From: Coptis chinensis
Taxonomy: Eukaryota; Streptophyta; Magnoliopsida; Ranunculales; Ranunculaceae
NCBI GenBank assembly: GCA_015680905.1
Contig: CM027384.1
Location: 65,975,001 to 66,039,000, forward strand
DNA length: 64,000 bases
Reading direction: 5' to 3'
The notes beneath the pieces are model-generated. The model was not told where the DNA came from, made no database searches, and saw nothing but the letters and a program-made list of their open reading frames with translations. Below are positions 1-64,000 of this stretch, one piece after another. Within the stretch, counting starts at the first letter, position 1. The number at the start of each line of letters is the position of its first letter. The position numbers and the translations under genes are program-made.

Positions 1-1076
1 CCGCTAATTAAGCCCTCGAGCCTTTCTTTAGCCTTCCATAAACCACAATTCCTTTACCCCATTACAAAAACAAAACAAAATAAAAAAATTCAACTTACCC
101 AATCTAGAATAAGTCCGAGAATAGAATGAGTGAAGAAAAGAAGAAGAGAAAAAACATGTGTAAACAAAAATTAGTTAGTTGCTTGGGAAAAGAAAAGAAG
201 TTTCCATCCAAAGAAAAGAAAAGAAAAAGAAAAAAGAAATAAATAAAAACTCCAAAAATAGAATAAAAGGGAGTCAAAAGCCAAAGAAAAGAAAAAGAAA
301 AATATGGCTAATGATGGAAACAAAGTATAGAAGCAAAAAGAAAATAACAAGGTTTTCTCTAAGTTATATAATATGAAGACTCTATTATCTCGGACTTGTC
401 CTTTTGTATATCCATTTCCTTCCTTCTTAAACCATCTCCTAATCCCATGACACCTAATAAAGACCTCTAGCTCAATTAGGAATAGGTTAGTGTGATAGTA
501 AGTGGCAGTTGTGTTTGATCGACTCGGCTTTCTTGTGTGTCATTGAGATTGTAAGGTAAAGTGTGCCCACTTGCATTACACGGAGTAGCTTAAAAACTTG
601 AGCGGAAAAATCGAGTGATTTTTGTCTTGACTTTTATGTGAGGACCTACTTAAGGGCGCTTTATTCGAGTTTTCAGAAATGGACACGCTAAGCATTTCAT
701 AGCATTACTCATTGTATATATGTTTATTAAGTAGATGATTGATTATTATGCATATATTAGCTTAGGTTTTCGACATGATTATTCTCAGTATTCAATTGCT
801 AGTGAGATGTATAGATAGTTGAGGCGTGAATGAGGAAACAATAGTTTTATTTCTTAGTCGTTGTAGTATAGATGAAGTTTGTGAGTACCTTCAACTGGAA
901 AACTCTCACGAGGCTATAACTCATCCACTAGGGAATTCCTAGTGGTTTAAGGCCTTGTTGCATATGGTCAATGCAATCGCACTTTCAAAAAACGAGTATA
1001 TAGAACTCCATTTTGGTCACTTATTCTAATTTCTCATCTTTGCTTGAGGACAAGCAAAATACTGTTTGGGGTGGTT
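1..1076 (+). mobile_element. 3' internal tail of an Athila-like Ty3/gypsy element
   Basis: Non-coding tail directly before an LTR. It shares an ordered set of blocks with 2819-4613 and 49300-51111: an A/G-rich stretch with many AAAGAAAAG runs, a 'CTCAATTAGGAATAGG' block, an imperfect palindrome at 925-945, the phrase 'TATGGTCAATGCAA', a small hairpin at 1040-1057, and a polypurine tract ('TTTGGGGTGG', about 1064-1074) just before the LTR starts. That order matches the 3' untranslated region of an Athila-type element. The 5' part lies outside the window or is lost. The small open frame at 179-376 is Lys-rich low-complexity sequence and I do not consider it a gene. Confidence 0.7.
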
Positions 1077-2195
1077 TGATAAGAGCCCAAAACTGTAGTT
1101 TTAACCCTTTAACAATCATACTTTTAGACCAATTATGTGAGTAATAATTAAGAGTTAATACTGATTACGTGTTTTTATGCATTTCAGGCTTCAAAGTCTA
1201 TTATGTGCAGAAATGTGCCACTTTAGCGAGATAAAGGAGCAAAGGTCGGTTGCTAAGGAGTTCTGTGAATAAAGGCCAAGATTCAAGGAGACAAAGCCTT
1301 TGTAAAGCCCGGTCAAAAGCTGAAAAGTCAACACGGGCAGAAAGAGTGCACAAGTCAGCAGAACTTCCGAAGGCCGTATCTTTGGACTCATATCTCGGAA
1401 TTGGGAGTAGCTTATGTCAAAACGACCGGCTCGAAAAGAGCTTTCCAATGGTCCAAGCCTTGGCCCAATCAAATGAGCAGAAGTGGACGAAACATCTGTC
1501 GAAGCCAACTGCAGCTGAAGAGCCCATTTTGGACTAAAGAAATTGGGTTTTGGGCCCGATTTTCCGGCCCAAAACATGGCTCCAAGCCCATGCACGATTT
1601 TGGATCTGGAAGTATAAAACAAAAGCTTGACTCTTTGTTAATGGCAGTTAGGTTAGGAAGCTAATGTTAATGGAGTTTAGGGTTAGAAAAAGTTAGATCT
1701 AGATTAGTTAATTACTTAGTTTTCATTCCATTAATTAGTTTCATTCTTTGTTTTAGCTTAGTTATTTAAATCATTGAATATCATTCATTAGATAAATAAA
1801 ATAGTTGTTATTCATTCAATCATATCTTGTTCTTATTGTTCTATTAGATAAATAAAGTTAATTAGTTCTCCATAATCTAGTTTCATTTTCATTTATTTAT
1901 TAGCTTAAATCCTTAGATTTACTTATTTGTCATTATTAGTTTTAATTCAATTATTGCATGAGTAGTTTCAAATTGAGTTTAAACAAATAAAGTTCAAATC
2001 TTTATATTATGTCTTGTTCGAGATTCAATTGTTGGGAATGGTAGAATAGAAAATTCACATCAAATCATTACTCTCACTATTGTTCCTTTTGGGTTTGATT
2101 AGTTGAATTCAATTTAAGTCTTGAGGGTTTAAGAGTGGAACGAATCCTGACTCTCTGATATTACTTCATTATTGAGAGTAGGAATATTGATATAA
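1077..2195 (+). repeat. LTR of Athila-like element 1
   Basis: Starts 'TGATAAGAGCCCAAAACTGT' right after the polypurine tract and aligns by eye along its length with the LTRs at 42185-43554 and 51112-52492. Shared landmarks are the start, 'TTTCCAATGGTCCAAGCC', a TATA-like box at 1612-1619, a run of 'ATTAGTT' repeats, and 'TTTAAGAGTGGAACGAATCC' near the end. The right end is approximate because the terminal 'TTGATAACA' seen in the other copies has decayed here. Open frames of 87-143 aa inside it are chance readings of LTR sequence. Confidence 0.75.
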
Positions 2196-2818
2196 ACTCG
2201 TATTTACGTAATTTGATTATTTGTGTTTACGCATAGATAGTTAGAATACGTAAAATCACTTTTATCACTTCCTTTATGGAGGCTAGAGGATTCTACATTC
2301 GTATCTCCACTAGCTCAGGGAAACCCAAGGGAACATTATAGCGGAACAACGGACCATCAGAGGGGAGCAGCGGTTCTTCTAGCAGGAGCAGCGATGTTTT
2401 CAACACAGTGTCACTAGAACACTGCATAGCATCAGAGACGCGCTCCCGCGTAGTGATAGACATGCTAGGTCCCGACGTCAACAAGGAGAAGGATCTTCTA
2501 GATGTCGAGACGAGTCACGCACGAATTCTGACTAGGATTCTCCCTAGTGTTCGTATAGTTAGATATATTTATTTTTCTATTTCTTTCTTACGTGTATGAC
2601 GTAGAATAAGTTTAATTATATTCTTAATATTATATGCTTGTTTTATTTTGCTTTTCTTGTAGAATTTGGTATATAAGTAGAAGGTAAAACAAATACATCA
2701 TGCCAAAATTTTCCATTTTCCTTTCATGCATTTCATATATGTTTTCAAAAAAATACAAAAACCCAAAAAGATTTTATAGTAGACCATGTATTTCTCGTTC
2801 TATATCAAACAACCCACG
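2196..2818. other. Unassigned stretch between two Athila-like fragments
   Basis: The first 400 bp contain a patch with more G+C than its surroundings (2290-2550) and a 63-aa + strand open frame at 2408-2599 that I do not recognise. It may be the remains of the last coding part of the second Athila-like element, whose tail begins just downstream, but no motif supports this. The rest is A+T-rich with no visible gene. Confidence 0.3.
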
Positions 2819-4613
2819 CCCCAAACTTATTTTGGGGTGACGTATTTTCATCATGAAGAACAGAATACAGGTGCATCGCTGTATTTGCTCATGTTTGTAT
2901 GGTAATATCTTTCCTTATCTCTTCATACTTTTAGGACAAAGCATAGTTCTATTTTGGGGGTGGTATAGTAACATTTTGCAAAAACTAGACATTTTCTATA
3001 TAGTAGATATAATAGTATATTTCTTAATTTCTAAATTTTTTGAAAAAGACCAAAAACATTTTTCCGTTTAGTATTAAAAAGTCTTGTTTTCTTTTTCTAT
3101 GATGAATAAAAAGTTTAGAAATCCCATTATAGCAATAGAGTAAATATTCATTCTTCGTACTTAGACTAATATACGTATAATAGTTTCTGCATCTTTTCAT
3201 GAATGGCATGCATCAGCATTTGTTTGTATATAGCAGTGAGTTTCCGAAGCCAAGGTTAGAACAATTATGTTCCATATCATTTGAGAATCTAGCCAAAAGC
3301 CTCATCTGAATGATTTTTGAATGATGACACAAAAGATGTCTGGATAGAAAGACCACACGTCGACTTACTTGATCACCACGCCATATCCTAAGAGAGAATT
3401 TAGGCCCTTTTTGGATCGATATAGCCAAATAAACGTTAAAAACCTAAAAATATAGTTTTCCTCTAGTTACCCCTCTTGAGCCTTCACCTTTTCTAAAAGC
3501 CTTTTTATTCTTCACCAAATATTCATAACCCATTACAACACACAATAAAAAACTTACCCAGCTGACAAGTTGAGAACTAGATAGATATCAGAAAAAGAGA
3601 ATAGAAGACCTTGTACAAAAACAGAACAGTTATTTGCTTCAAAAAGAAAAGAAATGGAAGAAAAGAAAAGAAAGACCTATCAAAAACCAAAACTCTAAAA
3701 AAATCAAAGGAGTAAAAAAAAATCGAATCTCCCAAAAGTTCAAAATCAAAAGGAGATGATATCATAAACAAAAAAAAAAAAAAAAAAAACAAACAAAAGC
3801 AAAGTCAGAACTCCCAAAAATTCAAAATCATATGGAGTCACAAAACCAAGGGGATAAAACAATGTATCATACAATTTAGAAGCAAAATAACAAAACAAGG
3901 TTATTCTCTGGTTACAAGTATCATGAAGACCCAGTTCTCAACTTATCAGATTTTGTTTTTCCTTCCTTTTTATTTCTAAACTATCACCCTTGCCCTGTAA
4001 CTCCTAATAAAATACCTCTAACTCGATTAGGAATAGGATGGTGTGATAGTAAGTGGCAAGCTTGATCAATCGACCCATTTCTTTGGACGCCATTTGAGTA
4101 TATGAGGAATATAAGTGCCCACTGCACTTGAGAGAACGAAGCTTGAGTGAATCTATCAGAGAGTTGTGATTGCAACACACCCCTGTGAGAACCCACCTTA
4201 AGGACGCTCTCCAAAAGCCTCGAAAACAACTCTGCTTTTACATTTCATTGCTCATGTTTTGCACATTTATATTTAGATGATTAAATTACTGTATATATAT
4301 TATTCTAAGTTCAAAGGAGCTTGTCCTTATTCACCGCTAATGAGATGTATGAACTTCTGAGAATAAATAAGGAAACAAGACCATTTGTACTAAATAGAAG
4401 AAGTTTGTAAGTAACTTCACTGGAAAACTCTCATGAGGCTTAAAACTCATCCACTAGGGAATTCCTAGTGGTTTAAAGCCTTGTTGTATATGGTCAATGC
4501 AATTATACTCTGCGAAACGAGATTAGTATAACTTATAATAAATCACTCATTTGTGATATTAGTTTTTTCTCTCGTCCTTGCTTGAAGACAAGCAAGATGC
4601 TATTTGGGGATGG
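2819..4613 (+). mobile_element. 3' internal tail of a second, divergent Athila-like element
   Basis: Begins with a CCCCAAA/TTTTGGGG hairpin and an internal polypurine-like motif ('TTTTGGGGGTGG', about 2953), then repeats the block order of 49330-51111: 'TGCATCTTTTCATGAA', 'GATCACCACGCCATATCC', an A-rich stretch with a long A run near 3770-3790, the CCACTAGG palindrome at 4451-4471, an 8-bp-stem hairpin at 4577-4596 and a polypurine tract ('TTTGGGGATGG'). The sequence differs enough from the tail at 1-1076 to be a separate older insertion or subfamily. No coding capacity is visible. Confidence 0.65.
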
Positions 4614-5470
4614 TGATCAGCTCCTAAATGTGCATTTTATTACCCGTATATTGCTGCATTACAGCCTTTCTTACGCTTAATGGAAAGACAACTCATAGCT
4701 GCTATTGTCTTTTTCAGGTTATAAAGTATTTCAGATCACTTATCATAAAAGCTGCGTCTTAACACCAAAAGGAGGCTTAATCACGCTTATTATAAAGACC
4801 AGAAGTTGTTATGGAAAAGTGCTGAAAAAGTCAAAGTCAACGGTCAAAGTCAAAGCCCTCAACTTAGAATACCAGAGATGGATGCCCTTATCTCAAAATA
4901 TGACATTCTCCTAAAACCTACCTTGGTCAAGAAGAAATCAAAAAGAAAAAGAAAAAGCAAAAGCAAAAGTGAAGTGTGAGGTGTCTCATTTGTAATGGAG
5001 CAGGGCAAATCTGTAAAAGGCAAAAGTAGGGGTATATAACCAAAAGACGAGAGAGAAAACATCCATTGTCTTAGGATCCAAACCATTTGGTTTGTTTAAT
5101 TTCTTGTCTAGTTTTTTAATTCAAGTTTTTACTTTATTGTTTTTCATTTCCTTTTAATTAAAACTTGTTATTTTCCATTGTTCTTATTTTAATCTTCAAT
5201 CTTATCTTATTGTTTTTATTTCAATCTTCAATCAATCTTTCTTCAATGTTTTCATATCATTTCAATACCAAAAACTAAAGTTTTCATGTTTTCATTAGCT
5301 TAAAACTAATCTAATCTATATAAGAGTACATTTCTTCTTCACAACTCCCACACTCAAACTCTAAACAATTTTGGATGAACCTCACTTCTAAATTAACTCT
5401 TTCAAGTTACACACCACTGTTAAACAAAGCTTCAATTGGTAGGTTACACACTGTGTCACCTTCCGAAGGA
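4614..5470 (+). repeat. LTR of the second Athila-like element, right end uncertain
   Basis: Starts 'TGATCAGCTCCTAAATGTGC' directly after the polypurine tract. It contains a TATA-like box ('GGTATATAAC', 5031-5040) followed by T-rich sequence with repeated 'TTTTCATTTCC' and 'CTTCAATC' words, as expected for U3-R-U5. The downstream edge is set only by the beginning of helicase-like coding sequence near 5480. I see no matching upstream LTR in the window, so this is a 3' LTR of a truncated element or a solo-like remnant. Confidence 0.5.
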
Positions 5471-5495
5471 GAAAGATTTCACTTAAAATTGCTCC

Positions 5496-7366
5496 TTGCC
5501 CCATGTTAGAGGCCCAACCTCTTTCGATAACTTAAAGACCGTTCACTCTTACAAGTGCTCAACATTTAAAGAAACTGCTGAGAGATTGGGTTTACTTGAA
5601 AGTGATAATGCAATAAGGGAGTTGTTGTTAGAAGCAGCTACTATTCATATGCCTTTAGCACTCAAACGATGCTTTATCACTATTTTAATACATTGCCAAC
5701 CAGTGGGTGTTCGTGTTTTATGGAATGAGTTCCATGACTATATGGCAGATGATTTCTCTTCTATAACTTACTCCACTCACAAGATGAATCATTTGCTCAA
5801 AGAGTTGAATTCATTGTTGTCCCAATACAACAAATCTATTTCAGATTTTGATTTGTCGTGCATATCAGAAACATGCATTCGGTGCTCTTCGGACTTCAAC
5901 ATAATTATAGAGGAGCGCCGAGTACCTATACCACCTGAAGACTTAGCATCCATTCAAAGTTTGAATGCTGATCAGCGGATTGCTTTTGACACTATTATAC
6001 AATCAGCTGAACATAACGAAAGTTCTATTTATTTTATTGATGGACCAGGAGGCACTGGGAAAACATTTCTATACCGGTCGATCTTAGCCTATTTGAGGAA
6101 TGAGGGTCGCATATCAATTGCTACATCTAGCTCTGGTATTATTGCCATAATGTTTCCAGGAGGTCGTACAACACACTTAAGGTTTTAAATACCTATAAAT
6201 CTATGATCAACATCCACGTGTAATATAAGTAAGCATTCTCCCTTGGCCGAATTGTTGCGAGAATCCTCTATTATCATCTAGGATGAAGCTATAATGACCC
6301 ATCATCACGCATTTGAGGCTTTGGACAAAACCTTGAGAGATATCATGGATGTTGAAAATCCTTTTGGTGGTAAAGTTTTGGTGATGGGCGATAACTTTTG
6401 CTAGATGCTACCTATTGTAAATAAAGGTACAATAGCACAAACTATAGATGCATGCGTAACAAAATCAATTTTATGGAACTATGTAAAAGTCATCCGTCTT
6501 AGAGTGAATATGTGTGCATTGGAAGATTTTTCACTTTCTAATCTTTTACTACATATAGGAGATGGCACTGAGACATGTATCAATGGTGATATGGTAAAGA
6601 TACCTAATGATATGGTCATACCATGGGTGGATGATCACTCTTTGCTCGGCTAATAGACAGTGTGTTCCCATACATACAAGAAAATGTAGGCAATATAAAT
6701 TATGTAGTCCAGCGGGCTCTCATTACTCCAACTAATGATAGATGTTGTTGATTGTATAAACGAGCATGTTATTCAAAATTTTCAAGGAGATGAAGTCACA
6801 TGCTACTCATTTGATCATGTTGAGAATGATGAACGCCATTTGTACCAACCAGAGTTGCTTAACTATATTAATCCAGGTGGGTTGCCTCCTCACATATTGA
6901 CTTTGAAGATAAGATCACCGATAATGCTTCTCAGAAACATTGATCCTAAAAATAGGTTGTGCAATGGAACAAGGTTAATATGCCAGTCTTTTCTACCGAG
7001 CTTGATTTATGCAGATTATGCTACAGGTGGTTTTAAAGGTGCACCCGCTTTCTAGCACCATATCTAAAGCCTAGAGAGGATCTGAAGCTTCCATTCAATA
7101 TGATAAGAAAGCAGTTTTTGATTCATTTGAGTTTTGCTTTGACCATACATAAAGCTCAAGGGCAAACATTGCCTCACGTTTGTGTTTACTTACTTGATCA
7201 TGTATTCAGTCATGGCCAACTCTATGTGGCACCGTCAAGAGGCATATCAAGACACACGACTAAGGTATTGGTCAAAAAGGGAAATCAACCAGGTTACTTG
7301 GGAACTTTCACGAGAAAAGGGGTCTACACTGACATGTTTTCCTCATTTAACTCCATATCACAGTGA
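5496..7366 (+). pseudogene. Helitron-type Pif1 DNA helicase, broken
   Basis: Encodes the helicase half of a plant Helitron Rep/helicase protein, which would unwind DNA during rolling-circle transposition. The first frame (5496-6188) contains a Walker A motif 'GPGGTGKTF' preceded by 'LNADQRIAFDTI', the usual Pif1 start. Further frames continue the family: a decayed Walker B region near 6270-6290, 'MLPIVNKGT' at 6405, 'CNGTRLICQ' at about 6960, and the motif VI region 'TIHKAQGQTLPHVCVYL' with 'SHGQLYVAPSRG' at about 7150-7240. At least four stops or frameshifts separate the pieces (near 6188, 6402, 6653 and 7055), so no full protein can be made. No Rep (HUH) domain was found upstream, where an Athila LTR abuts it. 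It shares strand with the RPA-like gene at 11.75-15.66 kb, and the two probably came from one Helitron. Confidence 0.85.
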
Positions 7367-8130
7367 TATCTCTCAGAGGTCACTGTCTTCTTTCTGCTGT
7401 AAGTAGCTTTGAAGCTTCTATATACTTATAAAAAACTACCTATATTCACAACTCTTATATATGGACATTGTTGTTGTTGTTGATTTATGTTATATGTAGT
7501 TCGTACGGCTGATACTTGATATGTTTAGTTCTAAAGCTAATTGCATAACAAAATTATGCAACTCATGCTTTGTACAAAAAATCATACATTTACAAATGAG
7601 TGTTCGAGAATGAGTTGAAATCTTACACAAGCATTGTTTGATTGTTGTTGTGGTGGGTGCAGAAGTTAGAAGTTGCTATGATGAAGCAAAGCGTACAACT
7701 GAAACATTGACCATGAACTACCACAGATGCACTGATGTTGTCAATAATTTTATTGCTCAGGTATGTTTATTTCCTAATAATATATGTGCACATATAATGT
7801 GAAATACAGATGTGAGTAACTTTTGGAAATATAATTGCACTAGAATTAATTGTTGGTCGCTAGCTATATAATCTAGAGGCATTTAAATAAATCTTCGTAG
7901 CTAATTCTTCACCTAAAAATTCCCAAATGAAAATTTATACTACAGTTTGTAAGTAGCAGGATACGCTCTCTAAATTCAAGGTTAAGGTTAGTAGATTAAC
8001 CCAATTTTTCGTTTTTCTTACTGTATAAGGAGTACGTACCTGAAAAATGTGATATGTTGTTTCAAAAGAGAAAGCAATCAGTGAAGAGGATGGATGCGTT
8101 TCTAAGATTGGCTACTTCCATACCTAGGAT
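7367..8130. other. Unassigned stretch after the helicase, with one exon-like piece
   Basis: Mostly A+T-rich. At about 7663-7760 an open + strand stretch ('YDEAKRTTETLTMNYHRC') is preceded by TGCAG and followed by 'CAGGTATG', so it looks like an exon with splice sites; I do not recognise the product. At 8054-8130 another open stretch ('MLFQKRKQSVKRMDAFLR') is cut by the solo LTR that follows. Either may be part of the Helitron or of captured sequence. Confidence 0.3.
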
Positions 8131-8818
8131 TGTTGGAGTTATCCCTCACATGAGGATGAGGATGAGGATGAAGGAGAGAAACAGTACTGTTGGTGTGAAG
8201 AAGTCTAAGCGCGCGTGCGCTCAGATTGGCCTTGCCCAAGGTGCGCCCACTCCCTTGCTATGAAAATAAAATAGGTTTTTTTTCAACCTCTCACGAAACA
8301 AAGTTACTGGACTTTTGAGCTGGGAAAATAAGAGGGTGCACGCACGCTCGAATTGGCCTTGCTGAGAGCGTGCCCGCGCTCATGCCTAAACTTGTCAATT
8401 TCTATTTTTTTACAGTAACCGCGAGATTACAGTTTACTATAAAAACAGAAGTTAGGTTTTGGAAAACCAAGTCTTGAATGTAGAAACCCAATTTTGAAAG
8501 CAATCAAAATTGAGAGAAAACTTTTGCAAAGAGAAAAGCTTGTAAGGCGAGAGGAGTGATTGTAATCTTCCTTCTCCCATACTTATAAAATGATTAGCTC
8601 TTGTGGAAGTAGGCATCATTGGCCCAACCACGGTACATCTTTGTGTTGTGGTATGTTTTACTTGCTTTATATTTCTATTGCTTGTTTGTGATAGTTATAT
8701 TCATAGTTTAGGTTGTGGTTGTTGGTTGTAGTTAAAGTTTAGATTTTTTATTGGAGTAGAAGATTTTCCAAGAGAAAACTATCTTAGTAGGGATCAATTG
8801 GTATTGTTTTCCCCAACA
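8131..8818 (+). repeat. Solo LTR of the Ty1/copia family found at 40212
   Basis: Begins 'TGTTGGAGTTATCCCTCACA' and ends 'TTCCCCAACA', the same termini as the copia LTR at 40212-40883, with the same order of internal landmarks ('GTTGGTAGTGTG'-like start region, 'GAGAGAAAAC', 'GTGATTGTAATCTTCC', 'TTAGCTCTTGTGGAAGTAGG', 'CATCTTTGTGTTGTGGTATG'). No primer-binding site or internal region is attached on either side. The 5 bp before it (AGGAT, 8126-8130) recur at the right end if the final A is counted (8818-8822), which fits a target-site duplication. A solo LTR forms by recombination between the two LTRs of a full insertion. Confidence 0.85.
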
Positions 8819-11749
8819 GGATTGACAACCATGATGCTAATGCAGTAATTTTGTGCTATCATTATATTTTACTGTTGAACTGAATGTGTTTATAAGAGGC
8901 CACTGCATCTGTGAGAGGAATGGATTTCTTATCTTTCGTATCTGATCTGTGATTTATCCCTGGTGAGAAGCCATCCTTGCCATACTACGGCGAGTAACTC
9001 GTCTCTTACTTCCCGTTGGATCGTCTGTCTTGATATAACCATCATTCGTCTCTGTTGGTGTGTCTACAAGATAGTTTATACTAGCAAATCATGACAGGAT
9101 GGTTAGCTATAAAAACAAACACTTAACAATCTTGAAATAGTAGACATTGTTTATATCTATTAGTCCATACAGATGCAACTAAATTGATTTGTAACTAATC
9201 AAAAACCGGGAGAAAGCGAAAAGTATTTTCATACTTTGTCCACCTATTCAAAATCATGTTATTTTCTATACTGAAGATGAGATAGCCTCCTCTGTTTCAC
9301 TTAAGGAAGCGACTGTAGAAATTTGAGGTTGGTGAATAGAGTACGCTCTTTTCTTGGATTTCACCACCATCTCCTATTTCTTTTTCATTTTTCTTCACAT
9401 TTTTTTAGAGTTCTTTTTGTTGTTGTGAATCTGTTTCATTATCTAAATGTAACCTTCTCTGTTCTCGTGTAGGCGACATCTAAATGTTACATGTATTTTC
9501 CAATTTCAAATTATTTTTCTTTGGCCTATTTTTCTTTATTCTTTTATTGGTAGAACTTTACATGATATTAAGCCCTATACCTTTAAACCCCTACCCATGG
9601 GATTCTCAGAATTGTTGACCTTCAGGGCATTGTTGGAGTATTGGACACCTCTCTTATAGTTTCAAGATGCTTGAATCTATTGTTGCTGAGGCTTCACTTG
9701 CAAGCAAGAAGCTCAAAAAGAAACTGATTAATAGAGAAGGTATAATCCTTTACTCCAAGATCTTTCCATTTTTTTTCTTTTGGCAATTTAATCGTTTATT
9801 GTTATTACCTTAATGTAAAGAGAAACTCATAGGTGTGTTGTACTGCTTTACTAAAATTTGAACTAGTTGGAATTAACTTTTGAATTTCTAAGTACTTTTT
9901 GTTTCAAAAATCTTCTTTTTAGCTATAAAGATTAAAAAAAATATAAAATAAATAAAATAAAAGAGAACATTATTCAATTCTTTACCAAAAACAATTTTAG
10001 GTGTTGAATTAGTTGTTAAAAGTGTGTGAAGCACACCTGAATTTTTCGGGGGCTTTGAACTAAATTTCTGGTTATAAAGAAGTGACTAATGGTGTTTAAA
10101 CAGTGTGTATACTTTGTGCTCACTGTCACTTCTAAGGATATGTTTTGTGTTGATAGAGAAAGATTATTACTTTCATCTTATTAATTAACATCCTATGAAG
10201 TACTGCGTTCCGCGGCAGAGTATTAATTGTCAGATGAAGGATTGTAACATAACCTTTTTGTAGATGTGGTCTAAGAATAATAGTTTGTAATAAAACTATC
10301 TTCCTTCATTCTCTTTGGCTTTTATGCATCCTGCTGTTTTTAATTGAGTTTGACTATCATATGTTTTTCCTGTACCAAGTTACCAATGATGCTGTCAGCG
10401 TGAACTGCCTTATTTATTTATGTTTTATTATTTATGAAATATAATCTATTGCCTCTATGAAGGACTTGCTTGAAAGGTTGAAAGTAAATCACGAGTTGAG
10501 GATGATGTAGAATCTAGAAGTGAGGACCTTGAAGCGAAGGAGATGGTGCAGACTTTCCACTCAACATACTCTACCTCCATGACCAGCAAAGAAAGCTTTC
10601 AGCAGCTGCTGCAAACATAGCTCTCCCGCAGCAAACTAATTTCTGTTCATATCGATCTTTTGCTCCTTTCCAACATCTTGACTAATTTTGACATCTACAA
10701 AACATGGTTTGGGTTTTAAAGCATCTTTTAGACAATCAATTTTTTTTTCAGTGTTTAAACTTTGACACATAATTATGGGTTTGTTTAGTTTAAATTTCAA
10801 TCTATATCAGATACATACATAAAGTTAGTGCAATTAGTTCCTCAATTCTCTTATACCTACATACTCTCTACAACCTCTAAACATATCTAACAAATCGGTG
10901 AATTACCAAATGTAAAAAATTATAACTAAAAAATATCTAAAAAATGTTTAAACATATCTAAGAAATAATGTTTTTATCAAACAAAAAAACAATCCAAACA
11001 TTGCAAATGGGACTATCAAATAACATGTCTAAGTGATCCAGATTACACAGAAAAATAGCTCATGGGCTTTTTATTTTGGGTGATCTGTCTCTTTCCACTG
11101 TCCCACAGCCAATCTAAGTAGATATATGTACAAAACTAAAACTTCCACAATATTTAACTATAAGAAAACAAAGAAAAAATCTTCCATTAACTAACTGAAA
11201 CTATAACTCCTTTTCCGATTCTATAAGGTACGACACACTACTTTCGCTATTTTAGAACGTACAATACAGGTATATAAGCAGAACTTCGTTAAGAAATTTT
11301 CAGTACTTTCTGAATATTTTTCTAAAAGCATAATCTTTCACATCTTAAAAAAACAAACATGTTTGAATAAATGCCTTAAAGCAACAAAAACCAAACTAAT
11401 TATCACTTAGTGTAAGCAAAGGTAACATTAGCAAAGTTACTTTTATTATTAGTAGACATTGACCCTGCAACTTTTTATGCTCTAATTTATCCGTTTTTAA
11501 TGATTCAACAGTAGTTTTTCACTTTTCCACAACTTTCTCTATATGTTTATGTGTAGTTAGACCTTTTTTCTTATGATAAAAAACAAAACGCTGCTGCAAC
11601 CTTTAGGGTACGTTCAACTGCTATCCATCTCCTAAGCAATAACGAGATAAACTATAACTACAACACCTTACTATAACTACAATATATAACTAACATTTCG
11701 ATATGTACAGTGACTTCTGCAAATGGCACATATCTAGTATCACTGCATT
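8819..11749. other. Unassigned stretch with exon-like fragments, possibly Helitron cargo
   Basis: Mostly A+T-rich intron-like sequence. Two short open pieces stand out on the + strand. One near 9665-9741 ('MLESIVAEASLASKKLKKK') is followed by a GT donor-like site. The other, about 10485-10620, is Glu/Ser/Lys-rich ('SEDLEAKEMVQTFHSTYS') and ends in TAG. I cannot identify either. From 10633 to 10735 the sequence is a diverged copy of 15661-15756 ('TCTGTTCATATCGATCTTTT'), so both coding-like stretches end in the same downstream block. I see nothing else. Confidence 0.3.
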
Positions 11750-12852
11750 GCAAATATCGACTCGCCAGATAGAGACTGGAAGATAAAAGTCAGAGTAGCT
11801 AGAATATGGGAAGCAATTGACTAGTCAAAAGACGAAGTAAAAAGTCTCTACATGCTCTTCATCGATAAGCATGTAGGTATAGTTGTATAACCTTTCCATT
11901 TTTTTCTCTTACTCGAACTCCATATATATATAACATCATTTGCACTTTTATCAGAGACACCAGTTACAGGCAAGAATTGATAAGTTAATAATGGCCAAAT
12001 TCAAACGACATATAGTTGAGAAAGAGATTTACAATCTGGATCGATTTTCTCTGGTAAAAAGCGACAAGAAATATAATGCCGCACCTGGAGAATATATTAT
12101 CAGTTTCAAATGGTGCACCAGTATAAAACCACTTAATATGACAATTACAAACTTTCCAGAGCATGTATTTTCAATTGTGGATTTCAATAATGTACCATCC
12201 AAGATTGACAACAAACATCTCATGGCTAAATACCGCTAAAATTATTTATGTACTATATTTAACATCCTTCTAATGTTTTGTCCTTTTTGTTTTTAACATA
12301 TTTAGTTGGACATATATACATGTAGGTGGGACGAACAAATGACTATCACAAAAAAAAAATGGACACAAGACTATTGTAAGGGATATACAACTCCAAGATG
12401 AACAGTAATTTATTTCATTTCGATCAGAGAAACAACTTTGCATATCTCTCTCTTACCTAACACATACTATCTATATATTATTACATTATATATAGTGGGT
12501 ATGTGTTGAAAGTCACACTATGGAGCAACTCAGCATTGCAAGCCGATGATGAAACGGTCACGAATTCTAATGATGCAGTTTTGATTGTGACTTTTGTGAG
12601 CATTAAATATATTGATATATTTGTTCACATCAAACTGAATATTTGTATTAATCTAATTGTATTATATTTTATTACCATATAACTTATCCTAAATTAAACA
12701 TATTGCAAATGACAATGTAGAATATGTTTTGTCTTCTACAGCTGCAACAAAGATATATCTAAATTTGCAAATTCCACGAGTTGTAGACATATTAAATAGG
12801 TACATACAACTCTCATTATCAACAATAAGAAATGGAATTGTTACTCATTATC

Positions 12853-12967
12853 AAGCACTTAATTGAGAGACTCCTTTAGTACTGACAGCACAAGCACTTA
12901 CTTGAGATGCTCCTTTAGTACAAACAGCACAGCCACTTGCCTTGAGATACTCCTTTATGATCGGCCA
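12853..12967. repeat. Short tandem repeat, three diverged units of about 39 bp
   Basis: Three consecutive copies built on 'CACTTACTTGAGATGCTCCT' followed by 'TTAGTAC' and 'ACAGCAC'. They lie in the long gap between RPA-like exons. No protein reading is supported and the array looks like a local duplication. Confidence 0.6.
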
Positions 12968-13924
12968 AACAGCCCTTACTCTCACTCACAAACACTTATT
13001 TGAATTAACTTTGAGTTTAGACAAGAAGTCCGCAGTCATTTAGCTTAACTAATTTGAATTCTTTGTCTCCATTGTACTCCTCTTTGGCTAGGATGTTCAA
13101 GCCAAGGGTATTGGATCTTGAATGCTTAGAGAATACCTTTCTCACACATTGGGAACGAGTTTCGCTACATTTGGTCAACATACCGTACACCATGTGAAGT
13201 GGATTTATTCATTAAATAATTGCCCAAGTAATCTCTTCAGTTAAATAGTTAGAAAGAGTATCAGTCTTAAGAATAGTCGTCCCAACTCCTGCTGAATCCA
13301 TCTATTTCCAACACCAAATATAGCATTTAGTTTAGATACTTGATCTTTATTAGCTTAAGGTACATATAACATATCTTTTCATAAATTAGATGTACTAAGT
13401 TAGTAATAAGTTGTAGGCATCGTGAAGGAAATCAATGGAGTCAGTATCAACAATATGACCATGATGTAATCTGTTTACCTCTTCTCATGTTAATATGTAC
13501 ATAGTTATTGGTAGTAGTACCATAAATTGATTCCACAATTACTTATGCTCTAATCCTCTTTCCATCCCAATCGTCTCCCCCAATCAATAACCAGATACCA
13601 CTATTCTTAGTCGTTTTTGAGTTGTGTTTTAATTAGGGCACTCATTGCTATTTAGCTGAGTTTCTGTGTTGTTCAAGTTATAAGCCTTTCTTCAATGGTG
13701 TTGTTAAATATGTGAAAGAAGAGACGTTATACTATGTTTTACTGTTATCCTATTCTATTAACACTATATATACGGACAATATAAACTCTCTTTATTCACG
13801 TTCCCTAACACTTTTTGAACCACGACATGAAAACATTGCCCAGGTCAGTTTCAACTTCTGATAATTTATTTCCGTGATAATATTATGAGATTTCTGACTA
13901 TTTTGTTTTTCTGCAATCCAGTAC

Positions 13925-14474
13925 ATTGTCACCAAGTACGGTACAGGTTTAAAACGGTGTATTTGAAAAAAACTTAGTTCGTGTTTTAAACGGAACGTCT
14001 CGAAAAAAAAACAAAAAAAAAGGCGTAAAAAAATATGGGGCATAAAAAACGGGTTTAAAACGTATAATGCGTACAATACGTAAAAGAAACGGTAAAAACC
14101 GATGATAAAGAATATAATAGATAAAGAATTTGATTTTTTTATAAGAGTGGAAAAAGAATTGACACATAAAATAAAAATAAAAATAAAAATAATACAGATG
14201 AAAGAAAATTCAAATACATGAAAGTATCAAATTATCATTACTCATCCAAATACTAGAAGTTTTAGATTCAGTACCAAAACACGACTCTAAAAAAGATACT
14301 ACTAATTACCAACCATAATGGCATAATCAAGTTCTACAAATAAGTTAATTACTTTAAAATTTATAATTAATTATTAATAATCCAAAACAAAATAAAACTG
14401 TCTCAATAAGTCAATCTAACGCCCACTCTTCAAAAAGGTAAACTCCAAAACCCCTTTTTCTTCTTCGTGTTTTC

Positions 14475-14520
<46 letters not shown>

Positions 14521-14701
14521 AAACGGGAGATTTTCAAAATCTCGGGTTTTAAACGTTTTTTAAGTTTAAAATGCGTTTAAAACGTTTAAAACGGGGTTTT
14601 TTTTTTAAAAACCCGGTTTTAAACTGGAACCAGACGCCTTGCTAATATCTTGGGTTTTAAACGCGTTTTTTTGAAAAAAACGCCGAACTTGGTGACAATG
14701 G
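13925..14701. mobile_element. 777-bp non-autonomous TIR element (hAT- or MULE-like MITE)
   Basis: The ends are inverted: the left starts 'ATTGTCACCAAGTACGG' and the right ends 'CGAACTTGGTGACAATGG'. It is flanked by an exact 8-bp direct repeat TCCAGTAC at 13917-13924 and 14702-14709, the target-site duplication. Eight base pairs fits hAT elements; MULE elements usually make 9. The interior has no coding capacity and is full of TTTAAAACG words in both orientations (for example around 13950, 14050, 14545 and 14640), plus a run of about 40 A near 14478-14518. It sits in a probable exon of the RPA-like gene, and removing it with one TSD joins RPA-like sequence on both sides. Confidence 0.85.
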
Positions 14702-15759
14702 TCCAGTACCATCACAAAGTAAAATTCTGTTGCCAGAGCCTCCTCAAGCACCACCAAAAATCACTACATAGCGAAAATCATTGTCAGACATAATTGCTTC
14801 AGCTAATGATTCTTCTTCACAGGTATCTTATACAAGATATATTAATCTACACTTTTAATCTCTTATATATTCCATATCCAATTTAACAAACCATCCTATT
14901 TACAGCAATGCTTTTCACCTGCGAGGCGACTATTTCCAAAATACTTCATGACAAGGGGTGGTCTTACAATGCATGTCCACATCTAAAATGTGTAAAAGCA
15001 GTTGATATCATCAACAACGGTTACACTTGCACGAATCACGGCATTGTGTCACCAGAATAAAGGTAGATTTTAATTTATACATATAACTTTTTTATTTATA
15101 TAATATAATTATTCTATATTGCATAGGCATCAACTGCGGATGGAGATAAAAGATGACACATCGACTGCAAAAGTTGTAGCATTTCAACCTGAAGCAACAA
15201 TACTCTTACAAAAAACTGAAAAGGAACTAGCTCGCATTGAATCACAAAAAAAATTAATTTCTTTACCTTCAACAAATATATCCAACTCCATTTTAAATTA
15301 TGCACATCAATCCATATTTCCAGGAGAATGGTACATAAACTATACTACAACTCTTCCAAAATTTGGTTGGATATAAGGCCGTCTTTCAGATAAAAATAAC
15401 AAGTTTCAACAAACAACACAAAAACAATTTCTTCACACCCTTTCAAAAGTCTCTCTGATCATGAATGAATCAGCAAGTCATGCATCACCAAGTCTTAATC
15501 AAAATGTAAGTGAAACACCTTTACAAATTCAATTTTCTTACTATAAACTTTTGTTAGCTTATTCGTACAAATCTCTTCTTGCTTTGCCAGTGAGGAGACA
15601 TACTATGCTGAATACTAGAATGAAGAACTTCACAGCGAGATGGAGAAATCCACCTAACTAACTTCTGTTCATATCGATCTTTTGTTATTTTGCAACGTCT
15701 CAACTAATTTTGGCGTGTACGTAGGATGATTTTGGTTTTAAACTATCTTTTAATATATA

Positions 15760-15786
15760 CTAGGTAATGCCCGTGCCTTTGGCACG
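15760..15786 (-). mobile_element. Helitron 3' terminus, reverse orientation
   Basis: Read on the - strand: a perfect 6-bp stem (CGTGCC, loop of three, GGCACG; 15772-15786), 8 nt, then CTAG (15760-15763) followed by T. This is the standard Helitron 3' end, with insertion between A and T. The Helitron body would extend to the right. I could not identify its 5' TC end. Confidence 0.65.
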
Positions 15787-16261
15787 AATTGTTTTTGAAT
15801 TTCTTGATTTGCATTTATTTTTTTAATATTATTTTTCTTTTTATTATTTTTTTGTTTTTTGTTTTTTATTTTTTTCTTATTTAGATTCATTGATTTTTTC
15901 TCCTAGCCACAGTTTTAACAAACATCATCTCTTGATTTGTTCGTCTCTTATTTAAATAATAATTATTGATACATTATTTTATGATTGTGGTACAGTTTTT
16001 TGTCTTAGACATATATATTTTAATTCATATATTTTTCACAATTTTAAGAAATAAAACAAAAACAAAAAGTACTTGTGAAAAATTCATCCCACCGAAACAA
16101 TTTTAACTAATATGATACATTAAACGTGCTTGTCCACAAACTTTATACATCACACATGCTTTGGCAATATGTATCCCTAGCATGTATATACACCTTCCTA
16201 ATGATTTAGTTTCCAATATTGAAAAAAAAATTTAAAAAAAAAACAAAAACAAAAAAAAAAG
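15787..16261. other. A+T-rich stretch, no gene seen
   Basis: T-rich then A-rich low-complexity DNA between the reverse Helitron terminus and the LINE-like insertion. No coding or structural feature stands out beyond the A-rich run at 16228-16260, which probably served as the insertion site. Confidence 0.5.
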
Positions 16262-17122
16262 GCAGTTTGATTTATCTATGGTAAGATTGTTGCTGGTCTC
16301 GAGAGGGAGTTTGATTTATCTATTCGTCAAAAGGTAGTCATGGGATGCTTACAGTCGGAACACGCAAAATATTTTCTACTTGTTATTCCGATTGAGGGAC
16401 TTGGACAGCATATTTCGCCAGTGGAGTATCGTTCTATTCTCTGATACTCGTCTCATAATTCCTTTGTACTATGACGGTGGTTTATGCCCTGTTTGCAAAA
16501 AGAGTAGATTGGATGCTTTCGGGGACCATGCAGCACATTGTCGACATTCTCCAGGTTTCAAATACAAACATGATCATGTTAGAGACATTTTATGTAATGC
16601 ATTTTGGAGGGATGGGGTACAAGTGAAGAAAGAAGCTCCCTATTAACTTTCTCACTGATCCGAATGAGGGAAGATCGGCTCTTCGGCCTGCGGATGTCTT
16701 GATTTACAATTGGTCTAAGGGAAAACATGCATGTGTTGATGTAACTGGAGTCTCTCCGTTGGTAGGGTTGGGGAATGGTGATTTTGAGGTGGGAGAAGCA
16801 GCTAAGAGAGTAGCGACAGGGAAGATGGAGAAGCATGAGGAAGCTTGCAGGGCTAACCAGTAATGTTTCATTCTGTTTAGTTTCAACACTTTCGGTTTCT
16901 TGGAACAACAGTCTGTTGAGCTTCTCAAGAGACTTCAGAAAGTTATGAATAGTAACGTTATGACAACTGGTTCTAACGAGTTTGTTTTTAGAAGGATAGG
17001 ATTTGCTATTCAGAAAGGACTTGCGGTGTAGCTTGTTTCACGTTTGTCCTAATTTTTTTTGTAAAATTCGTTATCAGTATCAATAAAATTTCCAAAAAAA
17101 AAAAAAAAAAAAAAAAAAACTA
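16262..17122 (+). pseudogene. 5'-truncated non-LTR retrotransposon end with restriction-like endonuclease domain
   Basis: The reading starts with 'YFLLVIPIEGLGQHISPVEY' (about 16370), shifts frame, and continues with a zinc-knuckle-like 'CPVCKKSRLDAFGDHAAHC' (C-x2-C-x10-H-x3-C, about 16486-16542). Next come 'KHDHVRDIL', then after a 1-bp insertion near 16640 'LRPADVLIYNW' and 'KHACVDVTGVSP', and near the end 'RRIGFAIQKGLAV'. A Cys/His knuckle followed by a PD...D pattern is the layout of restriction-like endonucleases at the C-terminus of R2-type non-LTR elements. The segment ends in a run of about 30 A. In-frame stops (TAA near 16861, TAG near 17029) and two frameshifts show it is dead. Most plant LINEs are L1-type with an N-terminal APE endonuclease, so this is a less common class. 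Confidence 0.6.
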
Positions 17123-18265
17123 TAAAAAAAAAACCTACAAAAAAAATAATAAAATAAAGAAAAATTGATTACAAAACATGAATATGAAATGCTCCAGCTA
17201 GCTATGAAGGCACAAATTATGTTGTCTTTTATTTTTGGTGCTATCTCTACACGCCCATGAACACCATGTCACAAAGAATTTTGGCAAAATATCCCTTGTG
17301 TTACTTTGGAATAACTCAACACAGCCACTGTTGACACTGAAAATGTAAACAAAAAACCTATGCAGATTGCAAATATACCAAAGTTACCAGCAAAGTAATT
17401 GAACCATGCTATACAATTGAGAATATTCACTGCAATGGTTAACTATATTTTGAGCAATCCTTTGCACATTGTAATGATATATCAACAATGTTAATTTGCT
17501 CTTGTTCGACTCGTGACGGCACACCTGACTCATCTCTTACTTCAGCGTAACCGATGAAGTACAGACATGAAATAAAAAATAGAAAAAGATGTGTCAAATT
17601 CACTCTACAAAAATTATTTTGAACATACTTCAACGAACTGAACATGAATTTTGTAGTTCAAAAGAAACTTAACTCCAAAAAAAAAAAAAAAAAAAAAAAT
17701 TGACTACATGCACTTGAGGTACGAACTTTTCCTAAATTTCATAATTTGATTTCATTTTATAGTTTTGAATTGGTTTTTTGTTTATTTCATTTTTGTTAAC
17801 TCATAGTTTTTCTATAATTCCAACTATTCATCGAGACCATGTAAAGCAACTATCCATTTTAAAGTGTTGCATAATGGTTTTGTCATTCTCATATTTTAAC
17901 GCCTCGCATGTTATTGACTGAGATTGAAATCTTGCTGTTTTAGAGTATGTCTCATCCCATATTTTAACCAGTTAACTCTGTAGTAATATCCAATTCGTAC
18001 TTAACTATCATAACTTTCCGATCCGTTTTTAAATTATTGTAAGCTATCAATTAAGAAATTAAAATACCCATGGAAAAGCCTCATTGAACCGTTGATCATC
18101 TCTATAAGAAATTCTCAATAAACTTGTTATTTTTTATTTTTTATTTTGATTTTTTGTAGACTTGTCTTTTAATAAATTGCTTTTGGAAAAAATGCTAGAA
18201 ACCTTAAATAATTTGCTACTAATTTTATTTTAGTATTTTAGATAGTCTAAATTTTTGGCATATAA
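17123..18265. other. Unassigned A+T-rich stretch
   Basis: No recognisable gene. The - strand open frame at 17439-17645 is short and without family features. A run of about 20 A lies at 17679-17699. The stretch lies between the LINE-like insertion and the 5S-derived repeat and may be the interior of a non-autonomous Helitron. Confidence 0.4.
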
Positions 18266-18620
18266 TGTAATACCCCGGCCCGTGGGAATATACTACATCA
18301 TCTAGCCCGTGAAGCGAGGTTGAAACAGGTACTTGGAAAGGTGCCTAGCCCATGGGGCGAGGGTCACCTCATGTATGAATTATAGCATCTATGAAGTTGT
18401 TTGAGATCTGAGACATAAGTAATTTATCCGCCAAATCCCAACATAGAGATTTTTTCCGGATTTATGGATTCGTGGGAACTATGTAGTGAAGCTTGCTCAT
18501 GCAGGAGTAGTCATAGGACGGGTGACCTCCTAAAAACTTGTTGTCGATGTAAAAAAACCTCACATTGTGGTGACTATGTGGGAACAATTGGTGTGTATGA
18601 TTTTTGATTCCTTAAATATC
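18266..18620 (+). mobile_element. 5S rRNA-derived repeat, probably a Cassandra-type TRIM LTR
   Basis: Begins 'TGTAATACCCCGGCCCGTGG', like an LTR start. At about 18462-18545 it contains a diverged partial 5S rRNA sequence with recognisable 3'-half landmarks: 'CCGGATTTATGG', 'GTGAAGCTTGCTCATGC', 'GGAGTAGTCATAGGACGGG' and 'GTGACCTCCT'. Cassandra elements are short non-autonomous retrotransposons whose LTRs carry 5S sequences with RNA polymerase III promoter parts. The 5S 5' half is poorly preserved. A second LTR was not found with confidence; 'GGCGTTATATGTAATCCCAA' near 19000 might be the other end. Confidence 0.5.
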
Positions 18621-18689
18621 AACTTTGTTAAAAAAAAAATTGAAAATTTTGATTGAACTGAGTTCTTTATTTTAATTTTTGAAATATTG

Positions 18690-18980
18690 CTAAAAGCAAT
18701 AATTGATTTTATATTATTGGAAAGTTATTTTTTAATTACCTAATTAAACCATTATTTATTGATTTGCGAAATTAATAGAAAATTTTAATTATCATTATCA
18801 TTAGTTATTAATTTAATAAATTAATGAAAAGTTTTAATTACCAATTAAACCATTATTTATTGATTTTCTTAATTAATAGAAAATTTTAACTATCATTATT
18901 TATTGATTTAATAAATTAAAGTCTTAATTACTATTAATTGATTTGCTAAATTAATGGAAAGTCTTAATTACCATCAAACT
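18690..18980. repeat. A+T-rich tandem-like repeats
   Basis: Four to five diverged copies of a unit containing 'TTTATTGATTT', then 'AATTAATAGAAA', 'TTTTAATTA' and 'CCATTATT', roughly 65-75 bp apart. Non-coding; it lies between the 5S-like part and the possible end of the TRIM-like repeat. Confidence 0.5.
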
Positions 18981-19228
18981 CCAACAGAGTAATCGAGGCG
19001 TTATATGTAATCCCAACCACCACTTTAACCCACCGTAGGATGGAATCCCAGTCGTGGGTCATAAAACTTCCCTCCCTTGTTATATTGATATAAAATATCT
19101 TTTGCTATACCCATTCTCATACTGATCTTTTGTTGTTACGCAACTATACATATAATATTTTTCTTTCAAATGTTGTATCTATCACAGTTGCAAAACCTAC
19201 CTCCTAAGGTTCCATCTGTATTGTTATT

Positions 19229-19255
19229 ACGTGCATTGCACGTGCGTGATGCTAG
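19229..19255 (+). mobile_element. Helitron 3' terminus, forward orientation
   Basis: A perfect 6-bp stem (ACGTGC, loop ATT, GCACGT; 19229-19243), 8 nt, then CTAG at 19252-19255 followed by T. The geometry is the same as the reverse terminus at 15760. It could be the right end of the large + strand Helitron that contributed the helicase and RPA-like genes, or of a smaller non-autonomous one. Confidence 0.65.
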
Positions 19256-19725
19256 TAGATATACATCTTGGCCATCTGGGACATGGCGCATGTACCTTAT
19301 GTCTTGTGACTGAATCCAAACCCTAAAGATCGGACCCATCCCAAAGCCCTATGTCTAGTGTCTACTTGAGCCCAAAAGTCCGCTATAAAGTCCTCATTCA
19401 AATTAGATGTATTCCTACCTCCTAATTTCATTTGGCAAGCCTTTAATCCTATGCACTATTGGTAGTATTATGGCTTTTGATGACGATCAAAACTTCAAGA
19501 CAAGTAAATTTTATGCGACCACCTGATTGTATATGGAAGATGACTAAATGTGAAAATGAGTGTTTGTTTGATTTCTCAACAGTTGATCCTAATGTGGGCA
19601 ATTCTGATATGATGTGTAAGTTTGATCGCTTTACTATGAATTGGTCCAAAGTAGATGATTCAAAGGTTAGCTTCGATGGGCTAAATCACGATTTTGGCTA
19701 TGTGATGAAAACGGTGCAATGGAAG
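19256..19725. other. Flanking DNA at the left of the Tat element, with an unrecognised open frame
   Basis: A + strand open frame starts at 19459 and runs through the left boundary of the Tat LTR to 19782. Its element-external part (about 89 codons, 'VNFMRPPDCIWKMTKC' and 'FDGLNHDFGYVMK') resembles no family I know. Its continuation should lie at 39977 on the other side of the Tat insertion. It could be a fragment of a host or captured gene, or a chance frame. Confidence 0.3.
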
Positions 19726-19950
19726 TGTAGTTGGAGAAGATGTTTATCTAAGATCAATAACAAGGAACTAATGAAGATGTAGAACAAAGATTGAAAGAAA
19801 AGGAATTAAGCTTTTTCTATTAGTATCAATGGCGGTTACACATTTTTCTTTCTTTCTCTCTCTTTGCTCTGGTTTACAGATTTTTCTAGAATGAAATCAA
19901 AATGAATCTTTTCTTCTCCTTCTAGTCTTTATATAGTGCTTCGAGAATAG
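19726..19950 (-). repeat. Tat LTR (distal, 3' LTR), left piece
   Basis: Near-identical to the start of the LTR at 39601, beginning 'TGTAGTTGGAGAAGATG'. It breaks at 19950 where the CACTA transposon begins, and the sequence resumes at 28775. Together the two pieces give 375 bp against 376 bp in the intact copy. Confidence 0.9.
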
Positions 19951-19973
19951 CCAAAAGAACGACTTTACCCGAC
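19951..19973. repeat. CACTA left terminal inverted repeat, outer 5 bp missing
   Basis: Pairs with 28747-28769 with one mismatch. The outermost CACTA is replaced by LTR sequence (AATAG), which suggests a small deletion at the junction. This end may therefore be unable to be cut by a transposase. Confidence 0.85.
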
Positions 19974-20026
19974 TGACTATGGCTGTCGAAAGTTATTACC
20001 CGGCCAGGACCAAAACTGCAAAGAAG

Positions 20027-20386
20027 ACCGTCGAAAAATGCTCGGTCGGCATAGGCTTCCGGCGGTTTTATTGGTCAAAACAGGCCGTCGGGGTTGAGGA
20101 TCTTTGCCAACGGACATTCCCTCTTTTATTAATAACCGTCGGATATGCGGTACCGGCAAAACCGTCGGATATAGTTCTTCTTTGTAAAACCGTCGGATAT
20201 TCCTGCTGCTAAAACCGTCGGATATTCCTACTGCTAAAAACTGTTGGATATTCCTGTTGTTAAAAACTGTTGGATAGTTCTGTTGTTATGAACCGTCGGT
20301 TAGACCAGCTGTCACCAGCCGTCGGATATGCCAGCTGCTAGCCGTCGGGTAGTTTGCTACTAGACAGTTTTTATCCGTCGGGTATT
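20027..20386. repeat. CACTA left subterminal repeats
   Basis: About a dozen copies of ACCGTCGG or close variants, several in a 25-28-bp unit ('AAACCGTCGGATATTCCTGC'). In En/Spm elements such motifs are the binding sites of the TNPA-type protein. Some copies show CG to TG change (ACTGTTGG), as expected from deamination of methylated CpG. Confidence 0.8.
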
Positions 20387-20971
20387 AGTTCTTTATTTAA
20401 AAATATATTTTTATAATAATTGTTTCAGATATCCCAACATTACATTCTTGCAAGTTCCCACTCAAATGCTACAAACGCCAATGTATTCATAAAGAAACAA
20501 TGTGTTCATAAAAAAAACAACAATAAGACATGTCATTCACTAAGTATACATATTACTTCCTTCAGAAACCAAAAATCAGCACCACGTACACCATCTGTCT
20601 AGCAACAAGTCCTAGTAATCTCTAGTACCATTACTTACAACAAACATATTCAAAAAACCAAAATAGATGAAGTTTGCATATCCCACACAATAGATTACTC
20701 ATACTGCAACCTTGATTCAACCCTTCAACAAAATCACTAAGGTCCAAAGCGTCTCACCAAGTTGGTAATCCATTTGCCAAGATCTTGAAGTGAGTTTTGC
20801 TGACCAAAAAAAAAAAAAAAAAAGAAGATCATGAAGTACTCTCTTAGGAACTAGAAATAATTCTAGCTGTTCTATTCTAGCTATAAGTACCTAAAAATAC
20901 CCAAATAAAAATCCCAAAACCATGAAAAAGGGGATAAACAAACGCCAGCGATTCGTGAAGAAACATAACAT

Positions 20972-23482
20972 CTTTGACATTATCTTTGATCTTAGGAAGA
21001 GAATGTATTTGTGCTCGTTGTCCCCTTGTGGCAGATGCCCCAGTCCCACTATCAGACACATCCCCTTCAATATAGTAGCGGGCACGGAAAGCAGCCCAAA
21101 TCCGCGATAATACGGGAGGAAAACAAAAATGAAAAACTTCATCATCAATGACAGGAAGGAGGAAATTGTGAGAAGTACAACAGAAATTGGATGCCAAATA
21201 AAGACTTACCAACAGAACCACGGATCGTGTGCACCTTGCATACCTAAAACAAAAGGGTGAAAAGAGCGGAATGAGCACATCTTAAGAAAAGAAAAGAACA
21301 AAAAACACATTAGTCTTGAGCATTTAGAGATCACAAAGCGAAAGGTATTACATTATAGCATAAGTTGTTTGTAAGCATCCGTGATGGTATCCGAAAGGAA
21401 ATTATTCTCATCCCACGTAACATGATAGTGAGTAGGTCGGCTTTGGTACCTGTGGGCGTTATGGAACCATGGTTAAAACAGACATCCAAAAATAAAAACT
21501 TGCATGACTTGCCAAAGAATTACGGATACCGATACCAAAGATGACGCAGGGTAAAAATCAAACTCACGAAGGATGACATATCATTGAATCAACTCTGATT
21601 GCCCGATTAAGAAAAGTCATGTTTCAAACAACAATTCTCATATGACAATAAATCCTTGATAAGCTGATTGGACAAAGAGCGGGTACCGGGAAGAATATTT
21701 CCACTCACGTATGTCATATTTTTATTATCATGATCGTGAGGGAAAAGACATGTATGGTGTCTTTTCTGCACAACTACAAAGCGTTACAGGGAGGAAGATA
21801 CCCTCTTGCAGAGAAGCACAAGCCTAGATAAGAAAAAGCGATGATTCATATTAGAAACTAATTTTACTAGAACAATCTTTAGATAATTAAATGAAGATTC
21901 AAGACCTTTAATCGTCGCTGCGTCAACTCATTGAGTAGGACACGGGAAGGAACCTTCATTAACACCATCTCTCAAATTTGAAAAAATATATTATTGTGCG
22001 AATATATTAGCCTTCCAACGCATAATAAGAAACGTTGCTCCTAAATAAGGGTCATCACCTATAAAATATAATTCGTTGTGGTTTGTACCCAGTTGACTTC
22101 CTGAACGAAATCAGCAGCTCTCTATACAACAAAGTTACAAGAGAATAAGAAAATACTTTCGAGGAACAAAACTTTGGCTCCACTTTGCAACTAATCCAAC
22201 TCGCCAGTTTAACACCATGCCACGGATAAATAAGCCCGATTACTTTACATCCCCAACAATAAGAATCGGTAACTTCTGATGGCAGGTGTCATCTGGAATA
22301 AAGCAAAACACATGGTTTTGATATGAAACCTATTTCCAAGTTTGCGAGCAATTTTATAAACTACTTCACATTGTAGCTATTCATATGTGATACATGGGTA
22401 AGCTAAAATGTTGAACAAAAAGGCTATTTTATTCTACTTAAGCAGTTCAGTAGAAAAACAACTATTCACTCACCGGATCATCCCTGCATGGAAGGTACCC
22501 TTCTGAGGATCTTCAACCAATGAGTAAAGATCTTGGATCAACTCACGGTGATGGTGTTGTCTTTGAGACCGGACCTCTATTTTGATATCTCGGCCACCCA
22601 TGGAAGCAACCACCTGCCAATAGATACATTTTAAATATGGAAGGACTTAGGTAACACATCAGCAAGTAGAGGAAGAAAAGAGTGACTTACAGCTGCAATA
22701 GAAGGGCTGGAATCTTCCCGGGGAGGGTGTGTAACATCGGCACCAAAAAATAATCGTTGGTTTTTCTGAGACAATTGGCATTCTCCTGGAGAGCGCATCC
22801 ACCAGAACTGTGTTCCTTCCACCAGCCTACACCAAATTGCAAACCATGAGACTAACACACCACCACACAATAGTCTAGTGTAAATACACTAGCTGAAATG
22901 AATAGAACAACCTTCACATTAATCTTAAGAGCCACATTTTCAAGATACTACTTGTTACATTTCATCGCCTGCTTAGGCTGACAACACTGGGAGATTATAC
23001 CCAACTCTGTCTCGCAAATTCTTTTAATTTTACCTGTAAGAGAGTGAAAACCAAGCATATTAATAATATGCATGAGACTATATAAATCTACTAAGCTTTT
23101 ACTCACCATATGAACCAGTGCAATCTGGTAATATAATGATCAAAAGTTGGAGATGCCCCTGCTAACATGAACTTGCAATTTTTACAACTGATTGGGTGTA
23201 AGCCTGAATCAAAGTCTTTTCAATATGATCAACAGACCGTGTGAAGAGCAATGGGAGCAAAGGTTTTGGGTTGATACTCTGACAAGACGATCAAAAGAGT
23301 TAATGTAATTTATACACATGAATAATTGTACGTACAGATATTGGAAAAGAAAGCTATACCATTCCTTTACTGTTACACATGGAAACAAGATCAATGAAGA
23401 AACGCCCAGCACAATCTTGGTTCAGCTGTGAAAAGTTGATACACATCCAATGATGTATAGTGCCTCCATTAACCATTTTCTG
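20972..23482 (-). pseudogene. Captured ARGONAUTE gene fragment (MID/PIWI half), AGO1/5/10 type
   Basis: Reading right to left, a series of exon-like pieces matches the MID and PIWI domains of plant ARGONAUTE, the small-RNA-guided slicer: 'KMVNGGTIHHWMCINFS' (about 23470), 'QLLIIILPDCTGSYG' (23150), 'GKIKRICETELGIISQCC' (23030), '[16 protein letters not shown]' (22815), '[20 protein letters not shown]' (22740), 'RELIQDLYSLVEDPQKG' (22540), 'ELLISFRKSTGYK' (22115), 'RDGVNEGSF' (21955), '[12 protein letters not shown]' (21700), 'HYHVTWDENNF' (21440), 'YARCTRSV' (21245), 'AAFRARYYIEG' (21085) and 'LPKIKDNVKDVMF' (20995). Introns remain, so genomic DNA was captured. A premature stop (TAG, about 22977), a T-run frameshift near 22740 and a codon-scale deletion in the DVTHP...GEDSSP motif show it is broken. 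The QPKQA-like stretch after ISQCC and the C-terminus look closest to AGO5, but that is by eye. The N, PAZ and L1 parts are absent. Confidence 0.9.
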
Positions 23483-23559
23483 CAAATAAGAAGATCAAAT
23501 ATCAAACAGGATACAAATAAGTACATGGACACTAGAAGAGCTAAAAAGAGTTGATTTCA

Positions 23560-25916
23560 ACTAGCCAAAAACACCAACATCAATAATGCCCTCTTGCCCT
23601 AGGAGGTGTATAACCCACCAACCTTATAAATCAAGCAAGGCGAGCCTTATGAGCTAAGTGAATAGGAAGATGCATCATAGTAACAAACAATGATGGTGGG
23701 CAGATTCTCTCCAACGCGCACAATGCCTTGACCATACCCCTTTCCAGTACATCAAGTGTTTCAATCTCTACTTTCTTGAACACAAAGCACTAAAGAAAGT
23801 ACAAATGGTAGTAATAATTGTTCGAGCTTTCTTTTCATTTTGCCATCTTTATAAGCATCTTTGTATTAATACGGCAACAAATGTTGCATTAGAATATGAT
23901 AGTCATGTGACTTCATTTGTCTCAAATCCATTGAATCTCCTTTGACAATATTATACCGGTTACCACTAAACCCAACAGGTACACTAAGATTAAGCGCAAG
24001 GTTTGGATGAACAACTTCTTCTCCTCTTTTTGAAGCCAAAAGATACCTTGAGGCATAACCTGTTTCCCGCCAAGCTTAGGCACCCAATATTTCTTCTTTC
24101 TCTTTCATGCTTTTAAATCTTTAAGCGTGCATTGACATCATCTTTAGTTTTCCCTTTGTATTCAACATCAAAGCAAGAAGAATTTCACATACATTTTTTC
24201 AATATGCATGACATCAAAGTTATGATTTGAGGGACGAGAATGTGTTTCCAATACTTGAGCTTAAAGAAGATAGATCGCTTTGAAAACCACAAATTTCCTT
24301 TATTCCCTTCCTTATTCTTGCCGAAGCTTCCCAAATTGATGATTTTTCAAACTCTTAGTCACTCTCTTAACTTCAACTCCAAATAACCTTATTGGTTGCT
24401 CACCTTCTTCCTTTGTCTTATCATAGGTGCTTTCTCTTGTATCATTTCTAGCCTCGGATCTCAATGGAAGCCACCGTCTACTTCTCATATACACATGCTT
24501 ACTTCCATGGTGAAGTCTTATAGAAGCAGTTTTCGGACCACAAGGAGGGCAAGCAAATTTTCCCTTAGTTCTACAGCCAGAGATATTCCCATAAGCTGGA
24601 AAATCATGGATTGTCCACAATAAAATGGCACGCATATGGAACTCTTCACCTTTAAATGCATCTTTAACCATCACCCCATCACGCCACAATTATTGGAGTT
24701 CTTTAACCAACGGCTGCAAATAAACGTCAATATCATTACCTAGTTGCTTTGGACCCTCAATGAGAGTTGAAAGCATAGTGAATTGAGACTTCATGCATAG
24801 CCAAGGCGGGAGGTTATAGTTCACAAGCATAACAGGCCATGAACTGTGTTGCGCTCCAAAGTTGCCATAAGGAGTAAAACCATCAGTGGCTAGTCCCAAG
24901 CGAACATTCTGTGGCTCTATAGAGAAGTCTGGATATTTTAAATTGACTTGCTTCCACACTGCCGAGTCAACAGGATGCCTCATCGTGCCAGGCTTTGATT
25001 CTCCAGTAGAATGCCACCGCATCTACTTTGCCACCGCATCTCCTTTGCCACCCAAGGCACACTATACAATCGCTTCAACCTTTCCGTAAGTGGATAGTAT
25101 CGCAAGACCTTAGCAGGCACCCTAGTTCGCTTCCTCAAATCCTCAATGGTTGGAGTTTTGTATCTAGAAACTCCACAAGTAGGACAGGTAACCTTAAATT
25201 CATTCTTTTCCCAATACAAGATGCAGTCATTTCTACATGCATCAATCTTCTTGCATTTCAGTTTCAAGTCTTTAATCATCTTATCTGCCCTGTAGTTATT
25301 CTCTGGTATCTTGTTACCAGCAGGCAACACCATGCGGAGTAGTTAAAGCAATACGGTAAAACTCTTATCACTCCACCCATTTGTGTACTTCAGGTTAAGG
25401 AGTTTCACGACAAATCTAAGAACACTGAAGTCACATCCAGGATATAATGCAGTCATTGCTTCATGCAAGTTAGCGTTAAAAGCAACAACGTCTATGACTT
25501 CTCTCCCCTCTGTACAACCTCCTGGATCATCTCCAAGAAAAGTGTCCAAGTTGTCAAGACTAAACTCTTGAGCAATGGTGTGGAAAGCATCATTCATGTC
25601 AACCACATGCACGTTCTCTTGAAATCCCGACCCTCTTTCATTGTGTTGTTCTTCCACTTCTTTCTCACCGTGCAAGAACCACATTTTATATGTCTTGTCA
25701 AACCCATAGCTAAAACAGTGTAGGGCAACATTATCGTGACTCATTCTTTAGCGCCTTGGTTTTAGACACTTTTCGACAAGAACATGGTATGACATTCTTG
25801 TTAACGTGGTGTTCGAGGCAAATGTTACAAACTCGTAACACCTCTTATAAAAGCGGGGATGCGAAATTGTCTAGATCAATCCAACTCTTATCTATCATCA
25901 AGCACGTTGACTCCAT
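23560..25916 (-). pseudogene. CACTA transposase of the TNP2/TNPD type (Transposase_21), broken
   Basis: Starts at an ATG near 25916 with 'KSWIDLDNF', typical of the transposase-associated N-terminal domain, then 'HCFSYGFDKTYKMWFLHGE' (about 25710). The core follows: 'CPTCGVSRYK' (25190), 'LATDGFTPYGNFGAQHSSWP' (24890), 'YNLPPWLCMKSQFTML' (24800), 'NDIDVYLQPLVKELQ' (24720), 'HMRAILLWTIHDFPAYGNIS' (24620), 'NHNFDVMHIEKMYV' (24215), 'MKSHDYHILMQHLLPY' (23910) and 'LERICPPSL' (23725). These are hallmarks of the protein that cuts CACTA ends. At least five stops or frameshifts (near 25750, 25343, 24985, 24689 and 24312) break it. The ARGONAUTE fragment begins less than 100 bp downstream on the same strand. 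Confidence 0.9.
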
Positions 25917-28559
25917 GATGTACTTCTAAGAGATAAGAAAGAATAAATGAAACTCAGAACTAGAAAAATAGCTAAATAGTTATGTAGAGGCATACACTAA
26001 CTAGGCCAAGGAGTTACAATGCTAACTCTAAGCAACTCTACGCATACACTAACCTAATATTCATTACCAAAGTTAGATGAAACTAGAGTTGAACACATAT
26101 ATTTATGCATCTTATATAATCAGCAATACATACACAAACATATTGGTGTTGTAATAAGAAAGACATCAATCCTACAATGCTAGCAAGACATTTCTATTTG
26201 AAAAATCAGTTCGTTTTTCAAAGAGTAAAAAAGGTATAATAGTTGAACTTAGTTAACTAGATTGCTCTCAAACTACCTTAGAATTTTTTTTACAGAACCA
26301 AACACAATGTGGCAATTTTATTTTGATACATCATCCTCATTTGACTAACACATTTGATTAAAGCATTACTCAAATAATAATAAAATGAGTTGCTTTAAAC
26401 AAATCAAAGTCGGTAGCCTTTGATTTGAAGGTATGATACTAGTATGCTACATATGATACTAGTCTCCATACACCTCTTCGTTCGAATATTTTTTTTAGGC
26501 ATTGAGCATTATATAATACTAGTCTACTACAATTGTAAAGCTATATAAACCACGACATTTCTAATTCCACAAAATGCATTACCACTAGTATAAAGCCCGC
26601 TTAACTATCGTGTTTCATCAAACAATGTCATATAAAAATGTGGAATATGGGGAACTGAAAAATAGAATATGGGAAAAATAAAAATACATTCTTACAGTTG
26701 GTTATATATAAAATGGAGCTTTCAAATTAGATTATAAGAGACAAAAAGATAGCCAAAAAAAAAAAAACACATATATAGAATACTAAATTTTCACCGACAC
26801 TAAAATATAGAATACACACTTACAGAAAGCAAAGAAAAACAACCAAGGAACCCTGCTTGTCATCCAAAGCAATTTAAACAAGAAGATCAGACATTATGTA
26901 AGAAGCCCTTTGTCGAACCACACAAATCAAATTGGACAAACTTACCAGAAATTATGGCGACGTAATATGGTCTTTAGACGAATATTCTCAGAGCTGAAAT
27001 TAATCAAACACAAGTTTTAATAAAACAGCTAGAAAAGAAATCATGTTACACTTATCGAACACAAGTTTTAAATAAATAACTTAAGTTTCCATCTTTTAAA
27101 AGTCGGTGTTCAAACGAGTGGTAGTGGAAGTGGAGGAGGAGATGTGTGGTGGCAGAGAGATGAGGTGGTGGCTTTGTAGTGAAGGAAAGTGAAGATTTTT
27201 TAAGGATTAAACATGCAAAAACTACCCTCCACCTTCTCTCCACTGGGGGCAGGTGCACGATGACAACATCACCACCACAAGTCAACTATGGCGTCGGCAC
27301 TACTACAACGAGATGGACCCGATTGATGAGTTTCATGAACAAAAGATTAAGGGCACTGAAAAAAAGTACAACAAAATACTCCAAATCGAGAAGCTTTTTC
27401 ACAAGGCAAACCCGGCTACTCAAATTTTGGTAATAAAAGCGAAAATTTAGCAACCCAAATCGGGGGAATATAAGTGGCTTAACAGATTACGATGATGTTG
27501 TTGGGCGGCTTTGCACGCCTGGACAAGTCACAGAATGCAAACACCCTTCCATATGTATGGTGTTACATATCACTCCAACAATTAGAAGATTTTTTTGTAT
27601 CTTTTGTAACGGTAGCGTATTGAACAGGAAATTCCAATATTACGTTCATCACTTTTACAATTAAACATTAAGAGCTGAAACTGTAAAGAACCCAGTACTT
27701 AAAAGTACTTAAAAACAAGATTAAGTAACAACTAGTTGAATTTTTACCCTCATTTAGTCCTGAATCAACTAAAATAACCTTAGTAAAGATCTAATATAAT
27801 ATTGGAATATGTACGCCTCCGTCCACTGGAAATGGGACTCTTTCTTCATACAATCCGTCAATCCGGCCTTCACTGACTTAAATTTATAAGATTGAGATAG
27901 AAATTGGCCAAACCGTGAAAACTCCTAACTTCCGTAGTGACCCCCATGCAACAGTGCGTTAGGTTCATTTTGGTCGGGAGTGAAGTGCCAACTGACTATG
28001 TTGAGCCTTTCCTCTAGCCGCAAGTAAGAGGGAAGGACAGCAACAGTTTCGATTTGAGGGGATGACTAGAAAGATATACCCCACTCAATTCTTGGAAATT
28101 CAGGGAGGAAAAGGCACGCAAGAGTCATGGCAGTGCTACAGACAGACTGCACACTCGTAGAATCACTTGCATAGTAAAGATATTATTCTTTTTTTTTTGA
28201 TAAAAAAAGATTTTGTTCTTAAGTTCTTTCACCAGAGAAATTAAGAGAAACGTACTTTTTTGTATTTGGTTTTCTACTTCTACTATGTTGACTAGAACTC
28301 ATTGAAATTAACTAAATATTCAAACATTGAATTACCTATTCAGGTTGAGAACGAAGTGACTGTGGTGCCAATGAAATTCAAGAGTTTCACAAGGTAATGG
28401 TGTAATCAGCAGGGCTATTGCAGAAGGCGAATAGTAGAAGAAGAAGCTGAAAAGTCGAAAGTTTTAGAGTCGGCTTAATTATTTTAATTTTAGGGTGGTT
28501 TAATTTTTCATGAAATTTTGGGCGTGGGAAGTGAAATCTTTGCCGCCTGATAATTGAAT
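25917..28559. other. CACTA interior upstream of the transposase, no gene recognised
   Basis: A+T-rich sequence with small unconvincing frames, for example 27179-27433 on + ('DPIDEFHEQKIKGTEKK' in one frame), which match nothing I know. In En/Spm elements this region holds the promoter and sometimes a TNPA-like first gene; no exon of one could be identified. Confidence 0.4.
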
Positions 28560-28746
28560 AGATATACCGACGGTTAAGTAGTACTGCCATGTAAAGCCCG
28601 TCGAACTAGCCGATAGCTAAAAACTCTCGTGCAACCGTCGGACAGAATAAAACAATCGGGGACGGATGGCCAACTAATACCCGACGGATAAAAGGCGTTG
28701 GTAACGTCCTATGGTTATAAACCGTCAGGTAATCTTTCTGGAGTTT
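28560..28746. repeat. CACTA right subterminal repeats
   Basis: Copies of ACCGTCGG and its complement CCGACGGT in both orientations (about 28567, 28600, 28637, 28680 and 28723), matching the motif cluster at the left end. Confidence 0.75.
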
Positions 28747-28774
28747 GTCGGGTAAAGTCGTTTTTTTGGTAGTG
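28747..28774. repeat. CACTA right terminal inverted repeat, intact
   Basis: Ends 'TTTTTTTGGTAGTG', that is CACTACC read inward on the - strand. It keeps the full CACTA pentamer that is missing from the left end. Confidence 0.9.
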
Positions 28775-28924
28775 ATTAACCAATCACTAACTGCCGCATG
28801 TCTATTCTCTTCTTCCTCCTCCTTTTCCCGCCTTAAACCTGCAATATACAAACTGTAATACCAATTAACGATATATCGCAATATTTGGACTAGAATATCG
28901 GGGTGACGATATTTTCCCACGACA
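28775..28924 (-). repeat. Tat LTR (distal, 3' LTR), right piece
   Basis: Continues the LTR interrupted at 19950 and matches the right part of 39601-39976 ('CGGGGTGACGATATTTTCCC' near the end). It terminates with CGACA, giving TG...CA termini for the reassembled LTR. Confidence 0.9.
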
Positions 28925-28945
28925 TCGCCCCCTCTCGAAACTTTC
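28925..28945 (-). promoter_or_regulatory. Polypurine tract of the Tat element
   Basis: On the - strand the bases just before the distal LTR read 'TCGAGAGGGGGCGA', a purine-rich primer site for plus-strand synthesis, exactly where Ty3/gypsy elements have it. Confidence 0.7.
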
Positions 28946-29309
28946 AAATTTTAACCACTAAAAATTTGAATGTTTCGAGAACCCGAATAACTTCACCAAT
29001 TTCAAAATTCAAAAAATCAAGCAGTTACAGCTGTAAACAACCCAGTCACATCAAAATTACAAAAGCCTTATTTCACTTTCTCTCTCTTCACGTTTTTGCA
29101 AAAAAGCTTGAGAGAAAACACCCTAAACCCCACCACTATTAACATTTTCTGAAAAGCTCCATCTTGGTCGTATTCGTTGTTGCTCTCAGCAAATCTTTCT
29201 GCACAACATCAGGTTAGTAAAAAGAACAACTTAACATGCTATTCCTTATCCTCACTTTAACATTTTATGAAAATATTTTGAATGATTTCGCCATCTTCTT
29301 TTTCCAGAT

Positions 29310-31650
29310 TATTATACTTAGTATTGAATCTGCAACTCGAAACAACTCGTCCTCTTCAGCTTCGTCATCGCAAAGGACTGAGACTGACGAAACAGAATGG
29401 CGTGCCACATATCTAGCTGATGGCTTAGCCTGTCATCCCTTTGAGACCGTGGATTTAGAATCTGATTGCGAAGTTATGGATGATCATAGCATGTGGAGTA
29501 GTGGCTTGAATCCTTGTTTTCCAAAAATGGACATAGTTAAAGCTGCCTACCAAATACCAGACTCTGTCTATCTTCGACATTACGTTGGAAGTACCAAAGA
29601 AACTTGATGCCAAAGTGGCAATCCTAAAACCACCATTATTACTGTTGGCCAATTAGCTGCTGGCTTGCGCCTTCCCTTATCTAACCTCGATCGAGAAGTA
29701 CTGAACTACCTGACCATTTCTCCTAGCCAAGGCACAGGCAATTTCTCCTACCTGACCATTTATATCTAGGCAATGGGAGTCATCTGCTTCGATCGTTGTT
29801 CCATCCTTGGCATATCCTGTTTTTAACATTAAAGGTACGTTATCTTACGACACCCCATCCCTCCTCTATCTCGGACCTACTATCTGACTGGTCTATCATT
29901 GCTACTTTGTTTTAGTGCCGAAACCAACCTCGATGAAAAGTCTTAGAGAATCCACTAGAGTAATGGATCTTCTAAAAGGCACTGATGAAGAAATCACTGC
30001 TCAAACTGGCGCTGATAAATACGGCAATCCAAAATTAACTGTCGATCTTCCAGATATCGACAATTATGTCGCTCTTTTATACTTCTTAAAAAGTACCGTC
30101 CTTCAAGGTCAAGATTCTTTGCCTCCCCAATCTGTTATGCCATGCAAAACTACTCCATTTCCCTTATAGCCTTGTTCCTCTGAAAAAGTATTAAGAAAAA
30201 CTTTTGATTCCACTGAATTACCTGCTAATACTCCTCGATCTTATTTTGAATATATGCTTAATGGTTTTAAAATGACTGAAGATCTTTTTCCTCAAATCAA
30301 ACAAGAGATTCCCAATTTCTATAATTATCCTCTTTTGCACGATGTGTTTGACTACTACTGCTTATTGTTCATAGATATGCCATCTTGCATTCCCCAAGTT
30401 CCAGTCAAATCATCGAAATCTCTGGACAAGTTTCTGCTCAAGAAAAAACCAACAGATGGCAATTCTTCCCAAGCTCCCACTTCTTCCAAAGATAAAAATG
30501 TCGACACTGGACTTAATTCAAAAAAAAAAAAGAAAAGCACCTTGCCATATTTCAGCACCACTAGCCTCGAAAACAAGCAAAATTGTAAAAACTACTACTA
30601 ACATTGCACCTGTTAATATACCCTCCAAATCTTCAACTATTCCAGCCAATACAAGGACTATTGCTTTCTGATTCTTCATCTCCAACTGGCAATTTTGAGG
30701 TTAAACTTGTCCTTCGAGATCAGACCAAAGTTCCAAAAACTGCTTCTCTATTTTCTGAACCTCCGATACCAGGCCTCGGAGAAGCTCTTGTGCTGAATAC
30801 TATACTTCCTCGAGATAGGTCAGTAATGACTGAAATTAGCAAAGATGAACGATTCCAACTTTTGTGTTGTTCTATTAAAAAAGTAAGTATCTATCATTCT
30901 CCTTATTCTTATCTTAATTTACTTATTCTGTATTCATTAACTATATCTCAATCCCAGGTTAAAGTTGCTACTGTGGGATAGTTTGATAGTGAAATGGCTA
31001 GCTTTTGTCGTTATAGGGATGAGAATAAACAATTGAAGAAAGACAAAGAAGACCTTCAACAATCTCTTGAGAAAGTCCAGAAAGATCATGCTGACGAGAT
31101 GAAGAAATATTTCGCCAAACACACGGCGCTGCACAAGAAACTACAAAGCTCTTTTGAAGCTATGAAGAAAGAACTTGCCCAAGCAAAAACCTCCTTTGCC
31201 ACTGAGAAAATGGAATGGGCAGCCCAAAAAATTGATCTGGAAGCTGAACTGGAGAAGGCCCATTCCAAAGTGGTTACTTATACTAAGAACATGCAATATT
31301 GTGTGGATACCATGAAAAGCTTCAGACCACATCTTCCTGCTACTCTTATCAAAGAATATAACCTTGATTTAGATGACGAGAGTGAGCTGCCCTCCAACAT
31401 TGCTACTCAAGATTTGGATATAGATGATGTTGATTCTGCTACCATTACTGCTGGGACTATCGAGACCACTATGGCTATCCCAGTTACTGATGCTTTCAAG
31501 GCCAACCCGTCTACCCCAGTTTTCAATCCTGACTCCTTCATCAGCACACTTAGCTGCTTGGATGATCCAGAAGTTCGAGTTGGTTTCAATAGCCTTCTTG
31601 AAATGAAAAGGTTTGATGCAAACCCTATCAAGACCTCCACCCAGCTCTAG
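29310..31650 (+). pseudogene. Antisense accessory gene of the Tat element, coiled-coil C-terminus
   Basis: A + strand gene facing the pol genes tail to tail. Pieces in order: 'DHSMWSSGLNPCFPKMD' (about 29480), a TGA then 'GQLAAGLRLPLSNLDREVL' (29650), 'SLRESTRVMDLLKGTDEE' (29940), 'YGNPKLTVDLPDIDNYVAL' (30020), a Ser/Lys-rich linker (30400-30650), 'FEVKLVLRDQTKVPK' (30695), and after an intron with GTAAGT...CAG (about 30882-30957) a long coiled coil (31015-31290, rich in Lys, Glu, Gln and Leu). The last exon ends at 31650, and the following 100 bp look like a 3' untranslated region. Antisense ORFs at this position are known in Tat-lineage elements such as Grande; their role is not established. 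One stop and several frame changes suggest decay, though some could be unrecognised introns. Confidence 0.6.
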
Positions 31651-31902
31651 CTTCTTTGTCTTGATATTTTGGAATTGTAATATTGATACAATGATCTGGC
31701 TATCTCTTCTGGCTGCCTTAAACTCCTTTTGAATTATGAAAAATAGATCTTTTTGCTTTTTATAAACTCATTTTGTATGCAATACATCTAATATTTCTCA
31801 TCCATAAATAGGAAACAATATCATTTTCGATACAACTCCTAATCAACATAATATTGATACTTCATATGAGTACTTAATATATATTTTGAATTTAAAAAAA
31901 AA

Positions 31903-32460
31903 TGAGTTTCGATACCACTCCAACTAAAAACAGTATCGATACTTAATATATATTTTGAATTTTAAAAACGATTTTCGATACCACTCCAACTAAAAACAGT
32001 ATCGATACTTAATATATATTTTGAACTTAAAAAATAATTTTCGATACCACTCCAACTAAAAACAGTATCGATACTTAACATGTATTTTGGAAAATCGAGT
32101 TTCGACACCACTCCAACTAAAAGCAGTATCGATACTTAACATATAAATTGGAAAATCGAGTTTCGATACCACTCCAACTAAAAGTAGTATCGATACTTAA
32201 CATATATTTTGGAAAATCGAGTTTTGACACCACTCCAACTAAAAGTAGTATCGATACTTAACATATATTTCGGAAAATCGAGTTTCGACACCACTCCAAC
32301 TAAAAGTAGTATCGATACTTAACATATAAATTAGAAAATCGAGTTTCGATACCACTCCAACTAAAAGCAGTATCGATACTTAACATATATTTTGGAAAAT
32401 CGAGTTTCGACACCACTCCAACTAAAAGCAGTATCAATACTTAACATATATATTGAATAA
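31903..32460. repeat. Tandem array, nine units of 61-67 bp with a GTATCGATAC palindrome
   Basis: Units begin near 31903, 31970, 32035, 32096, 32157, 32218, 32279, 32340 and 32401. Each reads 'TTTCGATACCACTCCAACTA', then AAAGCA, then GTATCGATAC, then 'TTAACATATA' and an A+T-rich end with AATCGAG. Units 4-9 are exactly 61 bp and nearly identical; the first three are longer and more diverged. The array lies downstream of the antisense gene inside the Tat element. Confidence 0.9.
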
Positions 32461-33037
32461 TTGATATACCTCGATATATCCCTTTATATTTGAATCATTC
32501 TTTTCTGACCTGATATCGAGATGAGAATCTACATATCACCACCCCTTGTTGCTTACCTTTGCACTCTTTGCCATGCATTTAATATAACAAATAAATATTT
32601 ACTTTTGACTAACAAACCACTATCTAACTGACTTAAAAACCAACATTCATTGAATTAAACCATGTCATTAAAGCTTATTTAATTATCATTCAAACTTCTA
32701 ACTGTCCCGCGCACAAACAACGAAGAATTACTTTTTCATAAAAAAAAAATCTTCGTTTTCATGCTCGCCCACCATTAATACTCCTCTTTTTCTTGCTAAA
32801 CACCATTAAATTATCTCATTTGTATAAACTTTTTCTCCAATAAAAACCCTTTAAAAACTTGATTTTGAAACATCTCTTACAACTTCCCTACTGATTAAAC
32901 CTTATCAGTTTAACTTACAAAAACCCATGTCTCTTATCTCCCTCAGCTCTTCCTTATTACTTTAGCCATTTTTATGGTTTTGCCCAATTGTTCTCCTCCT
33001 CCCCACTAGTCTGACTGTCGCACTATAGACTATACTG
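32461..33037. other. Tat interior, no gene seen
   Basis: A+T-rich sequence after the tandem array. One unit of the GATATCGAGATGAG repeat occurs near 32510. It could hold the promoter or an untranslated leader of the acidic reading frame that follows. Confidence 0.4.
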
Positions 33038-33273
33038 ATGATGGGGTACAAACCAAAAAAGGAACTGAAGAAGAACAAGAAAATGAAGAAGAACAACAAG
33101 AAAATGAAGACGAATATGATGATGAATGGTTGAGAGATCCATATTGCTATGACTATGCAAAAGATGGCGATAAGACTTCCAGCATTTATGATGATAACGA
33201 TGATGGTGAAGATGGTGATGACAAAAATGAAGATGAAGAAGAGGATGATGATAACGATGAAGATGATGATTAG
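33038..33273 (+). CDS. Very acidic reading frame, possible last exon of a Tat accessory gene
   Basis: An open stretch of about 78 codons ending in TAG at 33273, with no ATG near its start, so it would need to be spliced onto an upstream exon. It is dominated by Asp, Glu, Asn and Gln ('EEEQENEEEQQENEDEYDDE'), with a short non-acidic centre ('WLRDPYCYDYAKDGDK'), and ends in a D/E run. A T-rich stretch and 'AATGAAAC' follow, as in a 3' untranslated region. Codon-repeat expansion could also produce this, so coding status is uncertain. Confidence 0.35.
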
Positions 33274-33959
33274 TCTTGTTAACTATATTATAAGTTTTTA
33301 TTTCAACTTGTAATAGGCCGTTTAGCCTATGTTTTTTCCCCTTTTTAATGAAACATTATTTATCTATCTCATCTACTGGCACCCTTAATTATTAATACAT
33401 GCTTCATCTTTCGACATAAAAAAACAACGTCGACATTCGACATTCGACATCAACATTGTATTAAAAATATTACTTATAAAAACATACCTTACTTCCTCCT
33501 TATTCTGTATTCTGGTACCGACCACTCAATACCATATATTCCATATTTTCTGTTACCATGATCGTGATCTGATTTTGCATTGTATTCTAGTATCGAGATG
33601 ATGATCTAAATATCACCAGGATTTTTTTACCTGAACTTGACATTTCTTCCAAGAACTGGATTTTATTTACCTGAACTCGCATTTCTGCCAAGAAAAGGAT
33701 TTTATTGACCTGGTATCGAGATGAGGATCTACAGATCACCAGGATTTTATTTGACCTGGTATCGAGATGATGATCTACAGATCATCAGGATTTTGTTTGA
33801 CCTGTTATCCATCATATAATTCTAGAGATACATAAATCTATTATACATGTATAAATATTGATTTCGAGAATGACCATATCTTTATTGAATGTATAACCTT
33901 GACAACAAAAATTTCACCATGATACTTGAAACAATCTTTATTGATAAAATGCTCTCAAA
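33274..33959. repeat. Non-coding Tat interior with diverged direct repeats
   Basis: Between 33590 and 33815 there are about four copies of a unit of roughly 45-60 bp containing 'ACCTGGTATCGAGATGA', then 'GATCTACAGATCACCAGGAT'. The core is a partial inverted repeat (CCTGGT ... ACCAGG). The rest is A+T-rich without a gene and separates the + strand accessory frames from the end of integrase. Confidence 0.7.
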
Positions 33960-35201
33960 TTGCTTACAATTTGACGCTTTCGTAATATTACACCTTCAGC
34001 CGTTTTTAAGTAGTAAGCTCCATTGATTCTGACCTTGTGAACGATGTAAGGCCTATCCCACTTTTTGTCGCTTAGTTTGCCCCTTTTTCTTTAGTAGCTT
34101 GAGTGACCACTTTCAAGACCAAATCACCTTCCTGAAAATGCCTTTCTCTTACTTTCTTGTTGAAATCTTTTCTGAGCTGCTTATGATAGGTGTCGAGCTT
34201 TACCCTTGCTTGATCCCTTGTCTCCTCGAGATTTAAAACTTCTTAAGCCATTCCTTCATTATTTTGACCATTTTCTATCATCTTTGTTATGGATGTCAAT
34301 ACCACCATTTCAGATGGAGTTACTACTTCCATACCATAGGGCAAAGTGAAAGGTGATTCACCTGTGGCTGTTCGAGGTGTCCTCCTATAAGCCCATAAAA
34401 TGTTGTTTAGCTCAACCACCTAAAGACCTTTCTTGTCTTCTAATTTTTTTTCTTGATATTATCCATAATGGTCTTATTCGTTGCCTCTGCTTGCCCGTTA
34501 CCCTGAGCATAGTATGGCGCATATGTGAAATGCTTTACCTTGTAAGATTCCAAGAAAGATTTCACCTTTCCTCTCTCGAACTGTGGGCCATTATCTGATA
34601 TAATTGTATAAGGCAATCCATATCGACATATGACTCGTTCAAAAAGGAAGTTTATGACATCATGTTCTTTGATGTGCTGCAGAGTGATGGCTTCTACCCA
34701 CTTTGTAAAATAGTCTGTGACTGCCAATATGAACCTTCTTTTGCCTCTCCCTGGTGTAAGCGCACCGACAATATCCATACCCCATGGAGCAAAAGGCCAT
34801 TGGTTTGAGACACAATGTAACTCTTCAACTGGGACATGTATGGCTTTCCTATGAACTTGGCACTGTACACACTTTTTCGCATATCGAAGATAGTCCATTC
34901 GCATTTGAGGCCAAAAATATCCCTGTCTCGTGATTTTATTGGCCAACGATCTACCAGCTGAGTGGTTTCCACATTCGCCTTTGTGAAGCTCGACAATGAC
35001 TAGCTGCGCTTCCTCATACGATATGCATTTCAAATGTGGACCTCTAGGATTCTTTCGATACAACTCATTATCAACCAATACATATCTTTGGGTGCCAGAC
35101 TTAATTCTTCTAGCCTTATTTTTGTCCTCCACTACTTTCCCATCAGCTAAATATGAGATATATGCTTCCATCCATGACGCCCCCAGTGTATCAATTTCCA
35201 T
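33960..35201 (-). pseudogene. Tat integrase
   Basis: Inserts retrotransposon cDNA into the genome. The N-terminal HHCC zinc-binding region is visible ('ELHKGECGNH', then 'KKCVQCQVH', about 34990-34870), followed by the catalytic core with 'WGMDIVGALTPG' (first Asp, about 34780), 'IISDNGPQFE' (second Asp, about 34590) and 'AQGNGQAEATN' (Glu, about 34490). The frame breaks near 34440. The C-terminal domain continues in other frames ('RERHFQEGDLVLKVV' at about 34140, then a GPYIV-like and GAYYL-like region to about 33970). It is about the expected length but not translatable as one protein. Confidence 0.85.
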
Positions 35202-35237
35202 GACTACTGAGTCGTTGATGTCAATGCTTGGCTTCTG

Positions 35238-35738
35238 TTAAACTCCGATATGCAGAGTGCGATCCTCTGTGTTTTCCAGCATCGCTGCAACATATACCAA
35301 GGCATCCACATGTATATTCTCATTTTTATTGAGATGCTGAAGTCTTATTTTATTGAAATTCTTCAATTTGGATTTTATAAAATTCAAATAATCGACCATA
35401 TTTTCACATTTTGCCGAGTATCCCCCATTGATCTGGCTGACCATGAGCATCGAATCACTAAAAATCGATAACTCTTTCATATTAAGAGATTTAGCCATCT
35501 CGAGACCAGCTATTAAGGCTTCATATTTAGCCGCATTATTGGATGCATGGAAACCCAATGTTATTACAGTTTCGAGTCTTTGATTTTCAGGAGTAACCAA
35601 CACCACTCTGATGCCACACCCCTTTCCTCTAGATGATCCATCGGCAAATAGTCTCCAACCATTTGTTCCAGCCCATGGATCGTCTGTATCGATAACATCT
35701 TCAGGCTCTTGCAACATTGTGAATTCCTCTTCTTCCAT
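35238..35738 (-). pseudogene. Tat second (archaeal-type) RNase H
   Basis: A separate RNase H after the usual one: 'WRLFADGSSRGKGCGI' (first Asp), 'AAKYEALIAGLEMA' (Glu), 'LSIFSDSMLMVSQI' (second Asp) and 'NENIHVDAL' (last Asp). The four acidic residues of the fold are all present. A second RNase H between pol and integrase marks the Tat lineage. A stop near 35238 separates it from integrase. Confidence 0.85.
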
Positions 35739-35798
35739 GCCCCAACTGGCATCCTCAGATGGAAAATCAGCCAGGAAATCGGCTAGTACCTGACTCTT

Positions 35799-37191
35799 TT
35801 ATGATACGCAATTTCGATACTCGACACCAAATTCATTTTTTAGTATAGACCATTTAGACATCCTTCCTGACTTAGTAGTTTTTGCCAGAGTTTGCTTTAA
35901 TGGGAGATTCGTCATCACAATCACCGAATGTGCTTGAAAATATGGCTTTAATCTCTGAGCTGAGAATAACAGTGCTAGAGCATACTTTTCTAGCATCGAA
36001 TATCGAGTCTCATCCTCGAGCATTGTTTTACTTTGAAAATACACTAGTCTTTCCAATTCATTTTCTACCTTCATGAGGACAAAACTTATAGCAAAATCTG
36101 ATACAGACAAATAAAGGAGCAAACTTTCTCCCTCATCTGGCTTTGTCAGAGTTGGCATTTCTTGGAGATATTTTTTTAATTCAGAAAATGCTTCTTCACA
36201 TTCCTCATTCCAACAGAATTTGACATTCTTTTTAAGCAACTTAAAAAGTGGCTTACAACGATCAGAAGTTTTAGAGATAAATCTATTGAGCGCTACTATT
36301 CTCCCCGTCAACCTTTGTATTTGCTTTTGAGTTGTAGGTGATGGCATTTGTTGAAGCGCTCGTATCTGCTCAAGATTAGCATCAATACCTCGCTTCGTAA
36401 CTATGTACCCCAAAAACTTGCCAGAACTGACCCTGAAAGTATATTTTTTGGGATTAAGCTTCATTTTAAACTCTCTCAATATTTTGAATACAGTGTCGAG
36501 GTTCTTTATGTGATCTCCAGCTTTCATAGACTTGATGACCATATCATCAATATATACCTCGACAATACGCTTGATGAGTTTCTTGAACATTTTCTCCACT
36601 AGCCTTTGGTAAGTGGCTCCCGCATTCTTCAATCCGAATGGCATTCTGATGAAGCAGTATATTCCTCCATTAACCACAAACGCCATTTTTAACTGGTCTA
36701 ACACAGCCATTAGAATCTGAAATTCTAGGCATGGGATAATAATCCTTTGGACACTTTTTATTTACATCGGTAAAGTCAACACAAATTCGAACTCTACCAT
36801 CTTTCTTGGGTACAACCACTATGTTTGCTACCCATTTAGAATGCTCAACTTCTCTGATGATGCCATTATCTAACATCTTTTGTATCTCCACTTGCATTGC
36901 TTCTTCATACATTGGCCTCACCTTTCTATGCTTTTGATGCACTGGAGTTGCATTTTCTTCCATATTTAGTTTGTGTGAACATATATCTGGATCGATACCG
37001 GTGAGATCCGACATTGACCATACAAAAATATCTTGATTCTCTTTCAAAAATACTACCAACTCCTTTCTTATACTTACAACCATTTCTGTATCAATGAACG
37101 TATGACGCTCACTTTCTCCTTTATCAATATTAATATTCTCCACCGCCTCTATGGTTTTTCTTTCCCATGGTGGTTCTTCATGTTTCTTCAT
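35799..37191 (-). pseudogene. Tat reverse transcriptase with first RNase H, catalytic deletion
   Basis: The N-terminal part (37191 to 36670) gives 'VVPKKDGRVRICVDFTDVNK' and 'CPKDYYPMPRIS'. After a break near 36700 the second frame gives 'IYCFIRMPFGLKNAGATYQR' and the active-site 'VEVYIDDMVIKS' (Y-x-D-D), then thumb and RNase H with 'SVSDFAISFVL' and 'RYSMLEKYALALLFS'. Comparing with the usual layout, about 30 residues between PRIS and the motif before MPFGLKNAG are missing, including the segment with the first catalytic Asp (the DAYSGYNQI-type motif). The enzyme would be inactive even if the frame were restored. Convergent with the + strand accessory gene. Confidence 0.85.
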
Positions 37192-37260
37192 CTCTTGAGT
37201 GAACTTTACCTGCTCCTATATCTTGATGTTAGTATCGGCAGGTAAAGCTTGTTGTAACTG

Positions 37261-37848
37261 CTAAGTAGAGTTTTCCAAGACGCCCTTAGTGTCTTGGCTT
37301 TTCCCCTTCATCATTCCCTTTACTATGACGAAATTACACTTTTCTGATTCGGACTGATCGCCCTTAATCTCGTGCAATCCATATACAGTTGGGAATCTAA
37401 GAACTTGATAAAATGTACTAGGCATAGCACGCATTTTGTGTATCCATTTCCTTCCCAATATGGCATTGTGATCAGATTGGTGCTTGATGACCACGAATTT
37501 CATCATCACCGTTTGAGGCCCAGCTCGAACTGGCAATTTTATCTCTCCAGCAGGTTTGGTAGAAGTTCCATTAAAACCATATAAATTGAACTTTGGTGGT
37601 TTTAAATGTGACTCATCGAGACCAATTCCTTTAAATGCTTTCCAAAATGAAATATTAACTGAACTACCATAGTCCACTAATATCTTCTGTACATCATAGC
37701 CCGAAATACGCAAAGTGATTAGCAAAGCATTATCATGTGGTAACATTACCTTAGACAAGTCCTCCGGTACGAACATGATTTCCCCAGGAATGCTAGCCGA
37801 TATTAGCTGTTGACTCACCAGCACTGGCTCGATATTAACCTCGAGCAC
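37261..37848 (-). pseudogene. Tat aspartic protease
   Basis: The retropepsin that cleaves the Gag-Pol polyprotein. 'ISGYDVQKILVDYGSSVNIS' contains the active-site region, with Asp-Tyr-Gly-Ser where Asp-Thr/Ser-Gly-Ser is usual. The Tyr at the second position probably disables it. 'HNAILGRKWIHKMRA' is the conserved region after the second strand. It lies between gag and reverse transcriptase, as expected. The residues at the end are unrelated to the protease. Confidence 0.8.
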
Positions 37849-37978
37849 TTATTTGACCGTCGAGATCTTTCTTATCTTATCTCAAAAAATCTTTTTCTGA
37901 GGAATTTCCCCTTGTAAATCATGTTTATTACCCCCAATGGCTTCTCCCCAGATGGTCGTTGTTTCTGCAGGTCTAACA

Positions 37979-39420
37979 TCAGACGAAACTCTCGACTTCC
38001 CATCTTTTATAAGCCCTGTCTATCTCTTTTAATAACTGGAGACACCTATTAGTCTCATGGTTCTCAATCTTGTGAAATTGACAATAAGGTTTTCCTTTCA
38101 TGTCTCTAAGAGTGTATTTTGGCCAAACCACAAAATCTTCCTTTGCTATCCTCCGCAAAATATCTTCCGGCGTGGAATTAAGAGCTATGAAATTACTAGG
38201 ATCGAGAGCTCCTCTTTCAAGGTTCAATCATACTTTCTTTGGCGTTATGGCTGATTATCTCAGTTTGTATAATGCTCCTAAGGTCTTTTGTTATCTGACC
38301 TCGAGAAGTCTTGACTTTCATAGCGATTATTATTATCCTTATCTTTTTTCCCCACATCGGTGACTTGTAAAACTGCTTGCACAGTAGCGGTTCTCAACCC
38401 CTCCTTTACTATGATATCTCTATCAACCTTATCATACAACTCTTGCAATGTTTTAACCTCTTTCCTCAACAGATACTTATGCATATAAGATCCTGGTATT
38501 ACCCCTGCTTGAAAAGCTATGACAGTTGTCATTTCTGATTCATCCAATTTTTCCACTGACTGCGTTTCAGCCTTGAACCTTGTCAAGAAATCTTTTAATG
38601 ACTCCTTCTTCGCTTGCTTCAATTGGAATAAGGTTGACACCTGCTTTGGCTTCACCCTCTGGTGACCTTAATTAGTAAGGAACCTTTCTTCAATTTCTCG
38701 AAAGCATGAAATGGATCGCTCTAGAATTGTGCAAAACCACTTTAATAATTTCCCTTTCAAGCTTGATGAAAATGACCGACATAGTACAATATCCCAATAT
38801 TCGTGTTGCCCGATATATCGAGAACTGATGTCGATAACTAAAAAGATAGTCCATGGGATCGTGGCTCCTTCATAATTGCTCAATTTTGGATTTTAAACTT
38901 TGGAGGTAACGAGGCCCTCTCTATCTCCTTTTTAATGGATTTCTACCGACATCATTTGCAAGCTTTCTTATCGACAGACCTTTTCAATAACTGATCTCCT
39001 AATTGCTTCGCATCATTTCCTCGCACCATCTCCTTTGTGACTAGTGTTTTACCTTCTTCTTCTTGCACCACTTTTTCGTGTCGTTCTCGCTACAGATTGT
39101 ACTTCTTCAAGATGACTCCTTCTCCTCTCCTCGAGGTGACTCTTTCGTACTATTGAAATTCCTAAGCTCGACTCCTCGTCATCCTTCTCATACATAGCGT
39201 CTTCAGCACACTTCTCCTTCTCTTCCCTTATTGCTTTATTCTCAGCCGTTAACAACTGATTTTGCTTTTCTAATTCATTCATTCTTCTCAACAAGTCTTT
39301 CAAAGATATTTCTTCCTCTCGTATCTCATCCACCTCAACCACCAGTCTACTTGTTGACCTTCTAGTTCTTAGATCTGCATTCTTTGATGCTGCTTGAGAC
39401 GTACTTGCTTCCTCAACCAT
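37979..39420 (-). pseudogene. Tat gag
   Basis: The nucleocapsid/capsid precursor in four frames. The start (39420, 'MVEEASTSQAASKNADLRTR') is followed by a coiled-coil-like stretch ('LLRRMNELEKQNQLLTAENK') and an Arg-rich end. The capsid core continues at 38883-38668 ('SLKGKLLKWFCTILERSI') and 38655-38278 ('LKQAKKESLKDFLTRFKAE', 'VDRDIIVKEGLRTA'). A zinc-knuckle-like 'PYCQFHKIENHETNRC' lies at about 38100. Frameshifts or stops near 39040, 38668 and 38278 break the gene. Confidence 0.8.
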
Positions 39421-39582
39421 TAATGTTCTACTTGTTGTCGCTCATTTAGGAGGCATCTTGATAAAACTCTTTAACCAAATTCCTATTCTCCACTGATCCT
39501 ATCAAAACTCCTTCCAACTCCTTCACAATAGATTCGAAAACTTCAAAGAAACCAAGAAAAGAATGTTCTTTCTTGATCCTTG

Positions 39583-39600
39583 AAGCACAGACGGCGCAAA
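39583..39600 (-). promoter_or_regulatory. Tat primer-binding site
   Basis: On the - strand the sequence directly inside the 5' LTR is 'TTTGCGCCGTCTGTGC', a tRNA-3'-end-complementary site of the GCGCCGTCTGTG kind seen in several plant Ty3/gypsy elements. Its position next to the LTR end ACTACA supports the role. I could not assign the tRNA. Confidence 0.65.
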
Positions 39601-39976
39601 TGTAGTTGGAGAAGATGTTTATCTAAGATCAATAACAAGGAACTAATGAAGATGTAGAAAAAAGATTGAAAGAAAAGGAATTAAGCTTTTTCTATTAGTA
39701 TCAATGGCGTTTACACATTTTTCTTTCTTTCTCTCTCTTTGCTCTGGTTTGCAGATTTTTCTAGAATGAAATCGAAATGAATCTTTTCTTTTCCTTCTAG
39801 TCTTTATATAGTGCTTTGAGAATAGCCTTAACAAATCACTAACTGTCGCGTGTCCATTCTCTTCTTCCTCCTCCTTTTCCCGCCTTAAACCTGCAATATA
39901 CAAACTGTAATACCAATTATCGATATATCACAATATTTGGACTGGAATATCGGGGTGACGATATTTTCCCCCGACA
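39601..39976 (-). repeat. Tat LTR (proximal, 5' LTR), intact
   Basis: 376 bp with TG...CA ends, matching 19726-19950 plus 28775-28924. On the - strand a TATA-like box ('ACTATATAAAGACTAG', around 39805-39820) would drive transcription of the element toward lower coordinates. Confidence 0.9.
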
Positions 39977-40211
39977 TGAAGCTAGTTATTCCTCGATAAG
40001 TTGAGGAATCTTGGCAGCAAAATAAGAATGAGGAATAGAATAATAGTTGATCTTGTCTATGTTACTTGTCACTACTTGGCTAAGTTTTTTATGGACTTTC
40101 ACATTTTCCTAATACAAGGGGGCAGAAAAACTAGCTATGTAATATAATTTCATTTTATTACAAGGAATTTGGTAGTAAATTAAGTGGTATTTTGGTCTTG
40201 ATATTAATTAT
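39977..40211. other. Flanking DNA between the Tat element and the copia element
   Basis: Begins with TGAAG, the probable Tat target duplication, and continues the sequence left of 19726. From about 40127 it is repeated at 58784 ('CTAGCTATGTAATATAATTT'), which marks the start of the large duplication. No gene. Confidence 0.6.
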
Positions 40212-40883
40212 TGTTGGAGTTATCCCTCACATGAGAATGAGGAAGAGAAGAGAAATCAGTTTTGTTCGTGTGAAGAGGTATGAGTGCGCTCGCTTAGATT
40301 GGTCTAAGCCCAAGGCACGTCCATGCCCTTGTTACTGGAAAATGAAACAGGCGCTTAAGGGCGCGCGCACTCAAAATTGGCCTTGCCGAGAGCGCGCTTG
40401 CACCCATGTCTATTTTAAGCAGTTTCTATCTATAGTAACCGCGAATTAGGTTTTTGGGATATAAACAAAAAAAAAACAAGGTTCTATAAAACCAAGCCAA
40501 CACAAGTCACGAAATTTAAACCCAATTTTGAGAGCAATCAAGATTGAGAGAAAACCTTTACAAAGAGAAAAGTCTGTAAAGAGAGAAGAGTGATCTAGTA
40601 AGGTGGAGAGACTTGAGAGGAGTGATTGTAATCTTCCTTCCTACGTTATAAAAGGATTAGCTCTTGTGGAAGTAGGCATCATTGGTCGAACCACAGTACA
40701 TCTTTGTGTTGTGGTATGCTTTATATTTTCTTTGCATTATTATTTGTTGTTGATAGTTGTTTAGAGAGTTAGGCATGCTAGGTTGGTTGTAGTGGATATT
40801 TAGAATTTTTCTGGAGTAGTAGTGTGTTTATATTACAAGTTATCTGTATAGTGGGGATCGATTAGAATCGTTATTCCCCAACA
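40212..40883 (+). repeat. Copia 5' LTR
   Basis: 672 bp, starting 'TGTTGGAGTTATCCCTCACA' and ending 'TTATTCCCCAACA'; TGTTGG and CCAACA form the short terminal inverted repeat. Related copies are at 8131-8818, 55448-56117 and 58871-59510. A TATA-like 'GGGATATAAACA' lies near 40457. Confidence 0.9.
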
Positions 40884-40885
40884 AA

Positions 40886-40897
40886 TGGTATTAGAGC
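40886..40897 (+). promoter_or_regulatory. Copia primer-binding site for initiator tRNA-Met
   Basis: TGGTATTAGAGC, two bases after the LTR. It differs by one base from TGGTATCAGAGC, the complement of the plant initiator tRNA-Met 3' end that most copia elements use. Confidence 0.85.
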
Positions 40898-40994
40898 TAG
40901 GTTGCATTAACTTAGGTTGTTATTCAAATTTTGCTCTCGAGGTGTTTTGACAAAAAATTCCCGAGAGAATATTTGAGTTTAAATAACTTGTAGA

Positions 40995-41905
40995 GATGGA
41001 CCATTCTGTGAACACTTCGCGATGACTAGTCCGAATAGAGCTTAACTACACTATTTGGAAGGCGAGGATGGAAGACTTGCTCTATTACAAGAACTTTGCA
41101 CAACCCATTGAAAATGGAGGAGAAAAACAAAAACGATTGTTATTGGCCGAAAGGAATAAGCTTGACGTAAAAAGTTATTGGGTAGATTTGACAGTGGATT
41201 GATGATAGTGTCTTCCACCATGTATCCCAAGAGACTACAATTTTTGGCTTGTGGAAGAAACTCGAAGACCTCTATGAGAGAAAGTCGGTCGAAAACAAAG
41301 TGCTGCTCTTTAAGAAGTTTGCCAACACGAAGTACAAAGAAGGTTCTTCAATGTCTGAGCATCTTAATAAAGTATAGAATACCATCAATCAGTTGCACTT
41401 TATGAAGATTGATATGGGTGACGAAGTTAAGGCTTTGTTACTATTAAACTCTCTACCCGACAGTTGGGAGACTTTAGCAGTTTCTCTTAATGGAGCAACT
41501 AAGGATGGAATTATTTCCATGGAGATGGCTACCGGGGCATTGTTGAATGAGGAGACAAGAAGGGGTTCACGAAGCAGTTCCTCTCACTCAGAGATACTTG
41601 TCACAGAGAAGTGGGGGAGAGGTAAAAGCAGAAAAGTATCTCATTCTAGAGGTGATGACAGAAGCAAATCTAGGGGTGAAGCTAGAACTCCTAAGGCAGA
41701 GAGACAAAGTTACTATTGTGCCACCAAGGGTCACTTCAGGTATGAGTGCATAACACTAAAGAAGGATGAGAAGAATAATTGTGTACATGAAGACATGGTA
41801 AAGAAGAATGGAAACACAGGTAGAGATACTACCGCACTAGTCGACGATGGTCTGGTGGGAATTATGTCAGAATGTGGTGTGTGCTGTCTTAGTACCTCAT
41901 GCTAG
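40995..41905 (+). pseudogene. Copia gag
   Basis: Encodes a UBN2-type Gag. Pieces: 'YTIWKARMEDLLYYKNF' (about 41049), 'FGLWKKLEDLYERK' (41245), 'MSEHLNKV' (41350), 'LLLNSLPDSWETLAVSLNGA' (41440) and a zinc-knuckle-like 'YYCATKGHFRYEC' (41712), in which the first pair has lost a Cys. The longest clean frame is 41393-41905. A TGA follows the presumed start within ten codons (about 41022) and a frame change lies near 41390. The equivalent in copy 2 (from 59620) is broken at other places. Confidence 0.8.
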
Positions 41906-42184
41906 GATACAGAGTTGGTGATAGATACAGGAGCATCCTATCATGTCACACCGCATAAGGGATTCTTCACTACCTATAGCTGTTGTGAATTTGGTGAGGT
42001 AAAGATGGGTAACGAAGCATGCCTCAAGATTGTAGGCATTGGTGATGTTCATGTAGAAACCAATGTCGACTACACCTTGACACTTTCGGATGTAAGACAT
42101 GTCCCCTCGACATTCGGCTAAACCTAATTTTCACTAGGAAGTTAGATGATGATGGATTTCTAAACTCGCTTTGGTAACGGGTAT
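41906..42184 (+). pseudogene. Copia protease, cut by the Athila insertion
   Basis: Contains 'LVIDTGASYHVTPHKGFF', the retropepsin active site (Asp-Thr-Gly-Ala-Ser), followed by 'VKMGNEACLKIVGIGDVHVE' and 'LTLSDVRHVPS'. The frame breaks at 42121 and the sequence stops at 42184, where the Athila LTR begins. The expected next part, leading into integrase, resumes at 52493. Confidence 0.85.
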
Positions 42185-43554
42185 TGATAAGAGCCCAAAA
42201 CTATAGTTTAAACCCTTTAATAGTATTTCTATTTAGCCAATTATGTTATTAATAATATAGGTTTATCACTAATTACGTGCTTTTGAGTATTTCAGGCTTC
42301 GGAGTTGAATAAATGTAAATTCGTTACTAATTAGGCACTAAAAGGAGCTAAAGTGATTGCTATGAAAGTTTTATGAATAAAGCCCAAGTTTCATGGAGAA
42401 AAAGCCCTTAAAAAGCCCAAGTCAAAGCTGTTAAGTGAAAGTCAAACCGAATTCGAAAGCTGAAGAAAAGTCAATAGAACTTCAAAAGGTCATATCTTTG
42501 GACTCATACCTTGGATTTAGGCTCATTTTATATCAAAATGACCTGCTCAGAAATCTCTTTCCAATGGTTCAGGCCTTGACTCGATCAAAGTAGTATAAGT
42601 TGGTGAAATTGCGTGGTACAATAACACGACCAAAATTGGAAGTCTTGAATTTACGGATCAAGTTATGGACTTGATTTATGGGTCCATAACCTAACCTAAA
42701 AGCCCATGCACGAATTAACCTAACCCTCTCCTATATAAAGAGGGTTAAGGCTAAAACAAAGATGGGCTACTCCCTCATTAGTTTAGAATAAATTAGGGTT
42801 CTCTCTCTCTCCTTTTTAGTTTAGTTTAGATTTAGTTTATAGCCTCCATTAAACCTTTCAATAAAAAACTTTAGTTATCATATCCAATTCTCCTCTTACT
42901 TCAAGTTCTTTTATTATGCTTTCCCTTTATTGTTTAAGTAATTTCAATCCAATGAATCAAGGCTAAAACTTCCATTAAAGGGAGTTTTAATGAAACCTAT
43001 GTGAGGATTGTTTGTGATTTTGTTGATTATTTGTGTTTATGCGTTTAAAATTTGAAGGTTTTATATTTTTAGAGATAGAAATTGTTAGTTTTGAACTAGA
43101 GTTTAGTAATTCTATACAAGAGATTGATAGAAGTACTATTCTCTCATGCTAATTAATTATTAACTAGAGAAAGTAATAGTTGATTAGGGATCTTACAAAG
43201 TAGGAATCTTTATTTCATTGTATTACGGAATTTGATAGAGATGATGACTTATTAATACATGAACTAAATGGATTATGAATAAACTTGCATATGTGGATTT
43301 ATTACTTCCTCTATATTATTCTTTTCCATCAAAACCTTATTTATATTAGTTTAGTTTATTTAGCTTACATTTTAATTAATAACATAATCATAATTTATTT
43401 ATTACCAATATAATTATTACTCTAACCACTTTCCTCTTGATTTAATTAGGTGAATCCTATTGAGTCTTGGTAGTTTAAGAGTGGAACGAATCCATACTCT
43501 TATCTATATTGCTTCATTATTATTTGAGAGAGTAAAGAAATATAATTGATAACA
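42185..43554 (+). repeat. Athila-like 5' LTR
   Basis: Starts 'TGATAAGAGCCCAAAACTAT' and ends 'ATAATTGATAACA'. A TATA box (CTATATAAAG, 42731-42740) is followed by the likely transcript start. High similarity to 51112-52492 suggests a fairly recent insertion. Related copies are at 1077-2195 and 60798-62314. Confidence 0.9.
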
Positions 43555-45340
43555 TACTCGCCTTGGTGGACAGAGTAACAATTTCTTAACTTCTTTGATG
43601 ACCCAGTAAGATAGCTCTAGAACCAAACATAAATGTGTAACCCGGAGGTGCTTTTCCGCCATCGGGATCACCGCATAATCACTATCTATGAAGCCAATCA
43701 ATTCAGATTGTGTACTACTCTTGTACAAGATGCCAAAAGAACTAGTACCCTTTAAGTAGCGCAGGATACGCTTGGCTACAAGAAGATACATTTCCTTCGG
43801 ATTCTCCATGTACCTACTGATCAGACTTACCGCATGCATTATATCCGTCCTTGTAGTTGTCAAGTACATAAGGCTCCCAACAATTTGCTTGTACAGTGTG
43901 CTGTCCACTTTCTTTCCTTGAGGATCCTTCGTTAGTTTTGTACCAACTTTAGCTGGTGTGCAAACTGGATTGCAATCTTTCATTTGAAATCTTTCTAATA
44001 GCTCATGAATATATTTCTTTTGTGATATGAACACACCTACATCAAACTGTAGCACCTCAATACCAAGGAAATAGTGCATCTTTCCAAGGTCAGACATCTC
44101 AAACTCTACCATCATGGATTGCTTGAAAGCATCGAACATAGCTGGATCATTGCCTGTGTAGATTAAGTCGTCTACATATAAGCACACAATTAAAAAAATC
44201 CCACCAGATCTAGACTTTATAAAGAGCATCGGCTCATATGGACACTTCACAAAACCTGTTTTCATGAAGTATGTCTCTATACGACTATACCAAGCTCTCA
44301 GTGCTTGTTTTAGTCCGTATAAGGCTTTTCGTAGGAGACACACCTTCCTTTCTTTCCCTTCTTTCACAAAACCAGGAGGTTGATCAATGTAGACAGTTTC
44401 TTATAGGTCACCATGTAAGAACGCGGATTTCACATCCAACTGAAATATATCCCATGAGTTTTGTGCCGCCAATGCAAGTATCATGCGGATTGTGTCTTGT
44501 CGAGTAACTGGAGCAAGCACCTCTTCATAGTCAAGGCCTTGTTATTGCTTGTAGCCCTTAACAACCAACCTAGCCTTGTGCTTGTCGACATTCCCTTCTG
44601 CATTTAACTTGGTCTTATATACCCACTTAACACCGATTGATTTGTGCCCATATGGGAGAGCAGTTAACTCCCATGTTTTGTTCTTCTCTATGGCTTTTAT
44701 CTCTTCCTTCATGGCTGCTAGCCACTTTGGGTCTTAATTTATTTCTTGAAATGCAACTGGATCATAGTCTCCAAATAAAGCCAAGTGAGTAAAAGAATCA
44801 CAATCTGCAAACTTACTCACTTCATAATCACCAAATGTGTCGGAGGGTTGTCGAAGTCCTTATAATTGGCGAAAATTGATTGCTCATTGGATTGAGAACT
44901 GGATGAGCTTGGTGAAGACACGTGTTGTGGGCTGGATGCACTTGGTGAAGATGTATGCTGCTGGGATGTACTTGGTGAATTTGTACTTGATGGGTTCAGT
45001 CACTCATTATAACTTGACGAGGATCGGCAACATCAAACACCACCGGAGTGTACTTTCCATATCGAAACCTTCCATTGCCACACATTTACTTCATCAAAGA
45101 CCACATCTCGACTAATGATGATCTTCTCCAGTTATAGGATTGTACAATCTATAAGCTTTGGACTGATCACTATAGCCAAGAAAGATACATTTCACACCCT
45201 TTGTCGCCAAGCTTTTTCCTCTTTGCATCTGGAATGTGTAACAATTCTTGCTTCTTTAACGTGCTCCAAAAAATTTAAATGTTTACAGTAGTTTGCTAAG
45301 ACGTCTATCAAATAGCCTGTAAAGTTTTAGATCAATCGGA
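43555..45340 (-). pseudogene. Truncated Ty1/copia pol fragment, opposite strand
   Basis: Right to left: the end of integrase (about 45240-45110, 'CIFLGYSDQSKAYRLYNP'), a Ser/His/Gln-rich linker (about 45000-44850), then reverse transcriptase and RNase H. The main open frame, 44367-43504, runs '[20 protein letters not shown]', 'IVCLYVDDLIYTGND' (active site Y-V-D-D), 'YFLGIEVLQFDVGVFISQKK', 'TRTDIMHAVSLISRYM' and 'AKRILRYLKGTSSFGILYKS'. RNase H stops in mid-domain exactly at the Athila LTR end. Its sequence differs from the + strand copia pol at 53.9-55.4 kb, so it is another copia family. No LTR is attached. Confidence 0.85.
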
Positions 45341-46579
45341 GCTATAAAAGTCCTTCTACTACCCTTCAAAGTTTGTGAAATAGTTTTCGACACAATACAA
45401 ACAACCAAATGGTTAACCAATCAAAACAGAGCCAAAAATCGCCAAAATTTTATTGGAGACTTCTGGCAGATCCTACATATTCCTATAAAAGTGTAGAGAA
45501 ATTGAGTTCTAAAACTCTCCTTATTGGTTGTTGTTTCAGAAATTAAGTGTTGCAAAACTGCAGAAACACACTGGAAACAATCCATTAGTTAGGTGGTCAA
45601 AACAAATAAAAAACTTGTCAAATTTTTACTAAAAACTCCTGACTTATGATAGATACTCCTATAAAACTTTTAGAATTTTTAGAACTGCCTAAGTAACCCT
45701 ATTAGTCTATTTTTCAAGAACTTATGGTTTGAAAACTGAAATGCAGCACTATAAAGATGGTATTAGTTTGCTAAGTAAAATAACTTGGAAAAATCTGAAA
45801 ATATTCCAGTAAATCAGTAACACCTTAAGGATTATTCTTGATAAATTTCGAATTTTCAAAATTTTAAAATACCTTTACCGCAAAGTGTTCTTCACTGTGA
45901 ATCCAGACATAGGGGAGGTCAATGACTTGGAACAAGGCAAAATGGAAGGCGCTTCCGCGTCCTAAAACAGTGAACAGCACCGAAAAATTGAAGAAATAAG
46001 AAAGTAAAATTAAAAGGGTGGGTGGGTTGAGAATGGGGATTGCCCCCTTGATTCAACAATTGAATTCTTGTCCCCGAATGAGTTTAAGATGGCAGTGCAT
46101 TTCAATTCTAGTATAATTAAGCTTTGTTTTTTGTAGATGCAATATCATACCTATCTAGAATTTCACACACTACACCTGCATCAATGGCTAAAGAACTAGA
46201 GACACCTCTCTCTGATTTTTATAAAGCACTAAATGATAGCCCTAAGTCGCGGCATCATTCTTACTGAGTGGGGATTTTCGAATTCCCGATATATTTAACT
46301 TGTTATCGGTTTTCCATGGTTTAGCCCAATGAAATGCATCGTAGGATAGAACAAGTTCTCACTATATTCCATCATCCTAGCTAAAGTCCGATCAAGTTAA
46401 ACTTAGGGTGTTTCCATTCACCTTAGCCGACAAAGCGGCCTTGGTTAACTACCCAAATGCCAAACTCTATGGACTAATGGGCTAATCTTGTTCAATTGTT
46501 CATGGAACAGTTTTACCCACCATGAAGACCGATGAAATGCTTCAAAAGATTCATTTCTTCAACCAGAACCCTCATGAAT
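45341..46579. other. Unassigned Athila interior
   Basis: Sequence from 45.4 to 46.1 kb is A+T-rich and non-coding, possibly the Athila 5' leader. From about 46.1 kb decayed coding sequence upstream of recognisable gag is likely, but every frame is interrupted often and I could support no motif before 46.6 kb. Confidence 0.4.
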
Positions 46580-47774
46580 CCTTTTCAGAGGCCTGAACCA
46601 TTTCATCGATCTTCTCATAGAATGTCCAGATCATAACCTTGCAAATGACACGCTTTGTTCGTACTTTTCTTCAAAGGGGCTTTCACATTATCATAAAGAG
46701 GCTCTAGATATCATGACTAGGGGTAGTTTTCTTAGTAAAGGAGCCTTAGAGGGCTTATAAATTCTTAGAAGATCAATCTAAGAGGAACAACGATTGGGAG
46801 GTAACGACTCTTCCCGCTTCCACTTCTTCTTTTGAAGATAAACCTGATTTCGAGATTAAAACTCTTATTGATGCCCTCACTAAAAAGGTAGATGTTCTCT
46901 CTGTTCAATGACAACCCACTCCAGTCATGATCATTAAATCTACTCGTTGTAATGTCTGTTTTAGTCTTGAGCATTCCGACTTCTATTGTCCTCTTGTCTA
47001 TGCACAAGCACCACCACAACTATCACACTTCAACCAGTTAACTCAACATCAAGGACAAGGGAACTTAGGTAACCAGAATAGAGGTTTAATGCCCATGACC
47101 CAGAACTATCAACATCAAGACATGAACACTCAACAAGCCTTAATTCTAGTTCAACCATCTACAGACGAAGTAGTAGTCACCTTGTTGGAAAAACAAATAA
47201 AATTATGCAACAAAACTCCAACTTGATGAAAGATCAGCACGATCAAAACTCTAATATGATGAAACAGACAATACAAATGATGCAGTCTTTGTGCCAAAAG
47301 GTTATTGACATATCTCCTAACCAAAATAATAACCAAACAGGCATGTTTCCAGGTCAAGCAGTGCCTAATCCTAAGTCAACAAACACCGCCTTCGAAATAA
47401 AAAGTATTCAGTATAATGGTAATATAACCCTAGGGGACCTACAGACCGTCACTACCCTTCGTTCAAGGCCAGTAGTTGATAACCAAGTGACTATGCTTAA
47501 AGATCACCCGCAAACTAAAAATGATACCATACCAAATACTATAATAGAAACTGAATACCCTACAACTATAGAAGTACCAATTAAACCACAACCAAAAGGA
47601 AAAACCTTACAAGACCCAATAATAGAAATTGAAGACCATACACCTATAGAGGTTCCAATATGGACACCTAGATGGAAAATGGCTAAAAATAATGCAAAGA
47701 CTAATAATACTTTTGAACCTTATGCTAAATATAGAGATAAACCAATCGTATCCCCTGAGACTAGTTGTGTCTAA
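46580..47774 (+). pseudogene. Athila-like gag, broken
   Basis: 'LIECPDHNLANDTLCSYF' and 'ALDIMTRGSFLSKGALEG' (about 46600-46755) match the Athila capsid region. A zinc-knuckle-like 'CNVCFSLEHSDFYCP' follows at about 46948, then Gln/Asn-rich sequence and, at about 47430, 'LGDLQTVTTLRSRPV', the counterpart of the Athila ITLRSGK motif before protease. Stops or frameshifts near 46758, 46911 and 47226 break it. Two frames (46927-47226 and 47205-47774) overlap by 22 bp, consistent with one small indel. Confidence 0.75.
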
Positions 47775-48099
47775 AAAGGACGAGAATTTTGATGAGATTA
47801 GGGAAGTGTTTAAAAATTGACTATAAACCTACATTTTCTAGATGCTATAAAAGTCTACCCCACACACTAAGTTTCTAAAAGAGTTGTGCACCAAGAAGAG
47901 AAAACCAACATACCTAATGAAGCTTTCTTTAACTAACAATATCCTCTTTATCCTAACATAACGAAATTGTTAAGTACAAGGACCCGGTCGTCCTATTTAT
48001 ACAATGCACCTTAGGTGATACTTTCATAACAACTACTTTATTAGACCGGGAGCGAGTGTTAACTTATTCCCTTTCATTTATATAAACAACTAGGTCTAA

Positions 48100-48556
48100 C
48101 AAAACTTCAACTAACCAAAATGACTTTGTAGTTAGCCGATCGCTTACTATTAAGTATTCCAAGGGTGTAATTGAAAACATTCTTATTAAAGTTCAAGATT
48201 TTTACTATCCAGCCGACTTTGTTATTCTCGACACAAAAGTTGCTCATGATTATATTCTCATTATCTTAGGGCGTTCTTTCTTGGCAACCGCCAATGCCCA
48301 ACTCAAATGTCAGGATGGCTCAATGACTCTTTCTTTTGGAAATCTTTCTATGGAAGTTAACATGTTTAGACAAAAGCAGGGACAACTAGGTTTGCTTATA
48401 GAAGGAGAAATGAAGTCCATTGAGAGTTTTGTACCTCACATTAGTACGGCTGACGCTTTAGTCCCCACACTAGTAGATACCCCTCTTATGGAAGAAGACA
48501 AGGATCACAATTTATACTCCCTAGACGTAGATAACATCGAGGAAGATTTCCTTTGA
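48100..48556 (+). pseudogene. Athila-like aspartic protease region, broken
   Basis: 'SKGVIENILIKVQDFYYPAD' (about 48160), 'ILGRSFLATANAQLKCQDG' (about 48266) and 'MTLSFGNLSMEVN' match the Athila retropepsin, in which ILGRPFLATANA is characteristic. The active-site Asp-Ser/Thr-Gly region upstream, near 48040, is frame-shifted. The end (48430-48556) is acidic and leads into the spacer where reverse transcriptase should follow but is missing. Confidence 0.75.
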
Positions 48557-51111
48557 CTCTTTTGCAACCTTTCTTTGCCACCTCGCGAGTCCGCTCCTAT
48601 TGACATCTATTCATCTCTTGACACCATAACGGAAGAAGAATTTTTCACCTTATATCCCAGTGATTCTTTTTACCCACCTATTGAGGAATGTCTTGTATAT
48701 ATTAAGGTCTATGATAATATAGAACTAAGAACACTAGTTGAGCACCATTCACCCACCTCACATCCTCATGTCACTTATTCACCTTCCATCACGAATGTTC
48801 CTCGCCCTCTACCTTTTCAAAGAACCATTGAGTTTGTACTTGACCTTTGTGTTTTCTCCTATGCTTCATAACTTTCTAAACCCATCCGTGAAGAACTAAC
48901 ACCCAAGGACAAGCCACCACACTTTTTCATTTTTTTTCTTTTCTTCTCAAAATTATATATATCCTAACGTAACTTCCAATAACCATCCATTTTCTCACAT
49001 TCATTCACTTGGCATCCCTTTCAGTAGGAGGACAAAGAAGAAACCCAGATGCCTTCGATTAGGGTTCTAGATCTATCAGCTTGGCTCTCATTTCACTAAG
49101 CCACGTCATAGGAAATCTTGGCTTAATTTTGTTTGATGGTGCATTCCATGTTAACTATTTATGGAAAGATCCACAATTATTTAGATTATTGGTATATGGT
49201 AAACTGCATGTTAATACATATATATCATATTAAGTCTAGGGAATCGACTTTAAAATACCCAAGTTTTTGTACAATATCACATTTCTGAGTATAGGCCAAA
49301 CAAAAATTTTCAAACTTAAAAAAAGAGTTTTCCAATTTTGTTTGGGGTGGCGTTTTGGTATTTCATTCCAAAACGCTTTGCCACCCATTGTCTGGCATGT
49401 TTTACTCCAATTTATTTAGTACATAACAGTTTAATTGTGTTTCATGTTATCATATCATCTTTTATAATATTTCTCATTGTGCAATCGCCAATTTTGCCAC
49501 ATTTCTATGATAAATTCTTTCCTTATCTCTTTACACTTTGAGGACAAAGCGCCTCGATTGTTTGGGGTGGGATAGAAACATTTGCAAAAAATTATGCACT
49601 TTAAGGATGAAAATTAAGCACTTTTTATAAAATATTAAAAATCATAAATATTGTTTATACTAGGCACTTAGTGATAATGGTATTATTCCTTTCTCCATGA
49701 TGATATTAGCCTAGAAATCTCACGTAGTACTTGAATTAGGATTTAATTTTTGAAACTTAGATTAATATATAGGTAATAGTCATTGCATCTTTTCATGAAC
49801 ATCTTGCATGAGCATCTTTGATTGTACTTAGTAGTATTTTTTGAGACCTAGGTTAGAGTACTTAATACATATAATGTGAGCATCTAGCCTAAAAGCCTCA
49901 TAAGAGTGAAATATCCGAGTGATGACAAAAAGGGAGAAGTAAATTCGGTAGAGAAATCACACATCCACTTGTTTGATCACCATACCATATCCTAAGCAAG
50001 AATTTAGGCCCTCTTTTAGATCGATATAGCCGTAAATTCACACCTATATGAAATTTATTATCCGTTAGTTGCCCTAATTGAGCCTTTCATTAGCCTTTTC
50101 ACAAACCAAAAATCCTTGACCCAATAAAACAAAATCAAAAATAAAATCAACCTACCTATTCGATAAGTCCGAGAAATAGGATGAGTGAAGAAAAGAGATG
50201 AGAAAAATCTGTGTAAACAAAAAATTAGTTAGTTGCTTCCTAAAAGAAAAAAGAAAAGAAAGTTTTCATCCAAAGAAAAGAAAAGAAAAATATAATAAAA
50301 TAAAACTCCAAAAAATAGAATAAAATGAGTCAAAAAGCCAAAATAAAAAGGCCAAGGATGGAAACAAAGTGTAGAAGCAAAAGAACAAGGTTTTTTCTAG
50401 TTACATAATATGAAAAGCCTATTTTCTCATACTTGTCTTTTTGAATATCTATTTCCTTCCTTCTTTAACCAATACCTACACTCCGTATCACCTAATAAAG
50501 ACCTCTAGCTCAATTAGGAATAGGTTGGTGTGATAGTAAGTGGTAGATGTGTTTGATCGACCTCGGCTTCCTTGGATTGTCGTTGAGATTGTGAGGAAAC
50601 GCGTGCCCACTTGCACACTAGGAGTTAGCAAACTTGGGTGGAAAAAATCGAGTGTTATATGTTTTGACACATTCCTTGTGAGAACCTACTTAGGCACACT
50701 ACCCCAAAAGTTTGAAAACGGACCGCCATTGCATTCCATATCATAGTTCATTGTATAGTTGTTTATCTTAAGATGATTTGATTATTATGCATGTATTAGT
50801 TTAAGTTTTAGAATGATCATCCTTGTTTAAATACTTGTAGATGTATAGATTCTCGAGATAAAATTAGAGAACAATTCAAGTATTTCTTAGTCGCCATAGT
50901 ATAAAATGAAGTTTATGAGTACCTTTCTCTAGAAAACTCTTACGATGTTATAACTCATCCACTGTGGAATTTCTAGTGGTTTTAAGGCTTTATTGATATG
51001 GTCAATGCAAATGACTCAAATAAACGAGACTAGTTAAAAATACATTTTGGTCACTTATTTTAATTTCACATATTTGCTTGAGGACAAACAAAATGTTGTT
51101 TGGGGGTGGTT
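48557..51111 (+). mobile_element. Athila-like 3' interior: spacer and non-coding tail
   Basis: 48575-48871 is an open frame without known motifs, probably the decayed continuation of the polyprotein. From about 48.9 kb the sequence is non-coding. Landmarks: a long inverted repeat at 49345-49386, an internal polypurine-like motif ('TGTTTGGGGTGGG', about 49559), A/G-rich runs at 50200-50400, the palindrome region at 50959-50979, a hairpin at 51073-51092 and the polypurine tract 'TTTGGGGGTGG' just before the 3' LTR. Confidence 0.7.
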
Positions 51112-52492
51112 TGATAAGAGCTCAAAATTGTAATTTAAACCCCTTTAATAGTATTTCTATTTAGCCAATTATGTTATTAATAATATATGTTTATCACTAA
51201 TTACGTGTTTTTGAGTATTTTAGGCTTTGAGTTGAATAAATATAAATTCGCTTTACTAATTAGGCAATCGAAAGGAGCTAAAGTGATTGCTATGAAAGTT
51301 CTATGAAGAAAGCCCAAGTTTCATGAAGAAAAAGCTCTTAAAAAGCCCAAGTCAAAGTTTAAAAAAAAGTCAAACCAGATTTGAAAGTCAAAGAAAAGTC
51401 AATAAACTTCAAAATATCATATCTTCGGGCTCATACATTTCGATTTTGGGCCCATTTTATATCAAAATGACCGGCTCAGAAAGCTCTTTCCAATGGTTCA
51501 AATCTTGACTCAATCAGAGTTGTATAACTTAGTGAAATTGCGTGGTACAGTAACACAACCAAAATTAGAAGTCTCTCGATTTGAATTCTAATTATGGACT
51601 CATGTACGGGTCCATAACCCAGCCTAAAAGCCCATGCACGAAATTGTAACCTAACCCTCTCCTATATAAAAGAAGGTTAAGGCTAAAACAAAGATGGGCT
51701 ACCCTCATTAGTTTAAAATAAATTAGGGTTCTCTCTCTCTCATTTTAGTTTAGTTTAGATTTAGTTTATAAATCTTCCATTAAACCTTTCAATAAAAAGC
51801 TTTAGTTATCATATCCAGCCTCCTCTTACTTCAAGTTCTTTTTTATTATGCTTTCCCTTTATTATTTAAGTAATTTCCAGTTAATGAATCAAGGCTAAAA
51901 CTCCCATTATGGGGAGTTTTAATAAAGCCTATGTGAGGATTGTTTATGATTTTGTTGGTTATTCAGGTTTACGCTTAAAGTTTGAAGCTTCATATATTTA
52001 GAGATAGAAATTGTTAGTTTTGAACTAGAGTTTAGTAATTCTATACAAGAGATTGATAGAAGTATTATTCTCTCATGCTAATTAATTATTAACTAGAGAA
52101 AGTAATAGTTGATTAGGGATCTTACAAAGTAGGAATCTTTATTTCATCAGATTACGGAATTTGATGTAGATGATTTACTTTATTAATACATGAGAACTAA
52201 AATGAATTATGAATAAACTTGCATATGTGGATTTATTACTTCCTCTATATTATTCTTTTTTCATCAAAACCTTATTTATATTAGTTTATTTTATTTAGCT
52301 TACGCTTTTAATTAATAACATAATCATAATTAGTTTATTACTAATATAATTATTACTCTCACCACTTTCCTCTTTGATTTAATTAGTTGAATCATATTGA
52401 GTCTTGGTAGTTTAAGAGTTGAACTAATCCATACTCTTATCTACATTGCTTCATTATTATTTTGAGAGAGTAAGGAAATATAATTGATAACA
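51112..52492 (+). repeat. Athila-like 3' LTR
   Basis: 1381 bp, aligned throughout with 42185-43554 with scattered substitutions and short indels. TATA box 'CCTATATAAAAG' near 51660. Ends 'ATAATTGATAACA', after which copia sequence resumes. Confidence 0.9.
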
Positions 52493-52559
52493 TAAAAATG
52501 GTAATATTACGCGCGATTAGTGTTGTTAACATTAATATTAGTGTTTAACTATTTTTATG

Positions 52560-53300
52560 TGTGGCATCGCATGGAACCGAAAGCGATGTTCCATTGTAGT
52601 GTAGCCAAAGAGAAGAAAACTTGCTATCTTTTACAAAGAGATGTGATTAGCTCAGGTAAAGGTATAAATACAAAGGTAAAGAAGTTTCCCCCTAACCACG
52701 GCACAAAGAGATCGTGGTCATATGGGAGAAAAGGCAAGGAAGTTCTTACCAAGCAAAAAGGTCTTGCCGCATATCAAAGGTACCCATTTAAATAGATGCA
52801 CTCATTGTTTGGTAGGAGCAACACGGGTGTCTTTCCAAAGATTCTCGCCTCACGAAAGCGACAAATCTTTGGGCTAGTTTCACATCGACTTTATGTGGTC
52901 CTATGAAAGTAAAGTCCCACGGGAGCTTTATAATTTTGACTTTCATTGATGATGCATCAAGAAAGATATGAGCATATAGTCCGAGACCAAGGATGAAGTA
53001 CTTGGCATTGTTCCGTGATTTTCCATAGCACGGTGGAAAGAGAGACAAAGAAGCCTCTTCAAGTGTATTCACCTTGTGATAACGGGGTGAGCATATAGGG
53101 TCAGTTTGAAGAGTATTGCAAAGAGTCATGGATTCGCCATGAGCGCATTATTCCCAAGACACCGCAACAAAATGGTATAGCCGGTGAGGATGAATCGCAC
53201 TATTCAGTAGAGATGAAATCATATTGTCTCACTCTAAATTACCTAGAAGTTACCGGGGAAGAATAATGCATCAAGCAGTTGCATGTGATCAACCTATCGC
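52560..53300 (+). pseudogene. Copia integrase, heavily broken
   Basis: Recognisable in several frames: a WHKRLGHM-like stretch near 52700, 'KGKEVLTKQKG', a zinc-binding 'CTHCLVG' reading near 52798, 'TFIDDASRKI' (about 52941), 'CDNGV' (about 53077) and 'EYCKESWIRHE' followed by 'TPQQNGIAGE' (53112-53187), which carries the catalytic Glu region. Stops and frameshifts occur every 50-150 bp. It continues the copia element interrupted at 42184. 53300-53930 continues as degraded linker. Confidence 0.75.
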
Positions 53301-53929
53301 CACCAAAAGCCTTTGAATAGTGATTATCTAGAGAGTATGGTCAGATGTCGATTATAGATACTTGGTGGTATTTGGGTGCAAGAGCATTTGTTCATATTCC
53401 CAAGAATGAGAGATCCAAGATTGACGACAAAGCCAAGCAATGCATTTTTCGGTTATAGGGATAAAGAAGTTTGCTACAAACTCTAAGTGATCCATTAACA
53501 AAGAAGGTAATCCTCGTCGAGATGTTGTGGTTCTTGGAAGACCAAATCATAGTAGACTTTGAGGGATGGCGAAAGCTAGAAGCTTTCACTAATGATCTTG
53601 TTGATTCAAAACCAGAAGTTCCTACCGTGGAACGATGTAAGGTATGAGAATGAGAGAACCATAGGTTTGAAACTCATGATGATGATCCTATTGCTGCGAT
53701 GGATAGAACCTATTGATATAGAAGATGCGATGAAACGCATTTAACCACCACCGGGAAAGTAGAAGTACATCCCCTCCTGGTGCCAAGAAAATGGGCAAGG
53801 GAGGTCCCGAAGGAGAGATAAACTTCAACGGCGATCCACCACATACATATGTTTTACTATCCGATGGTGGAGAACATATATATTACCAAGAGGCTCTCAA
53901 GGTACAAAACAAGAGAAGTTGTTGAAGGC

Positions 53930-55385
53930 CATATATGATGAGATGAATTCTTTTGCATGTTAATCACACTTAGAAGTTAGTTGAGAAACCGAAAGGAGGA
54001 AAAATTCTCAAGAATAAGCCGATCTACAAAGTCAAGCATGAGATATCAATCCACACCCAAGGCGCAAAGCTGGCACTTGTTGTAAGAAGGAGTTTCGATC
54101 AAAGAAAATATATCGACTTTGATGAAATTTTATCTCATGTAGTTAAGATTAATTTCTATTAGGGTGGTATTGGGTCTTAACCGCAAGTATGAACCTAGAA
54201 GTTTAGCAACTAGATGTCAATACAGTTTTTCTTCATGGAACATTGAAGAAATGTCTATACGGACCAACCAGAGGGGTTTGAGGTCAAAGGTAAGCACAAT
54301 AGTATGCGAGCTGGTAAAGAAGTTTGTACTGGTCAAGAAAGAATCGAGATTTTCTGGTATATAAAGTTTGATTCCTTTATGGTGAAGCAAGGATACAAGA
54401 AGTCTGCTTCCTCGATCATTGTTTGTTTGTTTAGAAATTTTGAAGGGGATTTCATAGTGCTCTTGTTGTATATAAGATGATATATTGATAGTCATCCCGA
54501 CATCAACAAGATATTCAAGTCAAGACTCGAAAGTAAGCCCTCTTGATAGGGGGGCCGCTGCGATACTTGGATGCTGATCACTCTGACAGAAATTATTGTG
54601 GCTTCAAGAAAGCTACATTGGGTAGCGAGTTCAACACGGATCGGCGAAGATGGCCGGGCCCGATGACCAAAAAGAGATGTGTCCAAAGGGTGAGCATGAG
54701 CAAAGTCAGATGGAAAAAATCCTTATGCATCCACGGTAGGGGCAGCCGATATGCTTATACAATGGTGTGTACAATACTAGATATTGCTTTTAGCCGTTAT
54801 GCGTCGATTTACATCAAATCCGGGGTAAGGAGCATTGGGAGGTGTTAAGTGGATATTGAGATATATCAAGGGCACTTCCAAAGTGTATTTGTGTTTTGGT
54901 GGAAGTAAGCCACTTGCTTGAAGGCTGCCGATCTTGCATTATGGCGTGATGTCAATTAATGAAATCCACCTCCCGTTATCCGCTTTGCTTTTGGGGGAGC
55001 AGTTTCTTAGCAATCTGGTTGCAAAAAGTGTATTGCCCTTTCCACTACGGGTAGCCGGCGAATATATATCGGGCAACAATCGAAGGTTGCAAAAAGATGC
55101 CGCGGATGAAGAGGTTCTTCGATAACCAGGGCTAAAAGTTGTTGAACAAATTTGTAGTTCTATATGATACCGAAGCGCCATCCACTTTAAGCAAGAATCT
55201 GAGTTTTCATTACCCGATCCAAGCACATCATGTGTTATCATTGATTGAGAAAGCACTGAAAACAAGCATTTGTGCATCGAGAAGAGATCTATCACAGGCA
55301 ATAACGAGTCGACATGATGACCAAAGTCTTACGAAAGGTAAGTTTGATGTTGTTGTTTGTTGTGCTACGCTGAATGGTAGCGACT
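53930..55385 (+). pseudogene. Copia reverse transcriptase and RNase H, heavily broken
   Basis: Reverse transcriptase pieces include 'KQGYKKSAS' (about 54380) and 'NFEGDFIVLLLY', followed by the Y-I-D-D active site interrupted by one extra base (about 54470-54485). RNase H pieces include 'ILRYIKGTSKVYLCFGG' (about 54853), 'ADLALWRDVN' (54928), 'GCKKCIALSTTGS' (55018) and near the C-terminus 'DMMTKVL' (55314). Stops and frameshifts are very frequent, many with an added or lost G or C. Confidence 0.75.
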
Positions 55386-55430
55386 CCTCCTATCGTGATT
55401 TAGGGAATAGATGGAGGCGCCCCCTCATTG

Positions 55431-55446
55431 TTGGGGAGGAAAAGAA
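55431..55446 (+). promoter_or_regulatory. Copia polypurine tract
   Basis: 'TTGGGGAGGAAAAGAA' directly before the 3' LTR, the site that primes plus-strand DNA synthesis. Confidence 0.8.
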
Positions 55447-55447
55447 T

Positions 55448-56117
55448 TGTTAGAGTTATCCCTCACATGAGAATGAGGAAGAGAGAGAAATCTACCGGTT
55501 ACCTGAAGAGGTCCGATTTTACGACGCCGATCAGGTGGTCAAGCGAAGGCACGCGCTTCCACCCTTGTTTCTTGGAAAACGGAACATGCACTCGAGGGCG
55601 TCGCTCGAAATTGGCCTTCCAGAGTGCACACCGCCATGTCTATTTTTCGCCCGAGTTTCTATCTTAAGATGGCCGTTGAATCAAGTTTTGGGATATAAAC
55701 CAAAAAAACAAGGTTTTGGAAAACCTAGCCAACACAAGTCATCGAAATTGAAATCCATTTTTGGAGAGCAATCATGATTGAGAAAACCTCAGGTCTAAAA
55801 AAATCTGCAAGAGATAGGAGTGATCTAGTAATGTAGGAGAGAGACTTGATAAGAGTGATTGTAATCTTCGCCCACGCGCACAAAGGATTAATTTCTTGTA
55901 GAAAGTAAGCATCGTTGGCGAACCACGCTACATCTTTGTATTATGATATATTTTAATTTTTCTTGCATTATTATTTATTGTTGATAGTTGTTTGAGAGTT
56001 GGGAGGCATCTTATGTTGGTTGTAGTAGATATTTAGGAATTTGGCTAGAATAGTCTTTGCCATCAATATTGAGTTAATAAATGTAGTGGAAGTCGATTAG
56101 GTCGTTATTAAAAGCGA
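55448..56117 (+). repeat. Copia 3' LTR, decayed
   Basis: Starts 'TGTTAGAGTTATCCCTCACA' and follows the 5' LTR with many small indels. The right end, CCCCAACA in the intact copies, is no longer recognisable ('TCGTTATTAAAAGCG'), so the boundary is approximate. Confidence 0.8.
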
Positions 56118-58783
56118 TATTACTTAGTCCTGTTTCCAATGTTGAATTGGTTTTAAATTGTATGTTTAATGTCTTCACAAGTTACATATAGTTACGCTTG
56201 TAATTTACACATTATTATTCTTGTCTTTAAGTTTACACTCAATCAGTATTACTAGTTGGTGTATGTTTTGTACACAAAATATTGCATTAACAAATTAAGT
56301 TCTTCGATCTATCTCCTATATATATGTGCCAGAGATCGTGAACACTTTCTGTTGATCGAACCGATCTGGAAAACTTCCAATTGGTCTAAATTGTGAAAAT
56401 AAAAGTTTCCATGACATTTTACATTCTTTTTCTTGGTGAAGTTGAGGGTGTACTTGAACAGACACATTTTGCTTCTTTTACATGTTCAATTCCTTCTGTC
56501 TTCGGCTCAGACCTTATAAATTTTCAAGAAAACCGACAATAAAAAGAAGCTAGCAAAGATGCACAAGTGTCAATGAAGGTTGAAGGATAGATACCAATTG
56601 AGGCTTAACTGAACTGTACAGAAATGGATCCAGCTGTACAGGCGGATACTATCATTCATGACACTGACAGTTTATATCTGAGTTCGTCTACCCCGACGAT
56701 ATTCTCATAGGACGACATCCGAAACCGAAATCCAACAGTCCAAAAATCAAAAATAAACTCACATTCTTCTTTTTTTTTTTCGTTTTTATTTTCGACCGTT
56801 GAATCGGAGTCTTAGAATTCTCATCCCTATGAAAATATTCTGTGTAGCCCAGGCCTTTCTATTGGCTGCGGGTGAGCATAAAGTAATGGCTATACTGACC
56901 CACACCAGCACTGTTGTCATGTTGTGTGAAGAGTGTGAAGTACTGAAATGTGAAGAACAATCAGGATGTCTATGGAAGGCGATTAATTATAAGTATAAAG
57001 TGATCATACTACAACCTTTTTAAGGTTTGGATTCGGTCTATAGAAGACTCTCTTTTGAAGTTCTATCTCATGTCTTTGTACCTTATTCTGTCTTCTGTGG
57101 TCTATGAGTATTCCATTGGGTCCAAAACTTGTATGATCTTTATTCCTTCAACAAACAAAGAAGTGTTTTAGCGTGGCTTATGGTCTAAGCTCTCTAAAAA
57201 GCTTATTCTTTCCATAATTCCATTTAGTACATTAGTTTTTGTTAAACCATTGGACAACCCATAACAATACTACATATGCCAATTATTCAACATATAGTTA
57301 ATTTGTTCATACATTTTATGCATACTCTACTGTTTTTCAATAGCAACAATTGATTCATTTTTTTATTAACACAAACGATTCATACTAATGCATATTTACG
57401 CAAACTGTACTAGACCATGTGACGATTCATCATTCCATGGATGAGTTGCACGCATCCCAGGAATCAAAAGGGCGATAATTCTAAAATTCGGAATGAATGT
57501 GACATTATGACTCAAAGCCAAATGAACACAAATACCATAATATTTTCCTGTCCCAAATATCGTCGATAATTAGTTGTTATCATTCCAGAGTGAGAATAGG
57601 ATCAGTTAACAAAATGAGTCCTGCTCTCTATAACCAGGTACAAAGATAGCATCTATGTAACTGTTACAAATTTTATGACATCTATCCACCTAAACAGCGC
57701 AATTAACTTATGTTAGTTTCATTTTGCTTTATTTTTTAATTACTTTTTTTTCATAATAATAACAAATTTTACAAATAACTAGAAAATAGACCTCGCATAA
57801 TGCATTGGCTCTTTAAAAATTTATCAACAATCATAACAAATCGTGATTCTTGTTTTTGTCGCTAGCCCGCTTTAATTTCCTAACAAATTATTTTAATCAA
57901 GTGTTCAAAATCCGCTTTTAATTTTAACAAATTATTTTAATCAAGTGTTAAAATCCGCTTAATTTCTTAACAAATTGTTTTAATTAAATTTTAAAACCCC
58001 GTTTTTTAATTGGGGAGGAACCCCTAATTTAAAATGTAATTCCTTTTAATAGGAGAAAGATTCACATTTTAATTAAGAGTGATTGATTTTTCTTTTTTAG
58101 GAGAGGAATTTCTATTATAATATGATAATGATTTCCATTTAAATTAGAAGTACTAGAATTTCTCTTTCAATAGGAGAGGAATTTCCGCTTTAATAAGAGT
58201 TAATTCCTATTTTTGTCGCTAACCCGCTTTAATTTCTAATAAATTGGTTTAATTAAATTTTAAAACCCATTTTTAATTGGGATAGAGATCCCCGCTTTAA
58301 TTTAAAGTGTGATTCCGCTTCTAATAGGAGAATAATTTCGCTTAATTAGAAGTGTTAAATTTTTTCTATAGGGATAAATTTCCATTATAATAGATTAGCT
58401 CTTTAAAGTTTTTCAAAATGAGAATTTCCGCTTTTAATAAAGAATTGATGATGTGGAATTTTAAGAGTTTTAAAAAATACCTATCATGAGCTTTAATATT
58501 AAGATATAGATTAGACAAACATGCAATAAGTCAGGCTGCTAAATTCTTTTCCTCAATAAAGAATCTTATCATTCTAAAACAAACTCCTTGTAACCGCAAG
58601 AAATATTTTTTTTAATTAAAAATTAGAAGAGATCAATCCTTCGCCTTTAATTATTTCGCTCTTTTGTGAGGTTGATGCCATCTGTCCACTTTTAACAACC
58701 AACAAACTTCTCTTTGTTTACTCTTTATTTTCAATAAAATACTTAATGGTTGTTTTTTTTTTTTAATCTAAGATTCAAAGATT
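56118..58783. other. Sequence between the two duplicated blocks, no gene seen
   Basis: A+T-rich with small frames only, for example 56799-57023 on + ('MNRSLRILIPMKIFCVAQ'), which resembles nothing known to me. If the duplication is a simple tandem one, this stretch is the right-hand part of the duplicated unit and should occur again beyond the window. Confidence 0.5.
57854..58460. repeat. Direct repeat with period of about 357 bp, A+T-rich
   Basis: 'TTTTGTCGCTAGCCCGCTTT' at 57854 returns as 'TTTTGTCGCTAACCCGCTTT' at 58211. The following words (AATTTC, 'TAAAACCC', 'TTTTTAATTGGG', 'TAATAGGAGA') recur in the same order. Within each unit smaller words such as CCGCTTTAAT and 'ATAGGAGAGGAATTTC' repeat. 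The second unit is incomplete. Confidence 0.7.
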
Positions 58784-58870
58784 AAAACTAGCTATGTAAT
58801 ATAATTTCATTTTTTATTACAAGGAATTTGGTAGTAAATTAAGTGGTATTTTGGTCTTGATATTAATTAT

Positions 58871-59510
58871 TGTTGAGTTATCCCTCACATGAGAATGAGG
58901 AAGAGAAGAGAAAACGGGCTTTGTTCGCGGAAGAGAACTGAACGCTTTGGATTGTTCTAAAACCAAAGGCGTGTCCTTTGTTCTTGGAAAATGAAATGTG
59001 CACTTAAGGCGCGACTCAAAAATTAGCCTTGCCGAAGCTTGGCATACATATTTAGCGGTTCTATCTACAAAGAATCTTGCTAATCGTGTTTTTAGGATAT
59101 AAACAAAAAAAAAAAAGGTTCTAGAAACCAAGCCAACACAAGTCACTAAATTAAACCCAATTTTTTGAGAGCAATCAAGATTGAGAAAACCTTAAAAAGA
59201 GAAAAGTCCAGGAAAGAGTAAGAGTGGGATCTAGTAAGGTGGAGAGACTTGAGAGGAGTGGATTGTAATCTTCCTTCCCTAGGATATAAAAAGGATTAGC
59301 TCTTGTGGAAGTAGGCATCATCGGGTCGAACCCAAGACATCTTTCAGGTGGCATGCTTTATATTTTTTTCTTTGTATTATTTGTGTTGATAGTTGTTTAG
59401 AGAGTCAATGCTAGGTTGGTTGTAATGGATATTTAGAATTTTATGGAGTAGTAGTGTTTATATTACAAGTTATTCAGATAGTGGGGATCGATTAGAATCT
59501 ATTCCCAACA
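58871..59510 (+). repeat. Copia 5' LTR, copy 2
   Basis: Starts 'TGTTGAGTTATCCCTCACAT' and ends 'TATTCCCAACA'; about 640 bp against 672 in copy 1. A primer site follows at 59513 as TGGTATCGGGAGCC, which has an extra base relative to TGGTATCAGAGC. Confidence 0.88.
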
Positions 59511-59619
59511 AATGGTATCGGGAGCCAAGTTGCATTAACTTAGGTTGTTATTCAAATTTTTGCCCGGAAGGTGTTTGACAAAAATTCTTAAGAAAATATT
59601 TGAGTTTAAATAACTTGTG

Positions 59620-60797
59620 TAGATGGACCATTCGGGTGAACAACACGAATGAAGGAAGTCCGAAATGTATTTAACTACACTATTTTGAAGGCAAGATGGA
59701 AGATTTGCTCTATTGCAAGAACTTTGCACCAACCCATTGAAAATGGAGGAGAAAACCAAAAACGATTGTTACCGAGTGGAATAAGCTTGACGAAGTGCTT
59801 TATTAGGGTACAGCCCGACAAGTGGATTGATGATGTTGTCTTCCACCATGTATCCCAAGAGACTACAATTTTGGTTTGTGGAAGAAACTTGAAGACCTCT
59901 ACGAGTAAGTCGATTAAAATAAAGTGTTGCTCTTTAAGAAGTTTTGCCAACAAGTACAAAGAAGGTTCTTCAATGTCCGAGCATCTTAATAAAGTATAGA
60001 ATACCATCAATCAATTGCACTTGATGAAGATTGATATGGTGACGGTTGAGGCTTTGTTACTATTAAACTCTTAAGCAGTAGTTGGGAAACTTTAGCGGTT
60101 TTAATGGAGCTCTAAGGATGGAATTATTTCCATGGAGTACTGCCACCGGCATTGTTGAATGAGGGACAAGTTAGGGGTTCTTGGCGGTTCCTCTCACTTT
60201 CAGATACTTGTCACAAAGAAATGGGGGAGAGGTAAAAAGCATAAAACTATCTCATTGTGAGGTGATGACATAAGCAAATCTAGGGTGAAGCTAGAACTCC
60301 AAAGGCGAGAGACAAAGTTACTATTATGCCACCAAGGGTCACTTGGTAATGAATGTTAACACTAAATAGGGATGAGAAGAATAATTGTGTACATGAAGAC
60401 ATGGTAAAGAAGAATAGAAACACAGGCAGAGATACTACCCACTAGTCGATTACGATGGTGCGGTGGGAATTATGTCGAATGTGGTGTGTGTCAGTCTTAG
60501 TACCTCATGCTTTGAGATACCGAGTGGGTGATAAATCTGGGGAGCATCCTATCATGTCATACCACACAAGGGATTAACTTTTCACTACCTAAGGCCAGGT
60601 GAATTTTGAGGTAAAGATGGGTAACAAGCATGCCTCGAAGATTGTAGGCATTGGTGATGTTCATGTAGAAACTAATGCTCTCCACTACACCTTGACACTC
60701 AAGGATGTAAGACATGTCCCTAACATTCGCTAAACCTACTTTTCAACTAGGAAGTTAGATGATGATGGCTTTCTAAACTCGCTTGGTAACAAAGTAT
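59620..60797 (+). pseudogene. Copia gag and protease, copy 2, broken
   Basis: Same order as copy 1: 'ILKARWKICS' at the start of one frame (about 59690), 'EGSSMSEHLNKV' (59962) and a decayed zinc-knuckle region (about 60325-60360). The protease region around 60520-60560 has lost the clean Asp-Thr-Gly-Ala-Ser reading through small indels. It ends at 60797, where the Athila LTR begins at the same copia position as in copy 1. Confidence 0.75.
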
Positions 60798-62314
60798 TGA
60801 TAAGAGCCCAAAACTGTAGTTTAAACCCTTTAATAGTATTTCATTTAGCCAATTATGTTATTAATAAATAGGTTTATCACTAATTACGCTTTGGAGTATT
60901 TCGGGCTCTCGAGTTGAATAAATGTAAATTGTTTACTAATTAGGGCACTAAAATGAACTAAAGTGATTGCTATGAAAGTTTTTATGAATAAAGCCCAAGT
61001 TTCATGGAGAAAAAAAAGCCCAAGTCAAAGTTAAGTATGAAAGTCAAACCGATTAAAGTCAAGAGAAAAGTCAATAGAACTTCAAAAAAGGTCATATCTT
61101 TGACTCATACCTTGGATTTAGATCCATTTTATATCAAAATGACCGATCAGAAATCTCTTTCCAATGGTTCAGCCTTTGACTAGGTCAGAGTAGTATAAGT
61201 TGGTGAAATTGCATGGTACAAAGAATACGACCAAAATTGAAGTCTTGATTTAACCGAATTGGGTTATGGACTTGGGATTTATGGGTCCATAATCCCAGCC
61301 TAAAAGCCCATGCATTTTAAATTGTAACCTAACCCTCTCCTATATAAAGAGGGTTTCATACAAAAACAAAGATCGGCTAGTCCCTCATTAGTTTAGAATA
61401 AATTAGGGTTCTCTCTCTCCTTTAGTTTAGTTTAGTTTTTAGTTTATAGCCTCCATTAAACCTTTCAATAAAAAGCTTAGTTATAATATCCAATTCTCCT
61501 CTTACTCCAGTTCTTTTATTATGCTTTCCCTTTATTGTTTAAGTAATTTCAGTCCAATGAATCAAGGCTAAAAACTCCGTTAAGGGGAGTTTTAATGAAG
61601 CCCGTGTGTGAAGATTGTTTGTGATTTTGTTGGTTATTTGTGTTTATCGCGTTTAAAATTTGAAGCTTTCATATTTTTAGAGATAGAAATTGTTAGTTTT
61701 GAACTAGAGTTTAGTAATTCTATACAAGAGATTGATAGAAGCAATTATTCTCTCATGCTAATTAATTATTAACTAGAAAATAATAGTTGATTAGGGATCT
61801 TACAAAGTAGGAATCTTTATTTCATTGCATTAATGAATTTTATAGAGATTATGACTTATTAATACATTAACTAAATGAATTATGAATAAACTTGCATATG
61901 TGGATTTATTACTTCCTCTATATTATTCTTTTCCATCAAAACCTTATTTTATATTAGTTTAGTTTATTTAGCTTACATTTTAATTAATAACATAACATAA
62001 TTAGTTTATTACCAATATAATTATCGTTACCACTTTCTGTTGATTTAATTAGGTGAATCCTATTGAGTCTTGGTAGTTTAAAGTGGAACGAATCCATACT
62101 CTTATATTAGTTTAGTTTATTTATTTACATTTTAATTAATAACATAATCATAATTAGTTTATTACCAATATAATTATTACTCTTACCACTTTCCTCTTGA
62201 TTTAATTAGGTGAATCCTATTGAGTCTTGTAGTTTAAGAGTGGAGCGAATCCATACTCTTTATCTATATTGCTTCATTATTATTTGAAAGAGTAAAGAAA
62301 TATAATTGATAACA
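60798..62314 (+). repeat. Athila-like LTR, copy 2, with an internal tandem duplication
   Basis: Same ends as 42185-43554. It is about 147 bp longer because the segment around 61949-62103 is followed directly by a second copy (62104-62258). TATA box 'CCTATATAAAGAG' near 61340. Confidence 0.88.
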
Positions 62315-64000
62315 TACTACTTTGCCCGTGGTGGATAGAGTAATTATTTTTCTTCTTTGATTGACCGAAGATAGCTCCATAACCAAACATAAATGTGTAA
62401 CTAGAGGTGCTTTTTCGGTCATCAAGATCACCGGCATAATCACTATCTATGAAGCCAATCAATTCAAATTTGTGTACCACTCTTGTACAAGATGCCAAAA
62501 GAACTAGTACCCTTCAAGTAGCCCTTGAGGATACGGCTTTTGGCTACAAGAAGATGCATTTCCGGGATTCTCCATGTACCCCCTCTTGTCCGACTTACGC
62601 ATGCATTATATCCGGCCTTGTAGTTGTCAAGTGCATAAGGCTCCCAACAATTTGCTTGTATAGTGTGTTGTCCACTTTCTTTTCTTGAGGATCCTTCGTG
62701 AGTTTTGTACCAACTTGGTGGTGTGCAAACAGAATTGCAATCTTTCATTTGAAATCTTTCTAATAGCTGGAATGAATATATTTCTTTTTGTGATATGAAC
62801 ACACCTACATCGACCGTACCACTTCAATACCAAGGAAATAATGCATCTTTCCAAGGTGGACATCTCAAACTCGCCATCATGGATTGCTTGAAAGCATCGA
62901 ACATAGCCGGATCATTGCTGTGTAGATTAAGCCGATCTACATATAAGCACACAATTAAAAAATCCCACCAGATCGGACTTTATAAAGAGCGTGCGGCTCA
63001 TATGGATACTTCACAAAACCTGTTTTCATGACGTATGTCTCTATACGACTATACCAAGCTCTCAGTGCTTGTTTTAGTCCGTATAAGGCTTTTCGTAGGA
63101 GACACACCTTCCCTTCTTTCCCTTCTTTCACAAAACCAGGAGGTTGATCAATGTAGACAGTTTCTTGTAGGTCACCATGTAAGAACACGGATTTCACATC
63201 CAACTGAAATATATCCCATGAGTTTTGTGCCGCCAATGCAAGTATCATGCGGATTGTGTCTTGTCGAGCAACTGGAGCAAGCACCTCTTCATAGTCAAGG
63301 CCTTGTTATTGCTTGTAGCCCTTAACAACCAACCTAGCCTTGTGCTTGTCGACATTCCCTTCTGCGTTTAACTTGGTCTTATATACCCACTTAACACCGA
63401 TTGATTTGTGCCCATATGAGAGCAGTTAACTCCCATGTTTTGTTCTTCTATAGCTTTTTATCTCTTCCTTCATGGCTGCTAGCCACTTCGGTCTTGCACT
63501 TCTTCTTGAAATGCAACTGGATCGCGATCCGCAAAATAAAGCCAAGTGAGTAAAAGAATCACAATTTGCAAACTTACTCACTTCATAATCAGCCAAATGT
63601 GTCGAGGTTGTCGAAGTCCTTATAATTGGCTAAACCGATTGCTCATTGGATTGAGAACTGGATGAGCTTGGTGAAGACACATGTTGTGGGTTGGATGCAC
63701 TTGGTGAAGATGTATGGCCGGGATGTACTTGGTGAATTTGTACTTGATGGGTTAAGGTCACTCATTATAACTTAACGAGGATCAACAACATCAAACACCA
63801 CGGAGTGTACTTTCCAAGTCGGGTACCCTTCCATTGCCACACATTTACTTCATCAAAGACCACATCTCAACTAATGATGATCTTCTCAGTTATAGGATTG
63901 TACAATCTATAAGCTTTGGATCAATCCACTATAGCCAAGAAAGATACATTTCACACCCTTGTCGTCAAGCATTTTTCTCTTTGCATCTGGAATGTGTAAC
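62315..64000 (-). pseudogene. Truncated Ty1/copia pol fragment, opposite strand, copy 2
   Basis: Duplicate of 43555-45241. '[20 protein letters not shown]' and the upstream '[20 protein letters not shown]' (about 63225) are readable at 63284-62955. The downstream reverse transcriptase and RNase H are split by frameshifts. In copy 1 the corresponding upstream segment is broken by an in-frame stop (TATAG near 44402), so each copy keeps parts the other has lost. Confidence 0.82.

Follow-up and report, generated by a model that had tools for sequence, protein, structure and literature searches.

A CACTA element of Coptis chinensis carrying an intron-containing AGO5/MEL1 fragment, with relatives and a second CACTA family bearing parts of the same gene

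The window analysed here, a stretch of 64,000 nucleotides at C8:65975001-66039000 of the 935.6-Mb Coptis chinensis genome, contains a CACTA element, termed W, that carries part of an ARGONAUTE gene of the AGO5/MEL1 type, its MID-PIWI half, as 12 ordered exons with their introns. The arrangement is very probably the product of ordinary CACTA gene capture from AGO5/MEL1, with the AGO block as a passenger of the element.

Structure of the window element and its ARGONAUTE block

The features of W are given below in window coordinates (TIR, terminal inverted repeat).

about 19951..28774, minus strand: CACTA (EnSpm-type) element carrying the AGO5 fragment, delimited by the TIRs, an unoccupied target copy and relatives with both ends and 3-bp duplications; TNP2 and AGO are both read on this strand
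28747..28774, minus strand: 5' TIR, perfect, CACTACCAAAAAAACGACTTTACCCGAC (minus-strand letters), from TIR comparison
19951..19978, plus strand: 3' TIR, shortened, its terminal CACTA (five bases) gone and host DNA joining at CC, from comparison with the intact ends of elements B and D
39598..39977, plus strand: unoccupied copy of the target repeat, from alignment with the W flanks
20040..20390, no strand: subterminal repeats of the CCGTCGGATA type at the 3' end, from repeat families and an inverted repeat; fewer like motifs lie at about 28560-28740
24312..25022, minus strand: TNP2 transposase pieces (PF02992) in two open frames, E 8.7e-46 and 4e-30
25343..25747, minus strand: transposase-associated domain piece (PF13963), weak, E 0.0007 and 20.2 bits, below the curated cut-off of 27.7
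23634..23653, no strand: internal deletion junction (W 5664/5667 against B 6170/15832; W 5648/5653 against A 7114/14101)
20961..23634, minus strand: MID-PIWI part of an AGO5/MEL1 gene, in 12 exons separated by introns, with broken frames
23360..23479, minus strand: first captured exon, starting KMVNGGTIHHWMCINF, from the projection of exons of the intact AGO5 gene L012
22691..22826, minus strand: exon with the GADVTHP motif region, from the same projection
20956..21121, minus strand: last exon, ending ..VKDVMF; the native YC-stop is gone in W and retained in element D

The terminal inverted repeats proposed in the initial annotation are real at both ends and perfect on the right, although the left one lacks its terminal CACTA. 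The left TIR begins at 19951-19953, where host sequence reaches ..GAATAGCC and element sequence follows. The flanks of W at 19723-19945 and 28776-28925 align to the unoccupied repeat at 39598-39977 with 97% and 95% identity, and this unoccupied copy of the target shows the insertion of the element. With 1 mismatch allowed, the motif CCGTCGG occurs 12 times on one strand in the 801 bp of the left end and 3 times (5 on the other strand) in the 800 bp of the right end, counts that carry no orientation, as the motif and its reverse complement are almost identical; no such motif lies in the AGO block. The TIRs beginning with CACTA (right end of W, both ends of B and D), the TNP2-type transposase and the subterminal repeats place W in the CACTA superfamily. 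A 3-bp target site duplication is read in B (TTT) and D (AGT), and the left end of W is eroded, leaving the duplication unreadable there. The element also belongs among the gene-capturing CACTA elements, having an intron-containing host gene fragment inside its termini and a donor-type gene elsewhere in the genome; Pack-TYPE elements in the strict sense are non-autonomous and without transposase, and W and element A, which hold TNP2 sequence, fall outside that definition. No AGO homology extends past the CACTA ends of W, an extension that had been named as evidence against the capture; the homology is confined between the ends. Relative to element B, W is without about 9.7 kb between TNP2 and AGO, comprising the TNP2 C-terminal region and other captured fragments. 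W is a later deletion derivative that has lost one terminus, and it now looks immobile.

The intact AGO gene nearest the cargo is L012 (C8 67.20 Mb), whose hand-spliced product is 98% identical to the Coptis chinensis protein IFM89_034366. Aligned to W, its 12 exons project onto 20956-23479 with 82-97% identity and introns between them, the block starting on L012 in the intron that precedes the MID exon and ending at the last codons. The GADVTHP motif region presumably has a catalytic role. The extent first proposed, 20972-23482, was correct in location, the homologous block being slightly wider. Scanned singly against Pfam, three of the six stop-to-stop AGO pieces match Piwi (profile positions 62-104, 131-155 and 191-218), one matches ArgoMid (E 0.081), one an unrelated family only and one has no match, all the matches lying under curated cut-offs. 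Once joined, the pieces match Pfam Piwi at E 1e-23 and the solved AGO10 chain 7sva at E 3.4e-55. An NCBIfam scan of the cargo ORFs gave no matches. The exon alignment and the joined match bear out the ordered MID/PIWI sequence on the minus strand that the initial annotation had read from short motifs, and the introns between the projected exons establish, as it had also held, that the capture was genomic. With introns kept in the block, a processed retro-copy is rejected. The stops and frameshifts reported for this copy are likewise present, and the block has a broken frame rather than an intact MID-PIWI frame under purifying selection. According to the available text of PMC8172641, the published Coptis chinensis assembly combined Nanopore R9.4 reads with short-read polishing; the present assembly is probably R9.4-based, and some single-base indels in these repeats may therefore be assembly errors.

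The cargo belongs to the AGO5/MEL1 clade. A protein tree with 21 rows places the cargo together with its relatives in that clade, splits four AGO1/AGO10 rows from the other 17 at 100/100 and nests the cargo within Coptis AGO5, also at 100/100. The tree that had been proposed as a check thus sets the cargo apart from AGO1/AGO10. Silene_PNH1 (on a long branch) and Miscanthus_AGO12, set as outgroup, both fall on the AGO5 side of this tree, so that names alone are not fully consistent with it.

Relatives of the element and decay of the cargo

A DNA search of the genome with the AGO block found at least five further close copies at 90-97% identity (best 40 of 83 candidates scored). The further CACTA copies with this cargo, for which a search had been suggested, therefore exist, and two of these relatives (B and D) are complete.

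Element A, C1 28.18 Mb: 5' half of the block only; one terminus within the DNA examined
Element B, C1 36.59 Mb: complete, 18,165 bp, both TIRs, TTT/TTT; last two AGO exons absent
Element C, C5 59.9 Mb: last two AGO exons absent; one terminus within the DNA examined
Element D, C6 19.4 Mb: complete, 4,440 bp, AGT/AGT; 3' half of the block only
Element E, contig C12: copy of the AGO block; one terminus within the DNA examined

The junctions between AGO and CACTA sequence are common to the copies. Element D keeps the stop codon and some 10-18 nt beyond it, and W has lost both. The stretch that W is missing was read in the relatives A (L028) and B (L029), where it holds the TNP2 C-terminal domains DUF4218 and DUF4216 (in A), a fragment of an MFS_MOT1 molybdate transporter (34.1 bits in A and 33.4 in B, cut-off 30), part of an RRM_1 domain in B (21.0 bits against a cut-off of 20.7) and a DUF4283 piece that scores under its threshold. 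A kinase-like N-terminus in the parent element was identified by eye, and its best match to a solved structure is weak (E 0.011).

The cargo copies form one clade, with W, A, B, C and E together at 100/100 for the 5' half and W, B, C, D and E at 100/99 for the 3' half. In the 5' half tree the cargo lineage is separate from L012 and its paralogue L015, and in the 3' half tree it is close to them. As its placement differs between the halves, the donor may be a gene-converted or lost paralogue, and judging from these sequences the exact donor gene may be a paralogue beyond those found. Among the copies, dN/dS is computable for 14 of 15 pairs (all but A with D, which have no stretch in common) and ranges over 0.63-2.24. 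The five pairs that include W give 0.63-0.76, values under 1 that count against the passenger reading, and the other nine give 0.80-2.24; for the genes L012-L018 the ratio is 0.21. Introns and exons have diverged to a similar degree among the copies. In A, exons e1-e4 are open, stops or frameshifts interrupt W, B, C, D and E, and most of the frame breaks are copy-specific. The dN/dS values, the like divergence of introns and exons and the copy-specific breaks together mean that the copies decay without clear protein constraint. These observations indicate a common origin of the copies, in one capture followed by spread and drift; for the copies without two readable ends, the spread was probably by transposition.

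A search with the TNP2 sequence of W scored the best 40 of 512 candidates at 91-96% identity (W itself 100%). Three of these 40 (W, A and C) carry AGO, a comparison that covers the listed places only, B being a carrier outside the best 40 of 512. At the remaining 37 places the nearest listed AGO match is at least 138 kb off or on another contig. The low number of carriers among these relatives argues against the AGO cargo as a driver of the success of the family.

A second CACTA family and dispersed AGO5 fragments

A second, unrelated CACTA family (F) captured other parts of the AGO5 gene. Three loci flagged by the Piwi search (L023, L024 and L025) have a common repeat beginning CACTACAACAAA, and two of them are complete elements.

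L023: second CACTA family (F), complete, 5,725 bp, AGT/AGT
L025: second CACTA family (F), complete, 5,879 bp, TGT/TGT

The family carries AGO5 as two blocks in changed order, L012 6381-6652 and then 4169-5766, with 92-96% identity, and a fourth place with these blocks lies at C5 43.06 Mb. The 272 bp that it has in common with the family of W group with L012/L015 (94/90). A short alignment speaks against a single origin of the AGO pieces of both families (AU p 0.041), and the ends and breakpoints of the families differ. The scan for CACTA ends detected B, D, F and G, with one weak match in L024 and 5 matches in 517 kb of shuffled sequence. Around the AGO-like loci L020-L022, L026 and L027 it found no CACTA ends with matching 3-bp duplications within the 9.9 kb examined, a range that misses more distant ends; with no paired ends, carriage of these loci by CACTA elements is rejected within that distance.

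With the whole of L012 as query, at least 48 non-gene places at 300 bits or more were found, which reduce to at least 36 loci (best 40 of 164 candidates); C8 67.20, C3 123.67-123.68 and C8 62.27-62.31 (Mb) were excluded from this count as genes or gene-like, and six of the loci are on small unplaced contigs, where the assembly may be duplicated. Exons are overlapped by 35 of the at least 36 loci, the one at C3 55.93 Mb being intronic only. Sets of fragments have common breakpoints, for example 5024-5560 at 6 places and 2514-2821 at 7 places, 3 of which also have 5410-5517. Two other AGO genes served as controls. L010 (6,091-bp query) gave at least 1 other locus at 300 bits or more among the best 40 of 2530 candidates, a lower bound because an intronic repeat occupied most of the scored places. 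L009 gave at least 26 non-self places at 300 bits or more (best 40 of 223 candidates), 6 of them overlapping exons detected by tblastn and 20 lying in repeat-like stretches (query 4932-5546 and 5787-6091). Among the three AGO genes compared, AGO5 thus has the most fragments; its lead is clear for exonic pieces and modest for the raw count, at least 36 against at least 26 for L009 when no exon filter is applied. AGO5 is not alone in having dispersed fragments, which L009 has too, and the comparison covers three AGO genes. That a second family captured this gene too, and that pieces of AGO5 lie at 36 or more non-gene loci, is more than one accident would give and weighs against reading the capture as ordinary.

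Possible effects of the cargo and comparison with known systems

On the preferred reading, a high-copy CACTA family took up a genomic AGO5/MEL1 block that begins in the intron preceding the MID exon and ends shortly after the stop codon, presumably through aberrant gap repair or the joint movement of neighbouring elements. The parent element also holds pieces of genes for a molybdate transporter and an RRM protein, and a kinase piece identified by eye, and the AGO-carrying lineage spread to at least six places. There the block would contribute sense read-through with TNP2 at most, or input to the host siRNA pool like other transposon sequence, and it presumably has no function.

Capture of host gene fragments by CACTA elements is already established, and the Coptis element is a real and well-bounded further example. 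Pack-TYPE transposons are reportedly the subject of a 2019 work by Catoni. In the available text of PMC1947982, the soybean CACTA element Tgm-Express1 holds five host gene fragments; the Coptis element resembles it in being CACTA-type and in holding several unrelated host gene pieces with exons and introns retained, and differs in that its parent element contains TNP2 too, its cargo includes an ARGONAUTE, and at least six loci have all or part of it. Pack-CACTA or Pack-TYPE elements, as described in the accessible portions of PMC8903248 and PMC13317346, capture genic DNA between CACTA termini, with pieces from more than one locus possible, and multiply it. They are non-autonomous, in contrast to the Coptis parent element with its TNP2 domains; the second Coptis family looks like a typical Pack-CACTA. 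The Chenopodium CACTA elements in the part of PMC8978399 that was available contain captured AP2 and Neprosin fragments in their 5' region; host gene fragments lie inside the Coptis element as well, but its AGO cargo is downstream of TNP2. The word argonaute is absent from the main text of PMC8903248, PMC8978399 and PMC13317346, its single mention in PMC11986588 is not a capture, and no report of argonaute capture by a transposon was found by title or abstract start in the open-licence literature.

An anti-silencing role for the cargo, in which small RNAs made by AGO5-carrying elements would act on AGO5 mRNA in reproductive cells and, by loosening silencing, promote transposition, is improbable. 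It would accord with the AGO5 fragments at 36 or more non-gene loci, 35 of them exonic, against at least 1 for L010 and at least 26 (6 exonic) for L009, and with the capture of the gene by two separate CACTA families. The spliced AGO5 MID-PIWI mRNA comprises 1306 21-mers, of which W retains 130, B 188 and D 193, and the paralogous genes L015 and L018 have 282 and 189; in view of these common 21-mers, small RNAs, if made, could match AGO5 and its paralogues. There is also a CACTA precedent in rice, where elements with a miR820 stem-loop give rise to a demonstrated small RNA targeting OsDRM2 (available text of PMC3459959). Those elements, like the Coptis ones, are CACTA elements with sequence derived from a host silencing gene and present in many copies. 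In contrast to them, the nine AGO-carrying elements or partial elements of Coptis showed no inverted AGO arms of 30 nt or more, in a test that recovered the 33-nt TIR of B, and the Coptis case is known from DNA sequence alone. No element is thus a ready long hairpin. The block has the same orientation as TNP2, so that read-through would be sense; together with the missing arms, this speaks against the hairpin route to small RNAs suggested in the initial annotation. Further points against an anti-silencing role are the three AGO carriers among the best 40 of 512 TNP2 relatives, the other host genes that are also cargo, and the dispersed exon fragments of L009, by which AGO5 may not be special. 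In the available part of the 2026 review PMC13317346, gene-capturing elements of maize are sources of siRNAs for their donor genes, and these siRNAs were measured; the donor-gene pieces of Coptis could feed siRNAs to their donor in the same way, a likeness drawn here at the level of sequence. The broadest version, with AGO5/MEL1 as a repeated capture target of at least two unrelated CACTA families and probably of the carriers of further fragment sets, with a genome-wide AGO5-matching pool making siRNAs against AGO5 in reproductive tissue, and with capture of silencing genes selected in transposons, has only a slim chance of being correct.

It is very unlikely that a truncated MID-PIWI or TNP2-AGO fusion protein acts as a dominant negative. 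The sense orientation downstream of TNP2, the open exons e1-e4 of A and the annotation of the B cargo as a protein would permit such a product, but dN/dS is near 1 among the copies, W, B, C, D and E contain stops or frameshifts (some possibly assembly errors), the last exons are absent in B and C, and the native stop is lost in W. An AGO5 pseudogene trapped between CACTA ends inserted by chance on both sides, which W alone with its broken left end would permit, is to all intents ruled out by the complete elements B and D, which bear the same cargo (D its 3' part) with 3-bp duplications on other chromosomes, and the target repeat directly adjoins the W element.

With the ordinary capture of a passenger as the preferred reading, the result of greatest interest is that separate CACTA families captured AGO5 repeatedly, and this merits a small-RNA test. 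To our knowledge, miR820 is the one well-worked plant case bearing on whether transposons profit from carrying pieces of the host silencing machinery. Coptis provides a natural test of this question, with one AGO gene captured by two CACTA families, comparable copies and several published assemblies as material, among them a PacBio one (PMC8166882) and reportedly a 2026 cultivar one (PMC13394188); should there be no siRNA effect, it would be a clear example of such cargo as pure accident. For annotators the elements are a warning, as one cargo copy is annotated as a Piwi-domain protein. This is the cargo of element B, annotated as IFM89_009226 (169 aa), and one copy annotated in this way makes expression of the cargo possible, annotation not being equal to expression. 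The protein is identical to B over residues 1-35 and 82-129 and agrees with it at 92-94% over most of the remainder; the final 19 residues match poorly.

A second CACTA family with AGO5 cargo

AGO5, the same gene as that represented in the window cargo, is also carried by a second CACTA family, which is unrelated to the window family and holds the gene as two rearranged blocks in the following copies (L numbers denote loci of the same genome and C numbers its contigs).

L023:4990-9901 with L036: second-family copy, two rearranged AGO5 blocks
L025:4766-9901 with L037: second-family copy, two rearranged AGO5 blocks
L024:5193-9901: second-family copy, two rearranged AGO5 blocks

Two copies are complete, with the duplications AGT/AGT (L023) and TGT/TGT (L025), and no TNP2 was noticed in L023, L024 and L025 together with L036 and L037.

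Relatives of the window element

Compared with element B, the complete relative of the window element at C1 36.59 Mb, the 5' half of the window cargo is mostly 95–99% identical while the 3' half (window about 21210-21990) reaches 85–93%, a higher divergence that may reflect recombination or local assembly error. In the published annotation, the cargo of element B is entered under IFM89_009226 as a protein with a Piwi domain. The window family also has a TNP2 copy at C8:67346829-67348979, with about 139 kb separating it from intact AGO5; this may be the type of neighbourhood that models of capture by joint movement require.

AGO5 paralogues and dispersed AGO fragments

The AGO5 paralogue IFM89_022987 (L015, C3 123.67 Mb) may be decaying or diverging fast, since its dN/dS against the intact gene (L012) is about 1.0 and its exon 10 contains a stretch shifted relative to that gene. 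A third AGO5-like copy (L018, C8 62.31 Mb), with an exon insertion of 35 nt and small deletions, is probably a pseudogene. Among the matches listed, further sets of AGO5 fragments, each multi-copy with common breakpoints, show 76–93% identity, and exonic fragments of another AGO gene, L009, are dispersed at at least six places; AGO pieces beyond AGO5 therefore also move in this genome.

C7:97147535, C18:197776, C9:18854630, C4:89566164, C3:4474219: example places, further AGO5 fragment sets
L009:6290-7274: L009 AGO gene; example fragment places C5:35977329, C6:19925916

A 5.9-kb repeat shared at 98% identity by L026 (C2 21.93 Mb) and L027 (C8 29.69 Mb) contains a 99% identical piece of the AGO gene L011, and an ORF within it looks by eye like mitochondrial rps3.
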